The notes under the pieces are model-generated. The model did not search any database. It was not told where the DNA came from and worked only from the letters and a program-made list of their open reading frames with translations. DNA of 64,000 nucleotides. It comes from Stenotrophomonas beteli (GTDB lineage Bacteria > Pseudomonadota > Gammaproteobacteria > Xanthomonadales > Xanthomonadaceae). Below, in pieces: positions 1-64,000 of the stretch. The stretch spans positions 124,001 through 188,000 of the forward strand of contig NZ_LLXV01000021.1 in the NCBI RefSeq assembly GCF_001431665.1. The letters are read 5' to 3'. The stretch's first letter is position 1. Each line of letters opens with the position of its first letter. The translations under genes were made by a program, and so were the position numbers.

Positions 1-534
1 GATGGTCGCGGCGACCCGAACACCGCCCCCGCCTACCTGCAGGCCGTGCAGTGGCTGTATGCGGTGAGCTATGCACTGAAGTTCGCGCTGAAGGCCCTGG
101 GCCGGGATTACGTGGTGCCACCGCTGGAGGCGCTGTGGAGCGCCGATGACCCGGCCAGCTTCGTCGCGCGGCGGAAGCAGGAGTGGGCGTGGACCGTCAT
201 GATCCGCACGCCCGAGGGCGTCAGCCCTGCACAGTGGCAGGCCGCCCTCAGCACGGCGCGCGCGAAGCTGGGGGATGCGCCGCCCAGCCTTCGCCATGAC
301 ATCCTTGCAGAGGGTCCCAGCCTGCAGACCTTGCACGTGGGCGCCTACGACGACGAAGGCCCCACCCTGGCGCATCTGCATGACGAAGTGATGCCCGCAC
401 TGGGTTACACCTTCGCCGGCCCCCATCATGAGATCTACCTGAGCGACCCGCGCAGGACCGTCGCGGCGCGGTTGAAAACCGTGCTGAGGCAGCCGGTGCG
501 CCCGATGAAGCCTGATGAGGATTCCCGCACATGA
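1..534 (+). CDS. GyrI-like small-molecule-binding protein (5' end outside window)
   Basis: The reading frame is open from the first base of the window (upstream residues read DGRGDPNTAPAYLQA), so the true start lies outside. The segment with LYAVSYALKFALK followed by a tryptophan-rich stretch and a closing YLSDPRR motif matches my memory of the stand-alone GyrI-like proteins (COG4832 type, about 210 residues). These have the ligand-binding fold of GyrI/Rob but no DNA-binding domain, and their ligands are mostly unknown. About 178 residues are visible. It ends 13 bases before the next gene's start. The family call is from motif memory; the role is unknown. Confidence 0.7.
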   Translation, partial: DGRGDPNTAPAYLQAVQWLYAVSYALKFALKALGRDYVVPPLEALWSADDPASFVARRKQEWAWTVMIRTPEGVSPAQWQAALSTARAKLGDAPPSLRHDILAEGPSLQTLHVGAYDDEGPTLAHLHDEVMPALGYTFAGPHHEIYLSDPRRTVAARLKTVLRQPVRPMKPDEDSRT

Positions 535-547
535 CACAAGGAACGCC

Positions 548-883
548 ATGCGCCTGATCAACCGGCTGCTGCACTGGACCACCCTGCCCGCCGCGCGCCA
601 TGTGATGGTTGTGTTCGGGATGCTGCTGGTGATCGTGCTGGCCTGCAATCCAGATCTGCTGCCGTTGTTGCCGGTGGTGGACGCGCTCGGGCTGGACGTG
701 CTGATGCTGCTACTGGGTGCGCAGGTGGTGGCGGTATTGCCTTGGGTGCGGGAGCGGGCCGCGCACGGGACCCGCGTGCTTGCACGCCTGCTGATCGGCG
801 CATCGGCGGGGGCAGCAGGTGGTTATCTCCGGCAGCTCGCGTGGTGGCTGGCACGGGGTGCGGTGATGCCGATGCACCGATAG
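548..883 (+). CDS. small inner-membrane protein, hypothetical
   Basis: A 111-residue protein. I chose the ATG at 548 because AAGGA lies five bases before it; an in-frame upstream ATG at 515 lies inside the preceding gene and has no better ribosome site. Two hydrophobic stretches are plain (about residues 18-34 and 38-60), the second ending in a Trp-Val-Arg-Glu-Arg boundary. A third, weaker, Gly/Ala-rich segment follows near residues 77-95. No family is recognised. It directly follows the GyrI-like gene and is probably cotranscribed with it. Confidence 0.6.
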   Translation: MRLINRLLHWTTLPAARHVMVVFGMLLVIVLACNPDLLPLLPVVDALGLDVLMLLLGAQVVAVLPWVRERAAHGTRVLARLLIGASAGAAGGYLRQLAWWLARGAVMPMHR

Positions 884-990
884 AGCACTGCATCGGCCCT
901 TTGGCGGGATCACTTAGCGCCGGGCTGCTCGCCGACACGATGGCCTCAATCCCCGCTTCCGCCCCTATTCCCAGGGCGGGCGGCTTGGCT

Positions 991-1320
991 TCAGACGGGC
1001 CAATTCGTCCTGACCAGATCCGCCTCGAAGACTTCACCATCTTCAATGTAGAGCTGCACGCCCCTGTCCGATGACAGGCAAATGTCCAGGACCCACACCT
1101 GCGGCGCGCCTGCAAGCGCATCACACAGATCGCCCGTGGACACCGTCGCCGGGCCGTTCTCCATTCGCCCTCGAAGTACGCTCAGCATAGTGGATGACGC
1201 GGTTCCCGAAGGCACATCCAGATGCGATACCAGCCACATTTCATCTGCATCAAATGCGCCCCTCAGTACCTCACTCACCCTATTCCCGGTAATCGGAAAG
1301 CTCCATACCGTCGTCATCAT
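991..1320 (-). CDS. hypothetical protein, possible orphan immunity protein
   Basis: A 109-residue soluble, acidic protein starting at the ATG at 1320 (MMTTVWSF); GAGGG lies about six bases upstream. It follows the gene at 1363-1704 by 42 bases on the same strand, and both lie downstream of a truncated RHS gene. Small acidic proteins in this position are commonly immunity proteins of RHS or other polymorphic toxins. I recognise no immunity family in its sequence, so this role is inference from position. Base composition is visibly less GC-rich than in the flanking housekeeping genes, which suggests transfer. Confidence 0.55.
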   Translation of the reverse strand: MMTTVWSFPITGNRVSEVLRGAFDADEMWLVSHLDVPSGTASSTMLSVLRGRMENGPATVSTGDLCDALAGAPQVWVLDICLSSDRGVQLYIEDGEVFEADLVRTNWPV

Positions 1321-1362
1321 TCCCGACCCTCGACATACCCGCGACGTTGACACTTCGGCCAC

Positions 1363-1704
1363 TCAGGCCGACCAGCAGTACAACGGACTTCCAAAGACGC
1401 CGTGCGCGCCAAGATGCCCTGCCCCCGGGCCCCAGAAGGCATAGAACAGATCGTCTTCCGGGCGATACACCAACCAGCGGCCGCCCTCCTTCGCAACGCA
1501 CAGCCCGGATATCTCCTCACCCTCATCAAATCCCGGAATACCTGGCGCCATTACCACCGCGGACAGTTCAAATGGCTGACATGCATTCCGCCTGATGTCC
1601 TCCGCAAGCTCATCAAAACAGCGCCTCGAATTCCCGCCAGCACTCACGTAGACGCCGGATCCATCTGTCAGGCGCGACTCCAAAGTTTCAGCGAGCTTGT
1701 TCAT
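1363..1704 (-). CDS. hypothetical protein, possible orphan immunity protein
   Basis: A 113-residue acidic protein. The ATG at 1704 (MNKLAETLESRL) is chosen because a strong GGAGAGGGGG lies just upstream; the longer frame from 1761 overlaps the end of the RHS remnant and has no such site. The C-terminal half (EEISGLCVAKEGGRWLVY, then a Trp-Gly-Pro-Gly turn) looks like a small beta-rich domain. No family is recognised. It stands between an RHS remnant and another small unknown gene, the usual place for immunity genes, but no toxin domain remains next to it. Confidence 0.55.
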   Translation of the reverse strand: MNKLAETLESRLTDGSGVYVSAGGNSRRCFDELAEDIRRNACQPFELSAVVMAPGIPGFDEGEEISGLCVAKEGGRWLVYRPEDDLFYAFWGPGAGHLGAHGVFGSPLYCWSA

Positions 1705-1757
1705 CCATTCCCCCTCTCCGGCGGCAGCGCATCGCTCGAGCATCATGAACGAATCCA

Positions 1758-2090
1758 TCAACGTTGTCGCAGAGGCGGTCGGATAGTCCTTCCATCCGTG
1801 ATCTGACCACCGGCCACGGGCTCGTAGGGCTCGTAGGGCCCGTAGCCATATTGTTGGATTACATTGCCATTGATGTCTCCCTCGGCCACAACCGAGCCCA
1901 GGGCGTCCGTGTGGATGCCTGTCACCTTGGCCCGGGCAATTACGGATGACGACACGCCAAGGTCAATGAGCAGCACACAGCACAGCCAAGCGCCTGATAC
2001 TCCCAGCTTCCGAATTCGACCTTCAATGCCCCTGAAGCGGGTCGACCCACCGCCTGCAGTTCGCCCGAACCTTCGCATCCGTCCACTCAT
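1758..2090 (-). pseudogene. truncated RHS repeat protein: N-terminus kept, core and toxin lost
   Basis: From the ATG at 2090 the frame encodes a basic N-terminus, a hydrophobic signal-like segment (about residues 31-52), then IHTDALGSVVAEGDINGNVI and a short YGPYEPYEP stretch. IHTDALGS..AE.D..GNVI is the standard opening of the RHS-associated core. In full proteins it runs on through P-GYTGH to the DPxGL core and a variable toxin end. Here the similarity stops at residue about 100 (QITDG) and ten unrelated residues lead to a stop. The hyperconserved core and any toxin are missing, so I read this as a deletion remnant. Two small genes follow on the same strand. Confidence 0.65.
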
Positions 2091-2113
2091 TGAAAGTGCC
2101 GGGCACCACGGGT

Positions 2114-2137
2114 TGCCGGCCAGCGGTCGGGCACTAC
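2114..2137 (-). repeat. SMAG-type REP palindrome (single)
   Basis: Read on the minus strand this begins GTAGTGCC and ends GCTGGCCGGCA, the layout of the GTAG-headed REP elements of Stenotrophomonas. One arm is altered (CCGACC in place of CCGGCC). It lies between the tRNA terminator and the RHS remnant. Confidence 0.65.
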
Positions 2138-2145
2138 CAGGGCAT

Positions 2146-2174
2146 AAAAAAAGCCCCGACCAAGGCCGGGGCTC
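2146..2174 (-). terminator. rho-independent terminator of tRNA-Thr
   Basis: On the minus strand AGCCCCGGCC, a TTGG loop and a matching GGGGCT arm are followed by seven T. It starts 10 bases after the CCA end of the tRNA, so it should end the tRNA transcript and shield the RHS remnant from it. Confidence 0.85.
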
Positions 2175-2183
2175 TTCTACAAC

Positions 2184-2259
2184 TGGTGCCGGAAACAGGA
2201 GTCGAACCTGCGACCTACGCATTACGAATGCGCCGCTCTACCAACTGAGCTATTCCGGC
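2184..2259 (-). tRNA. tRNA-Thr (CGT anticodon)
   Basis: The reverse complement folds as a complete 76-base tRNA. The acceptor stem is GCCGGAA/TTCCGGC. The D arm is GCTC-GAGC, the anticodon stem GCGCA/TGCGT with loop TTCGTAA (anticodon CGT), and the T arm GCAGG-TTCGACT-CCTGT. The CCA end is encoded. It stands between two RHS loci. I saw no second copy of its 3' end in the window that would mark an attachment-site pair. Confidence 0.96.
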
Positions 2260-2318
2260 CTAGCAGGGAATTGTAGGGGGTGCCGGTCAGCAGGTCAATC
2301 GGAGCCGGCCCGCAGACG

Positions 2319-2525
2319 CTATCCCTGCCCCCCTCTGCCACGACGGATCGACTGCACGGTCAGAAAAACAAAGAACAGGCAGAAGAACACGAATCCAGTC
2401 AGGGCAACGTCGTGCATGCCGCCCAGCTGTCCGCTCATGGCCCGGTTCCACAGGTAGCGGACCGCCAGGATGATGATCAGCAGCACCACCACCAGATTGA
2501 CCCACTTCATTTTGGCTCTGAACAT
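2319..2525 (-). CDS. 68-residue two-helix membrane protein after the RHS gene
   Basis: The ATG at 2525 lies three bases after the stop of the RHS gene, so the two are almost certainly cotranslated. An internal ATG at 2510 is an alternative start. Two hydrophobic helices are clear (about residues 8-25 and 41-60), with a short Gly-rich loop between them and a basic C-terminus (IRRGRGG). No family is recognised. Position and size fit a membrane immunity protein or an accessory subunit of the RHS pair; that role is inference. Confidence 0.65.
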   Translation of the reverse strand: MFRAKMKWVNLVVVLLIIILAVRYLWNRAMSGQLGGMHDVALTGFVFFCLFFVFLTVQSIRRGRGGQG

Positions 2526-2528
2526 AGA

Positions 2529-4751
2529 TTACTCGCAGGTGCAGGAATCGTCGGCGGCCTGCTTGGCGCCCTTGATGGTACTCATTGCATCGGAATCTGT
2601 CGCCCTTCCCTTCAGCATTCCGCGCAGGCCACGCAATGCACCGGAGTAGGTCGTGACCTTGGAAGCCATTCGACCAAACTCTGCGCCATGCGCACCCAGC
2701 AGGAACCCTCCCACCTCCTCATAGCTGCTCGGGCGCTCAATGCCGTCGAATGCGGTCATGAAGCCATTGATGCCGTCGTTCATCGTTGCATATCCGTTCG
2801 CTGCCACGGCCAGGGAACCCAGCGCCACTTCCGACTGCTCGCCGCCCGCGGCGATGGCCGCCGTCGACAGTGCCGCTGACATTGACGCGTAGCCTTCAAC
2901 CACATCCGCCACGCCGAGCACCGCTGCCAGCAGGTCGATCTTCTTTTCGTCGTTTCCGCACTCTGCCAGGCCCAGCGGATCAATCCGGCTGAGCGGATTG
3001 CTGCCAACGTAGGCGTAGGTATTGGTGCCTGCCGCCAGCCCCACCGGATCGCTCTGCACGTATCGTGCAATGCTGGCGTCATAGTCGCGGAAGCCGTTGT
3101 ACCACAGCCCGGTCTCCGCATCCTGGTACTGCCCGGGGAAGCCGATGTTCAAGCCACCGATGTCGTCCTGCTGGACGCTGCGGCCAAACGCATAGTTGTA
3201 GGCCTTCCAGACTGTGGCGCGGCCACTGTTGCTGACAAACCCCGGCCGCCCGAGGTGATCGGTATGGATGTAGTTGACCTGCCCGCTTCGCCCCAGCCCG
3301 ACCAGTTCGGCGCCAAACCAGAAGTAGTTCGACCATGCGCCGTTCTTCTGCTCAGCCAGCATCTGGTTCTGCCCGGCGTAGAAGTAGCGGCTGGTTTCGT
3401 TGGCGTTGACTTTTGCCACCCGTTGGCCCTGCGCGTTGAGCACATAGTCGGTGACAAAGCCGCCTGCATTGCTGCGGCTCATGCGGTTGAACGGGTTGTA
3501 GTCGAAGGTGGTGACCCGACTACCTGCCGTCTCGCTGATGCGGTTGCCGAGCGCATCGTACTGATAGACGCGGCTACCATCCTGGTTGGTGTAGTTGAGC
3601 ACCCGGTTGCTGGCCGCGTCGATGCTGTACTGGGTCAGCTGATTTCCGGCCTGGTAGCGGTTGTGGTTGCCGCCAGCATCGTAGGACAGCTGGTTGTTGA
3701 TGCCGAAGCGGGTGAGGCTGGTCAACCGGCTCAGTGCGTCGTAGCCAATGGTCTGTGTCATGTTCGGAGTGACCGCGTCGACGATGCCGGTGATCTCACC
3801 GTCGGCACTGTACTGGTAGTCCCAGTAACTCAACTTCGCACTGTTCGGCCCCCATACCGACATCGCCGTCAGACGTCCGTCCAGGTCATGGTTGTAACCG
3901 CGCACCAGCCCGTTGCCATAGGCCATGCTCGCCCGTGCACCCGTGGCCTTCCACGTGGCCTGACTGATCACCGGGATCGATGTCCCGCCGACCACGGCAG
4001 ACAGGGAGGCAAGATGACCGCCGGCATCATAGCCATAGTTGGCCTTGTCACCATTGGGATAGGTAATCTCGCTGAGCCGGCCGATACCGTCATAGGCGTA
4101 GGTGGTGCTGTAGTCGGTCTGCTGTCCCTGGACGATGGTGAAGTCGCGTCGGATCCAGATCTGGCCACTGGGCACGAACGCAAAATGAGTGGACGAGTCC
4201 GGCGCGGCCAGCCCGCACAACCGGCCTTTGCCCCATGCACACCAGTCATAACTGAACTCGTGCCGCTGCCCTTCCGATTCGATCGAGGACAGCCGCCCCA
4301 GTCCATCGTAGGCATAACCAATAGTGCTGCCATCGTTGCGCGTGGTCACCGTGCGCTGGCCTACCGCGTTGTACTGATGACGGGTGGTGCCGGTGTCCGG
4401 ACTCACCTGCTTGAGCAGCTGACCAAAGCCGTCGTGCTCGTAGGTTGTTGCCAGTCCGCGCGGATCGACCACCTGTATGGGACGATCACCCAGATCATAC
4501 GCCAGGCGTGTCGTGCCGCCGGCGGCGTCGATCGATTGCACCATCCGGCCCAGTGGGTCATAGCTCATCCGGGTAACGCGGTTCTGTGAATCGGTGACCT
4601 GGGTCACCCGCCCTTCTGCGTCGTAGGCATATCGGATGTTCTGGCCGTTGTTGCCGCGCTCGGCCACCACTCGCCCCAACTCGTCGTAGTCGTAGTTGAC
4701 GCTGAACGTCACGGCGTTCAACCCCATCATGGTCAGCGTAATCATGGACAT
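2529..4751 (-). CDS. RHS/YD-repeat protein with hyperconserved core (second half of a split RHS)
   Basis: The ATG at 4751 shares its A with the TGA of the upstream gene (TGATG), which suggests coupled translation; the frame also extends upstream to 4814 inside that gene. The 740-residue product starts at once with YD repeats (YDYDELGRVV, YAYDAEGRVT, MSYDPLGRMV, repeated to about residue 500). It then has the RHS core (YNGFRDYDASIARYVQSDPVGL, about 550-595, ending at IDPLGL). The last 145 residues form an Ala-rich, helical tail ending in CTCE, with no nuclease, deaminase or other toxin motif I know. RHS proteins build a shell round their C-terminal payload. Whether this tail is toxic is open. 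A small membrane protein follows three bases later. Confidence 0.85.
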   Translation of the reverse strand: MSMITLTMMGLNAVTFSVNYDYDELGRVVAERGNNGQNIRYAYDAEGRVTQVTDSQNRVTRMSYDPLGRMVQSIDAAGGTTRLAYDLGDRPIQVVDPRGLATTYEHDGFGQLLKQVSPDTGTTRHQYNAVGQRTVTTRNDGSTIGYAYDGLGRLSSIESEGQRHEFSYDWCAWGKGRLCGLAAPDSSTHFAFVPSGQIWIRRDFTIVQGQQTDYSTTYAYDGIGRLSEITYPNGDKANYGYDAGGHLASLSAVVGGTSIPVISQATWKATGARASMAYGNGLVRGYNHDLDGRLTAMSVWGPNSAKLSYWDYQYSADGEITGIVDAVTPNMTQTIGYDALSRLTSLTRFGINNQLSYDAGGNHNRYQAGNQLTQYSIDAASNRVLNYTNQDGSRVYQYDALGNRISETAGSRVTTFDYNPFNRMSRSNAGGFVTDYVLNAQGQRVAKVNANETSRYFYAGQNQMLAEQKNGAWSNYFWFGAELVGLGRSGQVNYIHTDHLGRPGFVSNSGRATVWKAYNYAFGRSVQQDDIGGLNIGFPGQYQDAETGLWYNGFRDYDASIARYVQSDPVGLAAGTNTYAYVGSNPLSRIDPLGLAECGNDEKKIDLLAAVLGVADVVEGYASMSAALSTAAIAAGGEQSEVALGSLAVAANGYATMNDGINGFMTAFDGIERPSSYEEVGGFLLGAHGAEFGRMASKVTTYSGALRGLRGMLKGRATDSDAMSTIKGAKQAADDSCTCE

Positions 4752-7700
4752 CAGCGGGCTCCTTCCAGAGTGTCCAGCCACACGGGCGGGGTAACGATCA
4801 TCGGTTCCTGACAATCGAGGCTGCCGGGACCACCTGGGCAGTACCAGTCAAGATTCTCCACCACGATGCTCACATAGGGATTCGGCCCCCACGCTGCACC
4901 ACTGGTCGCCATCCGCGCGACGTAGGTGTAAGTCCCGATCCCGACGCCGTTGTGATACGGCGCGACATCGAACTGGAAGGTGGCAACCCCGCCCGGTGGC
5001 ACAGGGGCCGGCAATCCATGCGACTGGGTAAGGAAGTCCTGCCCCCAGGCGAGGTAGGTGTTGCCGTCCCAAGTGACGTTGCCGGTATTGCGTACCTGCG
5101 CGGTCAGGGTGACCTGCTGCCCGTTGTAGATGTGGGTGGAAGACGCGTTGAACGTGATGAACTCCGCATTGCGGACGATCGAAGGAACCGCAAATGCTCC
5201 CGACCGGTTGATGGTCAGATTCGCCTGGCCGGCGGGCGAGATGCCGTGCACATGAATGCCCTTGCCGCCATGGGCCTGGCGAAGATTGGCATCCAGCGGC
5301 AGCTTGAACCAGTAGGCATTGCCCTTGGCCTGGCAGGCATTGGCAACGTTGCCGTCGGTGGGCAGATTGGCGCGCCCGGAAACAGCGAAACTGCCCACAC
5401 CCGCAGGGCCCCCAACGTAGGCATGCACATCGATGGAGTCGTTCACACCCACCGAGCAGGCCCACCCCTCAACCGCGTAGTTGCCCTGCCCATCATGCGT
5501 GACCCCGCCGATATCGCCGACGATCGTGGCCTGCGGTATCGCGAACACGCCGGATCTGTCCAGCGCCCGGTTGTAGTTGCCGCCCTGCGGAGACAAGCCA
5601 TAGATGACGATCTTGCGCCCACCCAGCTGCTGCCGCTGAGCGAGCGTCACCGGCAACTCGAAGCGGTAGGCGTTGCCGCCGGCCTGGCATGCTGCGGCCA
5701 CGCCGCTATCGCTTGCCTTGTTGGCCTGCGTCGCCGCCAGGAACACGCCGCCGTCGGCGTAACCGTGCACTTCGATGGATGCGTTGGAACCGGTAGTGCA
5801 GGCCCAGCCCCGCAGGAACCAGTTCCAGTTTGCGTCGTGGGTGATTTCGTCGATCGAGCCCACCACGGAGCTACCCGCTGGGAAATCGGTGTGAGCGACC
5901 TCTTTGCGGGTAATGTTCGATGCTGCATCGTAGCTGTAGCGTGTCCACGCGAACGTGCCGTCACCAACCGGCACAACCTCCGAAAGCAGACGGCGGGCAG
6001 CATCGTACTCGTAGCGCTCGGTCACGCCATCCGGGCGCGTGATGCTGGCCAGGTTGCCGGCACCATCGTACGCGAAGGTCGTCGTTGCCCAGCTGTTGCC
6101 GAAACTCTCGCGCTGGGTGATGACGCGACCACGGGCATCGTAGACATACTCGATGTTCTGGCCATTGAGCGTGGTAACCCGCGTCGGTTGGCCAAGGCCG
6201 TTGTGACCGCTGTAGGTGACCGTGTGGCCCAACGAATTGACCACACTGACCAGATCACCCTGGGCGTTGTAGGTCGACGTCACATCATCCTGCGCCAGTG
6301 GTCCATCGGTCTTCACCGAGGCGGTCAAGCCATTGCTGTGATAGGTATAGGTGTGGGTGACCGTACGTGCCTGCCCTGTCACGCCACGGCTGCTGAGATT
6401 GCGTGCCGTGGTACTGGCCAGGTTGCCGCGCGCGTCGTACGCATAGACCAGCTCGCTGTCACCGACAACGGTAACCTTCAACGGCCGGTTGCGTGCGGTA
6501 TCCCACTCGTAGGTCGTCGTCCGCTCAGCGCTGCTGCCCACCGCCTCGACCTGCTTCAGCAGGTAGCCTTGGGCGGTGTAGTCGAAATTGATCAGATTGT
6601 CGGCGAAGTCATGCACCAGATCCGGATAGCCATTGCCATCGTAGCTGCGCTCCTTGTAGCTCGCCGCGCAACGGGGCGAGGCATCTCCGGCCACCGATAC
6701 CTGTCGACCATCCTCGTACGAGTAGGTGGTCTTGCGGCCCAGCGGACTGGTTTCCGTTACTTTGATCTTGATCGGGCGCGGCTTGGTTTCCGTCGTACTC
6801 GACAGCTGTACTCCACTGCCTGCGGCGCTGCCCAGGTTCGCGCTACCGCCGTTCAGCTGGATCGGGGACGGCAGGGAACGCGGCTGGTAGCAGATGCGAC
6901 CGTTGCGGGTGTCCTCGCACCAGCCGCGCTCCTCGTCACTGCTTACGCCACCCGGGCGAACCGGCGACGGCGGAGGCGCCACCGGCTCACTGCTCTGCAC
7001 GGTGTAACTGAAGGTGTACCGTTCGACCCCGCCACTGTGCTCGCTGAGCGTCGCCCGCTTGTTCTCGTCGTAGGCAAAGGTGGAATAGCGCACGCCGTTG
7101 AACGACTTGCCGGTCAGGCCTCCCGGGAAACGGCCATCCTCGTAGTGATAGCTGACCGTGGTCGCCGGTGCCCCCGGCAGTATCGTGCTTGCCAGTCGAC
7201 CACGACCGGCACCGAAGACATTGGCCGTATAGGTGTACTGGTAGATGCTGCCAGACGGATCTGTAACCTTCGTGACCTGTCCGCCGGTCCAGGTGAACTG
7301 GACGCTTCGGCCCGATGAGTGGGTGACACTCTGCAGGTACCTGTTGTTGTAGGCGAACGTCCAGGTGACGCCCTGCTCGTTGCGCAACTGGGTGATGTAG
7401 CCTTCGGCGTTGTAGGTTTCCGTGCCACGCTCTTCATTGTGCAGAGTGAACGTGCCATCTGCATTCTTGACGATGTAGGCCACCGCCTGTGCTTTGTTTT
7501 CGTTCCAGCGGCCACTGCCTGCATCGAACTGGAATTTGATACGCCGGCCATCGGGTCGCTGGTTCCATGCCGTGGCCTGGCCGCCGGAGAATGCAAGGGA
7601 GAAGTCGAAATTGCTCAGCCAGTGATTGCCGAACAGGCCCGTCGCACTCCAGTGGTGGTTATAGGTGCGTTGCAGGAACAGGCCCATCTCACCTGCACTG

Positions 7701-8176
7701 GCGAAGTCCACCTCGGGCTCGATCTTGTTACCCGAATAGAGCACCACGGGATTGCCGCGGACGTCTTCCTTGTTGATCCCGCAAAGATCACTGCGATCGT
7801 CGGTCTCCTGCTCCTTGGCGGTCTGCGAAGGCCAGACGCCTCCGTTCCCAAAGCCACCTCCGCCTCCGCCGCCATTGCCTCGTACCCACAACCCGCCCAA
7901 CGTCGGTGTTGAGGTCAAAGGTGGTCGAACGGTGATCCCAGGCAGGCTGGTGGTGCCACCGGTCGGTGGCTTGACCGTGATCCGGCCGAGGTTGGAAGTG
8001 CGTGGTGCAGGGGCGGGACCCGGGCCGGAGCCGGCGCCTCCCTTGTCATCCTTCTTGTAGACGACCTTGGCCGATTTGGCCGTGGAGGGCTCGATGGCCG
8101 CACCACAAACAAACACTGCGAGCGTGGACAACAAAAGCAACCTGGAACGGGACGTACCTGTCACGCGGAGCTTCAT
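4751..8176 (-). CDS. exported RHS protein: DUF6531, YD repeats, tandem GWAC-like domains, Ig-like domain
   Basis: A 1141-residue protein with a signal peptide (residues 1-33) and a Gly/Pro-rich linker including a run of seven Gly (to about 115). An N-terminal RHS domain follows (GNPVVLYSGNKIEPEVDF, DUF6531-like, about 140-210), then YD repeats to about 765. It continues with two roughly 113-residue repeats (about 770-882 and 884-998) that share THD, GWAC, GNAY.F.LP and SG.FA.P marks. After these comes an Ig-like domain resembling the NBR1 type (about 1003-1105) and a Cys-containing tail. There is no RHS core; YD repeats resume in the next, overlapping gene. The pair looks like one RHS protein split by insertion of adhesin-like modules. 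Probably secreted or surface-bound. Confidence 0.85.
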   Translation of the reverse strand: MKLRVTGTSRSRLLLLSTLAVFVCGAAIEPSTAKSAKVVYKKDDKGGAGSGPGPAPAPRTSNLGRITVKPPTGGTTSLPGITVRPPLTSTPTLGGLWVRGNGGGGGGGFGNGGVWPSQTAKEQETDDRSDLCGINKEDVRGNPVVLYSGNKIEPEVDFASAGEMGLFLQRTYNHHWSATGLFGNHWLSNFDFSLAFSGGQATAWNQRPDGRRIKFQFDAGSGRWNENKAQAVAYIVKNADGTFTLHNEERGTETYNAEGYITQLRNEQGVTWTFAYNNRYLQSVTHSSGRSVQFTWTGGQVTKVTDPSGSIYQYTYTANVFGAGRGRLASTILPGAPATTVSYHYEDGRFPGGLTGKSFNGVRYSTFAYDENKRATLSEHSGGVERYTFSYTVQSSEPVAPPPSPVRPGGVSSDEERGWCEDTRNGRICYQPRSLPSPIQLNGGSANLGSAAGSGVQLSSTTETKPRPIKIKVTETSPLGRKTTYSYEDGRQVSVAGDASPRCAASYKERSYDGNGYPDLVHDFADNLINFDYTAQGYLLKQVEAVGSSAERTTTYEWDTARNRPLKVTVVGDSELVYAYDARGNLASTTARNLSSRGVTGQARTVTHTYTYHSNGLTASVKTDGPLAQDDVTSTYNAQGDLVSVVNSLGHTVTYSGHNGLGQPTRVTTLNGQNIEYVYDARGRVITQRESFGNSWATTTFAYDGAGNLASITRPDGVTERYEYDAARRLLSEVVPVGDGTFAWTRYSYDAASNITRKEVAHTDFPAGSSVVGSIDEITHDANWNWFLRGWACTTGSNASIEVHGYADGGVFLAATQANKASDSGVAAACQAGGNAYRFELPVTLAQRQQLGGRKIVIYGLSPQGGNYNRALDRSGVFAIPQATIVGDIGGVTHDGQGNYAVEGWACSVGVNDSIDVHAYVGGPAGVGSFAVSGRANLPTDGNVANACQAKGNAYWFKLPLDANLRQAHGGKGIHVHGISPAGQANLTINRSGAFAVPSIVRNAEFITFNASSTHIYNGQQVTLTAQVRNTGNVTWDGNTYLAWGQDFLTQSHGLPAPVPPGGVATFQFDVAPYHNGVGIGTYTYVARMATSGAAWGPNPYVSIVVENLDWYCPGGPGSLDCQEPMIVTPPVWLDTLEGAR

Positions 8177-8386
8177 GCTCTCTCCATGTCCTATGGGTGG
8201 ATATCAACGAACGGTGAAAATCCTGAACGAATCATGAACCCATCGGATTGTAGCGATCCGTTTCCGGAACACAAGCGTCGAGCATCACCCGGGGCGCAAG
8301 CCAACGCCTGCCGAGCGCTTCGCGTTCGCATGGATCCAGAAGGTGGCGTGCAACCTCGCAGAGATCGCGGTCACGGTGTCGCTTTG
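8177..8386. other. intergenic region upstream of the RHS operon
   Basis: About 210 bases between the RHS gene start and the end of the dehydrogenase gene. A minus-strand GGAGAG lies just before the RHS ATG (8176). The promoter of the RHS operon should be here, but I could not pick boxes with confidence. No repeat or RNA gene was seen. Confidence 0.4.
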
Positions 8387-9391
8387 TCAGCCATTCCCCA
8401 CCGCATTGTCGCAGGCGCGCCCAGCGGCGAAATCCTGCAGGTTCCCCAGCGTGATCGCCGAGATCTCCTGCAGCGCCTCCACGGTGAAGAAGCCCTGGTG
8501 GCCGGTCACCAGCACGTTGGGGAAAGTCATCAGGCGCTGGAAGGCCTCGTCGTCGATGATCTCACCTGACAGGTCCTGGAAGAACAGCGCACTCTCCTGC
8601 TCGTAGACATCAATGGCCAGATGACCGAGCCGGCGCGACTTCAGCGCGCGGATCACCGCATGGGTATCGACCAGCGCGCCGCGTGAGGTATTGACCAGCA
8701 TCGCACCCGGCTTCATCCGGGCCAGCGAGGCGTCGTTGACCAGATGGTGGGTGTCCGGTGTCAGCGGGCAATGCAGCGACACGATGTCGGCGCGCGCCAG
8801 CAACTCGTCCAGCCCCACCGCCTCGCCCACGTCCGCGAAGGCCGCTGACGGGTACGGGTCATGCCCCAGCACGGTGCACCCCATGCCCTTGAAGATCCGC
8901 GCGGTGGCCAGCCCGATCTTGCCGGTACCGACGATGCCGACCGTGCGCCCATGCAGGGTGCGGCCCAGCAGGCCATCGAGCATGAAGTTGCCCTCGCGCA
9001 CGCGGTTGTAGGCGCGATGGGTCTGGCGGTTGAGGGTCATCACCAGTGCCAGTGCATGTTCGGCCACGGCCTCGGGTGAGTACGCCGGAACCCGTGCCAC
9101 GAACAGGCCCAGCGCCTTGGCGGCGGCCAGATCCACGTTGTTGAAACCCGCACAGCGCAGCAGCACGGCGCGCACGCCGTGCGCATGCAGAGCATGCAGC
9201 ACCGGAGCGTCCAGACGGTCGTTGACGAACACGCAGACGCCGGCGCACTCCTGTGCGAGCGCCGCAGTATGCACGTCCAGCGCGGCCTCGAAGTACACGA
9301 ACGTAAAGCCTTGCCCGGCCGCGTCGCGCAGGTTGGCCTCGTCCAGGAAACGGCGGTCGTAGGGGCGGGCGCTGAAGACAGCAATCTGCAT
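8387..9391 (-). CDS. ldhA: D-2-hydroxyacid dehydrogenase (D-lactate dehydrogenase type)
   Basis: A 334-residue enzyme starting at the ATG at 9391, with CGGAG upstream. It has the NAD-binding GTGKIG at residues 155-160 and SRGALVD with the catalytic Arg at 237. The supporting Glu is at 264 (YEQE) and the catalytic His at 298 (TGHQGFF). GHQGFFT in place of the more common HxAxxT, with FFQDLSGEIIDD before it, is the signature of the fermentative D-lactate dehydrogenase LdhA, which reduces pyruvate to D-lactate with NADH in the cytoplasm. It stands alone on the minus strand, divergent from the FecI-type gene. Related 2-hydroxyacid dehydrogenases cannot be fully excluded. Confidence 0.88.
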   Translation of the reverse strand: MQIAVFSARPYDRRFLDEANLRDAAGQGFTFVYFEAALDVHTAALAQECAGVCVFVNDRLDAPVLHALHAHGVRAVLLRCAGFNNVDLAAAKALGLFVARVPAYSPEAVAEHALALVMTLNRQTHRAYNRVREGNFMLDGLLGRTLHGRTVGIVGTGKIGLATARIFKGMGCTVLGHDPYPSAAFADVGEAVGLDELLARADIVSLHCPLTPDTHHLVNDASLARMKPGAMLVNTSRGALVDTHAVIRALKSRRLGHLAIDVYEQESALFFQDLSGEIIDDEAFQRLMTFPNVLVTGHQGFFTVEALQEISAITLGNLQDFAAGRACDNAVGNG

Positions 9392-9646
9392 GACAGGCTC
9401 CGGGCAAAGGTCCGCGCCGACCATACCGCAGCCACAGGCAGGGCGGAACGCCTCCGCGGCAGAGCCAGGCTTACGGCTGCCGCCGATGTACACAACGTTC
9501 TTTGGACACAGGCACCCCCAGTCGATGGCTGCGCCAAGCATGAATTCATTCACGATCCGCGCAGGGACACATCTCACTCTTCCCCATCCGGTCACGGTCG
9601 CGTAAAACTCGAAGGCGCCCCCGCCACCGTTTGTCCGAGGCCAGCC

Positions 9647-10219
9647 CTGTCCACCCCCTCTCCTCTGCTCCATCACGCGCCGGATCTGTCCGCACCTGCG
9701 GATGCATTCATTGCGTTCGTACGGGAGGAACGCGCGCCGTTGTGCGCGTTCCTGCGCATGCGTGGCGTTGGACCGGACGATGCAGAGGACATCGCACAGG
9801 ATTGCATGGAACGGTTGATCCGCTACCGTGCCCACGGCGCCGACGAACTGCGCCTGCTGCTGTATCGTATCGCCCGTAACCGCCTGGCAGACCGCGGTCG
9901 TTCGCCGCAGTCGCGGCCGCACCTGTCATTGGCCGAGCACGAAGGGAACAACGAGCCGTCCAGCTCGTCGCCCGATCCATTGCGCCAGGCCGAGTCCGGA
10001 CAGATGCTGTCCCTGCTGCGGCAGGCCCTGTTCAAGCTGCCCGAGCGCGCTCGTGAGGTCTACCTGCTCAACCGCATCACCGGCATGAGCTATACCCAGA
10101 TCGCGCGGCATTGTGGAATTACCGCCAAGACCGTGGAAAAACATATCGCCCGTGCGCTGCAGGGCCTGCGCCAGGAACTCGGATCGGATCCGTTGCACAA
10201 CGACAGGGACAACGAATGA
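9647..10219 (+). CDS. FecI-type ECF sigma factor (start codon unclear)
   Basis: Region 2 is seen in DDAEDIAQDCMERLIRY and LLLYRIARNRLADRGR. Region 4 is seen in LPERAREVYLLNRITGMSY and HCGITAKTVEKHIARALQ. These identify a small ECF sigma factor of the iron-signalling class, which acts when a FecR protein relays an outer-membrane receptor signal. The stop overlaps the FecR start (ATGA). The start is odd: no ATG, GTG or TTG precedes region 2 in this frame downstream of the ldhA gene, and I used the CTG at 9647 (CGAGG upstream). A natural-looking TTG start at 9631 lies in another frame, so a one-base difference near the C run at 9653-9657 is possible. Confidence 0.8.
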   Translation: MSTPSPLLHHAPDLSAPADAFIAFVREERAPLCAFLRMRGVGPDDAEDIAQDCMERLIRYRAHGADELRLLLYRIARNRLADRGRSPQSRPHLSLAEHEGNNEPSSSSPDPLRQAESGQMLSLLRQALFKLPERAREVYLLNRITGMSYTQIARHCGITAKTVEKHIARALQGLRQELGSDPLHNDRDNE

Positions 10220-11184
10220 GCGGCAACCGGCACAAGGACGACGCCCGGCTGTTCGAGTGCGCCAGCGCCTGGGTGGCGCGGCTGGAAGCACCGGACTGCA
10301 CCGCAGATGAGCGCGCGACGTTCGAGGACTGGCTGGCCGAGAATCCCGCCCATGTGACCGCCTGGGTCCAGGCCGAGCGCCTGTTCCAGCGCGGCCAGGC
10401 GCTGGCGGCCGATCCCTGGTTGCGCACGGCGGCAGCACGCGCGGCACGCCCGTCGCGGCGCCAGCGGTGGCCGGCGATGGCGGCGGCAGCCGGCATCTGC
10501 CTGGCCATCGGCATCGGCTGGATGGTGGCCGTCGATGGCAACCCGACGCCACTGCGCTATGCCAACGATTCCCTGCACCCCCGGCAGCAGACGCTGGCCG
10601 ATGGCAGCGTGGTCACCCTCGATGCCGGCACCGCACTGGACGCCCGCTTCGGCTGGCGTCACCGCGCGCTGGTGCTTGAACGCGGGCGCGTGCAGTTGCA
10701 GGTCGCACCGTCGAGCAAGGCACTGCAGCTGCGCGCCGGCGACAGCACCATCCGCGATATCGGCACCACCTTCCAGGTCGAGCGCCTGCGCGACGGCCGG
10801 GTGGAAGTGGCGCTGCTGGAGGGCGCGGTGGAAGTAAGCAGCGGCAGCGCCCAGCACACCCTGGCACCGGGCCAGCAGCTGCAGGTGTCACCTTCCGGGC
10901 GCATCGAGCCAGGCCCGGCGCTGTCGTCCAATGCCGCCGCCGAAGGCTGGCTGCACGGTCGCCTGGTGTTCGACGGCACGCCGTTGTCGATCGTGGTCGA
11001 ACGCATGAACCGTTACAGCCGTACCCCGTTGGTGATCGCCGATCCGCAGATCGCCGACCTGGCGGTGAGTGGCACCTTCCGCGCCGGTGAAGCACAGGAA
11101 CTGCTGGCGGCGCTGGAACTGGGGTGGTCCGTGGCTGGCCAGACGCGCCCGGACGGCGCGCTGGAACTGCGCCGCACCTACTGA
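10216..11184 (+). CDS. FecR-family anti-sigma regulator
   Basis: A 322-residue protein beginning in an ATGA overlap with the sigma gene. The cytoplasmic N-terminus (about 1-85) has the FecR DUF4880-type pattern, with FEDWLAENPAHVTAWVQAE. One membrane helix follows (about residues 90-108, MAAAAGICLAIGIGWMVAV). The periplasmic FecR domain contains LADGSVVTLDAGTALD and GTTFQVERL, and the C-terminal STN-like part has the LSIVVERMNRYS stretch. Known members bind their sigma factor and release or activate it when the receptor's signalling domain is engaged. It stands between its expected partners, sigma factor and receptor, in one operon. Confidence 0.92.
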   Translation: MSGNRHKDDARLFECASAWVARLEAPDCTADERATFEDWLAENPAHVTAWVQAERLFQRGQALAADPWLRTAAARAARPSRRQRWPAMAAAAGICLAIGIGWMVAVDGNPTPLRYANDSLHPRQQTLADGSVVTLDAGTALDARFGWRHRALVLERGRVQLQVAPSSKALQLRAGDSTIRDIGTTFQVERLRDGRVEVALLEGAVEVSSGSAQHTLAPGQQLQVSPSGRIEPGPALSSNAAAEGWLHGRLVFDGTPLSIVVERMNRYSRTPLVIADPQIADLAVSGTFRAGEAQELLAALELGWSVAGQTRPDGALELRRTY

Positions 11185-11195
11185 GGAGAAAGGCG

Positions 11196-13985
11196 GTGAG
11201 GGCAGTACCGGGCACGCTGCAGGCAGGGCTGCGCCGCAGTCTGCTTTGTATCGCGCTGGCGCTCGCCACATCGGCTGCATCCGCGACCGAGACGACCGGC
11301 ACGCTGGACATCGACGTTGCCGCTGGCCCGCTGGCCCCGGCATTGCAGCAGTGGGCACGGCAAAGTGGCATCGCGCTGCTGTTCGACGCCCGCGAACTGG
11401 ACGGGCTGCGCAGCAGTGGCAGCCACGGCCGACGCGATGTGGCGGCCGCGCTGAAGGAACTGGTCGCCGGCCTGCCGGTCGCCATCCTGCGTACGCCCTC
11501 CGGGGGGTTCGTGGTGCGCCGTACGCGTGCCACCGCGCCAGCGGCCGCTGCGGTGGCCACGCGCCCTGCGCTGGCAGCGCCACGCAAAGCGCCGGATGCA
11601 CCGCCGCAGGTGGAGCTGGCACCGATCCACGTCACCGGCAGCCGTCTGCCACGCACGTCGGTGCAGACCACGCTGCCGGTGACCATCATCGACCGCGACG
11701 ACATCCTGCGCAGCGGCTACGGCAGCCTGTTCGATCTGCTGCGGCACCTCCCCGGCATGAACGGCCACCCGGCGATGAGCACCTCGCGCAGTGGTGATTC
11801 GCAGTACCTGCCGGTCGGTGCGGCCACCACCACCAGCCTGGACGGCATGGGGCCGCGCGCCACGCTGTTCCTGGTCAATGGCAGGCGCCTGCCGCGCTAT
11901 CCGATGGTGTCGCTGGAACAGGGCGGCCTCACCGACCTGGGCGGCATCCCGCTCAGCTTTGTCGAACGCATCGAACTGGTACGCGGCGGCGCCTCGGCCA
12001 TCTATGGTGCCGATGCGATGTCCGGCGTGGTCAACATCATCCTGCGCGACCAGGCCGAAGGCCCCGAGGCGATGCTGCAGACCGGCCTGAGCAGCCGCGG
12101 TGACGCCGGCCAGTACCGCGTGCAGGCCGCCACTGGCGGTGTGCACGACGGCGGCGACCGCTGGTTTGCCGGCGTCGACCTGTACCGCATCGAGCACGTG
12201 GCCGGTGATCGCCGCGACTGGCATGCAGAAACCTCGCAGTACCTGATCGGCGCGTTCCAGGGCAACCGCTACTGGCCGGCGCGCAGTTGCGAGGCACCGC
12301 TGCAGCGCCGCGACGATGGCTGCTGGTTCGACAGCGCGCGCCCGCGTTCGATCCAGCCCGCCTCGGACACTGCCTCGGCCTACCTGCGCTACCGCCACGA
12401 GCGTGGCGAGGGGCGCTACGCCTATGCCGAGGCACGGGCCAGCCACAACCGGCAGCGTTTCGACCTAGGGCCTACGGCGGTGGCGATCGGTCTGTACGGT
12501 TTCACCTTCAACAGTGTGCTGCGCGAGGCCGGCAATGTACGCCCACGGGTGCGCGCCACCGATGCGGATCTGGCGTTCGGGCTCGGCCGCGAGCAGCGTG
12601 GGCGCAGCTGGGATGCCGGTATCAGCGCCCAGCGCAGCGATGTCACACTGGCGACGTCGGGCACCGTACGTACCGAGCCATTGCTGCGAGCGGCCGAAGC
12701 GCTCGACTTCCTGCCCGGCTTCACCACGCTGCGCACGGATGCGGCCCAGCAGCTGTTCCCTTCCATCCGCAATCGCGGCCGCACCGAGCAATGGCAGGGC
12801 TGGTGGGGCATACAGCGCGAACTGATGCCGTTGCCAGGGGGGCACGCCCAGCTGGCCACCGGTATTGACGTGCGCCAGGAACACTGGACATCGCATCCCG
12901 ACGCGCTGCTGAGCAAGGGCGACCTGGCGCTGGGGCTGCCGCAGCAACGGCGGCGACTGTCACGCCGCAGCGGCGGCGCCTACGCCGAACTCGGCCTGCC
13001 GTTGGCACCCACGCTACGCATGGACCTGGCTGCGCGCGCGGATCGCGATGGCGGCTACAGTGCGTTTTCGCCCCGCGCCGGGCTGCGCTGGAGCCCTACC
13101 CCGCACTGGTCGTTCCTGCTGGCCAGCGGACGCGGCTACCGCGCTCCCAGCCTGTTCGAGCAGCGCCGGCCGCCCGGCTATTTCGGTTCAATCGAGCTGC
13201 CCGCATCCAGTGCCCTGCCCGAATGCGCGCAGTTCGCCGGCAGTGGCCGCTGCAGTGTCACCGCCGAGGTAGTCGAGAACGATGCATTGAAACCGGAGCG
13301 ATCACGCAGCCACTCGCTGGCCGCATCGTGGACGCCGACCGATGCGGTTTCGCTGTCGCTGACCCACAACATCGTCGAGCTGCGCAACGAGATCCTGGCC
13401 CTGCAACCGGCTGACGCGGTGTGGAACCGCAGCACCTGGGAGCTGGACGAGGACGGCCACCTGCGCAGCCTGCGCCTGTCCTTCGACAACATCGGCCGCA
13501 CCACCTCACGCAACTGGGTGATGCGCGGCGAATACCGCGTTGATGCCGGGAGCAACGGCCAGTGGCTGTTCTCGCTCGACGCGCTGAAACAACAGGTGCT
13601 TCGCCGCGATCGCGGCCAGGACGCGGCGGTGGACCTGCGCGGCCACGTCACCCCGGCGACGGCTGCCGTACTCAACGTGCAATGGCAGAACAGCAACTGG
13701 GATGTCGCCCTGCGCGGCAACCAGGTGGGGCGCACGCGCGCCTGGCTGCCCGGCGCGGAATGCCCTGAGGATCAGCGCGAACTGAACCACTGCATGAACC
13801 CCCGGCAGCTGCGCTGGAACCTGCACCTGGCGCGCCGGCTCGGCCCTCGGATCGTCGCGGCCGTGGATGTGCACAACGTGCTGGACGCACAGCCGGTGAA
13901 CTATCTGGTCGGCAACGGCGGGCAGTTGCCGGGGCTGGACGATCCGCTCGGCCGCTACGTCCTGCTGACCCTGCAGTTCCGCTGA
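11196..13985 (+). CDS. TonB-dependent transducer receptor with N-terminal STN domain (FecA-like)
   Basis: The GTG at 11196 is chosen for the strong GGAGAAAGG before it. A signal peptide (to about residue 30) is followed by a signalling STN domain (about 35-90, IDVAAGPLAPALQQWARQSG). The plug starts with the TonB-box region and LPVTIIDRDDILRSG, and contains VERIELVRGGASAIYG and GVVNIILRD. The barrel runs to the aromatic C-terminus (LLTLQF). Length is 929 residues. With the FecI- and FecR-type genes just upstream it should import a ligand, probably an iron-siderophore, and signal its presence. The ligand cannot be read from sequence. Confidence 0.92.
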   Translation: MRAVPGTLQAGLRRSLLCIALALATSAASATETTGTLDIDVAAGPLAPALQQWARQSGIALLFDARELDGLRSSGSHGRRDVAAALKELVAGLPVAILRTPSGGFVVRRTRATAPAAAAVATRPALAAPRKAPDAPPQVELAPIHVTGSRLPRTSVQTTLPVTIIDRDDILRSGYGSLFDLLRHLPGMNGHPAMSTSRSGDSQYLPVGAATTTSLDGMGPRATLFLVNGRRLPRYPMVSLEQGGLTDLGGIPLSFVERIELVRGGASAIYGADAMSGVVNIILRDQAEGPEAMLQTGLSSRGDAGQYRVQAATGGVHDGGDRWFAGVDLYRIEHVAGDRRDWHAETSQYLIGAFQGNRYWPARSCEAPLQRRDDGCWFDSARPRSIQPASDTASAYLRYRHERGEGRYAYAEARASHNRQRFDLGPTAVAIGLYGFTFNSVLREAGNVRPRVRATDADLAFGLGREQRGRSWDAGISAQRSDVTLATSGTVRTEPLLRAAEALDFLPGFTTLRTDAAQQLFPSIRNRGRTEQWQGWWGIQRELMPLPGGHAQLATGIDVRQEHWTSHPDALLSKGDLALGLPQQRRRLSRRSGGAYAELGLPLAPTLRMDLAARADRDGGYSAFSPRAGLRWSPTPHWSFLLASGRGYRAPSLFEQRRPPGYFGSIELPASSALPECAQFAGSGRCSVTAEVVENDALKPERSRSHSLAASWTPTDAVSLSLTHNIVELRNEILALQPADAVWNRSTWELDEDGHLRSLRLSFDNIGRTTSRNWVMRGEYRVDAGSNGQWLFSLDALKQQVLRRDRGQDAAVDLRGHVTPATAAVLNVQWQNSNWDVALRGNQVGRTRAWLPGAECPEDQRELNHCMNPRQLRWNLHLARRLGPRIVAAVDVHNVLDAQPVNYLVGNGGQLPGLDDPLGRYVLLTLQFR

Positions 13986-13986
13986 G

Positions 13987-14062
13987 AAAAAGGGGACGGA
14001 GGGGATTAAGTCGTATTCGGCATCCATGGCAGAAACGACTTAATCCCCTCCGTCCCCTTTTT
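13987..14062. repeat. palindromic repeat, family B, acting as a bidirectional terminator
   Basis: Two 28-base inverted arms (13987-14014 and 14035-14062; core AAAAAGGGGACGGAGGGG) enclose a 20-base loop. The outer ends are A5 and T5, so a hairpin with a U tract forms on both strands. It lies between two convergent genes. A second copy with the same arms is at 37769-37833. Confidence 0.85.
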
Positions 14063-14063
14063 G

Positions 14064-14729
14064 CTATTTCACCGAGCGGGCGATCGCGTACTGCGCGGCG
14101 TAGTAGCTGGACAGCACCAGCAGGCTGGCCAGCGGCAGGCCGCCGGCGAAGCGGTCCCAGGCCAGCAGGGAATCGCTGGCCACGAACAGCAATGCACCTG
14201 CAGCGGCCCAGCGGCCGCTACGGGCTTCCACGGCATCGGGCCGCGTGCTGCGCCACAGCCGTGCCAGTGCCAGCACCGCCATCGAGGCCAGCACCACCAC
14301 ATACGCCAGCACCGGAATGCGCATCGGTGCGGGCAGGTGCGGCCAGAGGCCCATCACGTTGAGCACGGCAAAGGCACCCAGCAGCACGGTGGCGGCGAAC
14401 AGTCCGCGGCCCGCGCGCAGGCCGTCGCGGAAGGCCACGATGTAGCAGAGGTGCGCCAGCAGGAATGCCAGCAGCCCCGGCACGAACGCATCCATCGGCA
14501 ACATCAGCGCGATATCCCCCACGCACGACAGCAGCATGCCGGCCAGCACCGCGCGCCGATAGAATGGTTGCGCGGGATCGTGCACCTGCCAGGCGATGCC
14601 TGCGATCAGCAGCGTAGTGGCCGGCTTGGCCAGCCAGTGCAGCCAGCGCCCATCGCCGTGCAGGAACGCGCCGATGATGGCCAGGACCGCCATCAGCAGG
14701 ATCACGCCGTCGCGCAGGCGTGGTTTCAT
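14064..14729 (-). CDS. YhhN-family integral membrane protein (lysoplasmalogenase-like)
   Basis: A 221-residue protein with about eight membrane helices. The ATG at 14729 overlaps the stop of the upstream peptidase gene (ATGA); a longer frame starting at 14741 lies inside that gene. LAKPATTLLIAG near the start, CVGDIALMLP with its Asp, and FVASDSLLAWDRF are the conserved polar-in-membrane marks of the YhhN/TMEM86 family. Eukaryotic members and some bacterial ones cleave the vinyl ether bond of lysoplasmalogens. The bacterial role here is not established. It is probably translated together with the M61 peptidase. Confidence 0.85.
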   Translation of the reverse strand: MKPRLRDGVILLMAVLAIIGAFLHGDGRWLHWLAKPATTLLIAGIAWQVHDPAQPFYRRAVLAGMLLSCVGDIALMLPMDAFVPGLLAFLLAHLCYIVAFRDGLRAGRGLFAATVLLGAFAVLNVMGLWPHLPAPMRIPVLAYVVVLASMAVLALARLWRSTRPDAVEARSGRWAAAGALLFVASDSLLAWDRFAGGLPLASLLVLSSYYAAQYAIARSVK

Positions 14730-16609
14730 CGCGCCTTCCACAGCTCTGCCAGGCGATCCGGCGTGCCGGCGATGCGCTCCAGCACCGGGTACTGCAGGCC
14801 ACCGTGGTAGTCGATGTTCATGGTCTCGATGCGGTCGAACTGCTTGACCAGCAGCACGATCGGCGCCTTGTCCGTTGCCGCAGCCGCTACCGCATCCTTC
14901 AGCCGCTGGCTGCTGTACTCGCGCCCGCCAACGGCAATCACCTTCATGCCCGGCGCCAGGCCGGCATTGAACGCCGGGCTGTCCCAGATCACGTCGCCGA
15001 CCACACCGCTGTCGAGCACGGTCGCGCCCAGCGAGTACGCCAGCAATGCTGCCTTGGCGCGTTTTTCCTGCGCCTTGTAGGCCTCGTTCGGGGTATCGCG
15101 GTAGACCAGCTTCCAGCCCGCCAGCGCCAGACCGCCGGTCAACGATCCGTGGCCGTCCAGGCGGCCACGCAGGAATGTGGCCCAGTCATACGGGGCGATG
15201 CCGTTCAACGTCGCGACCACGTCATCGAAGGTGTACGGGTTGACGTCCCAGTCGCCATTGCCGACGCCGAAGAACGCACGCGCGAAATCATCCAGGCTGC
15301 GCCGGTTGCCACTCAGCTCACGCAGCTTGCCCTCCACTTCCAGCCACAGCATCTGGCCGCCGGAATAGTAGTCTTCGCTCATCTGGTAGTTGCGGTACGG
15401 CAAGGTTCGACGCTGGGCGATGGTGGGGTCGTTGGTGGTGTCCTGCAGCGGGCGCCAGGCCAGGCCCGGGCGACCGCGGTCATAGGTGGCGGCCACATTG
15501 GCCAGCATGTCGCGCGCCTGCGCGGTGGACCACAGGCCCGAGCGCGCCGCGAGCACCTGGCCCCAGAACTGGGTCTGGCCCTCGTACACCCACAGCAGGC
15601 TGTCGCCCATCGGCACGTTGAAGTTGGCGGTAGCCAGATCGGCGCCGCGACGGTACTTGCCGTTCCAGGAATGGGTGTACTCGTGCGGCAGCAGATCACG
15701 CATCCACGCGTTGCTGTCCCACTCGGTGAAGTAACCCGGGTCGGCACTGTTCTCGCTGGAACGGTGATGCTCCAGGCCGATGCCGCCGAGGCGGTCGGTC
15801 AATGCCAGCAGGAACTCATAGTGGTTGTAGTGACGCGCGCCATAGAGCTTGTCGGCCTGCTGCACCAGCGCGCGGTGCAGGGTGATCTGCGCGTCGGTCG
15901 GCTTCAATGACTTGGCGTCGTCAGCGAACACATTGAGGTGCACCGGCACCTTCGCGCCCGGGTCGAGATCGATACGCTGGTAGTGCTCACCGGCGAACAA
16001 CGGCGAATCGACCAGATGGTCATAGGAGATCGGCTTGAACACCACGGTGTCGCCGTCGCGGCGCGCGGTTTCCAGTGCGGTGGCGAACGACCAGCCCTTG
16101 GGCAGGGTCACGCTGGCCTGCGCCTGCAGCTGCCGTGCATCGACACCGGCCGGATACAGCGAGTTGGCGTTCCACTGCAGGTTGAGCATGTCCGGGGTCA
16201 TCACCACCCGGCCCTGGCTGCCCCCCTGCGAGGACAGGAAATCGAAGTGGGCGACGATCTCGTTGACGCCCTCGGGCACGTCCACCTTGAACGCATAGAC
16301 GTTGTACTGGTCGCGCTGCCAGGCCAGCGGCTTGCCGTTGGCGGTCACGCGCAGGCCGGCCAGCTTGTCGATCGGGCCAGTGGGCGAATGGTTGCCGGGA
16401 ATCCACTGCGGATACAGCAGGGTCATCGGGCCCGGCTTGGCCGGCACCGTGGCGGTCACCTTGAAGATGCGACGGGCCAGATCGCGCGCGTCGACATCGA
16501 TGCGCAGCAGGCCGGGGGCGACGGCGTTGGCCGACGGCGAGGTCTGCGCAAGGGCAGGCGTGGCCGCCAGTGCAAACAGCAATGACATCGCCAAGGCTCG
16601 GGTCTTCAT
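14726..16609 (-). CDS. exported M61-family metallopeptidase with PDZ domain
   Basis: The ATG at 16609 opens a clear signal peptide ending in ALAQ. The 627-residue product has the zinc-binding HEYTHSWNGKYRR at about residues 305-317, the M61 glycyl aminopeptidase signature. The downstream GDSLLWVYEGQTQFWG holds the third ligand Glu. A PDZ domain near the C-terminus contains VIWDSPAFNAGLAPGMKVIAV. Known relatives remove N-terminal Gly or Ala from peptides, so a periplasmic peptide-trimming role is likely. Its stop overlaps the start of the YhhN-like gene. Confidence 0.92.
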   Translation of the reverse strand: MKTRALAMSLLFALAATPALAQTSPSANAVAPGLLRIDVDARDLARRIFKVTATVPAKPGPMTLLYPQWIPGNHSPTGPIDKLAGLRVTANGKPLAWQRDQYNVYAFKVDVPEGVNEIVAHFDFLSSQGGSQGRVVMTPDMLNLQWNANSLYPAGVDARQLQAQASVTLPKGWSFATALETARRDGDTVVFKPISYDHLVDSPLFAGEHYQRIDLDPGAKVPVHLNVFADDAKSLKPTDAQITLHRALVQQADKLYGARHYNHYEFLLALTDRLGGIGLEHHRSSENSADPGYFTEWDSNAWMRDLLPHEYTHSWNGKYRRGADLATANFNVPMGDSLLWVYEGQTQFWGQVLAARSGLWSTAQARDMLANVAATYDRGRPGLAWRPLQDTTNDPTIAQRRTLPYRNYQMSEDYYSGGQMLWLEVEGKLRELSGNRRSLDDFARAFFGVGNGDWDVNPYTFDDVVATLNGIAPYDWATFLRGRLDGHGSLTGGLALAGWKLVYRDTPNEAYKAQEKRAKAALLAYSLGATVLDSGVVGDVIWDSPAFNAGLAPGMKVIAVGGREYSSQRLKDAVAAAATDKAPIVLLVKQFDRIETMNIDYHGGLQYPVLERIAGTPDRLAELWKAR

Positions 16610-16755
16610 CGGGCAACTTCCAACAGCGGAGAATCCTCCGATGCTAGGCCCGTGCGATGGCCGGCCCCATGGCCAAAGGTCATGGGCGGTGCGCGCATCG
16701 ATGCATGCCCAATAGCGTGCGAACCAGGGTTCGCACCCACCAGAGCCAGGCCCGG

Positions 16756-17706
16756 TCAGTCGACCAGGCGCAGCCGCAGTTCCTTCGGCAGCGCGAACAC
16801 CATCGATTCCGGTTCGCCGTCCAGCTCGCCCACGCCGGTGGCGCCCAGCTCGGCCAGCCGCGCCAGCACACCATCGACCAGCACCTGCGGCGCCGAGGCG
16901 CCGGCGGTCACGCCGATGTGCTGCTTGCCTGCCACCCAACGCGGGTCGATCTCATGCGCGCCGTCGATCAGGTAGGACTCCACGCCTTCACGGCGGGCCA
17001 GCTCACTCAAGCGATTGGAGTTGGAGCTGTTCGGCGAGCCCACCACCAGCACCAGGTCGCAGCGCTTGGCCAGATCGCGCACGGCATCCTGGCGGTTCTG
17101 CGTGGCGTAGCAGATGTCGTCGTTCTTCGGGCCCTGCATCGCCGGGAAGCGCTCGCGCAGCGCATCGATGATGCCGCGCGTGTCATCCACCGACAGCGTG
17201 GTCTGGGTGGTGTAGGCGAAGTTGTCCGGCTGGTTGATGTGCAGCGTGGCAACCTGCTCGACGTCCTCGACCAGATAGATCTGGCCGGTCCCGGCTTCGC
17301 GGTTCCACTGCCCCATGGTGCCTTCCACTTCCGGGTGACCGGCATGGCCGATCAGCACCACGTCACGGCCGGCACGGCAGTGGCGGGCAACCTCGAAGTG
17401 GACCTTGGTCACCAGCGGACAGGTGGCGTCGAACACCTTCAGGCCACGGCGCTCGGCTTCCTGGCGCACGGCCTGGGACACGCCGTGGGCGCTGAAGATG
17501 ACCGTGTTGTTGTCCGGAACCTCGTCGAGCTCTTCGACGAAGATCGCGCCGCGCTGCTTCAGGTCGTCGACCACGAAGCGGTTGTGCACCACTTCATGGC
17601 GGACGTAGATGGGCGCGCCCAGCGTTTCGATCGCGCGCTTGACGATCTCGATCGCACGATCGACACCGGCACAGAAACCACGCGGGTTGGCGAGCAGCAC
17701 ATCCAT
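16756..17706 (-). CDS. ispH: 4-hydroxy-3-methylbut-2-enyl diphosphate reductase
   Basis: Last enzyme of the MEP isoprenoid pathway; it reduces HMBPP to IPP and DMAPP with a 4Fe-4S cluster in the cytoplasm. The 316-residue length is normal. Cluster cysteines are seen at 12 ([13 protein letters not shown]) and 96 (TCPLVTKVH), with the third in [11 protein letters not shown]. Substrate histidines are at 41 (RHEVVHN), 74 (SAHG) and in [11 protein letters not shown]. It follows lspA by 27 bases and ends the murJ-ribF-ileS-lspA-ispH set, a common order in gammaproteobacteria. Confidence 0.98.
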
Positions 17707-17733
17707 CAGTTCAATCTCCCGGCAGCGGCCGGC

Positions 17734-18258
17734 TTACGGTTTCGGGTTGGCATTATCCGCCTTTTTGGCGGACTTGCCGTCGAACAGGCCAAACAGGGCG
17801 ATGCCGATGGCACCCACCACGATGGCCGAGTCGGCGATGTTGAACGAAGGCCAGGTGTAGCTGCCCACGTACCACTGGATGAAATCGACCACATGGCCAT
17901 GCACCTGGCGGTCGATCACGTTGCCGATGGCGCCGCCGATGATCAGCGCATACGGCACGGCCGCCTTCCAGTTGCCACGGGCGGTGCCGCGCAGCCACCA
18001 GGCCATCAGCCCGCTGATGGCGATCGCCAGCGCAGTGAAGAAGTACTTCTGCCAGCCACCGGCGTCGCTCAGGAAACTGAATGCCGCGCCGGTGTTGTAG
18101 GTGCGGTACCAGTTCCAGAAACCGTCGATGACCACCACCGGCTGGAACTCGGGCAGGCTCGACAGGACCCAGGCCTTGGACCACTGGTCCACGCCGATGA
18201 TGACCACCGACAACAGCAGCCAGACCAGGGCGTTCGGATGCGGACGGGGCGCGGCCAT
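17734..18258 (-). CDS. lspA: lipoprotein signal peptidase (signal peptidase II)
   Basis: A 174-residue inner-membrane aspartic protease that removes signal peptides from diacylated prolipoproteins. The ATG at 18258 shares a base with the ileS stop (TGATG); the longer frame to 18375 lies inside ileS. Four membrane helices and the family motifs are present: VDQWSK near the N-terminus, NTGAAFSFL, then GAIGNVIDR and FNIADSAI, which carry the two catalytic Asp residues. The C-terminus has a lysine-rich tail ([14 protein letters not shown]). Confidence 0.98.
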
Positions 18259-21089
18259 CAGAACCAGCTCCGCAGTTCGCCTGCGCCGGTGATGTTGCTC
18301 ACGCAGCGGCCGCAGAGTTCGGGGTGATCGGCGTTGCTGCCGACATCTGCACGGTGGTGCCAGCAGCGCACGCACTTGGCCTTGGTGGTCGGCTGGGCGC
18401 TGACGAACACCTCGTCGGTGGTCGCCGGGCGCACCTGCACGTCGCCACTGATGAACAGGAAGCGCAGCTCATCGGCCAGCGGCTGCCAGCGCGTGGCCTG
18501 CTCTTCACTGGCGGCGATGGTGATCTCCGCCTCCAGTGCAGCACCGATCGCGCCGTTGGCACGCATCGGTTCGAGCACCTTGGCCACCTGCTCGCGCACG
18601 GCCAGCAGCTGGTCGAAGTCGGCGGCGTTGAGCTGGGCATCGGCCGGCAGCGGCGCCAGGCCGTCGTACCAGGTGGTGAACAGCACGTGGCCGGCACGTT
18701 CGCCCGGCAGGTAGCCCCACAGCTCGTCGGCGGTGAAGGTCAGGATCGGCGCCACCCAGCGGGTGAACGCTTCGGCGATGTGGTACATCGCGCTCTGGGC
18801 CGAACGACGACCGTGCGAATCGGTCGGCATCGTGTACAGGCGGTCCTTGGTCACGTCCAGGTACAGCGAGCCCAGGTCCACGCTGCAGAAGTTCAGCAGC
18901 AGCTGCACGATCTCGGCCATGTTGTAGCCGTCGTAGGCCGCCTTGATCTTTTCCTGCAGCTCCCACGCGCGATGCACGATCCAGCGGTCCAGCGCGACCA
19001 TCTGCTCGAGCGGTTGCAGGTGCTGGGCCGGATCGAAACCGTCCAGGTTGCCCAGCAGGAAGCGTGCAGTGTTGCGCAGGCGACGGTAGGCGTCGGCATT
19101 GCGCTTGAGGATCTCCTGCGACAGCGACATCTCGTTGCTGTAGTCGGCCGAGGCGATCCACAGGCGCAGGATGTCCGCGCCCAGCTTGTTCATGATGTCC
19201 TGCGGCTCGATGCCGTTGCCCAGCGACTTGGACATCTTGCGGCCGTGCTCGTCCACGGTGAAGCCGTGGGTCAGGCACTGCTTGTACGGCGCACGCTTGT
19301 CGATCGCCACGCCGGTCAGCAGCGAGGACTGGAACCAGCCGCGGTGCTGGTCGGACCCTTCCAGGTACAGGTCGGCCGGCTTGCCGAAGCCACGCGCGGC
19401 GAGCACCCCCTCATGGGTCACGCCCGAGTCGAACCAGACGTCGAGGATGTCGGTGACCTTCTCGTAGTCGGCGGCTTCGGCGCCCAGCAGTTCGGCGGCA
19501 TCCAGCGAGTACCACACGTCGATGCCCTCGGCTTCGACGCGGTCGGCAACCTGCTGCATCAGCTCCACCGAGCGCGGGTGGATCTCGCCGGTCTGGCGAT
19601 GGGTGAACAGTGCGATCGGCACGCCCCAGGTGCGCTGGCGCGAGATGGTCCAGTCCGGGCGACCGTCGACCATGCTCTGGATGCGCGCCTTGCCCCAGGT
19701 CGGGAACCAGCCGACGGTGTCGATCGCGGCCAGCGCATCGCTGCGCAGGTTGGCCTTGTCCATCGAGATGAACCACTGCGGGGTGGCGCGGAACACCACC
19801 GGCGTCTTGTGGCGCCAGCAGTGCGGGTAGCTGTGGCGGATCGGGTGGAAGGCCAGCAGCGAACCGTTGTCGCGCAGCACGCCGACGATGGCGTCCTGCG
19901 CCTTCCACAGGTGCTGGCCGGCCAGCACCACGTCACCGGCCGGCGGGGTCGATTCCAGGTACACGCCACGGCCGTCGATCGGAGTGACCTGGCCAGCGTT
20001 GTATTTGTCCAGCAGGCCGTACTTCTGGCTGACCACGAAGTCTTCCTGGCCGTGGCCGGGCGCGGTATGCACCGCACCGGTACCGTCCTCGTCGGAGACG
20101 TGGTCGCCGTTGAGCAGCGGGATGTCGCGCTCCGGATAGAACGGATGCGCCAGCAGCTGGTTCTCCAGCGCCGCACCGGTGGTTTCACCGTGCAGCACCA
20201 CTTCGTCCACGCCGTAGCGCTGCAGCGCGCGCTCGGCCAGCGCGGCGGCCAGCACCAGCCAACGGCGCTTGCCGTTATGGGCCGGGCCTTCGGCCAGCAC
20301 GTAGTTGATCTCCGCGCCCAGCGACACCGCCAGCGAGGCCGGCAGCGTCCACGGGGTGGTGGTCCAGATCGGCACCGCCACTTCGACGTCGGCCGGCACG
20401 CTCACGCCGAACGCCTGGCCGATGGCCTGCGCGTCACGCGCGGCGTAGGCCACGTCGATCGCCGGCGATTCCTTTTCCTGGTACTCGATCTCGGCCTCGG
20501 CCAGCGCCGAGCCACAGTCGAAGCACCAGTACACCGGCTTGGCGCCACGCACCAGGTGGCCGTTGGCCACGACCTTGGCCAGCGCGCGGATCTCGTTGGC
20601 CTCGAAATCGAAGCTTAGGGTCTTGTACGGGTTGTCCCAGTCGCCGGTCACGCCCAGGCGCTTGAAGTCCACGCGCTGGATGTTGATCTGCTCTTCGGCG
20701 AACTCGCGGCACTTCTGCCGGAACTCGACCGCATCCAGCTTGGTGCCGACCTTGCCCCACTTCTTTTCCACCGCGATCTCGATCGGCAGGCCATGGCAGT
20801 CCCAGCCCGGCACGTAGGGCGCATCGAAGCCGGCCAGGTAGCGCGACTTGACGATGATGTCCTTCAGGATCTTGTTGACCGCGTGGCCCAGGTGGATACG
20901 GCCGTTGGCGTACGGCGGGCCGTCGTGCAGCACGAACAGCGGGCGGCCGGCGGCGTTGTCGCGCAGCTGCTGGTAGAGCCCCTGCGCTTCCCACTGCGCC
21001 AGAATGCCCGGCTCGCGCTTGGGCAGGTCGCCGCGCATCGGGAATTCGGTGGCTGGCAGGTTCAGGGTGGTCTTGTAGTCCTGGCTCAC
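18258..21089 (-). CDS. ileS: isoleucyl-tRNA synthetase
   Basis: Charges tRNA-Ile with isoleucine in the cytoplasm. The 943-residue length is usual for the bacterial form. The HIGH-type motif is HLGH at residues 66-69 ([12 protein letters not shown]). The KMSKS loop is near residue 617 ([12 protein letters not shown]), and the editing domain lies between them. A C-terminal zinc finger is made of [12 protein letters not shown] and CGRCVSN. The start overlaps the ribF stop (ATGA) and the stop overlaps lspA, so the three genes are translationally coupled. Confidence 0.99.
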
Positions 21090-22033
21090 GCAGTGGCTCG
21101 CAATCTATGTTCGGAAAGGAGGGCGCGCGCCTGTTCGGCGTCGCGGTGCATCTGGTCGGTCAGCGCCGCCAGATCATTGAATTTCTCTTCGTCGCGCAGC
21201 TTGGCGACGAACTCCACGTCGATGTGGCGACCGTACAGGTCACCCTGGAAATCGAACAGGTGCGCTTCCAGCAGCGGTTCCACGCCCTCAACCGTCGGCC
21301 GCGTGCCGAAGCTGGAGACCGACGGCCAGGGCTGGTCGAACACACCGTGCACCCAGGTCGCGTAGATGCCCGACAGCGCCGGCGTCTTCGGGAAACGCAG
21401 ATTGGCGGTGGGGAAGCCCAGCGTACGGCCGAGCTGGCGTCCGCGCACCACCCGCCCGCTGATCGCGTAGGGGCGGCCGAGCAGGTCGTTGGCGCGGGCG
21501 AAGTCGCCCTCCTGCAGCAGCTGGCGGATGCGGGTACTGGAGATGCGCTCGCCATGCAGGTCGACCGCTTCGATCTCACCGGCGCTGAAGCCCAGCTCGG
21601 CGCCCATCTTCTGCAGCAGGGCCAGATCGCCACGGCGGCGGTTGCCGAAGCAGAACTCCGGCCCGATCCAGACTTCGCGGGCGCCCAGCCGGTGCACCAG
21701 CAACTGGCGCACGAAGGTCTCGGCCGGCATTGCCGCCATCGCCGCGTCGAAACGCAGCAGGCCGATCGCATCGACGCCGAGCTCGCGCAGGATCTCGACC
21801 TTGCTGCGCGCCAGGGTCAGCCGCGGCGGCGGCGTGCCCTGGGCAAAGAATTCACGCGGCAGCGGCTCGAAGGCCACCGCCACTGCGGCCACGCCCAAGG
21901 CGCGCGCGCGGGCGACCGCGTGGCGGACCAGCGCACGATGGCCCAGATGGAGGCCGTCGAATGCACCGATACAGACCACGCTTCCGTTGGGGAACAGCTC
22001 CCCGCCCTCGACGCTTCTGAACAGCCTGCTCAT
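21086..22033 (-). CDS. ribF: bifunctional riboflavin kinase / FAD synthetase
   Basis: Makes FMN from riboflavin and then FAD. I start at the ATG at 22033 ([11 protein letters not shown]), which gives 315 residues, near the family norm; the frame runs on to 22099 without need. The N-terminal nucleotidyltransferase has [14 protein letters not shown] and the SSTRIRQLL segment. The C-terminal kinase has [24 protein letters not shown] and the DFQGDLYG stretch. It follows murJ by 75 bases and overlaps ileS (ATGA). Confidence 0.97.
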
Positions 22034-22108
22034 CAACTCTCGTTCCGGCCCGACCGGGGCCGCCGCTTCAATGGTGTAACCCTGAAGTATAGCCGCCACA
22101 AGCGGCGA

Positions 22109-23728
22109 TCAATGCCCGCGCAGGTCGCGCGGACGGAAGCCCATCGCCAGCATGGCCACCGCATAGGTGGCACCGCCGCCGCCGACCAGCAGCATCAGGC
22201 CACCGATACGGTGCCATTTGTCCATGCCGGTGAAGTCGGGAACCCAGTGCAGCAGGGCCAGCAGCACGCCGACCATGGCCACGCAGGCCACCCCCAGCCG
22301 CACCAGATAGCCACCCCAGCCCGGGCGGCGCTGGTAGACATCGGTCTTGCCCAGCCAGTACCAGAGCAGGCCCAGGTTCAGGTAACTGGACAGCGCGCTG
22401 GCGATGCCCAGCGCCAGATGCAGGCCGGGCTGCTTGCCGATCGCCGCCATCACGCCCTGCGCCTTCAGTTCGTCCGGCACCATCACCTGGTACAGCACCG
22501 CCAGCAGGGCGAAGTTGAACACCATGTTGGCCACCAGCGCGGCGACACCGGCGCGCACCGGGGTCTTGGTGTCCTGGCGGGCGTAGAACGCTGGCAGCAC
22601 CACCTTCAGCAGGGCGAACGCCGGCAGGCCGAAGCTCAGGCCGTACACCGACAGCGCAGTCATGCGGGTGTCGAAGGCAGTGAACTGGCGATACTGGAAC
22701 AAGGTGGCAATCAGTGGCTCGGCCAGCAGCACCAGGCCCAGCATGGCCGGCACCGAGATCAGCAGGGTCATGCGCAGGCCCCAGTCCAGCGAGCGCGAGA
22801 AGCCCTCGCGGTCGGTACTGACGTGGTGACGGGCCAGCGCCGGCAGGATCACCGTGCCCAGGGCCACGCCGAACACGCCCAGCGGCAGCTCCAGGAAGCG
22901 GTCAGCCAGCGACAGCCAGGACTGCGAGCCGTCGGTCAGCTTGGCGGCGATGAGGGTATCGAGCAGCAGGTTGATCTGCGCCACCGACGAACCGAACAGC
23001 GTCGGCACCATCAGGGTCAACACCTTGCGTACGCCCGGATGGTTCCAGCCCCAGCGCGGCAGGGTCAGCAGGTTGATGCCCTTCAGCGAGGGCAGCTGGA
23101 ACAGCAGCTGCAGGATGCCGGCGGCCAGCACCGCCCAGCCCAGCGCCAGGATCTGCTTTTCCGGCGTGCCACCCAGCCGCGGCGCCAGCCACAGCGCGCC
23201 GGCGATCATGCACAGGTTGAGGATGACCGGGGTCAGCGCCGGCATCGCAAAGCGCTGGAAACTGTTCAGCGCGCCACCAGCCAGCGCGGTGAGCGAGACG
23301 AACAGCAGGAACGGGAAGGTCAGCCGGAACAGGTCAACCAGCAGGGTCTGCTTGACCGGATCGGTATCAGCGCCACTTGAGAACACCACCGCCAACTGCG
23401 GCGCGAAGATCAGCGCCAGCGCGGTCACCAGCATCAGCACCCCGCCCAGGGTGCCGGCGGTGCGGGCCATCAGTTCGCGCAGTTCGGCGTGGCTGCGGGT
23501 TTCCTTCACTTCCGTGAACACCGGCACGAAAGCGGTGGAGAACGAGCCCTCGGCAAACAGCCTGCGCAGGAAATTGGGTATCCTGAAGGCAACCCAGAAT
23601 GCATCGGTAACCGCATTCGTGCCGAACGTGGTGGTGATCACCTGATCCCGGACAAGTCCGAGCACCCGCGAGACCATGGTCATGCTGCTGAACGACAGCA
23701 GGCCCCGCAACATCTTCGGTGAACTCAC
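22109..23728 (-). CDS. murJ: lipid II flippase
   Basis: A 539-residue polytopic protein of the MviN/MurJ family, which moves lipid II across the inner membrane for peptidoglycan synthesis. The N-terminus (SFSSMTMVSRVLGLVRDQV) and the following NAVTDAFWVAFRIPNFLRR are the most conserved stretch of the family. About fourteen helices follow. The SRVLG and DAFWVAFRIPN residues include the cavity charges known to matter in E. coli. It heads the minus-strand operon and is divergent from rpsT, a pairing common in gammaproteobacteria. Confidence 0.97.
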   Translation of the reverse strand: MSSPKMLRGLLSFSSMTMVSRVLGLVRDQVITTTFGTNAVTDAFWVAFRIPNFLRRLFAEGSFSTAFVPVFTEVKETRSHAELRELMARTAGTLGGVLMLVTALALIFAPQLAVVFSSGADTDPVKQTLLVDLFRLTFPFLLFVSLTALAGGALNSFQRFAMPALTPVILNLCMIAGALWLAPRLGGTPEKQILALGWAVLAAGILQLLFQLPSLKGINLLTLPRWGWNHPGVRKVLTLMVPTLFGSSVAQINLLLDTLIAAKLTDGSQSWLSLADRFLELPLGVFGVALGTVILPALARHHVSTDREGFSRSLDWGLRMTLLISVPAMLGLVLLAEPLIATLFQYRQFTAFDTRMTALSVYGLSFGLPAFALLKVVLPAFYARQDTKTPVRAGVAALVANMVFNFALLAVLYQVMVPDELKAQGVMAAIGKQPGLHLALGIASALSSYLNLGLLWYWLGKTDVYQRRPGWGGYLVRLGVACVAMVGVLLALLHWVPDFTGMDKWHRIGGLMLLVGGGGATYAVAMLAMGFRPRDLRGH

Positions 23729-23752
23729 TCAGCGTCCCTCTTGACAATCGAC

Positions 23753-23781
23753 TTGACGTGCATTTCTCGGGCCATCATACT
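23753..23781 (+). promoter_or_regulatory. sigma-70 promoter of rpsT
   Basis: TTGACG (23753-23758), a 17-base spacer and CATACT (23776-23781) make a good sigma-70 promoter 50 bases before the rpsT start. A second TTGACA lies at 23741-23746 and could serve an overlapping promoter. Confidence 0.7.
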
Positions 23782-23830
23782 AGCTAGCTTGCTGTTCCCA
23801 TAACACCGATTTTTTCAGGAAACCACCACC

Positions 23831-24100
23831 GTGGCCAATATCAAGTCCGCCAAGAAGCGCGCCAAGCAGACCGTCGTGCGCAACGCGCGCAACGTGGCTC
23901 AGCGCTCGATGCTGCGCACCGCTGTCAAGAAAGTGATCAAGGCGCTGGACGCCAACGATGCCGCCGGCGCAGAAGCCGCCTTCGCCGTTGCCCAGCCGAT
24001 CCTGGATCGCTTCAGCGCGCGTGGCCTGATCCACAAGAACAAGGCTGCTCGCCACAAGAGCCGCCTGAACGACCGCATCAAGGCCCTCAAGGCCGCCTGA
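23831..24100 (+). CDS. rpsT: 30S ribosomal protein S20
   Basis: An 89-residue basic protein beginning [12 protein letters not shown] after the initiator, the typical S20 N-terminus, and ending in [12 protein letters not shown]. It binds 16S rRNA and helps early assembly of the small subunit. The start codon is GTG; in E. coli rpsT also uses a rare start (UUG) tied to feedback control of its translation, so the same may hold here. It is monocistronic, with its own promoter and terminator. Confidence 0.98.
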
Positions 24101-24142
24101 TCCGGCGTTGCCGCCCTGCCCTCCGGGGCTTGGCAGCAGACA

Positions 24143-24170
24143 AGAACCCGGCCCCGGCCGGGTTTTTTGT
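24143..24170 (+). terminator. rho-independent terminator of rpsT
   Basis: AACCCGGCC and GGCCGGGTT arms with a two-base loop are followed by a run of six T, about 45 bases after the rpsT stop. Confidence 0.88.
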
Positions 24171-24183
24171 TGCCTGCACGCCC

Positions 24184-24224
24184 GGGGTCAGATCCCTTTT
24201 CCAGCGGAAAAGGGATCTGACCCC
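24184..24224. repeat. palindromic repeat, family A
   Basis: GGGGTCAGATCCCTTTTCC, a three-base loop (AGC) and the exact reverse complement form a 19-bp hairpin. It lies between the rpsT and obgE terminators in a convergent gap. Confidence 0.9.
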
Positions 24225-24230
24225 AACAAC

Positions 24231-24257
24231 AAAAAACCCGGCCGAAGCCGGGTTTTT
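24231..24257. terminator. bidirectional terminator, mainly for obgE
   Basis: ACCCGGC and GCCGGGT arms around CGAA are flanked by A6 on one side and T5 on the other, so it can work on both strands. It lies about 30 bases after the obgE stop on the minus strand. Confidence 0.85.
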
Positions 24258-24285
24258 GCCAACGCCAGTCGACTAACAGTCGACT

Positions 24286-25437
<1,152 letters not shown>

Positions 25438-25442
25438 CTAAC

Positions 25443-25468
25443 GAAAAGCCCCGCCGAAGCGGGGCTCT
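25443..25468 (-). terminator. terminator between rpmA and obgE
   Basis: On the minus strand AGCCCCGC, TTCG and GCGGGGCT are followed by TTTT. It would end or weaken transcription after rpmA, so obgE may depend on read-through or a promoter in the 193-base gap. Confidence 0.75.
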
Positions 25469-25531
25469 CCATGCAGCGTGCTCTTCATCCAGCACGGCCA
25501 TGCCGCGGCACGGGTGCCGGCGATGCCTGGA

Positions 25532-25795
25532 TCAGGCGTCGGCCGAGACGATGCTGACGGTGCGGCGCTTCTTGGCGCCCTTGACCGAGAACTCCACCTT
25601 GCCGTCCACGAGGGCGAACAGGGTGTGGTCACGGCCCAGGCCAACGCCGGAACCCGGGTGGAACTGGGTGCCGCGCTGACGCACGATGATGTTGCCGGCT
25701 TCGATGGCCTGGCCGCCGAAGATCTTGACGCCCAGGTACTTCGGGTTGGAGTCGCGACCGTTGCGCGAGGAGCCTACGCCCTTTTTATGTGCCAT
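25532..25795 (-). CDS. rpmA: 50S ribosomal protein L27
   Basis: An 87-residue basic protein beginning [15 protein letters not shown] after the initiator, with [22 protein letters not shown], the L27 signature. L27 reaches toward the peptidyl-transferase centre. It lies 18 bases after rplU and is followed by a terminator. Confidence 0.99.
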
Positions 25796-25813
25796 GACTG
25801 CTTCTCCTGATAC

Positions 25814-26122
25814 TTAGCCGGCGATGCCGGTGATCTCGATTTCGGTGTAGTACTGACGGTGACCCTGACGCTTCATGTGGTGCTTGCGGCGACGGAACTT
25901 GATGATCCGGACCTTGTCAGCACGACCCTGGGACAGGACCTTGGCGGTGACGGCAGCGCCCTTCAGCGCATCGCCCAGCTTCACGCCGTCGCTGTCACCC
26001 AGCATCAGGATGTTGTCAAACTTGATCTCGCTGCCGACTTCGACTTCGAGCTTTTCAATGCGGAGCTTTTCGCCCTGCGCCACGCGGTATTGCTTACCGC
26101 CGGTGACCAGTACTGCGTACAT
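25814..26122 (-). CDS. rplU: 50S ribosomal protein L21
   Basis: A 102-residue protein starting at the ATG at 26122 ([14 protein letters not shown]). The frame runs on to 26167, but [13 protein letters not shown] is the fixed L21 N-terminus. The C-terminal [14 protein letters not shown] is the family signature. It heads the L21-L27-Obg set. Confidence 0.99.
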
Positions 26123-26438
26123 GACCAGGCCTTCCTCTGTAGTTATTGTGGTCTGAGCTGCCGCCATCGAGGGCGGACAGGAGCGGGATTGTACGCAGAT
26201 CAGCGGGCGCAGGTCAAGTCAACCCCTGAACGGCCCGGGGGCCCGGCCGGAACGGGGTCAGATCCCTTTTCACGTTGTGAAAAGGGATCTGACCCCTGCC
26301 TGTCGGCCTGTCTCACAAAGTGAGACACCGGGCTGGCATTGTCGCCCATTGCCCCCATCTGGTCACCTCGGTAGGCTGACCGATTGCCGTTCCCCGCTGG
26401 CCCGGCACCCAGCCAACGCCCCCACAACCGGATCCCCC
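26123..26438. other. divergent intergenic region between rplU and uvrA
   Basis: About 315 bases without a gene. It holds a family A palindrome (26254-26296) and a short hairpin GTCTCAC-AAA-GTGAGAC (26314-26330). Promoters for rplU (minus) and uvrA (plus) must lie here. No clear LexA-type CTG-N10-CAG site was recognised before uvrA by eye. Confidence 0.5.
26254..26296. repeat. palindromic repeat, family A
   Basis: GGGGTCAGATCCCTTTTCAC, loop GTT and the exact reverse complement. Same outer arms as the copy at 24184, but the innermost pairs differ (CAC/GTG in place of CC/GG) and stay paired. Confidence 0.9.
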
Positions 26439-29434
<2,996 letters not shown>

Positions 29435-29438
<4 letters not shown>

Positions 29439-29845
29439 TGAGCAGCGAACACAAGATCCTGGCCCGCATCCCGATCAGCGTGCGCTGGCGTGACATGGAC
29501 AGCATGGGCCACGTCAACAACGCCAAGTACATTTCCTACCTGGAGGAAGCGCGCGTGCGCTGGATGCTGGGCGTGGACGGCGTATCGATGACCGACCGCA
29601 TCGCACCGGTGGTGGCCGCGACCAACGTCAACTACCGGCTGCCGATCATATGGCCCAACGACATCCTGGTCGAACTGTTCGTCGAACGCCTGGGCAACAG
29701 CAGCGTGACCATCGGCCACCGCATCGTCGACCAGCAGGACGATTCGAAGCTGTATTCGGACGGCAACGTGGTGGTGGTCTGGATGGATACCCAGACCGGC
29801 AAGAGCGCACCGCTGCCTGAGGCGATCCGCAGCGCTTCCACCTGA
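29435..29845 (+). CDS. acyl-CoA thioesterase, hot-dog fold (4HBT type)
   Basis: A 136-residue protein with [20 protein letters not shown], the 4-hydroxybenzoyl-CoA thioesterase-type motif with its catalytic Asp and the HVNN turn. It would hydrolyse acyl-CoA thioesters in the cytoplasm; the acyl group is unknown. Its ATG overlaps the uvrA stop (ATGATG), and a second ATG three bases on is equally possible. The link with uvrA is probably transcriptional only. Confidence 0.88.
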
Positions 29846-29847
29846 AG

Positions 29848-29913
29848 GTAGTGCCGGCCGCTGGCCGGCAACCGCCAGACGCCTCGCGCATGCCGGCCAG
29901 CGGCCGGCACTAC
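29848..29913. repeat. SMAG-type REP pair (inverted dimer)
   Basis: GTAGTGCCGGCCGCTGGCC at 29848 and its inverted partner ending at 29913 are separated by 20 bases. Each monomer is itself a GCCGGCC/GGCCGGC hairpin headed by GTAG. Confidence 0.9.
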
Positions 29914-29935
29914 CGATCCCATTCAAAGGACTGAG

Positions 29936-30661
29936 ATGATCCACCAGACCGAACTGCGCGACCTGCTGCCCGGCATGGTCCCCTTCCCCGCCGACGTCTT
30001 TCCCGCCGACCAGGCCTGGCTCGGCCAGCACCTGCTGCCGCTGCTGAAGATCGACCTGGGCGTGCTGCGCCCGGAACTGGCTGGCCAGGTGGCGACGATG
30101 TTGTGCCCGATCGAGCCGTACGACGGCTGCATCGGCGAGACCACCGAAGAACACCACAACGAGTTCACCGGCACCAACTGGATCGCCTTCGAACTGACCG
30201 CCGGCAACCAGATGCGCTTCCTCGGCAACGAGGGCTATTTCATCGGCGATGCAGTACAGGACAAGGACGCACAGGAACACATCGCGCAGATGCGCGAGAG
30301 CTACGCCAAGGCCCGCGACTATCATGCCGCGCACGGCCGTCTGGCCTGCTACTCGGGCTACGGCGAAAGTGAGCCCAGCGAGCGTGACTACCTGGATACG
30401 CTGGGCGGCCCGATCGGTTTCGGCAACTGGACCGAGACCGCAGCGATTCCCGCGGCGTTCGAACTGGACTTCACCGACGCTGCCGATGACCCCAACGCTG
30501 CGGACGATGCCGAAAGGGTGATCATCACCCGCGACGGCAACACGTTCTTCGCCGTAGCCGAAGTGGCCGGCTACAACTGGTGCGCCACCGGCGCCGATGC
30601 CATCGTGATGTTGTACGAGCCGGTGAGCCGTACGGTACTGTTCTCGTACGACTGGTCGTAA
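29936..30661 (+). CDS. hypothetical cytoplasmic protein
   Basis: A 241-residue acidic protein without a signal peptide or membrane segments; AAAGGA lies before the ATG. The sequence is rich in Asp and Glu, with an Asp/Ala-rich stretch near residue 185 (DAADDPNAADDAE). The middle has LACYSGYGESEPSERDYLD and the end YNWCATGADAIVMLYEP. I do not recognise a family. It lies between two SMAG repeat pairs and so is probably transcribed alone. Confidence 0.65.
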   Translation: MIHQTELRDLLPGMVPFPADVFPADQAWLGQHLLPLLKIDLGVLRPELAGQVATMLCPIEPYDGCIGETTEEHHNEFTGTNWIAFELTAGNQMRFLGNEGYFIGDAVQDKDAQEHIAQMRESYAKARDYHAAHGRLACYSGYGESEPSERDYLDTLGGPIGFGNWTETAAIPAAFELDFTDAADDPNAADDAERVIITRDGNTFFAVAEVAGYNWCATGADAIVMLYEPVSRTVLFSYDWS

Positions 30662-30670
30662 GCCGCTTTG

Positions 30671-30726
30671 CTAGTGCCGGCCGCTGGCCGGCATTTCCTG
30701 TGCTGCCGGCCAGCGGCCGGCACTAC
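30671..30726. repeat. SMAG-type REP pair (inverted dimer)
   Basis: CTAGTGCCGGCCGCTGGCC at 30671 and the inverted copy ending CACTAC at 30726 are separated by about ten bases. The left head reads CTAG in place of GTAG. Confidence 0.88.
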
Positions 30727-30733
30727 CATCCCA

Positions 30734-31180
30734 CTACGGCGCGGCCTTGCGCACGGCCAGCGTCGCGCTGGCTTCACCACCGCCTTCCAGCTGCAGCCGC
30801 AGCGGCAGCGCCTGGCCTTCCTTCAACGCCGCCTTGCCCTGCATCAGCATCAGGTGCAGGCCACCGGGCTTGAGCTCGGCACGCGCGCCCGGTGCCAGCG
30901 GCAGGCGCTCGATCGCACGCATCCGGCTGACCCCATCGACGATCGTGGTTTCGTGCAGCGACACATCGCCAAATACCGCGCTGCTTGCGCCGGTAATCAC
31001 TACCGCCCGGCCGCAGCCGTTGTGGATGACGCCGTAGCCGGCGGTCATCGGCATCGCCGGGTTCGGCGGCAGCCGCGCCCAGCCCTGCTCCACCGTGACG
31101 CAGGCCGGTTCGGCAGCCGAGGCCGATGCTGCGGCCGCACACAGAACCGACAGTACGCCAACGAATGGTTTGGTTATCAT
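30734..31180 (-). CDS. periplasmic copper chaperone, PCu(A)C family
   Basis: A 148-residue exported protein (signal peptide to about residue 22). The copper motif H-x10-M-x21-H-x-M is met exactly: His76, Met87, His109 and Met111. Such proteins bind Cu(I) in the periplasm and help deliver it to cytochrome oxidase. The ATG at 31180 has GAAGGA upstream. It is divergent from the enoyl-CoA hydratase gene with only 34 bases between start codons, so the promoters must overlap the coding ends. Confidence 0.92.
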   Translation of the reverse strand: MITKPFVGVLSVLCAAAASASAAEPACVTVEQGWARLPPNPAMPMTAGYGVIHNGCGRAVVITGASSAVFGDVSLHETTIVDGVSRMRAIERLPLAPGARAELKPGGLHLMLMQGKAALKEGQALPLRLQLEGGGEASATLAVRKAAP

Positions 31181-31214
31181 CGCCCAGGTTCCTTCTTCGC
31201 AACGAGACCGCAGC

Positions 31215-31991
31215 ATGACGACGCTCATCGAGGTGATCAACCATGGCCCCATCCGCGAACTGCGCCTGGCGCGGCCGCCGGTCAATGCACTGGACACCGA
31301 CCTGTGCCGGCAGTTGATCCATGCCATCGAGCTGGCCATGGCCGAAGACGCGCACGGCATCGTGCTGTCGGGCAGCGAGCGCGTCTTCACCGGCGGCATG
31401 GACGTGCCGCACCTGCTCTCGCATGGCGACGACAAGCAGAAGTTGCTGGACACCTGGAACGCCTTCTTTGGCGCCGTGCGCACGCTCGCCGAGAGCCGCA
31501 TCCCGGTGGTCGCGGCGATCACCGGCCATGCCCCGGCGGGCGGCTGCGTGCTGGCCCTGTGTTGCGACTACCGGGTGATGGCCCGCAGCGCCGATCCTTC
31601 GCGCCCGTATGCCATCGGCCTGAACGAAGTACAGGTGGGCCTGATCGCGCCGGAAGGCATCCAGCGCCTGCTGCGCCGTGCCGTGGGCGTGCACCGTGCA
31701 GGCGTCCTGCTCACCACCGGCTCGCTGGTGCCGGCCGAACAGGCGCTGCAGATCGGCCTGGTCGATGAACTGGCCGAGGGTGACCTGGTGGTGGCGCGCG
31801 CCGTGGCCTGGCTGCAGAACCTGCTCAAGCAGCCTCGGCAGCCGATGCTGCTGACCCGCGCCATCGCTCGCGCGGACCTGCACGAAGCCCTGCACCCGGA
31901 CCTGATCCAGCTCGACCGCTTTGTCGAGGCCTGGTTCGCCCCGGATGCGCAGAACGCCCTGCAGGCCTTGGTCGCCCGGCTGGGCAAGTAG
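31215..31991 (+). CDS. enoyl-CoA hydratase/isomerase family protein
   Basis: A 258-residue crotonase-fold protein. LARPPVNALDTDLCRQL opens the domain. FTGGMDVPHL (about residues 58-67) and GHAPAGGCVLALCCDYRVM (about 100-118) form the oxyanion-hole loops. Where many hydratases have the catalytic Glu pair, this protein reads APAGG and NEVQVGLIAPEG, so the exact reaction (hydratase, isomerase or other) is unsure. A single-gene unit ahead of a SMAG-like element. Confidence 0.88.
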   Translation: MTTLIEVINHGPIRELRLARPPVNALDTDLCRQLIHAIELAMAEDAHGIVLSGSERVFTGGMDVPHLLSHGDDKQKLLDTWNAFFGAVRTLAESRIPVVAAITGHAPAGGCVLALCCDYRVMARSADPSRPYAIGLNEVQVGLIAPEGIQRLLRRAVGVHRAGVLLTTGSLVPAEQALQIGLVDELAEGDLVVARAVAWLQNLLKQPRQPMLLTRAIARADLHEALHPDLIQLDRFVEAWFAPDAQNALQALVARLGK

Positions 31992-31993
31992 GC

Positions 31994-32022
31994 GGTCGTG
32001 CTGGCCGCTGGCCGGCACGACC
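31994..32022. repeat. SMAG-like REP hairpin
   Basis: GGTCGTGCTGGCCGCTGGCCGGCACGACC is a single hairpin with the GCTGGCCGGCA end of the SMAG family and a diverged head. Confidence 0.75.
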
Positions 32023-32046
32023 GAAGATGGGGCAGCGCGTGGCATC

Positions 32047-32087
32047 GGGGTCAGATCCCTTTCGCCAGGCGAAAGGGATCTGACCCC
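32047..32087. repeat. palindromic repeat, family A
   Basis: GGGGTCAGATCCCTTTCGCC, one-base loop and the exact reverse complement. The inner arm (TTCGCC/GGCGAA) differs from the other copies yet pairs fully. Confidence 0.9.
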
Positions 32088-32092
32088 TGACC

Positions 32093-32098
32093 GGTATA
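32093..32098 (+). promoter_or_regulatory. putative -10 box of the TesB gene
   Basis: A perfect TATAAT lies 20 bases before the start codon. A -35 box 17 bases upstream would fall inside the right arm of the family A palindrome (near 32070-32075) and is poor (AAAGGG-like). No other promoter was recognised. Confidence 0.45.
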
Positions 32099-32118
32099 AT
32101 CAGGCCTTCTTCATTGCT

Positions 32119-33039
32119 GTGGCCGCCCCCTTGAACGACACGCCCGAACCCGTCGTCTCCGAGCTGATCGACCTGCTCACGCTGGAGCGGCTGGAGGACA
32201 ACCTGTTCCGCGGGCAGAGCCGCGATATCGGCACCAAGTACGTGTTCGGCGGGCAGGTGCTGGGCCAGGCGCTGGCCGCCGCGCAGGCCACGGTCGACAA
32301 CGGCCGCCACGTGCATTCGCTGCACGCCTATTTCCTGCGCGCCGGCAACATCGACCACCCGATCGTCTACGACGTGGACCGCACCCGCGACGGTGGCAGC
32401 TTCTCGGTGCGCCGGGTCACCGCGATCCAGCACGGCAAGGTGATCTTCTTCTGCGCAGCCTCGTTCCAGCAGGCCGAGACCGGCGCCGAGCACCAGCACA
32501 AGATGCCCGAAGTGCCGCAGCCGGAAGACATCGAGCCGAATCGTCCGCTGCCGGCGGAAGTGCTCGAACGCCTGCCGATCAAGGTGCAGCGCTGGCTGTC
32601 GCGCGGTGGCCCGTTCGAGTTCCGCCACGTCTATCCGCGCGACGAACTGAACCCGCCCAAGCGTCCGCCCTACCACCAGGTCTGGCTGCGCCTGAGCGAG
32701 CCGGTCGGCGATGCCCCGGAGCTGCACCAGGCACTGCTGGCGTACGCGTCCGACTTCCACCTGCTGGGCACGGCGACCTTCCCGCACGGCATCAGCTACT
32801 ACCACCCGCACGTGCAGATGGCCTCGCTTGACCACGCGATCTGGTTCCACCGCCCGTTCCGCGCCGACGACTGGCTGCTGTACTCGCTGGACAGCCCCAG
32901 CGCGCAGGATTCGCGCGGGCTGGCCCGTGGCCAGTTCTTTACCCGCAACGGCGTACTGGTGGCCAGCACCGCGCAGGAAGGCCTGATCCGCGTCGTTCCG
33001 GACCAGGTCGCGGCCGCCGCCGTGCCGGCCAAGGAGTAA
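32119..33039 (+). CDS. tesB: acyl-CoA thioesterase II
   Basis: Two fused hot-dog domains in 306 residues. Start at GTG 32119 (MAAPLNDTPEPVV); TTG at 32131 is an alternative. DNLFRGQSRDIG and VFGGQVLGQALAAA are typical TesB N-terminal marks. The catalytic triad residues are in place: Asp in LAYASDFHLLG, the polar residue in MASLDHAIWFHRP, and Gln in STAQEGLIR. It hydrolyses medium- and long-chain acyl-CoA in the cytoplasm. The next gene follows four bases after the stop. Confidence 0.95.
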   Translation: MAAPLNDTPEPVVSELIDLLTLERLEDNLFRGQSRDIGTKYVFGGQVLGQALAAAQATVDNGRHVHSLHAYFLRAGNIDHPIVYDVDRTRDGGSFSVRRVTAIQHGKVIFFCAASFQQAETGAEHQHKMPEVPQPEDIEPNRPLPAEVLERLPIKVQRWLSRGGPFEFRHVYPRDELNPPKRPPYHQVWLRLSEPVGDAPELHQALLAYASDFHLLGTATFPHGISYYHPHVQMASLDHAIWFHRPFRADDWLLYSLDSPSAQDSRGLARGQFFTRNGVLVASTAQEGLIRVVPDQVAAAAVPAKE

Positions 33040-33043
33040 ACCG

Positions 33044-33544
33044 ATGCGCCAGATCTTCAGCAGCCAGCGCGTGGAAACCGTCGAAGGCGTCGCCGAGCTC
33101 CTGCGCGGGCATGGCATCGAGGTCAAGGTGACCAACGGGCGCTCGTACAAGACCCGCCGCCGGGGCCAGTTCAGCTATACCGACCTGGGCAATGCCAGCG
33201 CCTATCCGGCGGTATGGATCGTACGTGCTGACGACCAGCCACGTGCGCGCGAAATCCTGCGCGATGCGCGCCTGCTCGATACCACCCGTCGCGACCATCC
33301 GACCGCCGAATTCGCCTTCCGCGATGCGCCGGAACAGGGCGGCGGCGGCCGCAGCTGGGCCTGGCGCATCCGCATCGCCCTGCTGGTGGTGATCGCCGGG
33401 GTGGCGCTGGTGATCGGCCTGCGCCATCGCGGCGCCCCCGCTCCAGCCGCACCGGCGCAGGCCCCGCAGGCGCAGCCGCAGCAGGCCCCGCAGGCAGCGC
33501 CGGAAGAGGAAGAAGTGCGGGTCCGCATCCAGCCCTCCAAGTAA
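33044..33544 (+). CDS. DUF2007-like single-pass membrane protein
   Basis: A 166-residue protein. The N-terminal 75 residues (MRQIFSSQRVETVEGVAELL, then VWIVRADDQPRAREIL) resemble the DUF2007 fold related to PII-like signal proteins. One membrane helix follows at about residues 108-125 (RIALLVVIAGVALVIGL), then a Pro/Ala/Gln tail ending in EEEEVRVRIQPSK. I recall relatives labelled as pathogenicity-like in Xanthomonas, but the function is unknown. Four bases after tesB, so cotranscribed. Confidence 0.7.
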   Translation: MRQIFSSQRVETVEGVAELLRGHGIEVKVTNGRSYKTRRRGQFSYTDLGNASAYPAVWIVRADDQPRAREILRDARLLDTTRRDHPTAEFAFRDAPEQGGGGRSWAWRIRIALLVVIAGVALVIGLRHRGAPAPAAPAQAPQAQPQQAPQAAPEEEEVRVRIQPSK

Positions 33545-33550
33545 GAGGCG

Positions 33551-33572
33551 GTAGCGCCGGGCCATGCCCGGC
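33551..33572. repeat. SMAG-type REP hairpin
   Basis: GTAGCGCCGGGCCATGCCCGGC: GTAG head and a GCCGGGC/GCCCGGC stem, the second common SMAG subtype. It is 6 bases after the preceding stop codon. Confidence 0.8.
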
Positions 33573-33768
33573 CTGCACAGCGGCCTGGCAGCAGGGCCGC
33601 GACTTCACCGTAACCCGCCAGGATTGGAGCCCCCTTGTTGTTCAAGGGGGCGCGCCAACGGCGCGGGGATGAGGTGGAATGCGCGGACCGCAGATGCATC
33701 AGCATCTGCGGTCACATTGGGCGCTCGGCTCCGTCATGGGACACAATCCCAGCAGGAGAACCGCTGCC

Positions 33769-34986
33769 ATGACAACGTTCGCCGCATCAATCGACCAGAC
33801 CCTGGAAACCGAACTGCCGGCCGCCGCCAGCGGCTGCCAGCACGCCTACGGCCGCATCGTGCTGGCCTGCCAGAACACGGTCACCGCCATCGCCCTGGCC
33901 ATCACCCGCGACCGCCAGGCCAGCGAGGACATCGCCCAGGAAGCGTTCGTGAAAGGCTGGCAGCAGCTGCACCAGCTGCGCAGCTCGACCAGCTTTCTGC
34001 CCTGGCTTCGGCAGATCACCCGCAACCTGGCCCGCGACTGGCTGCGGGCACAACGTGGCCGGCCGCTGACCGGTGAGGCCGCCGAAGTGGCACTGGGCAT
34101 GGCCGCCGACCCGGCGCCGGGCGCGGCCGACCGGCTGCAGCGGGTGGAAGAGGAGATCGCCGCCGAGGACATCATCTCCGCCCTGCCTGCCGACAGCCGC
34201 GAAGTCCTGCTGCTGTACTACCGCGAAGGCCAGCGCTCGCAACAGGTGGCCGATCTGCTCGGGCTCAGCGACGCGGCGGTGCGCAAGCGCCTGTCGCGCG
34301 CCCGCGCGCTGGTGCGCGACGGCCTGCTGCAGCGCTTCGGTGAATTCGCCCGCAGCAGCGCGCCGAGCGCCGCCTTCGCCACCGCCGTGGTGTCGATGGT
34401 GCTGGTGGCCGCGCCCGGCACCGCCAGCGCCGCGATCCTGCTCGGCACCGGCGTCGGCATCGGTGGCAGCAAGCTCGGCCTGGGCGGCGCCAGCGTAGCC
34501 GGTGGTACCGCAATGGGCACCCTGACCGCCACGCTCGGCCAACTGCATGTGCTGCCAGTGGCAAGCTGGGGGGCGATCCTCGCCGGTGTCGCCGGCGGCG
34601 CGATCGGCAGCTACCTTGGTGCACGCTTCCTGATGTCCTATACCGAGACCGAACGCGAACGCGCGCAGGTTCGGCACTTTGTCCGCCTCAACACCGGTAC
34701 AGGCCTGGTCTGGTGCCTGGCGATGCTGCTGGCGGCACTGTTGCAGGCCCCGATCTGGAGCCAGATGCTGCTGCTGGCATTGGGCCTGGGCGTGGTCAAC
34801 TACCAGTGCCTGGTGCCGCTGCAACGGGTGATGGCGCCGATGATCGCGCGCGATTCGGCGCGGCGCGGGCGCCGCGGAACCAACTGGAAATTCGAATCCA
34901 TGTACGGCCGCACCGGCATCATCGGGGCGAACCTGCTGGTGATCGCCCTGGTGGTGTATGTGCTGATGCGCAACGGCCACCTGTAA
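33769..34986 (+). CDS. ECF-type sigma factor fused to a multi-helix membrane domain
   Basis: The ATG at 33769 is chosen for AGGAGAA eight bases before it. Of 405 residues, the first 190 are an ECF sigma factor. Region 2 has DRQASEDIAQEAFVKGW and FLPWLRQITRNLARDWLR. Region 4 has LPADSREVLLLYYREGQ and VADLLGLSDAAVRKRLSRAR. From about residue 200 five or six hydrophobic segments follow: a Gly/Ala-rich stretch to 290, then helices near 315-330, 335-350 and 385-400. No separate anti-sigma gene adjoins it, so the membrane part may hold the sigma domain inactive. That role is inference. Confidence 0.85.
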   Translation: MTTFAASIDQTLETELPAAASGCQHAYGRIVLACQNTVTAIALAITRDRQASEDIAQEAFVKGWQQLHQLRSSTSFLPWLRQITRNLARDWLRAQRGRPLTGEAAEVALGMAADPAPGAADRLQRVEEEIAAEDIISALPADSREVLLLYYREGQRSQQVADLLGLSDAAVRKRLSRARALVRDGLLQRFGEFARSSAPSAAFATAVVSMVLVAAPGTASAAILLGTGVGIGGSKLGLGGASVAGGTAMGTLTATLGQLHVLPVASWGAILAGVAGGAIGSYLGARFLMSYTETERERAQVRHFVRLNTGTGLVWCLAMLLAALLQAPIWSQMLLLALGLGVVNYQCLVPLQRVMAPMIARDSARRGRRGTNWKFESMYGRTGIIGANLLVIALVVYVLMRNGHL

Positions 34987-34990
34987 CCGA

Positions 34991-35015
34991 CAACGCCGGC
35001 ACTGCGCCGGCGTTG
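34991..35015 (+). terminator. terminator-like hairpin after the sigma gene
   Basis: CAACGCCGGC and GCCGGCGTTG arms with a five-base loop; only a weak T-rich tail follows. It lies in a convergent gap before the EF-hand gene's end. Confidence 0.55.
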
Positions 35016-35037
35016 TCTCCGATCACCGCATTGACGC

Positions 35038-35598
35038 TCAGCGCTGCGGCTTCGGTGCGCTGCCGTCACGCGGCCCACCCTGGCGCGGGCCGCCGTGCAT
35101 CGGGCCCTTGGCCGCGTCGAACTCGGCCTTGCTCAGCTGACCATCCTTGTTGGTGTCGGCGGCAGCAAACCACGCATCGCGGTGCTGCTTCATGCGCAGC
35201 TCGCGGTCGGCCTTGTCCAGGTAGCCGTCCTTGTTGAGGTCGAACTGGTCAAAGCGCGCGGCCAGGCGCGGATCGGCCTTGGCTTCCTCGCGGCTGATGC
35301 GGCCGTCCTTGTTGGCATCCAGCTTGGCCCAGCGCTCACCGCCGTGGCCACGGCGACCGTGCTGCCAGCGCGGCAGTTCATCGCGCGAGAGCTTGCCGTC
35401 CTTGTTCTTGTCCAGTTCATCGAACTTCGCCGCCAGGCGCGGGTTGGCAGCGGCTTCGCTGCGGTCGATGACGCCGTCGCCGTTGGTATCCAGCTTGGCC
35501 GGGCGCTGCGCCGGCGTGGTCGGGGCGTCGGCGGCCAGCGCGATACCGGAAGCGGAGGTGCCGAGCAGCAGGGCCAGCAGCAGGGGGGTACGGATCAT
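35038..35598 (-). CDS. exported EF-hand protein with five calcium-binding loops
   Basis: A 186-residue protein with a signal peptide (to about residue 23, ending SGIALAADA). Five EF-hand loops of the D-x-N-x-D-G form are seen: [48 protein letters not shown] and [12 protein letters not shown]. It should bind calcium in the periplasm or outside the cell. The C-terminus is Gly/Pro-rich and basic. Similar proteins are frequent in Xanthomonadaceae; a buffer or sensor role is inferred. Confidence 0.9.
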
Positions 35599-35754
35599 GG
35601 GGTCACTCCTGGGGATGGGGATTGCGTCGGGGTGATCACTTCACCCTCGGGGAACAACAACGCCCGGGCGCGGCAACGGTTGACGCCGTTGCCAGTTCCA
35701 TTCATCCGGCGGACAGTCGCCGCCACTGCGACAGGCTGGGGCTATGCTGTGCCC

Positions 35755-36510
35755 ATGGCGATACATGGCGACAGAGACGACGAACTGCGGCTTTTCCAGA
35801 CCGGCGAGCACCCTTGCGGGTACTGGTCGGACCGGGTGGCGCGCGACCTGGTGCTGGACCCCCACGACCGTCGACTGGGCGGCTTGTACCCGCTGGCCCT
35901 GAGCTGGGGCTTCCGCCGCAGCGGCGACCTGGTCTACCGGCCGCATTGCGCGCATTGCCAGGCCTGCGTGGCGGTGCGCATCCCGGTGGCGCGCTTCGCC
36001 CCGGACCGCAGCCAGCGCCGCTGTGCCGCCCGCAATGACGACCTGGAGGTGCGGATCACCGCCGCCACCGCCCGTGACGACCTGTTCGCGCTGTATCACC
36101 GTTATCTCACCCACCGCCACGCCAACGGCGGCATGGACGACCATGGCCCGCACGAGTTCGAGCAGTTCCTGATCGGCAGCTGGTCGCACACCCGCTTCAT
36201 GGAGATGCGCCTGCCCGGCCACGACGGCCAGCCCAGCCAGCTGCTGGGGGTGGCGGTGACCGATGTCACCGAGCACGGCCTGTCGGCGGTCTACACCTTC
36301 TTCGACCCGGAGTACGCCGCGCGCGGGCTGGGTACCTTCGCGATCCTGCAGCAGATCGAATGGGCCCGCCGCGAGGGGCTGCCGCACGTGTATCTGGGCT
36401 ATTGGATCCGTGGCCACCAGAAGATGGACTACAAGCGCCGCTTCCATCCATTGGAGGCGTACGACGGCCGCCGCTGGCACGATTTCGACAACGATCTGGA
36501 CGGGCGCTGA
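35755..36510 (+). CDS. bpt: aspartate/glutamate leucyltransferase
   Basis: A 251-residue protein of the bacterial Bpt group of aminoacyl-tRNA-protein transferases (ATE family). These attach Leu to proteins with N-terminal Asp or Glu and so mark them for the ClpS/ClpAP N-degron pathway. [36 protein letters not shown] with its Cys cluster, and [18 protein letters not shown] are the family signatures. The ATG at 35755 gives the normal length. No other N-degron gene is in the window. Confidence 0.95.
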
Positions 36511-36548
36511 CAAACCGCTGACACCGGGCCGGGTGCACAATACGGCCC

Positions 36549-37754
36549 ATGAACGCCAAACCCCTGATCCTCGTCCTGGCCCTGCTCTGCGGCGCCACGG
36601 CCCCCGCCTTCGCCAAGTCCCCTGCGATGACCGAAAAGCCGTCCGCTGCGCTGCGCCTGGCCACCTACAACACCTCGCTGTACTCCGATGACGCCGGCGG
36701 CCTGATCAAGGAGCTGGAAGGCGATAGCGAGCACGCGCGCAAGATCGCGGCAGTGCTGCAGCAGGTGCGCCCGGACCTGGTGCTGCTGAATGAGTTCGAC
36801 TTCGACGACGCCCATCGGGCCGCCGACCTGTTCCAGAAGCGCTACCTGGAAGTGGCCCAGCCCGGTGGCGGCAAGCCGCTGCACTTCGCCTACCGCTACC
36901 TGGCGCCGGTCAATACCGGCGTGCCCAGCGGCCTGGACCTGGACAACAACGGCGTGGTCGGTGGCGAAGGCCGCAGCCGTGGCAACGATGCCTGGGGCTA
37001 CGGCCTGCACCCGGGCCAATACGGCATGCTGGTGCTGTCGCGCTACCCGATTGATGAAGCCAAGGTGCGCAGCTTCCAGCGGCTGAAGTGGAGCGCGATG
37101 CCCGGTGCGATCCGCCCGGTTGACCCGCGCACTGGCCAGAGCTTCTACAACGACCATGTGTGGTCGCAGCTGCGGCTGTCGTCGAAGTCGCATTGGGACG
37201 TGCCAGTGAAGACCCCGGCCGGCGTGGTCCACGCGCTGGTCTCGCACCCGACGCCGCCAGTGTTCGACGGCCCGGAAATGCGCAACGCAGCACGCAACCA
37301 CGACGAACTGCGCCTGTGGCAGGAATACCTGTCCAACGGTGACAAGCCGTGGCTGTGCGACGACAAGGGCCAGTGCGGTGGCCTGGCGCAGGGCGCGCGC
37401 TTCGTGATCCTCGGCGACCTCAACAACGACCCGGTCGATGGCGACGGCCGCCATGAGGCAATCGTCGAGCTGATCGAGAACGCCCGCGTGCTGCGCTACC
37501 CCACCCCGCGCAGCGTCGGCGGCGAGCAGACCAGCCTGGCCTATGCGGCCAAGGGCATCGAGCGCAAGGGCGCACCGTTCCACGCCACCGGCGATTTCGG
37601 CCCGAAGTCCGGCACCATGCGCCTGGACTACGTGCTGCCTTCGACCGGTTTCGAGTACGTCGGCAGCGGCATCTTCTGGCCGGCCAATGAAAGCCCGGAA
37701 GCGAAGATCGCCGACGGCAGCGACCACCATCTGGTGTGGGTGGACGTGCGGTAG
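36549..37754 (+). CDS. exported endonuclease/exonuclease/phosphatase-family enzyme
   Basis: A 401-residue protein with a signal peptide (LILVLALLCGATAPAFA). Metal and catalytic residues of the EEP fold are visible: TYNTSLY near the start, VLLNEFDFD, VILGDLNNDP, MRLDYVLP and a terminal SDHHLVWVDV. The fold covers nucleases, phosphatases and sphingomyelinases, and the substrate cannot be read here. Export suggests scavenging of extracellular phosphate or nucleic acid. A strong palindrome (family B) ends the unit. Confidence 0.88.
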   Translation: MNAKPLILVLALLCGATAPAFAKSPAMTEKPSAALRLATYNTSLYSDDAGGLIKELEGDSEHARKIAAVLQQVRPDLVLLNEFDFDDAHRAADLFQKRYLEVAQPGGGKPLHFAYRYLAPVNTGVPSGLDLDNNGVVGGEGRSRGNDAWGYGLHPGQYGMLVLSRYPIDEAKVRSFQRLKWSAMPGAIRPVDPRTGQSFYNDHVWSQLRLSSKSHWDVPVKTPAGVVHALVSHPTPPVFDGPEMRNAARNHDELRLWQEYLSNGDKPWLCDDKGQCGGLAQGARFVILGDLNNDPVDGDGRHEAIVELIENARVLRYPTPRSVGGEQTSLAYAAKGIERKGAPFHATGDFGPKSGTMRLDYVLPSTGFEYVGSGIFWPANESPEAKIADGSDHHLVWVDVR

Positions 37755-37768
37755 AGTCGACTGCCCCG

Positions 37769-37833
37769 AAAAGGGGACGGAGGGGATTAAGTCGTTTGTG
37801 CCACAAACGACTTAATCCCCTCCGTCCCCTTTT
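37769..37833. repeat. palindromic repeat, family B, acting as a bidirectional terminator
   Basis: 32-base arms (37769-37800 and 37802-37833) around one unpaired base, starting AAAAGGGGACGG and ending in its complement with T5. It lies between two convergent genes (the phosphatase-fold gene and purT). Arms match those at 13987-14062 over 27 bases. Confidence 0.9.
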
Positions 37834-37837
37834 TGCT

Positions 37838-39025
37838 TTACGGGCGCAGTTCGACGCCGATGGCGTCGGCGGCACCACGTGCGATGGCGCGGGCTTCGTC
37901 GATGGTCTCGGCGCGCGCCAAGGTCACGCCCACGCGGCGGTGGCCATGCACGCTCGGCTTGCCGAACAGGCGCACGGCGGTATCCGGCACCTGCAGCGCG
38001 GCGGCGACGTTGTTGAAGTACGGCACGCCCTCGCCATGTGCCAGCAGCGCACACGACGCCGACGGACCGCTCTGGCGGATCACCGGGATCGGCAGGCCGA
38101 GGATGGCGCGCGCGTGCAGCGCGAACTCGCTCAGTTCCTGCGATACCAGCGTCACCAGGCCGGTGTCGTGCGGGCGCGGCGACACTTCACTGAACCACAC
38201 TTCGTCGCCCTTCACGAACAGCTCGACACCGAACAGGCCCCAGCCACCGAGGTCGTCGGTGATCGCGCGCGAAATCTCTTCGGCACGCGCCAATGCCGCA
38301 CTCGACATCGGCTGCGGCTGCCAGCTTTCGCGGTAATCACCATCCTTCTGCAGATGGCCGATCGGTGCACAGAACGAGGTGCCGCCGGCATGGCGCACGG
38401 TCAGCAGGGTGATCTCGTAATCGAAGTCGATGAAGCCTTCGACGATGCAGCGACCGGCACCGGCGCGGCCACCGGTCTGCGCATACTCCCAGGCGGCCGC
38501 GATATCCGCCTCGCTGCGCAGCGTGCTCTGGCCCTTGCCCGAGGACGACATCACCGGCTTGACCACGCACGGCAGGCCGATGGCGGCCACGGCGGCACGG
38601 TACTCGGCCTCGGTATCGACGAAGCGGTACGGCGAAGTCGGCAGGCCCAGGGTTTCGGCGGCCAGGCGGCGGATGCCTTCGCGGTCCATGGTCAGGCGCG
38701 CAGCGCGTGCGGTCGGGATCACCCGCAGGCCCTGCTCCTGTTCCAGCTGGACCAGGGTCTCGGTATGGATCGCCTCGATTTCCGGCACCACCAGGTGCGG
38801 CTGCTCCTGCGCGATCAGCGCACGCAGCGCCATCGCGTCGAGCATGTCGATCACGTGCGAGCGGTGCGCGACCTGCATGGCCGGGGCGTCGGCATAGCGG
38901 TCGGCGGCGATCACCTCCACGCCCAGCCGCTGCAGCTCGATGGCCACCTCCTTGCCGAGTTCGCCCGAGCCCAGCAGCAGCACGCGGGTCGCGGAAGGAG
39001 ACAACGGGGTTCCAAGCTTGGCCAT
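37838..39025 (-). CDS. purT: formate-dependent GAR transformylase
   Basis: A 395-residue ATP-grasp enzyme that makes formyl-GAR from GAR, formate and ATP in purine synthesis. The ATG at 39025 ([15 protein letters not shown]) gives the family length; the frame to 39118 is not needed. [38 protein letters not shown] and [26 protein letters not shown] (given in parts) are PurT marks, the last holding metal-binding Glu residues. Confidence 0.97.
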
Positions 39026-39119
39026 GACGGTTCCAGCAGCGAAGTGAAGACGGGTGGGCATTCTAGCCGGTCCGGCCTCCGCCCCCGGCCCGTATCGTCC
39101 GACGAACGGTCGCCACATC

Positions 39120-39137
39120 TGATATCACTTTGATATC
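39120..39137 (+). promoter_or_regulatory. double TGATATC site upstream of the SPFH operon
   Basis: TGATATC occurs at 39120-39126 and again at 39131-39137, 11 bases apart, so both face the same side of the helix. Each holds the palindrome GATATC. The AT-rich block stands out against the GC-rich surroundings, 31 bases before the operon's first ATG. It may be an operator or include a promoter. Confidence 0.5.
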
Positions 39138-39167
39138 TTTCAATCGAACCCTCAAGGACGTACCGCC

Positions 39168-40049
39168 ATGAAAGAGAAGTCGCTTGCCTCCCTCAACGGC
39201 CTGGGCACCCTGGCCGGATCCCTGCTGGCCGCTCTGGCCGGCGCAGCGCTGTTCGTGCTGGGAGTGGCGGCCAAGGCCAGCACCGGCGCGCCGAACCTGC
39301 TGATGATGCTGGCCGGCGTGCTGGTGATCGTCGCTGCGGTCTTCATCCTGGCCGGTCTGTACACCATCCAGCCCAACCAGGCCGCCGTGCTGAGCCTGTT
39401 CGGCAAGTACGTGGGCACGGTCAAGGACAACGGCCTGCGCTGGAACAACCCCTTCTATGCCAAGCGCCGGGTCAGCCAGCGCGTGCGCAACTTCGAAAGT
39501 GGCAAGCTGAAGGTCAACGAGCTGGACGGCAGCCCCATCGAGATCGCCGCAGTGATCGTCTGGCAGGTGGTCGACGCCTCCGAAGCGGTCTACAACGTGG
39601 ATGACTACGAGAGTTTCGTGCACATCCAGTCCGAGTCGGCACTGCGCGCGATGGCCACCAGCTATCCCTACGACCAGCACGAAGACGGCCAGCTGGCCCT
39701 GCGCAGCCACGCCAGCGAGATCTCCCAGCACCTGAAGAACGAGCTGGCCGAGCGCCTGGCCGATGCCGGCGTGCAGGTGCTCGATGCCCGCATCAGCCAC
39801 CTGGCCTACGCCGCCGAAATTGCCCAGGCGATGCTGCAGCGCCAGCAGGCCAATGCGGTGATCGCCGCGCGCACGCGCATCGTCGCCGGCGCCGTGGGCA
39901 TGGTCGAAATGGCCCTGGCCGAACTGCAGAAGAACGGCGTGGTGCAGCTGGACGAAGAGCGCAAGGCGCACATGGTCAGCAACCTGCTGACCGTGCTGTG
40001 CTCCGATCGCGGCACCCAGCCGATCGTCAACGCCGGTTCGCTGTACTGA
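39168..40049 (+). CDS. SPFH/band 7 membrane protein
   Basis: A 293-residue protein with AAGGACG before its ATG. Two hydrophobic segments lie at the N-terminus (about residues 13-35 and 44-65). The SPFH domain follows ([53 protein letters not shown]). The C-terminal helical region contains [20 protein letters not shown], as in stomatin- and prohibitin-like proteins. These form membrane-bound cages or rings that organise membrane proteases and domains. It leads six closely packed genes. Confidence 0.93.
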
Positions 40050-40094
40050 GCCATCCTCGCAACGGGGTGCCCCACCGCCCCGCCAGGAGTTTTC

Positions 40095-40274
40095 ATGAGT
40101 GAGAAGAAAGCCTATCCGCTGCGCATCAATGCCGAGGTCCTGGCCGCGGCACAGCGCTGGGCTGACGACGAGCTGCGCAGCCTCAACGCACAGATCGAAT
40201 ACGTACTGCGCGACGCACTGCGCAAGGCAGGACGCCTGCCGAAACCCAGGCCATCAACCGAGGACAAGGAATGA
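40095..40274 (+). CDS. small Arc-like (ribbon-helix-helix) protein
   Basis: A 59-residue protein starting at the ATG at 40095. It reads [20 protein letters not shown], then [16 protein letters not shown] short strand (AYPLRI) followed by two helices is the pattern of Arc/MetJ-type DNA-binding proteins and of some antitoxins. The stop overlaps the next start (ATGA). It may control this operon, for instance through the TGATATC pair upstream; this is inference. Confidence 0.8.
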
Positions 40275-40450
40275 GCACGCGTTGGAGCTACCAGACTGTT
40301 GAAGTGAAGACCACGATGATGGGCGTCCTCAAGGCCGAGGACATCCAGAGCGAGCTGACCCGCCAGGGCACACTCGGCTGGGAGCTGGTCAACATCATCA
40401 TTCCGGCGCCGATGCGCCCGGCCATGCTGGTCTTCAAGAAGGAGCAGTAG
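40271..40450 (+). CDS. small DUF4177-like protein
   Basis: A 59-residue protein. The sequence ([30 protein letters not shown]) has the Y-E/K-V...GWELV...FK pattern of DUF4177, a small single-domain family of unknown role often found beside membrane or signalling genes. It overlaps the Arc-like gene and ends two bases before the hydrolase start. Confidence 0.8.
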
Positions 40451-40452
40451 CC

Positions 40453-41742
40453 ATGTCCGTGCACCGCCGAGCACTGATGCTGTCACTGGCCCTGCTCACC
40501 GGCCCTGCCCTGGCCGCCGAGCCCCAGCAGGTCGCCAACCAGTTGCTGGATCACCTTCAGGCCGGCCAGATTGCCGATGCCGAAGCGATGCTGACCGCGC
40601 AGATGGCCCAGGCCGTACCCGCCGACAGGCTCGGCGTGCTGTGGACGTCGCTGGGCGCCCTGCAGCAGCGGGGGGCCGCTGAAGTGAGCACGCAGCAGGG
40701 CATGCACCTGGTGGTGGTGCCGCTGCAGTTCGCCAGCGGCCGGGTCGTCGCGCAGGTCGCGGTGGATGCGCAGGACAAGGTGGCCGGCCTGATGCTGCGC
40801 CCGGCCCCGGCCGCCAAGGCAGCGCCACCGCCCGCCGATGCGGACTATGGCGAGCGCGACTTCAGCGTGCCGCAGGCGCGCGGCGCACTGCCGGGCACAC
40901 TGGCGCTGCCCAAGGGCAAGGGCCCGTTCCCGGCGGTGGTTCTTGTGCATGGCTCGGGACCGCAGGACCGTGATGAGACCATCGGCGGCAACCGCCCGTT
41001 CCTGGATATCGCCCGTGGCCTGGCCAGCCAGGGCATCGCCGTGCTGCGTTACGACAAGCGCACCTTCGCCCGCCCGCAGGATTTCCAGGGCGGCAGGTTC
41101 ACCGTTGACGACGAAACCACTGACGACGCCGTGGCCGCGTTGACCGCACTGGCCGCCGACCCACGCATCGACGGGCGCCGCGTATTCGTACTTGGCCACA
41201 GCCAGGGCGGCATGCTCGCCCCGCGCATTGCCCGGCACTGGCCGCAGGTGCGGGGCGCGATCCTGTGGGCGGCGCCTGCACGCACGCTGCTGGACCTGCT
41301 GCCGGAACAGAACCGCTACCTGCTGGGCCTGGACGGCGGCATCAATGCATCCGAGCAGGCCTTTCTGGATACGCTCGACAGGCAGATCGCCGCCGCGCGG
41401 GGCAGCGCGCCGGTGGCCGCCAGCGAGCTGCCGCTGGGGGTGCCGCAGTCGTTCTGGAAGAGTGTTGAAGCCGTTGATGCGCGCGCCGATGCACAGGCAC
41501 TGCGCACGCCTCTGCTGATGCTGCACGGCGGCCGTGACTTCCAGGTGCCCGACACCGACTGGGTGCTGTGGCAGAAGGCGCTGGCCACCCGCAATGACGT
41601 GCAGTGGCTGGCGTATCCGGCCCTGAACCATATCGGCATTGCCGGTAATGGCCCCAGCTCGTTGCAGGAGTACGCGCAAACGGGCCATGTCGATGCGACG
41701 CTGATCGACGGCGTGGCTGCCTGGATAAAGGCACAGCGATGA
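40453..41742 (+). CDS. exported alpha/beta hydrolase with N-terminal DUF3887-like domain
   Basis: A 429-residue protein with a signal peptide (to about residue 21, ALAAEP). A DUF3887-like domain covers about 25-110 and the hydrolase about 130-429. VVLVHGSGPQDRDE forms the oxyanion region, LGHSQGGM holds the nucleophile Ser, and LHGGRDFQVPDTD and the late LNHIG supply Asp and His. Such proteins are periplasmic esterases or peptidases with unknown substrates. Two bases after the DUF4177 gene. Confidence 0.88.
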   Translation: MSVHRRALMLSLALLTGPALAAEPQQVANQLLDHLQAGQIADAEAMLTAQMAQAVPADRLGVLWTSLGALQQRGAAEVSTQQGMHLVVVPLQFASGRVVAQVAVDAQDKVAGLMLRPAPAAKAAPPPADADYGERDFSVPQARGALPGTLALPKGKGPFPAVVLVHGSGPQDRDETIGGNRPFLDIARGLASQGIAVLRYDKRTFARPQDFQGGRFTVDDETTDDAVAALTALAADPRIDGRRVFVLGHSQGGMLAPRIARHWPQVRGAILWAAPARTLLDLLPEQNRYLLGLDGGINASEQAFLDTLDRQIAAARGSAPVAASELPLGVPQSFWKSVEAVDARADAQALRTPLLMLHGGRDFQVPDTDWVLWQKALATRNDVQWLAYPALNHIGIAGNGPSSLQEYAQTGHVDATLIDGVAAWIKAQR

Positions 41743-42332
41743 ACGGCAGCGACCCCAGGCCGTTCGAGGTGGCCGCCAGCTCGCCGCTGCGCGTGCTGTG
41801 GGTGGTGATGCCGGTGCTTCTGGCGTTCGCGGCCAGCGTGTATGCGCAGCTGCACCGGCCGGTGGCGACGGCACCCTGGATCGAGGTGACACTCTCTCCC
41901 CCCTGGTTCCGGATGGGCGGCAGCGCAGCGTGGAGCCTGCTGGTGATCGCAGTGATCGGCACCGGCCTGAGCGTGGCGTTCTTCCGGCGCCGGGTGACCT
42001 TCGATGGCGCGCTGCTGGATGTACGTTCAACTTTGTACCGACGGCGCGTGCCGGTGGCGCAGCTGCAGCTGGACCGCGCCGAAGTGGTCGATCTCGGCCG
42101 TGACCGGCGCTACGCCATCCGCTTCAAGACCAACGGCTATTCGATGCCGGGGTTCCATTCCGGCCATTTCCGCCTGCAGGGTGGCGGCAAGGGCTTTGCC
42201 CTGGTGACCGACCGCAGCCGCGTGCTGGCCCTGCCGGTGCGCGATGGCAGCACGCTGCTGCTCAGCCTGGAGCGGCCGCAGGCGCTGCTGGACGCCCTGC
42301 GCAAGGTGGCCGTGACCGTGCCACAGCAGTAA
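41739..42332 (+). CDS. membrane protein with PH-like C-terminal domain, hypothetical
   Basis: A 197-residue protein overlapping the hydrolase stop (ATGA). Two membrane helices (about residues 18-35 and 66-86) are followed by a beta-rich cytoplasmic part (VTFDGALLDVRSTLYRRRV, then YSMPGFHSGHFRLQGGGKGF). That shape recalls bacterial PH-like domains. No named family is certain. Part of the SPFH operon. Confidence 0.65.
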   Translation: MNGSDPRPFEVAASSPLRVLWVVMPVLLAFAASVYAQLHRPVATAPWIEVTLSPPWFRMGGSAAWSLLVIAVIGTGLSVAFFRRRVTFDGALLDVRSTLYRRRVPVAQLQLDRAEVVDLGRDRRYAIRFKTNGYSMPGFHSGHFRLQGGGKGFALVTDRSRVLALPVRDGSTLLLSLERPQALLDALRKVAVTVPQQ

Positions 42333-42341
42333 GCTGCGGCG

Positions 42342-43151
42342 ATGCAACGACGCGCGCCCCTGCTGATCAATACCGAGGCCATCGAAGCATGGCCCGCCGG
42401 CCTGCTGCGCACACGCAGCAACCTCGATGCGCGCCTGCTGGCACGGGCGCACTGGGTACTGCGGCGCAAGCGTGATGGCCGTTATCTGGCGGCCGTCTTG
42501 CCACGCGGCGTGCATTCGATGGTGCCACGACTGCCGCGTGAGCCCGGGGTCGAGGAAGCACTGGCGCTGCTGGACGCCGCGGCAGCTCGACCATTCGGCG
42601 CGGCGCTGGAAGATCAATGGCTTCCGTTGGCTGGGCTGCAGCAGCGCCTGCAGCAGCTGGGCCTGGACGCCCAGCACTACGCGGATGACAGTGGCCTGCC
42701 CCTGGAAGCCGAACCCTGCCTGCTGCATTTCGCCGGCCGCGACCGCTTTGGGCGCCCGCTGTGGCTGCGCCGCGGCGCCGCGCAGGGCTGGCGGCGGATG
42801 CGCCTGCACGCCGCGCGGGATGGCGTCGCACTGGATGCAATCTCCGGCTTCCGCAGCCATGCCTACCAGTTGGGCATCTTCGAACGGAAGCGGGCGCGCG
42901 GGCTGAGCGTAACGGAAATCCTGAAGGTGAACGCCGCGCCGGGTTTCAGTGAACACCACAGCGGCCATGCGCTGGACATCGGCACGCCGGGCGGTGCGCC
43001 GGCAGAAGAATCCTTCGACGCCACCGATGCGTTCGCCTGGCTGCAGAGCCATGCCGGCGGGCACGGCTTCCAGTTGAGCTACCCGCGCGACAACCCGCAC
43101 GGCATCGTCTACGAACCCTGGCACTGGTGCTGGAGAGAGGCCAACGGCTGA
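42342..43151 (+). CDS. M15-family D-Ala-D-Ala carboxypeptidase-like protein
   Basis: A 269-residue protein. The C-terminal half has SGFRSHAYQLGIFERK, then FSEHHSGHALDIGTP (His and Asp zinc ligands) and a late EPWHWCWRE. These are the three conserved blocks of VanY/M15B peptidases, which trim peptidoglycan stem peptides. No classical signal peptide is visible, so how it reaches the wall is unclear. The N-terminal half is not recognised. It starts nine bases after the preceding gene and closes the operon. Confidence 0.88.
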   Translation: MQRRAPLLINTEAIEAWPAGLLRTRSNLDARLLARAHWVLRRKRDGRYLAAVLPRGVHSMVPRLPREPGVEEALALLDAAAARPFGAALEDQWLPLAGLQQRLQQLGLDAQHYADDSGLPLEAEPCLLHFAGRDRFGRPLWLRRGAAQGWRRMRLHAARDGVALDAISGFRSHAYQLGIFERKRARGLSVTEILKVNAAPGFSEHHSGHALDIGTPGGAPAEESFDATDAFAWLQSHAGGHGFQLSYPRDNPHGIVYEPWHWCWREANG

Positions 43152-43662
43152 GCCCCTCGTGGCTAAAGCCTGGAGCAGTCAGCGCATGGCCGCGGGCGGG
43201 ATGAACTTGCGGGGGGCGCTGTGAATCCGTCCGTGGAGGCTTGGGCGCCGCATCCATGCGGCTTACACCCCCGCAAGCCCACCCCGCCCGTGGCCTGGAA
43301 TTATTCCGCGTGCGTCCGCCACGGAATGGAACAAGAGAGCAAAGACAAAAGCGGGTCGCTTCGCTCGAAGCCTCTGCAACGGATCAGCGCGCGGCTGTTG
43401 GGTCCGCCTTCAAGCGAGCCGCGCACCGCAGGTCCGGCGAGGGCGAAGAGGTGCTTGCGATTCTGTAGAGCCAAGCCATGCTCGGCTGCTTTCCGCACCG
43501 TCCCTCGACGGGCCGAGGAGCGCAGGGGACCGGTGCGCAGCACCGGCTGCGGTCGGCGGCGCGTTTCTTTTGGTTACTTTTCTTTTCGCGCGAAAAGAAA
43601 AGTAACGCCCATGAACCATCACGATCGTATCGGCATGGATCGGAGCGACAGCCCTGCGGCCC
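43152..43662. other. 510-base gap with no convincing gene
   Basis: Open frames here are basic, low-complexity and lack ribosome sites. The one clear element is the 34-base perfect palindrome at 43573-43606. The region is probably untranslated and may hold a degraded gene or an RNA; I see no fold I can name. Confidence 0.5.
43573..43606. repeat. 34-base perfect palindrome
   Basis: GTTACTTTTCTTTTCGC and its exact reverse complement meet with no loop. It may act as a terminator for either strand or form a cruciform. Low GC sets it apart from its surroundings. Confidence 0.85.
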
Positions 43663-44034
43663 TCACCGCCTCAACGCATTGATCGCCAGCAATACCCATC
43701 CGGCCATCATGCTGGTACCCCCGATCGGCGCCATCCGCGTCGGCCACTGCCACAGCGCCCCGCCCACCAGGCTGCCGGAAAACAGCAACACGCCCAACAG
43801 CAGCACGTACAGCGCCAGGTGCGCGATCGCCCCCTGCGCGCGCGGCCCCAGCGCCACCAGCACCGCACCGTGCGCGAACGCATACAGCGCCGCCATGTTC
43901 AGATGCTGCTGCGCCAGCGGATCAGCCACGCCATGCGAGGCATAGGCAGACAGGCCGATCGAGGCGGCGGCCAGCAGCGCGCCAAGGCAGGCCAGCAGGG
44001 AGGGCTTACGTGCGCGGCGTTCGAGATTGAACAT
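43663..44034 (-). CDS. DUF423-family membrane protein
   Basis: A 123-residue protein with four membrane helices. GALLAAASIGLSAYASHG near the start, YAFAHGAVLVALG, and the APIGGTSMMAGWVLLA ending are the marks of DUF423 (YgdD/YwdK). The function is not known. It appears to be transcribed alone. Confidence 0.92.
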   Translation of the reverse strand: MFNLERRARKPSLLACLGALLAAASIGLSAYASHGVADPLAQQHLNMAALYAFAHGAVLVALGPRAQGAIAHLALYVLLLGVLLFSGSLVGGALWQWPTRMAPIGGTSMMAGWVLLAINALRR

Positions 44035-44072
44035 GAGGGCTCCTTGCGCAGCGCCCCATACCGGGCGCCAGA

Positions 44073-44110
44073 TGAAAAAAAAACGCGCCGCAGTGAGCGG
44101 CGCGTTTTCG
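44073..44110. terminator. bidirectional terminator, mainly for the SRPBCC gene
   Basis: AACGCGCCGC, AGTGA and GCGGCGCGTT form a 10-bp stem. On the minus strand nine T follow, ideal for ending the SRPBCC gene 30 bases upstream. Confidence 0.9.
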
Positions 44111-44139
44111 TATCCAACACTACATGGGTCAGCCGACGC

Positions 44140-45213
44140 TTACTTGACGGCCCAGTAGATGTCGTAGGTACCTTCCGGGGTGAACGACTTGTCGATGCCG
44201 TCCTTCCAGGTTTCGTACGGACGGTCGATGACTTCGTTGCCCGAGGTCACGGCCCAGGCACGCAGGCCATTGCGGGCCACGTCCAGACCTGCCATGTGGC
44301 CGGTGTAGGCCGCATGTGCCGAACGGTGCGGAGCGACGTGCACGTACTTGACCGGAGCGCCGCCGTCGATCTTGACGGTCAGGGCTTCAGCGGTGGCACC
44401 TTCAGCACCCTTCTTCTTCACCGGCTGGGCGATGTCGAAGGCGTACTTCTCCTGGCCGAAGTCGGTGGTGATGATGCGGAACGGGCCAGCGGCTTCAAGG
44501 CCATTGGCCTCCATCACGCGCTTGATCCATTCCTGGTTGTCCTTGATGGACTTGGTGATGGTGTCCTGACCACGATCCACGTTACCGGCGTTGACGACCA
44601 GCAGGTCTTCGGCCGGCACTTCAACAATGGCCAGGTCGGTCAGCGGCGCTTCCGGGGTGCGGTAGTCGACGTTCGGGACGGTGGCGAGCATGTTGGCCAT
44701 GCGCGACAGACCCATCTTGATGTCGTCGCCGATCTGGCGGCTGACATACAGGCCGGCGTAACGGCCGAACAGGTCGAAGCCGTACTTCACCGAGTAGTCC
44801 TGGGTGATCTTGACGTTACGGCCACCCTTGCCGGTCGGCTCCAGGGTGAAGGTGGTGACCTTGTCGTGACCCTTGGTGGCGTCTTCGATGGCGATCGCAA
44901 CGCGCTTGTTCTCTTCGGCGTCGGTGATCTTCCAGGAACCGGTGCCCAGGTCCTTGGAGGTGAAGTCGAGGGTCGCGCCCTTGCCGGAGGCCGGGCCAGA
45001 CAGCTTCAGTTCAACGGCGGGATCGCGCAGTACCAGCGGGTTCCAGTCCTTGAAGCGGCGCAGGCTGCTGACCGTGTCGTACACGATCGTCATCTTGCGG
45101 TTGGTCTCGATGCTTTCGGTGATGTGACGCTCGCCCGGCAGACATACGCCAATGATGACGAACAGGCCAGCCACGATCCCCAAGGCGATCAGGAACTCGA
45201 TAATACGGGTCAT
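44140..45213 (-). CDS. membrane-anchored SRPBCC protein with GyrI-like C-terminal domain
   Basis: A 357-residue protein with one N-terminal membrane helix (about residues 4-25). An SRPBCC (polyketide cyclase-like) domain follows (about 35-175; YDTVSSLRRFKDWNPL, VKITQDYSVKYGFDLFG). The C-terminal part (about 190-357) resembles a GyrI-like ligand domain (GPFRIITTDF, GLDVARNGLRAWAV, then PYETWKDGIDKS). Both are hydrophobic-ligand folds. The ligand is unknown. It stands alone with its own strong terminator. Confidence 0.8.
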   Translation of the reverse strand: MTRIIEFLIALGIVAGLFVIIGVCLPGERHITESIETNRKMTIVYDTVSSLRRFKDWNPLVLRDPAVELKLSGPASGKGATLDFTSKDLGTGSWKITDAEENKRVAIAIEDATKGHDKVTTFTLEPTGKGGRNVKITQDYSVKYGFDLFGRYAGLYVSRQIGDDIKMGLSRMANMLATVPNVDYRTPEAPLTDLAIVEVPAEDLLVVNAGNVDRGQDTITKSIKDNQEWIKRVMEANGLEAAGPFRIITTDFGQEKYAFDIAQPVKKKGAEGATAEALTVKIDGGAPVKYVHVAPHRSAHAAYTGHMAGLDVARNGLRAWAVTSGNEVIDRPYETWKDGIDKSFTPEGTYDIYWAVK

Positions 45214-45447
45214 TCAGAGAGTCTCCGGGGCCGATCCCACGGCCGGGTTGATTGAAGCGAAGCGCCAATCCTAGCAGGCTTCGCGGGCATTGTTTATCGG
45301 GATTGGCGCACCGGTTTCCCTGCCGGCTGCGTATTTGTATGGACAAAGAGTTCGAAGGGTAACGCATACCGCCACCCGGCATGTAGAGGGGGCCGCCGGC
45401 CAGACCCCCACATGGCTACCCAAGTCTTTGTATGAGAACGATTTTCC
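45214..45447. other. intergenic region between SRPBCC gene and response regulator
   Basis: About 230 bases upstream of the SRPBCC gene. No clear promoter boxes, repeat or RNA were recognised. Confidence 0.3.
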
Positions 45448-46089
45448 TCAGACCAGCTGAAGTTCGAACGCCTTCAGCACGGCGCGCGTCCGGTCGCGCA
45501 CGCCCAGCTTGGAAAGGATGTTGGACACATGGTTCTTGATGGTCCCTTCGGCCACGCCCAGCGAGTTGGCGATCTCCTTGTTGGAGAAGCCGCTGGCCAT
45601 CAGACGCAGGATCTCGGTCTCGCGGTCGGTCAAGGGATCCGGCCGGTCCAGGCTGACGAATTCGTTGCGCATGTGCTCCAGACCGGACAGCAGGCGCTGG
45701 GTCACCGCCGGCTGCACCAGCGAGCCGCCGTCGGCCACGGTGCGGATGGCACCGACCAGCTGCTCCAGGGTGACGTCCTTGAGCAGGTACCCCTTGGCGC
45801 CGGCCTTGAGCCCGGCCAGTACCAGCTGGTCATCGTCGAAGGTGGTGAGGATGATGGTCGGCGGCAGCTGCTCCTGCCGCGACAGCACCTGCAGCGCTTC
45901 CAGACCGGACATCACCGGCATGCGCATGTCCATCAGCACCACATCCGGGCGCACCTGCGGGATCAGCTCGACCGCCTGCCGGCCGTCGCCGGCCTCGGCC
46001 ACCACTTCGATGCCGTCGTCGAGCGCCAGCAGGGAGCGGATTCCCTGCCGCACCAGGGTTTGGTCGTCGACCAGGCAGACGCGAATCAT
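45448..46089 (-). CDS. NarL/LuxR-type response regulator
   Basis: A 213-residue protein. The ATG at 46089 shares its A with the kinase stop (TGATG); the TTG at 46092 is less likely. The receiver domain has the acidic pair Asp8-Asp9, the phosphoacceptor Asp54 in VLMDMRMPVMSG, and the Lys of GYLLKDV. The C-terminal LuxR helix-turn-helix contains LTDRETEILRLMASGFSNKE and NSLGVAEGTIKNHVSNI. It should bind DNA after phosphorylation by the adjacent kinase. Targets are unknown. Confidence 0.95.
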   Translation of the reverse strand: MIRVCLVDDQTLVRQGIRSLLALDDGIEVVAEAGDGRQAVELIPQVRPDVVLMDMRMPVMSGLEALQVLSRQEQLPPTIILTTFDDDQLVLAGLKAGAKGYLLKDVTLEQLVGAIRTVADGGSLVQPAVTQRLLSGLEHMRNEFVSLDRPDPLTDRETEILRLMASGFSNKEIANSLGVAEGTIKNHVSNILSKLGVRDRTRAVLKAFELQLV

Positions 46090-47285
46090 CAACGCACTCC
46101 TTCAGGAACCTTGGTAAGGGCCGCCACCAGCACCGTTGCCGGAACCGTCGCCCGCAGCCGGAAGCCTTCGCCGGGACGGGTCTCGATCTGCAGCTGGCCA
46201 CCACATTGTTGCAGGCGCTCGCGCATCCCGCGCAAGCCGTTGCCCACATTGACCATATCCGCGCCGACACCGTCGTCGCGGGCCTCCACCACCACCCGGT
46301 CGGGGGCTTCACGGTACACCTTGATCCACAGGTGGCGGGCGCCGGCGTGGCGCACCGCGTTGGTGATGATCTCCTGGGTGCAGCGCAGCAGCACATGGGC
46401 CCGCTGCGGGTCTTCCACGTTCAGCGGATCGTCGATCTCCAGCTGGATGTCCAGCGAAGGCACGTTCTCGGTCAACGGCCGCAGCGCCGCGGCCAGGTCG
46501 ATGGCACCGGTCTCGCGCAGCTGGCTGACCACCTCGCGCACGTTGCCCAGCAGCAGCTTAGCCAGCGCATGAGAGCGCTTCACGTGGTCCAGCGCCTGGC
46601 CCTCGGCCAGGTGGCCGGCCACTTCCAGGTTGAGGGTCAGGGCGGTCAGCTGGTGGCCCAGCAGGTCATGCAGCTCGCGCGAAATACGGGTGCGCTCGTT
46701 GACCCGCGCACTCTCGGCCAGCAGGGCCCGTGTGGCGCGCAGCTCCGAATTGAGCCGGCGCTGCTCGTCGCGGGCCTCGGTCTGCTGCCGGGCAACCAGG
46801 CTGGTCACGAAGATGAACATGGAAAAGCCGCCGTACAGCAGCGACTGCATCACCGCTTCGAACAGCGGGAAGCGCAGCAGCATGTAATAGACCGGCGCCA
46901 CCGCCAGCTGGCTGACCAGCAACCACAGCACGCCCAGCCGCACCGACAGCATCCACGGGATGACCCCGGCGGCGACCATCATCAGGATGCTGCCCAGGCC
47001 CGAACCGCTGAGGAAGCTGACCCCCAGTGCCGAGACCGTCAGCAGCAACAACAGGCCACGGTCCAGCCAGCTGGTGTGGCTGTCGCTGCGCAGGATGCGG
47101 GTCAACCAGTAGTACGCCGTGCCGAAGGACAGATAGGCGACGAACAGCAGGATCGCCCAGCTGCCCATGTCGCTGCGGCTGTGCAGGTTCTCGAACTGCG
47201 AATAGGCCAGCGGCAGGCCGACCATGACCCAGGTGAACAGGCCGGCCAGGCGGAGGACGCGGGTATGGCTGAGGACTCCCAACAT
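46089..47285 (-). CDS. membrane sensor histidine kinase, HisKA_3 (DesK/NarX-like) type
   Basis: A 398-residue protein with five or six N-terminal membrane helices (to about residue 170) and no obvious periplasmic sensor domain. A coiled linker follows. The HisKA_3 dimerisation box is SRELHDLLGHQLTALTLNLE, with the His near residue 205. The ATPase domain has EIITNAVRHAGA (N box), DDGVGADM (G1) and NGLRGMRERLQ (G2). The compact membrane sensor suggests detection of membrane state or a stress within it, as in DesK or LiaS. It is coupled to the response regulator gene. Confidence 0.93.
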   Translation of the reverse strand: MLGVLSHTRVLRLAGLFTWVMVGLPLAYSQFENLHSRSDMGSWAILLFVAYLSFGTAYYWLTRILRSDSHTSWLDRGLLLLLTVSALGVSFLSGSGLGSILMMVAAGVIPWMLSVRLGVLWLLVSQLAVAPVYYMLLRFPLFEAVMQSLLYGGFSMFIFVTSLVARQQTEARDEQRRLNSELRATRALLAESARVNERTRISRELHDLLGHQLTALTLNLEVAGHLAEGQALDHVKRSHALAKLLLGNVREVVSQLRETGAIDLAAALRPLTENVPSLDIQLEIDDPLNVEDPQRAHVLLRCTQEIITNAVRHAGARHLWIKVYREAPDRVVVEARDDGVGADMVNVGNGLRGMRERLQQCGGQLQIETRPGEGFRLRATVPATVLVAALTKVPEGVR

Positions 47286-47435
47286 GCCAGCACTCTACGG
47301 GCCCGGCCTGCGCACCGCACCCCACGGAAGTCATGCCTGCCCGGTCGCCTGTTCATGCCGCAGCCCACCCCGGGCATGCAATAATCGTGCGCAGGGTCCC
47401 TCGATGGACCAACCGCGTTACCCCACGGAGTCACA

Positions 47436-48032
47436 ATGTCGATTGTCATCCGCGACGTGCGCGAGCACGAGCTCGATTCCGTCCTGGCTTTGAACAACAA
47501 CGCTGGCCTGGCCATCCTTCCCCTGGATGCGGCCCGCCTGCGCCTGTTCTACGAAACCGCTGAGTATTTCCGCGTCGCCGAGCGCGACGGCAACCTGGCC
47601 GGCTTCCTGATCGGCTTCGGCAGCGACAGCCAGCACGACAGCAGCAACTTCGCCTGGTTCAAGCAGCAGCTGGACACCCCGTTCTTCTACATCGACCGCA
47701 TCGTGGTCGCCAGCCGCCGTCGTGGCGGCGGTGTCGGCCGTGCGTTCTATGCCGACGCGCAGAGCTTTGCCGAGCTGCGCTACCCGCAGATGACCTGCGA
47801 AGTCTTCCTCGACCATGGCGCCGATGCCGCCCTGCTCTTCCACGGCAGCTTCGGCTTCCGCGAGCTGGGCCAGAACACCATGCCGCAGGTTGATGTGCGC
47901 GCCAGCATGCTGGCCAAGGAACTGTGCAGCTACCCGTGGGTCCAGGAGACCTATGGCGGCAAGCTGCCGGATGTGGCATGGACACGTGCCCGGCAGCTGC
48001 CGGCGCAGGCACAGCGGCCGACGGGGACCTGA
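47436..48032 (+). CDS. GNAT-family acetyltransferase
   Basis: A 198-residue protein. IRDVREHELDSVLALNN opens the GNAT fold. FYIDRIVVASRRRGGGVGRA carries the acetyl-CoA loop (R-x-x-G-x-G type), and LLFHGSFGFRELG is the closing motif. The substrate is unknown. It ends two bases before the minC start, so it is probably in the min operon. Confidence 0.88.
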   Translation: MSIVIRDVREHELDSVLALNNNAGLAILPLDAARLRLFYETAEYFRVAERDGNLAGFLIGFGSDSQHDSSNFAWFKQQLDTPFFYIDRIVVASRRRGGGVGRAFYADAQSFAELRYPQMTCEVFLDHGADAALLFHGSFGFRELGQNTMPQVDVRASMLAKELCSYPWVQETYGGKLPDVAWTRARQLPAQAQRPTGT

Positions 48033-48034
48033 GC

Positions 48035-48823
48035 GTGGCGGTGAATTTCGATTACGAACAGGCCGGTGAACTGAAGATCGGCCAGGTGGGCATTGCCAAC
48101 CTGCGTATCCGTACCCTTGATGTCGAACGCCTCGTGCAGGAAATGCGCGAGCGCGTGACCCGCGCGCCAAAGCTGTTCGGCCGCGCTGCGGTGATCCTCG
48201 ACTTCGGTGGCCTGAGCCAGGTACCGGACGTGGCCACCGCGCAGGCGCTGGTCGATGGCCTGCGCAGCGCCGGCGTGCTGCCGGTGGCCCTGGCCTATGG
48301 CACCAGCGCGGTCGACCTGCTCTCGCAGCAGCTCGGCCTGCCGCTGCTGGCCAAGTTCCGCGCCCAGTACGAGCGCGCCGAGGCCGAACCGGCGTCGCCG
48401 CCGCCCGCAGCGGAACCACGCCGTGCCCCCCGTGCCGAACCGAAGCCGGCACCGGCCGCGCCGGTGGCCAAGGTGGCCGACGCCGCGGCACCGCAGCCGG
48501 GCCGCATGCAGCTGGGCAACGTGCGTTCGGGCCAACAGCTGTATGCGGAAAACTGCGACCTGACCGTGATGGCCACCGTCGGCGCCGGCGCCGAAGTCAT
48601 CGCCGATGGCAGCATCCATATCTACGGCACCCTGCGCGGCCGCGCGCTGGCAGGGGCCCAGGGCAACACCGCGGCACGCATCTTCTGCCGTGATTTCCAT
48701 GCGGAACTGGTGGCCATTGCCGGCCACTACAAGGTACTGGACGATGTCCCGGACACCCTGCGCGGCAAAGCCGTGCAGGTGTGGCTGGAACAGGACCAGA
48801 TCAAGATCGCTGCGCTGGACTGA
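48035..48823 (+). CDS. minC: septum-site determining protein MinC
   Basis: A 262-residue FtsZ inhibitor that blocks division near the cell poles. The GTG at 48035 is the start (MAVNFDYEQAGELK). The N-terminal domain binds FtsZ. A Pro/Ala-rich linker (about 115-155) leads to the C-terminal beta-helix (SGQQLYAENCDLTVMATVGA, GRALAGAQGNTAARIFC), which binds MinD. Order minC-minD-minE is standard. Confidence 0.96.
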   Translation: MAVNFDYEQAGELKIGQVGIANLRIRTLDVERLVQEMRERVTRAPKLFGRAAVILDFGGLSQVPDVATAQALVDGLRSAGVLPVALAYGTSAVDLLSQQLGLPLLAKFRAQYERAEAEPASPPPAAEPRRAPRAEPKPAPAAPVAKVADAAAPQPGRMQLGNVRSGQQLYAENCDLTVMATVGAGAEVIADGSIHIYGTLRGRALAGAQGNTAARIFCRDFHAELVAIAGHYKVLDDVPDTLRGKAVQVWLEQDQIKIAALD

Positions 48824-48860
48824 CGCAGCCCCAAACTAATGCAGAACCAGGAGAAGTCCT

Positions 48861-49670
48861 TTGGCTGAAATCATCGTAGTCACCTCCGGCAAGGGCGGCG
48901 TGGGCAAGACCACTTCCAGCGCGAGCCTGGCCTGTGGCCTGGCGCGGCGCGGCAAGAAGGTGGCGGTGATCGACTTCGACGTCGGCCTGCGCAACCTCGA
49001 CCTGATCATGGGCTGCGAACGCCGCGTGGTGTACGACTTCGTCAACGTCGTGCACGGCGAAGCCACCCTCAAGCAGGCCCTGATCAAGGACAAGCGCTTT
49101 GACAACCTGTACGTGCTGGCCGCCTCGCAGACCCGCGACAAGGACGCACTGACCCAGGAAGGCGTCGGCAAGGTCCTCAAGGATCTGGCGGCCGATGGCT
49201 TCGACTACATCATCTGCGACTCGCCGGCCGGCATCGAGAAGGGCGCCTTCCTGGCGATGTACTTCGCCGACCGCGCGGTGGTGGTGGTGAACCCGGAAGT
49301 GTCCTCGGTGCGCGACTCCGACCGCATCATCGGCCTGCTGGATTCGAAGACGCACAAGGCCGAATCCGGGCAGAACGTCCCCGCCTTCCTGCTGCTGACC
49401 CGCTACACCCCGCTGCGCGTGGAAACCGGTGAGATGCTGAGCATCGCCGACGTCGAGGAAGTGCTGGGCCTGAAGGCCATCGGCGTGATCCCCGAGTCGG
49501 GCGACGTGCTCAACGCGTCCAACAAGGGCGAACCGGTGATCCTGGATGTCGAATCCGCTGCCGGCCAGGCCTATGACGACGCCGTCGCGCGCATCCTTGG
49601 CGAAGATCGCCCGATGCGCTTCACCAACGTCGAGAAGAAGGGCTTCTTCAGCAAGCTGTTCGGAGGGTAA
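48861..49670 (+). CDS. minD: septum-site determining ATPase MinD
   Basis: A 269-residue ParA-type ATPase that recruits MinC to the membrane. The start codon is TTG (48861), with CCAGGAGAAG upstream. The deviant Walker A is KGGVGKT at residues 11-17. [14 protein letters not shown] and [11 protein letters not shown] follow. The C-terminal amphipathic membrane anchor is [13 protein letters not shown]. Two bases before minE. Confidence 0.98.
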
Positions 49671-49672
49671 GC

Positions 49673-49933
49673 ATGGGCCTGTTCGATTTCCTCAAAGCGA
49701 AGAAGACCACCGCCGAAACCGCGAAGAACCGCCTGCAGATCATCATCGCGCAGGAGCGCAGCCATCGCGGTGGCCCGGACTACCTGCCGCTGCTGCAGCG
49801 CGAGCTGCTGGAAGTGATCAAGAAGTACGTGAACATCGACGTCGATGCAGTGAAGGTCGACCTGGTGAAGGATGGCCAGCACGATGTGCTGGACATCTCC
49901 GTGGCGCTGCCGGAAGGCCCGGAAAAGCCCTGA
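49673..49933 (+). CDS. minE: division topological specificity factor MinE
   Basis: An 86-residue protein. [15 protein letters not shown] is the membrane-targeting N-terminus. [20 protein letters not shown] is the MinD-binding helix that stimulates MinD ATPase and drives pole-to-pole oscillation. The C-terminal beta domain sets dimer formation. Confidence 0.98.
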
Positions 49934-49939
49934 CCTGCT

Positions 49940-49967
49940 GCCCCGCCCGTGCCTGCATGGGCGGGGC
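49940..49967 (+). terminator. GC-rich hairpin after minE
   Basis: GCCCCGCCC and GGGCGGGGC arms with a 10-base loop; no T run follows. It may weaken transcription between minE and the next gene or mark the end of the min message. Confidence 0.45.
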
Positions 49968-49979
49968 CGGCTGACCCGC

Positions 49980-50459
49980 ATGACCGAGACCACACCCGAA
50001 CCGAACGTCATCCGCGTCGGCGATATCGCCTTCGCCGATGCGCAGCGCCTGCTTGCCGCGCATGGCCTGATGCTGCACCACGTGGCCGCCGGCCAGCCGA
50101 TTCCCGGCAGCTACTGGGGCGAACCGGAGGCCGGCATCATCGCCAGCAATGTGTACGTGCGCGACGACACCCCCGTGCATTCGATGCTGCACGAGGCCTG
50201 CCACCTGATCGTTCTGCCGCCGGAGCGGCGCGCGCAGGTGCACACCGACGCCACCGATTCGGTACCGGAGGAAGACGCCACCTGCTACCTGCAGATCGTG
50301 CTCGCCGCACAGCTGCCCGGTGTGGGCAGCGGGCAGCTGATGGCCGATATGGATGCCTGGGGGTATACGTACCGGCTGGGATCCGCCCGGGCGTGGTTCG
50401 AGCAGGATGCTGAAGACGCGAAGGCGTGGCTGATCGAACGCGGGTTGCCGGTGGCGTAA
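49980..50459 (+). CDS. putative small zinc-dependent peptidase-like protein (HEACH motif)
   Basis: A 159-residue cytoplasmic protein with SMLHEACHLIVLPPERRAQ, an HExxH zinc motif. A following EEDATCYLQIVLA could supply the third ligand (Glu). The rest (VIRVGDIAFADAQRLLAAHG, GSYWGEPEAGI) is not recognised. It begins 46 bases after minE. Its last 21 codons are repeated twice more downstream in a 138-base tandem array. Whether it is an active protease is unknown. Confidence 0.72.
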   Translation: MTETTPEPNVIRVGDIAFADAQRLLAAHGLMLHHVAAGQPIPGSYWGEPEAGIIASNVYVRDDTPVHSMLHEACHLIVLPPERRAQVHTDATDSVPEEDATCYLQIVLAAQLPGVGSGQLMADMDAWGYTYRLGSARAWFEQDAEDAKAWLIERGLPVA

Positions 50460-50735
50460 GGCGCGGGCGCGGTTGGCAACGGGCGCGTGGCGACGCGCCG
50501 GACCTTGCGGCGCCCCTCTTTTCACTCGGCGCGGTTCGAGCAGGACGCCGAAGACGCGAAGACGTGGCTGATCGAACGCGGGTTGCCGGTGGCGTAAGGC
50601 GCGGGCGCGGTTGGCAACGGGCGCGTGGCGACGCGCCGGACCTTGCGGCGCCCCTCTTTTCACTCGGCGCGGTTCGAGCAGGATGCTGAAGACGCGAAGA
50701 CGTGGCTGATCGAACGCGGGTTGCCGGTGGCGTGA
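50395..50735. repeat. 138-base tandem repeat (two full copies and a partial third)
   Basis: Copies begin at GGTTCGAGCAGGA at 50395, 50533 and 50671, an exact period of 138 bases. Each unit holds the end of the preceding gene (WFEQDAEDAK..WLIERGLPVA and stop) plus 70 bases of spacer. The third copy stops after the coding part and ends in TGA in place of TAA. A few silent and one Ala/Thr difference separate the copies. Confidence 0.95.
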
Positions 50736-50748
50736 ATCACCAGGAACC

Positions 50749-50787
50749 GGGGCCGATCCCTTTGCGTCGCAAAAGGGATCTGACCCC
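50749..50787. repeat. palindromic repeat, family A (degenerate left arm)
   Basis: The right arm (AAAAGGGATCTGACCCC) is standard; the left reads GGGGCCGATCCCTTTGCG. It lies between convergent genes, just after the 138-base array. Confidence 0.8.
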
Positions 50788-50796
50788 ATCGCCGTA

Positions 50797-52026
50797 TCAG
50801 CCCTGCCCGGCCAGCGCGCGCAGCGTGATGCCGACGATGTAGGCCAGGTAGGTGCCGGTGGCATAGCCCATCGTGCCCAGCAGCACGCCGACCGGCGCCA
50901 GCGCCGGATGGAACGCCGCGGCCACCACCGGTGCCGAGGCCGGGCCGCCGATGTTCGACTGCGAACCGATGGCGAAGTAGAAGAACGGCACCTTCAGCAG
51001 CTTGCCCAGGCACCACAGCAACACGATGTGCACGCTGATCCAGATGATGCCCAGCAGGAACAGCCACGGCCGGTCCAGCAGCGCCAGCAGGTCCATCTGC
51101 ATGCCGATGCAGGCGATCAGAAAGTACAGCAGCAGTGAGCCCAGTCGTGAAGCGCCCGCGCCTTCCAGGGTGCGTGCGCGGGTGAAGCTCAGGCCCAAGC
51201 CGAGCGTGGTGGACAGCACCACCACCCACACGAAAGGTGCGTCCAGGCTGAACTGCGCCGCCCAGCTGACGTTGAGCTTGAACCAGGCCGCCAACGGTGC
51301 GCCGATGGCGTGGGCCAGGCCGACGCCACCGAAGGCCACCGCCACGATCAGCATCAGATCGGTGAGGCTGGGAATGCGCTCGTGCTCGGCCTGGAAGCGC
51401 GCGATGCGCTCCTTCAGTTCATCGATGGCCGACGTATCGGCACCACTGCGCGCATCGATCCTGGCCGCGCGGCCGGCCAGGAAGATCAGCGCGGCCATCC
51501 ACACGTAACCGACGCCGACATCGACCACCGCAAACTGGCCGAAGGTGGTGGCGTTGACGTCGAACACTTCACGCATCGCCAGCATGTTGGCACCGCCACC
51601 GATCCAGCTGCCGGCCAGTGCCGCCATGCCGGCCCAGGTGTCGCCGGCGACGGTTTCCGGATGCACGGCGCGCATCAGCAGGAACGCCACCACCGCACCG
51701 AGCATGATGCTGGCCGACGCGCCCAGGTACATCAGCACCAGCTTCGGGCCCAGCCGCAGGATGCCCTTGATGTCCACCGCCAGGGTGAGCAGGATCAACG
51801 CTGCCGGCAGCAGGATGTCGCGCGCGATCGGGTTGTAGAGCTTGGTGTTCTGGCCGTCGATCAGGCCGACGGTGTTGTAGATGCCGGGAATCAGGTAGCA
51901 CAGCAGCAGCGCCGGCACGAAGGTGTAGAAGCGCTTCCACAGGCCCTGCTCGCGCGAGGCGGTCCAGAACACGGCACCGAGGGTGGCGGCGATCAAACCG
52001 AAGACGACGATGTCGTTCTGGATCAT
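50797..52026 (-). CDS. DUF819-family membrane protein
   Basis: A 409-residue protein with about ten membrane helices. The ATG at 52026 (MIQNDIVVFGLIAATLG) is preferred to the longer frame beginning in the palindrome at 52065. GSWIGGGANMLAMREVF and the late GSQSNIGGPASAPVVAAAF are the paired Gly-rich motifs of DUF819 (YjcL-like), whose fold recalls sodium-coupled transporters. The substrate is unknown. Confidence 0.88.
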   Translation of the reverse strand: MIQNDIVVFGLIAATLGAVFWTASREQGLWKRFYTFVPALLLCYLIPGIYNTVGLIDGQNTKLYNPIARDILLPAALILLTLAVDIKGILRLGPKLVLMYLGASASIMLGAVVAFLLMRAVHPETVAGDTWAGMAALAGSWIGGGANMLAMREVFDVNATTFGQFAVVDVGVGYVWMAALIFLAGRAARIDARSGADTSAIDELKERIARFQAEHERIPSLTDLMLIVAVAFGGVGLAHAIGAPLAAWFKLNVSWAAQFSLDAPFVWVVVLSTTLGLGLSFTRARTLEGAGASRLGSLLLYFLIACIGMQMDLLALLDRPWLFLLGIIWISVHIVLLWCLGKLLKVPFFYFAIGSQSNIGGPASAPVVAAAFHPALAPVGVLLGTMGYATGTYLAYIVGITLRALAGQG

Positions 52027-52043
52027 GCAGGTGCTCTGGGTGC

Positions 52044-52140
52044 GGGGTCGGATCCCTTTCGCCACGCGAAAGGGCTCTGACCCCAGGGGCGGTCAATGAC
52101 GGGGTCGGAGCCCTTCCGCGCTGCGGAAGGGATCCGCCCC
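52044..52140. repeat. two palindromic repeats, family A, in tandem
   Basis: Hairpins at 52044-52084 (GGGGTCGGATCCCTTTCG...) and 52101-52140 (GGGGTCGGAGCCCTTCCGC...). In both, one arm has the GGATCC form and the other the GGAGCC form, leaving G-T style mismatches, while the inner arms pair fully. They lie 17 bases before the S9 peptidase stop codon. Confidence 0.88.
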
Positions 52141-52157
52141 CTCGGCTCTGGACCGGC

Positions 52158-54236
52158 TTACTCGCCGATGTGCTGCTTCAGCCAGGCATTGACGGTGTCG
52201 TGCCACAGGATGCTGTTGTTCGGCTTCAGCACCCAGTGGTTCTCGTCCGGGAAGTACAGGAACTTCGATTCGATGCCCTGGCGCTGGGCGGCAGTGAACG
52301 CGGCCAGGCCCTGCTCGACCGGGATGCGGAAGTCCTGCTGGCCGTGGATGACCAGGATCGGCTTCTTCCAGTCCGCCACGTGGTTGACCGGGTTGAACTT
52401 CTCGTAATTCGCCGCCTTCTGGTACGGCGTGCCGCCCTGCTCCCACTCGGTGAACCACAGTTCTTCGGTGGCGTAGCCCATCATGCGCTGGTCGAACACG
52501 CCGTCGTGGTTGACCAGGCACTTGAACGGGCCGTTCCAGTTGCCGGCGATCCAGTTGACCATGAAGCCGCCGTAGCTGGCACCCAGCGCACAGGCCTTGT
52601 CACCGTTGAGGAAGGTGTACTTCTTCAGCGCCGCGTCCCAGCCCTTCTGCAGGTCTTCCAGCGGGCGGTCGCCCCAGTGCTGGCTGATCGCATCGGTGAA
52701 CGCCTGGCCGTAGCCGGTGGAACCGTGGAAGTCGATCATCACCACGGCATAGCCCTGGCCGGCATAGGTCTGCGGATTCCAGCGGTAGCTCCAGCCGTTG
52801 CCGAAGCTGCCCTGCGGGCCGCCATGGATCAGGAACGCCACCGGGTAGGACTTGCCTTCCTGGTAGTTGTGCGGCTTGACCACGTAGCCATGCACGGTGT
52901 CGTTGTTCCAGCCCTTGAACTCGAACTGCTCGTAGTCACCGAAGGACACGTCCTTCAGCACATCACCGGCGGCCGGGGTCAGCGCGCGCAGCTCGCCGAT
53001 CGGCTGGCCCGCGGCCGGCAGCAGGCCAACCAGCACCTGGTCGTTGCTCTTCAGGCTGTTGCGGGTGATCGCCACGCTGTTGCCGGCCACGTCGACCGCC
53101 GTGACGCTGCCATCGCCGATCAGCTTGGTGGCCTTGCCGCTGGCCACGTCGATCTGGAACAGCGGGTGCTCGCCGAGGTCATCGGCCGTGGTGTAGATGC
53201 TGGCGCCGTCAGCGGACAGGGTGATGCCACCGGCCGAACGATCCCACTGCGGGGCGATCTCGCGGGTCTTGCCGCTGGCCAGGTCCATTGCCATCAGGCC
53301 GAAGCGGTCGGCTTCGAAGCCCGGGCGCTTCATCGCACGATAGAACAGGGTCTTGCCGTCGGCGCTGAACACCGGGCCGGCATCCCAGGCCGGGTTGGAG
53401 GCGGTCAGGTTGACCGGCGCCTGCTTGCCGGCGGCGTCGAAGCGGTACAGGTCGAAATTGGTCGACCACGGTTCCTGCTTGCCGGCCACGCGGATGCTGG
53501 CCACTACGCTGGCGCCATCCGGCGACCACGCAAAATCGTCATTGCCGCCGAATGGCTTGGACGGGGCGTCGCCGTCGATGGTCGCGCTCAGTGCCGAAGC
53601 GCCCTTGACCGGACCGTCCTTGGCCGCAGGCAGCGGGGCCACGAACAGGGTGTTGCGGCGGCCGTCGTTCCAGGCATCCCAGTGGCGCACGAACAGCGAA
53701 TCCCACACCTGGCCGCTGGCCTTGGCGTCCTTCTTTTCCTTCAGCTTCTTCTCGGTGCAGGCCAGGTCCGAGGCGCAGGCCTGGAACACCCCGGCGCTGA
53801 ACAGCACGCGGTCATCCTGCGGCGACACGTGGTAGCTGTCCACGCCGACTGCGAAATCGGTCAGCTGGCGCGGCGTACCGCCGTTGATCGGCTGCGCGTA
53901 CAGCTGCTGGCTGCCGTTCCTGGCGCTCAGGAAATACACCGTCTGGCCATCGGCCGACAGCGAGGCGGAATTGACGTTCCAGCCGGCCGGGGTGATCTGC
54001 TTCGGCGGAGCCGCGTCGCGGGTGCGCAGGTTGCGTGCGAACAGCGCGGTGGAGGCCTTCAGGTTGGTATCGACGCTGCGCTTGGCGAACACCACGGTGC
54101 CGCCGTCAGCGGTCAGTACCGGCGTGGAGACGCGGTCCATGGCCACCATGTCGCGGACTTCCAGGCCACGGGCAGCGGCAACGCTGGGCAGGGCGGCCAG
54201 CAGGCTCAGTGGCAGCAGGGCATGACGCAGTTTCAT
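52158..54236 (-). CDS. exported S9-family prolyl oligopeptidase-type peptidase
   Basis: A 692-residue protein with a signal peptide (LLPLSLLAALPSVAAA). The first 430 residues form a WD40-like beta-propeller that gates the active site. The C-terminal hydrolase has the nucleophile Ser near 554 in ALGASYGGFMVNW, Asp in IHGQQDFRIPVEQG (about 635) and His in FPDENHWVL (about 668). It is related to dipeptidyl- and acylaminoacyl-peptidases and should cut short peptides in the periplasm. Pairs of family A palindromes stand on both sides of it. Confidence 0.95.
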   Translation of the reverse strand: MKLRHALLPLSLLAALPSVAAARGLEVRDMVAMDRVSTPVLTADGGTVVFAKRSVDTNLKASTALFARNLRTRDAAPPKQITPAGWNVNSASLSADGQTVYFLSARNGSQQLYAQPINGGTPRQLTDFAVGVDSYHVSPQDDRVLFSAGVFQACASDLACTEKKLKEKKDAKASGQVWDSLFVRHWDAWNDGRRNTLFVAPLPAAKDGPVKGASALSATIDGDAPSKPFGGNDDFAWSPDGASVVASIRVAGKQEPWSTNFDLYRFDAAGKQAPVNLTASNPAWDAGPVFSADGKTLFYRAMKRPGFEADRFGLMAMDLASGKTREIAPQWDRSAGGITLSADGASIYTTADDLGEHPLFQIDVASGKATKLIGDGSVTAVDVAGNSVAITRNSLKSNDQVLVGLLPAAGQPIGELRALTPAAGDVLKDVSFGDYEQFEFKGWNNDTVHGYVVKPHNYQEGKSYPVAFLIHGGPQGSFGNGWSYRWNPQTYAGQGYAVVMIDFHGSTGYGQAFTDAISQHWGDRPLEDLQKGWDAALKKYTFLNGDKACALGASYGGFMVNWIAGNWNGPFKCLVNHDGVFDQRMMGYATEELWFTEWEQGGTPYQKAANYEKFNPVNHVADWKKPILVIHGQQDFRIPVEQGLAAFTAAQRQGIESKFLYFPDENHWVLKPNNSILWHDTVNAWLKQHIGE

Positions 54237-54371
54237 CGGGGTCTCCGCAGGACGGCAAAAAACCGATGGTAGGCCCGTGCGGCCGGGGCTGCCAAGGCCA
54301 TCGGTCATGGCCGCGGGCGGGCAATCGCCAGAAACAGCAAACCGCGCCGTAGCGCGGTTTGCGGGGACACC

Positions 54372-54464
54372 GGGGTCGGATCCGATTCCGACGGAATCGG
54401 CTCTGACCCCAGACGCAGTCAACGTGGGGTCAGAGCCCTTCCCGGCGGGAAGGAATCCGACCCC
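54372..54464. repeat. two palindromic repeats, family A, in tandem
   Basis: Hairpins at 54372-54410 (inner arm CGATTCCG/CGGAATCG) and 54426-54464 (inner arm CCTTCCC/GGGAAGG). Outer arms follow the GGGGTC-R-GA consensus. They lie between the OPT transporter stop and the S9 peptidase start. Confidence 0.88.
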
Positions 54465-54471
54465 GTGGGTG

Positions 54472-56436
54472 TTACGCCACGGCGCGCTTGCCCGTGCGAT
54501 AGATCAGCCAGCCCACCAGGAACAGCACGGCCAGGCCGATCCACTGTGCGCCCGGCAGGTGGAACGGCACGGCCAGCACGTCGGCGCGGCTGCTGACCAC
54601 GATCGGAATCGCGATGGCGATGCCCATCAGCGCTTCGCCGGTAATCAGGCCGGCGGCGAACAGCACGCCCGGCTTGTGCACGCGGTCGCGGCCTTCTTCG
54701 TCATCGGCACGCACCTTGTGGAAGCGCTCGACCAGGTAGGCGATCAGGCCGCCGAGGAAGATCGGCACCATCAGCTCCAGCGGCAGGTAGATGCCGATGG
54801 CGGCGGCCAGCACCGGCACGCGGAAGCGGGCGTTGCGCGACTTCAGCCAGCTGTCGAAGGCGATGATGACGGCACCGACCACCGCACCGATACCGATGAA
54901 GGTCCACGGCAGTTCGCCGCCAAACAGGCCCTTGGCCACCGAGGCCATCAGGTTGGCCTGCGGTGCGGCCAGCGCGTTCGGGTGCAGCTCGGACTTCACG
55001 CCGATGCCGTAGGCGGTGGCCAGCAGGTTCAGCACCGGGGCCATGATCAGCGCGCACGAGAACGCACCGATGCCCAGCATCAGCTGCTGCTTCCACGGGG
55101 TGGCACCGACGATGTAGCCGGCCTTGAGGTCCTGCAGGTTGTCACCACCGACGGCGGCGGCGCAGCACACCACCGCGCCGATCATGATCGCAGCCACTGC
55201 ACCCAGCGGCGCACCGCCGGCACCGACCGGCTTGAGGCCATCGGCGCCCAGCAGCACGACCAGCACGGCCGAAGCAAACAGGATGGTGGAGATGGTGATG
55301 CCCGAGACCGGGTTGTTGGACGAGCCGATCAGGCCGGCCAGGTAGGCCGAAACCGAAACGAACAGGAAGCCGGCGACGATCATGATGAGGGTCATCGGGA
55401 TCGACACGTGCCACTGGCCGACGATGGCCTGGTACAGGGCCAGCAGCGGCAGCACGAAGGCCACCAGCGCGACCAGCATCCACTTCATCGGCAGGTCGCG
55501 CTCGGTGTGCGCCAGCACCGGGCCACCGCTCTTGCGGGCGGCGGCAAAGCCACTCTTGACGCCGTTGAGCAGCGACTTGCGCAGCGAGATCAGGGTCCAG
55601 ATGCCGCCGATCAGCATCGCGCCGACACCCAGGTAGCGCATCTTCGCCCCCCAGATGGCAAACGCGGCCTCGGTGGACGAAGCGGTGGCGACCGACGCGG
55701 CCAGCGCCGGATCGGTGTTCATGAAGAATGCCTGGTAGATCGGGATGGCGATGTGCCAGGTCAGGATCGAGCCGGACACCACCACGATGCCGACGTTGAG
55801 GCCGACGATGTAGCCCACGCCCAGCAGCGCCGGCGACAGGTTGGTGCCGATGAAGGCGGTGACCTTGGAGCTGCCGACATAGGCCGACGTGGCCCAGGCA
55901 TCCGGAATCAGGCGCATGCCGCTTTCCGCGGCCAGCTTGACGAAGGCACCGATCACCGCCGACAGGCCGAGGATCTTCAGGCCCGGGCCCGGGTTCTCAC
56001 CGGCCTTGAGCACTTCGGCGGCGGCCTTGCCTTCCGGGAACGGCAACGGGTCTTCAACGATCATCGAACGGCGCAGCGGCACCGAGAACAGCACGCCCAG
56101 CAGGCCACCGAGGCCGGCGATGCCCAGCACCCACCAGTACTTGAAGTCCGGCCAGTAGCCCATGATCACCAGCGCCGGGATGGTGAAGATCACGCCGGCG
56201 GCGATCGACGAACCGGCCGAGGCGCCGGTCTGGACGATGTTGTTTTCGAGGATGGAACCACCGCCCAGCAGGCGCAGCACGCCCATGGAAATGACCGCGG
56301 CGGGAATGGCGGTGGCGATGGTCAGGCCTGCGAACAGACCGAGGTAGGCGTTGGCCGCCGACAGCACCACCGCCAGCACGATGGCCAGGGCCACTGCGCG
56401 GAAGGTGAGCTGCTTGGGCGCAGCGTCGTGGTTCAT
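54472..56436 (-). CDS. OPT-family oligopeptide transporter
   Basis: A 654-residue protein with about fifteen membrane helices. The ATG at 56436 (MNHDAAPKQLTFRAVAL) is used; an in-frame upstream start at 56454 is possible. The N-terminal LTFRAVALAIVLAVVLSAAN, LGLFAGLTIATAIPAAVISM, and PFPEGKAAAEVLKAGE are typical of the bacterial OPT group. Family members move small peptides or metal chelates by proton coupling. Its place beside S9 peptidases suggests peptide uptake. Confidence 0.94.
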   Translation of the reverse strand: MNHDAAPKQLTFRAVALAIVLAVVLSAANAYLGLFAGLTIATAIPAAVISMGVLRLLGGGSILENNIVQTGASAGSSIAAGVIFTIPALVIMGYWPDFKYWWVLGIAGLGGLLGVLFSVPLRRSMIVEDPLPFPEGKAAAEVLKAGENPGPGLKILGLSAVIGAFVKLAAESGMRLIPDAWATSAYVGSSKVTAFIGTNLSPALLGVGYIVGLNVGIVVVSGSILTWHIAIPIYQAFFMNTDPALAASVATASSTEAAFAIWGAKMRYLGVGAMLIGGIWTLISLRKSLLNGVKSGFAAARKSGGPVLAHTERDLPMKWMLVALVAFVLPLLALYQAIVGQWHVSIPMTLIMIVAGFLFVSVSAYLAGLIGSSNNPVSGITISTILFASAVLVVLLGADGLKPVGAGGAPLGAVAAIMIGAVVCCAAAVGGDNLQDLKAGYIVGATPWKQQLMLGIGAFSCALIMAPVLNLLATAYGIGVKSELHPNALAAPQANLMASVAKGLFGGELPWTFIGIGAVVGAVIIAFDSWLKSRNARFRVPVLAAAIGIYLPLELMVPIFLGGLIAYLVERFHKVRADDEEGRDRVHKPGVLFAAGLITGEALMGIAIAIPIVVSSRADVLAVPFHLPGAQWIGLAVLFLVGWLIYRTGKRAVA

Positions 56437-56635
56437 GGAAGCCCCTGCTGGCAAAAAATCCCTGCCACGCTAGCGTTCAGGGCAGATCAAGTCCAGCGTG
56501 CCAAAGGATGGGGCAGCCGCCACAGCGCAATGAGGCTGTGCGTGAAGCCGGAATCGGCAGACACGGCAAAGTCCGGCTGGGATCACCTCAATTGATATGT
56601 TATATCTTAATGCTACCCTGTAGCTTCCGCATCGC

Positions 56636-57784
56636 ATGCCCCCTTCCCCCTCCCCTCGCCTGGCCTCCATCGACCAGCTGCGCGGCACCGTCATGCTGTT
56701 GATGCTGCTCGACCATGTGCGCGAGACCTTCTTCCTGCAGCATCAGGTGAGCGACCCGATGGACGCAGCGACGGTCTCCCCCGCCCTGTTCGCGTGCCGA
56801 CTGCTGGCCCACCTGTGCGCCCCCGTGTTCGTGCTGCTGACCGGACTGTCGGCCTGGCTGTACGGCCAGCGGCAGCCGGATCCGCGCGGGGCCACGGCCG
56901 CGTTCCTGCTCAAGCGCGGGCTGTTCCTGGTCGTGCTGGAACTGACCCTGGTAAGTTTCGCCTGGACCTTCCAACTGCCGCCTCAAACGCTGTACCTGCA
57001 GGTGATCTGGGCCATCGGACTGAGCATGATCGCGCTGGCCGGCCTGCTGTGGTTGCCACGCCCGGCCCTGCTGGTGCTGGCAGTCACGGTGGTGGCCGGG
57101 CACAACCTGTTCGACGGCATGCGGGTGGAAGGCAATGGCCTGCTGGCGGTGCTGTGGAAAGTGCTGCACCAGCGTGATTGGATCGAGGCTGGCGCGCTGC
57201 GCCTGCGTACCTCCTATCCAGTACTGCCGTGGATCGGGGTAATCGCGCTGGGTTATCTGATGGGGCCGTGGTTCGGCCGCGAGCGCGCGCCGGAGCAGCG
57301 CCAGCGCTGGCTGCTGCGGGCGGGCGCCGGCGCGCTGGCCCTGTTCGTGCTGCTGCGCTTCGCCAACGACTACGGCGATGCGCCCTGGCAGTACCAGGCC
57401 ACCACGCTGCGCACCTGGCTGAGCATCCTCAACATCACCAAGTACCCGCCGTCATTGCAGTTCCTGCTGCTGACCCTGGGCGTGGGCCTGCTGTTGCTGC
57501 GCCTGTACGAATGGCCGCCCCTGGCGCGTGCGCTGCGCCCGCTGGCCGATATCGGCGCCGCGCCGATGTTCTTCTACCTGCTGCACCTGTACGTGCTGAA
57601 GGGACTGTACCTGGCCGCGTTGGCGGCCTGGGGGCCGACCCATGGCGGGTTGTATGCCCTGGATTCGGTCAGCGGCCTGCTGCTGATGGCCTGTGCGCTG
57701 GCGGTGGTGCTGTACCCGCCGACGCGGGCGTTCGCGCGGTTCAAGGCGCGAAGGCGTGACCTGGCGTGGTTGCGGTACCTGTGA
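56636..57784 (+). CDS. DUF1624-type membrane protein (acyltransferase-like)
   Basis: A 382-residue polytopic protein. RLASIDQLRGTVMLLMLLDH near the N-terminus is the conserved R-x-x-x-x-D-x-x-R-G pattern of the DUF1624/HGSNAT-like acyltransferase family. The middle LRTSYPVLPWIGVIALGY and the late FYLLHLYVLKGLY are also conserved. It may acetylate a membrane or periplasmic sugar; the substrate is unknown. The upstream TTGATATGTTATATCTTAA stretch (56591-56609) is strikingly AT-rich and may hold the promoter. Confidence 0.85.
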   Translation: MPPSPSPRLASIDQLRGTVMLLMLLDHVRETFFLQHQVSDPMDAATVSPALFACRLLAHLCAPVFVLLTGLSAWLYGQRQPDPRGATAAFLLKRGLFLVVLELTLVSFAWTFQLPPQTLYLQVIWAIGLSMIALAGLLWLPRPALLVLAVTVVAGHNLFDGMRVEGNGLLAVLWKVLHQRDWIEAGALRLRTSYPVLPWIGVIALGYLMGPWFGRERAPEQRQRWLLRAGAGALALFVLLRFANDYGDAPWQYQATTLRTWLSILNITKYPPSLQFLLLTLGVGLLLLRLYEWPPLARALRPLADIGAAPMFFYLLHLYVLKGLYLAALAAWGPTHGGLYALDSVSGLLLMACALAVVLYPPTRAFARFKARRRDLAWLRYL

Positions 57785-57862
57785 TCGCCCAGGCCCCTCC
57801 GGCAATCCACGCATGGCGGGATCTACTGAAAGCGGGTCAGGCCACAGGCCTATAATTCCGCG

Positions 57863-59617
57863 ATGAATTCCACCGCTATCGCTTCCGACGACTTCCTGGG
57901 CCACCCCAAGGGCGTCTACGTCTGCTTCTTCACTGAAATGTGGGAGCGCTTCTCCTTCTACGGCATGAAGGCGCTGCTGCTGCTGTACCTGACCAAGTAC
58001 CACCTGTTCGGCGACAAGGCCGGCCTGGACCTGCTCGGCGCCTACGGCGGCCTGGTGTACTGCATCCCGGTGTTCGGCGGCATGCTCGCCGACCGCTGGC
58101 TGGGCATGCGCCGTGCGGTGCTGTTCGGCGGCATCCTGCTGGTGCTCGGCCACCTCGGCATGGCGTTCGAAGGCCACGCCGCGTACCGGGTGAACGGCGA
58201 AGTGGTGCGCGACACCTCGGCGCTGGCGGTGACCTACCTGTCGCTGGCGCTGATCATCATGGGCGTCGGCTTCCTGAAGCCGAACATCTCCACCATCGTC
58301 GGCAAGCTGTATGCCAAGGACGACCCGCGCCGCGATTCGGGTTTCTCGCTGTTCTATGCCGGCATCAACCTCGGCGCGCTGTTCTCGTCGCTGGTGTGCG
58401 GCTTCCTCGGCGAGGCCTATGGCTGGAAGTACGGTTTCGGTGCGGCCGGCATTGGCATGCTGGCTGGCCTGGCGATGTTCCTGTGGGGCCAGAAGTACCT
58501 GCAAGGCCACGCCGAGCCGCCGCAACCGGCGGCATTGAAGCAGAAGGTGCTGGGCCTGCCACGCGAATGGCTCATCTATCTGTGCGCGGTGCTCGGCGTG
58601 CTGCCGGTGGCGTGGCTGATGTGGGCCGCGGGCAACGGCGCGTTCGCACTGGGCGGTGAAATCAGCCTGGCACTGATGCTGATGCTGGTGGTGCTGGGCG
58701 GCGTGCTGGTCTGGTTCGCCTGGTTCACCGGCACGAAATGCACGCCTGTGCAGCGCCAACAGATGATCGCGCTGATGGTGCTGATCTTCATGGCGCTGGT
58801 GTTCTTCACGATGTACGAGCAGTCCTACGGCTCGTGGGTGACCTTCACCGACCGCCTGCTGACCAAGGACATCGTGCCGTCGCTGGTGATCACCGGCGGC
58901 ACGCCGCTGCCGTGGTCGATCCTCTCGCTGCTGCTGGCACCGCTGGGCTTCGTGGTCAGCGCGCGCCTGTCCGAACGGCGCCAGGGTTCGGCTGCGCCGC
59001 GTACGTTCTTCGCCGCCATCGTCGTACTGATGCTGGTGCTGCTGGTGCGCGACTGCCTGGTGATTCCGCAGACCGCCGGCTCGCTGACCTACCTCGGCGG
59101 CCTGTTCCTGGTGCTGCTGGCGCCGGCGTTCGCCGCGCTGTGGACGTGGATGGACCGCCGCGGCTGGGAGCCGGGCAAGCCGGTGAAATCGGCCTGGGGC
59201 CTGGTGATCGGCGCGTTGTCATTCGTGCCGTTGGCGCTGGCCGCACAGCAGGTGGGCGCCACCGGTGAAATGGCCAGCGTGTGGTGGCTGGTGCTGGCCT
59301 ACTTCCTGCTGGCCAGCGGCGAGATGTGCCTGTCGCCGGTCGGCCTGTCGGCGGTGACCCAGCTGGCGGTGCCACGGGTGATGAGCCTGATGATGGGCAC
59401 CTGGTTCCTGGCTACCGCGTTCTCGGAAACGTTGGCCGCGCTGTTCGGCAAGCTGGCCGCGATCGAGGTGCCGGAAGGTGAATCGCTGGACATGGTGGCT
59501 GCCGCGGGCGCCTATGCGCACCTGTTCTGGCTGCTGATGTGGATCGGCCTGGGCTGCGCGCTGGCCGCCTTCCTCGCCGCACCACTGCTGAAGCGGATGA
59601 TGCACGGGGTGAAGTAG
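57863..59617 (+). CDS. POT-family proton-dependent peptide transporter
   Basis: A 584-residue MFS protein. FFTEMWERFSFYGMKALL holds the ExxERFxYY-type proton-coupling signature. GGMLADRWLGMRR and GTGFLKPN-like GVGFLKPNISTIVG follow, and FYAGINLGALFS is the second PTR2 signature. It imports di- and tripeptides with protons. A TATAAT lies near 57851, about ten bases before the ATG. With the OPT transporter and two S9 peptidases nearby it fits growth on peptides. Confidence 0.96.
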   Translation: MNSTAIASDDFLGHPKGVYVCFFTEMWERFSFYGMKALLLLYLTKYHLFGDKAGLDLLGAYGGLVYCIPVFGGMLADRWLGMRRAVLFGGILLVLGHLGMAFEGHAAYRVNGEVVRDTSALAVTYLSLALIIMGVGFLKPNISTIVGKLYAKDDPRRDSGFSLFYAGINLGALFSSLVCGFLGEAYGWKYGFGAAGIGMLAGLAMFLWGQKYLQGHAEPPQPAALKQKVLGLPREWLIYLCAVLGVLPVAWLMWAAGNGAFALGGEISLALMLMLVVLGGVLVWFAWFTGTKCTPVQRQQMIALMVLIFMALVFFTMYEQSYGSWVTFTDRLLTKDIVPSLVITGGTPLPWSILSLLLAPLGFVVSARLSERRQGSAAPRTFFAAIVVLMLVLLVRDCLVIPQTAGSLTYLGGLFLVLLAPAFAALWTWMDRRGWEPGKPVKSAWGLVIGALSFVPLALAAQQVGATGEMASVWWLVLAYFLLASGEMCLSPVGLSAVTQLAVPRVMSLMMGTWFLATAFSETLAALFGKLAAIEVPEGESLDMVAAAGAYAHLFWLLMWIGLGCALAAFLAAPLLKRMMHGVK

Positions 59618-59626
59618 GCCCCGGCA

Positions 59627-61024
59627 TCATTGCCAACCGCCACGCATGGCGTCGGCCATCTGCCGCCGCATGCTCTGGATTTTGTCGCGGGTATCTTCGT
59701 CCAGGGCCGAAGGATCGATGTTCTCCACGCGCAGCACTTTCGGCAGGAAGCGGCTGATGTTGGAAGGCTTGCCCCATTCGTCGACCACCGGCGTCGGCAG
59801 CAGCGTGCGCGCCTGCAAAGCCGCGTGCGCGCCGACGGGCAGTTCCCAACGCCGGGCGTCCGCGCTCCAGCCGAGGGTGGTGAAACCGATCAGGGTGGTA
59901 CTTCCGACGCTGCCGATGGATGTGCGCAACGCCTCCAACACTTGCCGGTAGTGCTGTTCCAGCGCATCTTTTGGAAGGGATGCCGCCATCTCCGGCACCG
60001 CAATGGCATCCAGCGCCGGTGCCGTGCATCGAACTTCAATGCGCGCGCGCCGGCCTTCTTCGTCGATGAACTGTGCTCGCACCGGCTGACATTGCAGGGG
60101 CGAGACCGCTGCCGCGGCAACATAGGCCTCCACATCACTGCGCAGTGACTCGCGCAGAACGGGCGGTATCCATAGCAGGATCTGGGTGGTCAGCTCCTCC
60201 GAGGCCGGTTGTTCGAGGGCCTGTTCACTGAAGTCTGCGAACAGCGCCTTTTGTGCGACTGCATCCACGGGCCGCACTTCGTCCATGGAGATCGAACGCC
60301 TGGCGAGTGTCTCGACCAGCCGCCGATCACCGGACCACGCGCGTCCCTTCCAGAACGAAAGCAGCTGCATTTCACCACCGTCCGCCTGGGGCCATCGCCG
60401 ATCACGCGCCATGCCCGCCTGCAGATCGGCAAGCAACTCACCCGCTGCCGGGCGGCGCCCCTGCTTGAGCACGTCTATCGCGGCCAACGCGAGAACCCTG
60501 TGAGCCGAAATGTAGGAGGTGATGCATCGGTACTGAACGTCGACAACCGTTGCATAAGCCGGTAGCGGGGTGTCCCCGAAGCGCTCCAACGCATAGCCGC
60601 GCAGCGGTGCATTCTCCGGCTGTTCCTTGACGCCGTGCGCCATGCAGCGCGAGGCGCCAGCGCTGTTGGCGTCCGCCAGCAGTGTCCGCGCTGCCTGCGC
60701 TTCGGACCCCGCCGCTTCCACACCGTACAGCGCGTCGATCCAGCTGTCCGTCAGACCGGTTGCCAATGCGATCGCGCGGGTCATCATCCTGGCCTCGCGC
60801 TCAGCGTCCGCGGGTATGTCGACCTCGGCCCCCGTCAACCATCGATGCAGCTGCAACCCCTCCTCGTGGATCGCGCCGGTACTGAGCAGCGAGCGTGCGA
60901 CTTCATCGGCCTCGTAGCGTTCTCCCACCTCGGCTTGCACGTCCAGGACCAGCAAGCCGAGACAGGCGAATGCCAGGGTTCCGCAACGGGCAAGCAGAGG
61001 TGTGCACCGATCAGGGAGGGCCAT
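59627..61024 (-). CDS. exported hypothetical protein, 465 residues
   Basis: Started at the ATG at 61024 (MALPDRC), which opens a signal-peptide-like segment (LLARCGTLAFACLGLLVLDVQA). The frame is open to 61114. The mature part is helical and acidic, with scattered Cys residues (RCMAHG, YRCITSY, PLQCQPV, EVRCTAP) that could form disulfides in the periplasm. The C-terminal 100 residues look like a beta-rich domain. No family is recognised. It lies downstream of and parallel to an S9 peptidase gene. Confidence 0.7.
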   Translation of the reverse strand: MALPDRCTPLLARCGTLAFACLGLLVLDVQAEVGERYEADEVARSLLSTGAIHEEGLQLHRWLTGAEVDIPADAEREARMMTRAIALATGLTDSWIDALYGVEAAGSEAQAARTLLADANSAGASRCMAHGVKEQPENAPLRGYALERFGDTPLPAYATVVDVQYRCITSYISAHRVLALAAIDVLKQGRRPAAGELLADLQAGMARDRRWPQADGGEMQLLSFWKGRAWSGDRRLVETLARRSISMDEVRPVDAVAQKALFADFSEQALEQPASEELTTQILLWIPPVLRESLRSDVEAYVAAAAVSPLQCQPVRAQFIDEEGRRARIEVRCTAPALDAIAVPEMAASLPKDALEQHYRQVLEALRTSIGSVGSTTLIGFTTLGWSADARRWELPVGAHAALQARTLLPTPVVDEWGKPSNISRFLPKVLRVENIDPSALDEDTRDKIQSMRRQMADAMRGGWQ

Positions 61025-61162
61025 GGCAACACCGTGCTGGGGAAACAAGCATGATCCCCACGCAGCAGGCCCATATGCCATGCAACTTGTTTCAAATACG
61101 ATCTGTGCGGTCATCGCACCTCAGCGCCTGCGGGGGGACCACTCCCCCCGCAGGCACTGGGT

Positions 61163-63151
61163 TCAGGGCGCCTTGCCCTTGCCGGCCGCAGGTGCGGTCG
61201 CCGCCGTCTTGCCCCCCAGGCTGCGCGCCAGGAACGCCAGCAGCTTGTCGTAGTACTCGCTGCGATGGGCCTCGGTGTAGAAGCCATGGCCTTCGGTCTT
61301 GTAGTACAGGCTTTCCACCGGCGTGCCGGCGCGCTTGAGCGCCGCTTCCATGCGTTCGGTATGCTGGATCGGCGCGCGCTTGTCTTCGCCACCGGCGGCA
61401 AGGAACACAGGCACCTTGATCCGTTCGGCCAGGTTCACCGGCGACACAGCGCCCAGCTTGGCCGGGTCACCCAGCCATTCGCGCAGGTAGGTCACGCCTG
61501 AGCCACGGTCCTGGATGTCGCCACGGGTGTACATCATCGGCAGATCGTAGACACCCACATAGCCGGCCGCGCACTGGTACAACCCCGGTTCGCGGGCGGC
61601 TCCCATCATCGCCGCATAGGCACCGTAGCTGGCGCCGTAGATGCAGATGCGACGGCCATCGGCGATGCCTTCGCTGATCGCCCATCGGGTGGCATCGGTG
61701 ACATCGTCCTGCATGGCCGCGCCCCACTGCTGCGCGCCGGCCTGGGTGTGCGCCCGGCCATAGTTGCCCGATCCGCGGAAGTTGACCTGCAGCACGGCGT
61801 AGCCGGCAGCGGCCAGCATCTGGGTTTCGCGGTCGTACTCGCCGGAATCGAAGATGTCGAACGGGCCACCATGCGGCAGCACCACCATCGGCAGGTTGCG
61901 GCCGTCACTGCCGGCCGGCAGGGTCAGGAAGCCATGCAGCGGCAGGCCATCCCGGGCCTTCAAGGCGATCGGACGCACCTTGGCGCTGCGCTCGATATCG
62001 ATCCAGTCGCTGCGGCTGATCAGATGATCGGCCTTGCGCGCCACCGTGTCGTACACATAGAAATCGCCCGGGTTGGAGCCCGACCAGGTCTCCACCAGCA
62101 CGACGCGACCGTCGCGGGTACTGGACGTGATGTAGACCGGGCCTCCGAAGGCGGCTTCCAGGCTGCGGTACAGGCGCGCCTCCGGCGACTTCTCGTCGAA
62201 GAACCGGGTACGCGGCGTGTCGCCCATGTACAGCGCCCCCACCGGCACGTGGGTGCCGGGCCGATGGATGATGCGATACGGGTTGACCACCTCGTCGCGC
62301 AGCAGCGTGGCACGCTCGCCGGTCTGCGGGTTCCAGCTGACGATCGCATCCGGGCCCTGGGTCTGCTCGACGTTGAGATAGGCCAGGCTGTCATCGGCCG
62401 AGAAGCCGATGGCGGTTTCGATGCGCTTGCTGACGGCCTCGTCGTTGATCAGCTTCCAGGTGTCGCCGGAGCGCTCGCGGAAGTAGAGCTTGTTGACGTT
62501 GTCACTGCCGGACCCGTGCACGAAGCGCACTTCGCCGGCACCGTCGGTGGTGAACTCACCCCGCCGTACCGGCGAAGACGCCACCCGCGAACGACGGCCG
62601 CTGGCCACATCCATGCGATCGACGCGGGTGTAGGGATCTTCGGCCAGCGGCCACACGGTCACCAGCACGTTGCGTTCATCGCCCGGCAGGTCGTCGGCCA
62701 GGAAGGCGGCGACCGCTTCGACCTTCTTCGGCTGGATTCGCGTACCCGGGCCCTTGCTTTCGACGCGGTAGCCGACCAGCAGCTCGCCGCGGTTGCCGTT
62801 GGCATCGATGGCGTAAAGCTCGCCGGTGGGATTGGGCTGATCCAGCGAGCCCCATTTCTCGGCCAGGCCGATCAGCAGGCGCTCGTTGCTGACCCAATCG
62901 AATGTCTGCGCGTGATTGCGGCTGGGCGGCCAGAAACTGCCAACCACCTCCTTGTCCTTCAGGCGCAGGATCGCGATCGCGGTGCTGTCCTCCCTCGGCA
63001 CCGTTGCCGCTACGTACTCGCCCCCCGGCGAAATCTTGATGTCGGTGAAGGTCTCCCGACGCAGGTACTGCGTCAGATCCACCGCCCCCGCGCTGCCTGC
63101 GGCAACGCCCCCGATGACGGCCAGTGCGACCGCCAGAATCGTCTTGTGCAT
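61163..63151 (-). CDS. exported S9-family peptidase (prolyl oligopeptidase type)
   Basis: A 662-residue protein with a signal peptide (ILAVALAVIGGVAAGSAGA). An N-terminal propeller is followed by the hydrolase with ICIYGASYGAYAAMMGA (Ser near 505), AAGGEDKRAPIQHTERM (Asp) and YYKTEGHGFY (His). GNYGRAHTQAGAQQWGAAMQ before the Ser is typical of S9 dipeptidyl- or acylaminoacyl-type enzymes. A Gly/Ala/Lys tail (GGKTAATAPAAGKGKAP) ends it. Periplasmic peptide breakdown is likely. Confidence 0.95.
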   Translation of the reverse strand: MHKTILAVALAVIGGVAAGSAGAVDLTQYLRRETFTDIKISPGGEYVAATVPREDSTAIAILRLKDKEVVGSFWPPSRNHAQTFDWVSNERLLIGLAEKWGSLDQPNPTGELYAIDANGNRGELLVGYRVESKGPGTRIQPKKVEAVAAFLADDLPGDERNVLVTVWPLAEDPYTRVDRMDVASGRRSRVASSPVRRGEFTTDGAGEVRFVHGSGSDNVNKLYFRERSGDTWKLINDEAVSKRIETAIGFSADDSLAYLNVEQTQGPDAIVSWNPQTGERATLLRDEVVNPYRIIHRPGTHVPVGALYMGDTPRTRFFDEKSPEARLYRSLEAAFGGPVYITSSTRDGRVVLVETWSGSNPGDFYVYDTVARKADHLISRSDWIDIERSAKVRPIALKARDGLPLHGFLTLPAGSDGRNLPMVVLPHGGPFDIFDSGEYDRETQMLAAAGYAVLQVNFRGSGNYGRAHTQAGAQQWGAAMQDDVTDATRWAISEGIADGRRICIYGASYGAYAAMMGAAREPGLYQCAAGYVGVYDLPMMYTRGDIQDRGSGVTYLREWLGDPAKLGAVSPVNLAERIKVPVFLAAGGEDKRAPIQHTERMEAALKRAGTPVESLYYKTEGHGFYTEAHRSEYYDKLLAFLARSLGGKTAATAPAAGKGKAP

Positions 63152-63230
63152 CCTTCCCCTGCTCCTGTGGACACCTTGTCCTGATCTCCGATTCTAGGCA
63201 GGACAAAGGGTTTCCCGCCAGAGCCGGAAA

Positions 63231-63260
63231 AGACGACGGCACCGTTGCCGGTGCCGTCGT
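63231..63260 (-). terminator. terminator of the LysE-type gene
   Basis: On the minus strand GACGGCACCG, GCAA and CGGTGCCGTC form a perfect 10-bp stem, followed by GTCTTTT. It lies about 55 bases after the stop of the exporter gene. Confidence 0.75.
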
Positions 63261-63314
63261 TGCCACTGCCTTGGAGAGAGAGTCAGGACGTGGGTTCGGG
63301 GAGCGTGCGACGGG

Positions 63315-63950
63315 TCAGTGGACCCCGCGCAGCGCCAGCATGAGGGCCAGGATGCTGAGAATCACGGCGATGGTGCCGTCGAGCACGCGCCAGGTGCTGG
63401 GCTTGGTGAACAGCGGCGCCAGCAGGCGGGCACCGAGGCCCTGCGCGGTCAGCCACAGGCAGCTGGCGGTGACCACGCCGGCGGCGAAGGCCATGCGCGC
63501 GTTGCCGAAGTTCTCGGCGATCGAGCCGATCACCATCATGTCCAGCCAGAAGTGCGGGTTGATCAGCGAGAAGCCGACCGCAGCCATCAGCACCGCGCGG
63601 CGGCTGCCGTCATCGCTGTCAGCTTCGCCCATGCCGCCGCCACCGGCGATCGCACGGCGCGCCGACTTCATCGCGTACCAGGCCAGGAACGTCACACCGG
63701 TCCACAGCACGGCGGTGGTCAGCCACGGCAGCGCCGAGGTGAGCGTGCGCAGGCCGGCCACGCTGGCGAAGATGAAGATGGCATCGATGGCCGCACAGGT
63801 TGCGACCACCGGTACGATGTGCCTGCGCAGGATGCCCTGGCGCAGAATGAAGGCGCTCTGGGCGCCGACCACGGCGAACAGGCCGATGCCGGTGGCTGCA
63901 CCAGAGAACCAGGCACCGAGGCCGGTGCTGGCGGAGATGACCGAGAACAT
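63315..63950 (-). CDS. LysE/ArgO-family amino-acid exporter
   Basis: A 211-residue protein from the ATG at 63950; a GTG at 63959 is in frame but only two bases from the AAGG. Five or six membrane helices are present. GIGLFAVVGAQSAFILRQGI near the start, then FLAWYAMKSARRA and GFSLINPHFWLDMMVIGSI are LysE/ArgO signatures, with the Asn-Pro of SLINPHFWLD. It exports basic amino acids such as arginine or lysine, which fits cells that take up and degrade peptides. Confidence 0.92.
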   Translation of the reverse strand: MFSVISASTGLGAWFSGAATGIGLFAVVGAQSAFILRQGILRRHIVPVVATCAAIDAIFIFASVAGLRTLTSALPWLTTAVLWTGVTFLAWYAMKSARRAIAGGGGMGEADSDDGSRRAVLMAAVGFSLINPHFWLDMMVIGSIAENFGNARMAFAAGVVTASCLWLTAQGLGARLLAPLFTKPSTWRVLDGTIAVILSILALMLALRGVH

Positions 63951-64000
63951 GGGATTCACTGCCTTGTATTGCTTGGGGGGACGGTGCCTCGCGAAGGCGG

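Follow-up and report, generated by a model that had tools for sequence, protein, structure and literature searches.

A candidate exported RHS toxin whose shell is encoded by two overlapping genes in Stenotrophomonas beteli and its relatives

Three minus-strand genes in the window (the whole 64,000-nucleotide stretch of Stenotrophomonas beteli DNA analysed here) likely encode a Sec-exported antibacterial RHS/YD-repeat polymorphic toxin with a closed shell made from two chains. These are g1 (4751-8176, 1141 aa), g2 (2529-4751, 740 aa), and g3 (2319-2525, 68 aa). According to this proposal, g1 would supply the first portion of the spiral together with the N-terminal plug, while g2 would supply the second part of the spiral, the C-terminal plug with its self-cleaving core, and the enclosed toxin tip. 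Each half would cross via Sec by its own signal peptide, which is apparent by sequence in many relatives and weaker for g2 of the window. The halves would then meet in the periplasm and close round the tip to form one shell, as their complementary folds and the existence of fused relatives suggest, and the core would cut the tip free inside it. Outward Ig-like modules would bind targets, and g3 would protect the inner membrane from a membrane-active tip. Sec export of both halves followed by assembly in the periplasm is a step we favor by a small degree. Exit of the shell by type II secretion is a tentative suggestion, made by analogy with the bacteriocin Bcn-A (discussed below); the host genome contains two GspD genes over the cut-off.

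Layout of the locus and predicted folds

The g1 product begins with a clear Sec-type signal peptide according to a home-made rule (residues 1-27; 8096..8176). It is followed by DUF6531, the N-terminal plug domain, found by Pfam scan (residues 141-215; 7532..7756); PF20148 is named as the N-terminal plug domain in passages of PMC10684867. The N-terminal part of the shell, with its YD repeats (PF05593, E 6.2e-29), spans residues 139-763 (5888..7762). Beyond it lie two repeats of ~115 aa (residues about 771-1000; 5177..5866), which have no Pfam family at E 0.05 and one of which matches the other in locus L042, then an NBR1-like Ig domain (residues about 1001-1108; 4853..5176) and a tail containing a Cys pair, residues 1113 and 1122, followed by Q-E-P (4811..4840).

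The g2 product starts with a hydrophobic stretch, a putative and weak short signal peptide (residues 1-17; 4701..4751), and continues with the C-terminal part of the shell (residues 18-584; 3000..4700), where the YD repeats match PF05593 at E 1.9e-42. The RHS-associated core (residues about 520-595; 2967..3194; TIGR03696, E 7.3e-22) carries a DPxG...DPxG motif, from which self-cleavage is predicted; D568, P569, G571, D591, and G594 are invariant across 12 aligned sequences. The variable C-terminal domain of about 145 aa, ending in CTCE (2532..2966), has no match in Pfam or NCBIfam and is a putative membrane-active toxin. The g3 gene, which starts 3 bases past the end of g2, encodes two membrane segments and a putative immunity protein.

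At the junction (4749..4766), the g1 stop codon overlaps the g2 start codon by one base (TGATG) directly behind a strong ribosome site, GGAAGGAG, so translation of the two genes is probably coupled. The first-pass annotation had described an RHS protein carried on two overlapping genes; this is confirmed, with the TGATG junction, YD repeats on both sides of it, and the core in g2.

In the predicted folds, g1 corresponds to the first part of single-chain RHS shells and g2 to the second, and the two meet near the TcB/TcC join. The aligned ranges cover different parts of the same solved shells and also map onto chains F and G of 6l7i. On 8qjd_B and 8uxt they overlap by ~90 residues, which means either that the composite exceeds these shells in length or that the register of the repeats is wrong. 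For g1 the model is of moderate quality (pLDDT 76.0, pTM 0.58, 25 sequences), and its good structural scores come from a second aligner rather than from Foldseek, whose whole-model superpositions are poor (TM 0.14-0.33 of query length and rmsd 28-43 for the ten best RHS rows and the next). Complementary folds together with a join near the TcB/TcC join are best read as one shell from two chains, and we consider it likely that g1 and g2 form one composite. The earlier idea that the two chains might assemble into one shell gains from this, since together they match one RHS shell in the models and fused relatives join the halves directly.

Recurrence of the split and position of the breaks

A relative of the g2 RHS protein is present in 140 of 198 genomes of the family. 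Named-species genomes yielded 254 relatives when scanned, and the best 80 went into the comparison; a mechanical rule called 26 of these loci split and 43 fused and left 11 uncalled. Because the 80 are the best of 254, the split share is not a population estimate. Split loci occur in Stenotrophomonas (8), Lysobacter (6), Dyella (4), Xanthomonas (3), Fulvimonas (2), Frateuria (1), Rhodanobacter (1), and Thermomonas (1), the last of which (L104) is broken at another place. Five further split pairs are the window itself and L043, L044, L045, and L055. The objection that the junction might be a sequencing error fails against 26 split loci among these 80 of 254; of the split loci, L065 is in a complete genome and L069 in an assembly at chromosome level. 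A survey for fused versions, also proposed in the first-pass annotation, found them in 43 of the same 80 loci; L073 is an example in which the halves are directly joined.

The TGATG overlap with a GGAG-type ribosome site also occurs in L060-L063, L066, and L067; L064 keeps the overlap with a weaker ribosome site, and in L065 the genes are separated by 15 bases. This inspection covered the split loci except L104 and parts of L102 and L108. Some loci carry a second label (L062 is L040, L067 is L041, and L096/L099 are L057/L058), and L060/L061, L077/L093, L096/L099, and L108/L128 each come from one genome or strain. True interruptions are found in g2 of L067, in g1 of L060, and in L110, which is nevertheless counted among the 43 fused; L072 begins at a contig end. 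Upstream of L081, one of the uncalled loci, lies an ORF with modules, and this locus may be split. The g2 relative in L091 has no adjoining g1, and a search for a trans partner yielded nothing beyond g1-like fragments next to a different RHS gene of the genome. Among plasmid records, 1530 have a g2 match, 18 cover at least 80% of g2, and 3 have a place at 60-80% identity; the matches listed (15 rows) are 33-36% identical to g2.

The breaks lie mostly at two places in the shell. At site A, which accounts for most pairs, the break immediately precedes g2's first YD repeat. Site B is ~two repeats later, at g2 residue about 81, and is found in five Rhodanobacteraceae pairs (L124, L128, L131, L134, and L137); BLAST matches of L124 and L131 place the extra repeats on g1. 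In a tree built from 80 shells, supported branches force at least four changes, whether gains or losses, for site A (24 rows) and at least two for site B (5 rows), and fused proteins are interspersed among split ones. The tree, made by a quick method, covers 80 of 85 rows, five with short matches (L067, L105, L110, L120, and L130) being omitted, and it treats L104 as uncalled. Correlated divergence of the two halves would also be expected under plain co-inheritance; the correlation analysis omitted L060, L067, and L104 and, for the value taken from it, also L069, L070, and L099.

Export, known RHS systems, and competing explanations

Ordinary-looking signal peptides are present at the start of g2 in L045, L077, L080, L095, L134, and L137, from Lysobacter and Rhodanobacteraceae, whereas in Stenotrophomonas and Xanthomonas the start has shrunk to a hydrophobic stretch of ~16 residues. 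The strongest 10-residue hydropathy before the first YD repeat is at least 1.9 in 21 of 30 split proteins, compared with none of 43 fused proteins (maximum 1.64) and 14 of 8535 control windows. The g2 of the window scores 1.75, a value reached by 92 of the 8535 controls, and its signal segment is short and without positive charge by home-made rules. It is one of nine split rows below 1.9, the others being L060 (1.85); L043, L044, L102, L108, and L109, which have modules ahead of the first YD repeat of the second chain; L124, through a wrong offset in the measurement; and L104, with its other break near a contig end. L067 is omitted from the count because its g2 is interrupted. The home-made signal rule, run with no control, accepts 31 of 33 g2 and 29 of 31 g1 proteins, and for g2 of the window it picked an upstream TTG rather than the ATG. 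From these comparisons of split proteins, fused proteins, and controls, support for a second export signal is good in the group as a whole and moderate for g2 of the window. The first reading, that g2 lacks a good signal peptide, missed a hydrophobic, signal-like start that is short and weak here although clear in many relatives; the accompanying suggestion that g2 depends on g1 for export is weakened by the many g2 relatives with signal peptides of their own.

The TcB/TcC pair of the ABC/Tc toxins (YenB/YenC2, TcdB1/TccC2) is a closed two-chain RHS shell broken near the same place as g1/g2, according to excerpts of PMC11067744. The layout thus has a precedent, contrary to the original impression that no described system shares it. 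In both cases the chains are broken inside the YD repeats and the second chain bears a self-cleaving core and a variable tip, so far as the sequence of g2 indicates, and g1 and g2 would assemble likewise. The first aligned TcC residue falls at g2 residue 37 for TccC2 and 53-54 for RHS2 and YenC2, while the break in the window is at about 18. The first Tc chain has SpvB and a beta-propeller, whereas g1 has no Pfam match to either at E 0.1 and only ~140 residues precede its DUF6531. Further differences from TcB/TcC are the Sec-type signal on g1, the signal-like start on g2, and the Ig modules at the break. What appears to be new relative to TcB/TcC is therefore a first chain without SpvB or propeller by Pfam, a putative export signal on g1, and a signal or its trace on g2.

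The Bcn-A bacteriocin of Xanthomonas perforans, an RHS toxin from the same bacterial family, is found in the supernatant, and a type II secretion (xpsD) mutant no longer shows its activity; it also needs ORF2 and ORF4, and a predicted inner-membrane immunity gene lies downstream (excerpts of PMC7259588). In contrast to g1/g2, its main chain is one protein of 1398 aa, which the paper describes as having no signal sequence. Type VI RHS effectors such as RhsA and Tse5 have a YD shell, a DUF6531 plug, an aspartyl-protease core, and an enclosed tip, which is pore-forming in Tse5 (passages of PMC8765631 and PMC10684867). Unlike g1/g2, these effectors are encoded by one gene with a type VI-loading N-terminus. 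We know of none that has a Sec signal. Sec-exported RHS toxins of the WapA kind carry a signal peptide and, to our knowledge, consist of one chain, in which they differ from g1/g2. They resemble g1/g2 in their RHS repeats, variable tip, and immunity gene (PMC12704120; passages of PMC3482391). Among the literature matches listed (titles and abstract openings, with subscription journals mostly outside coverage), we found no description of a two-gene Sec-exported RHS shell.

If g1 were a secreted adhesin-like half-shell and g2 an open toxin carrier with no common shell, a g2-like gene without an adjoining g1, as in L091, would be expected to occur. We consider such a division of labor improbable, given that g1 and g2 occupy different parts of the same solved shells, that Pfam and NCBIfam scans match the plug DUF6531 only in g1 and the core only in g2, and that fused relatives join parts that lie adjacent in 26 of 80 loci (best 80 of 254). 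The real interruptions in L067, L060, and L110 might suggest that the window likewise contains a fused gene with a frameshift, caused by sequencing error or pseudogene decay. Recurrence of the split and the signal-like starts after the break rule this out in our judgment to the point of leaving it scarcely credible; the overlap and ribosome site are conserved, the breaks cluster at two main sites, and the frames are open on both sides in divergent species.

More weight attaches to an explanation in which g2 of the window's clade has no working signal peptide, so that it would be exported only with g1 or the complex would form in the cytoplasm. The short g2 N-terminus without positive charge is consistent with this, and YenTc holotoxins are assembled inside lysing cells and released by lysis (excerpts of PMC10847046). 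Even so, the hydrophobic start of g2 is kept in Stenotrophomonas and Xanthomonas although its letters change, which makes this explanation unlikely. Since Sec transports unfolded chains, the clear Sec-type signal on g1 also disfavors export of a preformed shell. A type VI RHS effector is suggested by the nearest solved shells, described as type VI-linked, and by one type VI sheath gene in the host genome; it is a very unlikely identity for g1, in which Pfam and NCBIfam scans at E 0.1 find no PAAR or other type VI-loading domain and which has a Sec-type signal instead.

Modules, toxin tip, and g3

In a shell closed from two exported chains, the explanation we prefer, the Ig-like modules at the join would face outward and bind target surfaces. 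Modules end g1 in the nearest relatives of the window, while L043 and L102 have NBR1-like Ig domains at the start of g2 instead, and L044, which resembles L043 by alignment, also has its modules on the second chain. In Lysobacter gilvus (L096 and L099), a separate protein of 123 residues with an apparent signal peptide is encoded between g1 and g2 and overlaps the g2 start. The modules at site B are different: ChitinaseA_N is over the cut-off in four of five g1 proteins and below it in the fifth (L137), and L128 has an fn3 match below the cut-off. We rejected the modules as the cause of the split, as L080 is split with no module seen, fused L088 has related modules within one chain, and L043, L044, and L102 bear them on the second chain. 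Judged by these sequences, the split does not depend on the modules, which may be carried by either chain; the adhesin-like modules initially noted at the break are real, with an Ig-like module in the window, but not essential. Counted with no chance control, a Cys pair followed by Pro is present in 15 of the 31 g1 tails from split pairs, and 9 of 43 fused proteins have a similar pair directly before the join. In such proteins the break may have come behind a tail that is also part of single chains.

RHS shells are usually viewed as one chain round its own toxin, or as Tc halves meeting in one compartment. Halves that each carry a signal peptide would have to cross a membrane unfolded before they could come together and enclose the toxin. 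It is an evenly balanced proposition that these shells can be assembled outside the cytoplasm from separately exported halves, the Xanthomonadales gene having been cut several times, second chains having gained signal peptides, and Ig modules having moved on and off the free ends; the recurrence of similar cuts in related bacteria suggests such container assembly outside the cell interior. If so, the cuts would lie mostly within a short stretch of the spiral, near where Tc toxins are also cut, the Lysobacter gilvus module would be a third exported protein, and the shell would have a natural seam for opening, closing, and decorating, to which binding modules could attach. Shell closure, entry of the toxin into the shell, and a periplasmic step before export would become testable, with many natural replicates provided by the recurrence.

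The tip of the window is shared, at 37-46% identity, with split loci L063 and L068-L070 and with fused loci L071-L073. In all seven, the tip is followed, at -22 to +16 bases, by a short ORF of 67-84 residues for which one or two membrane segments are predicted. Different ORFs come after the six further Stenotrophomonas pairs whose tips are of other types, and one of these ORFs (L062, 103 aa) is also a membrane protein. BLAST of g3 gives no match at E 1e-3 among the ORFs of 21 loci, four of them with the tip of the window, so its link to the tip rests on position and layout. Of the two roles originally offered for the 68-aa protein, immunity or anchor, immunity to the tip is the better reading and quite likely, probably at the inner membrane against a membrane-active tip. 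We rejected g3 as a component of the split system, as such an ORF goes with the tip type on split and fused shells alike.

The C-terminal tip varies between otherwise similar proteins. Tips are also common to the split and fused shells of L065/L087 (74%) and L095/L092 (68%), an argument for a common function of the two forms. When ten tips were scanned, two proved to have a named Pfam family, Tlde1 in L061 and Ntox37 in L081, whose split state is uncalled.

Gene layout in related loci

In the two Lysobacter gilvus loci, the system comprises three genes: between g1, which encodes the first part of the RHS shell, and g2, which encodes the second part with the core and toxin tip, lies a gene (L096, 6600-6968; L099, 7923-8291) for a 123-aa protein that carries an apparent signal peptide, and this gene overlaps the start of g2 in both loci. 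Lysobacter lactosilyticus (L091) encodes a g2-like gene with a hydrophobic start of its own, and no g1 was found next to it. Upstream of this gene is an ORF resembling a membrane protein. Interrupted genes also occur, affecting g2 in L067 (also read as L041), g1 in L060, and the fused RHS gene in L110.

Genomic setting of the operon

A tRNA-Thr (CGT) gene (2184-2259, minus strand) lies about 60 bases from the end of the g1-g2-g3 operon. GC content in the 2-kb bins of the operon (bins spanning 2001-8000) is 0.615-0.627, the minimum of the window, with other bins at 0.629-0.703. With its low GC and adjoining tRNA gene, the operon resembles an acquired island.

Other RHS and RHS-like sequences in the genome

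Beyond the tRNA gene from the operon are a short RHS-core-like fragment (about 1790-1990, judged by eye) and ORFs of 132 aa (1363-1761) and 123 aa (991-1362), all on the minus strand. Neither ORF had a Pfam match at E 0.05; they are possibly old immunity genes. The same genome encodes a second RHS protein, a single chain of 1494 aa (L039, 6120-10604, minus strand), which contains DUF6531 and ends in a region matching an AHH nuclease.
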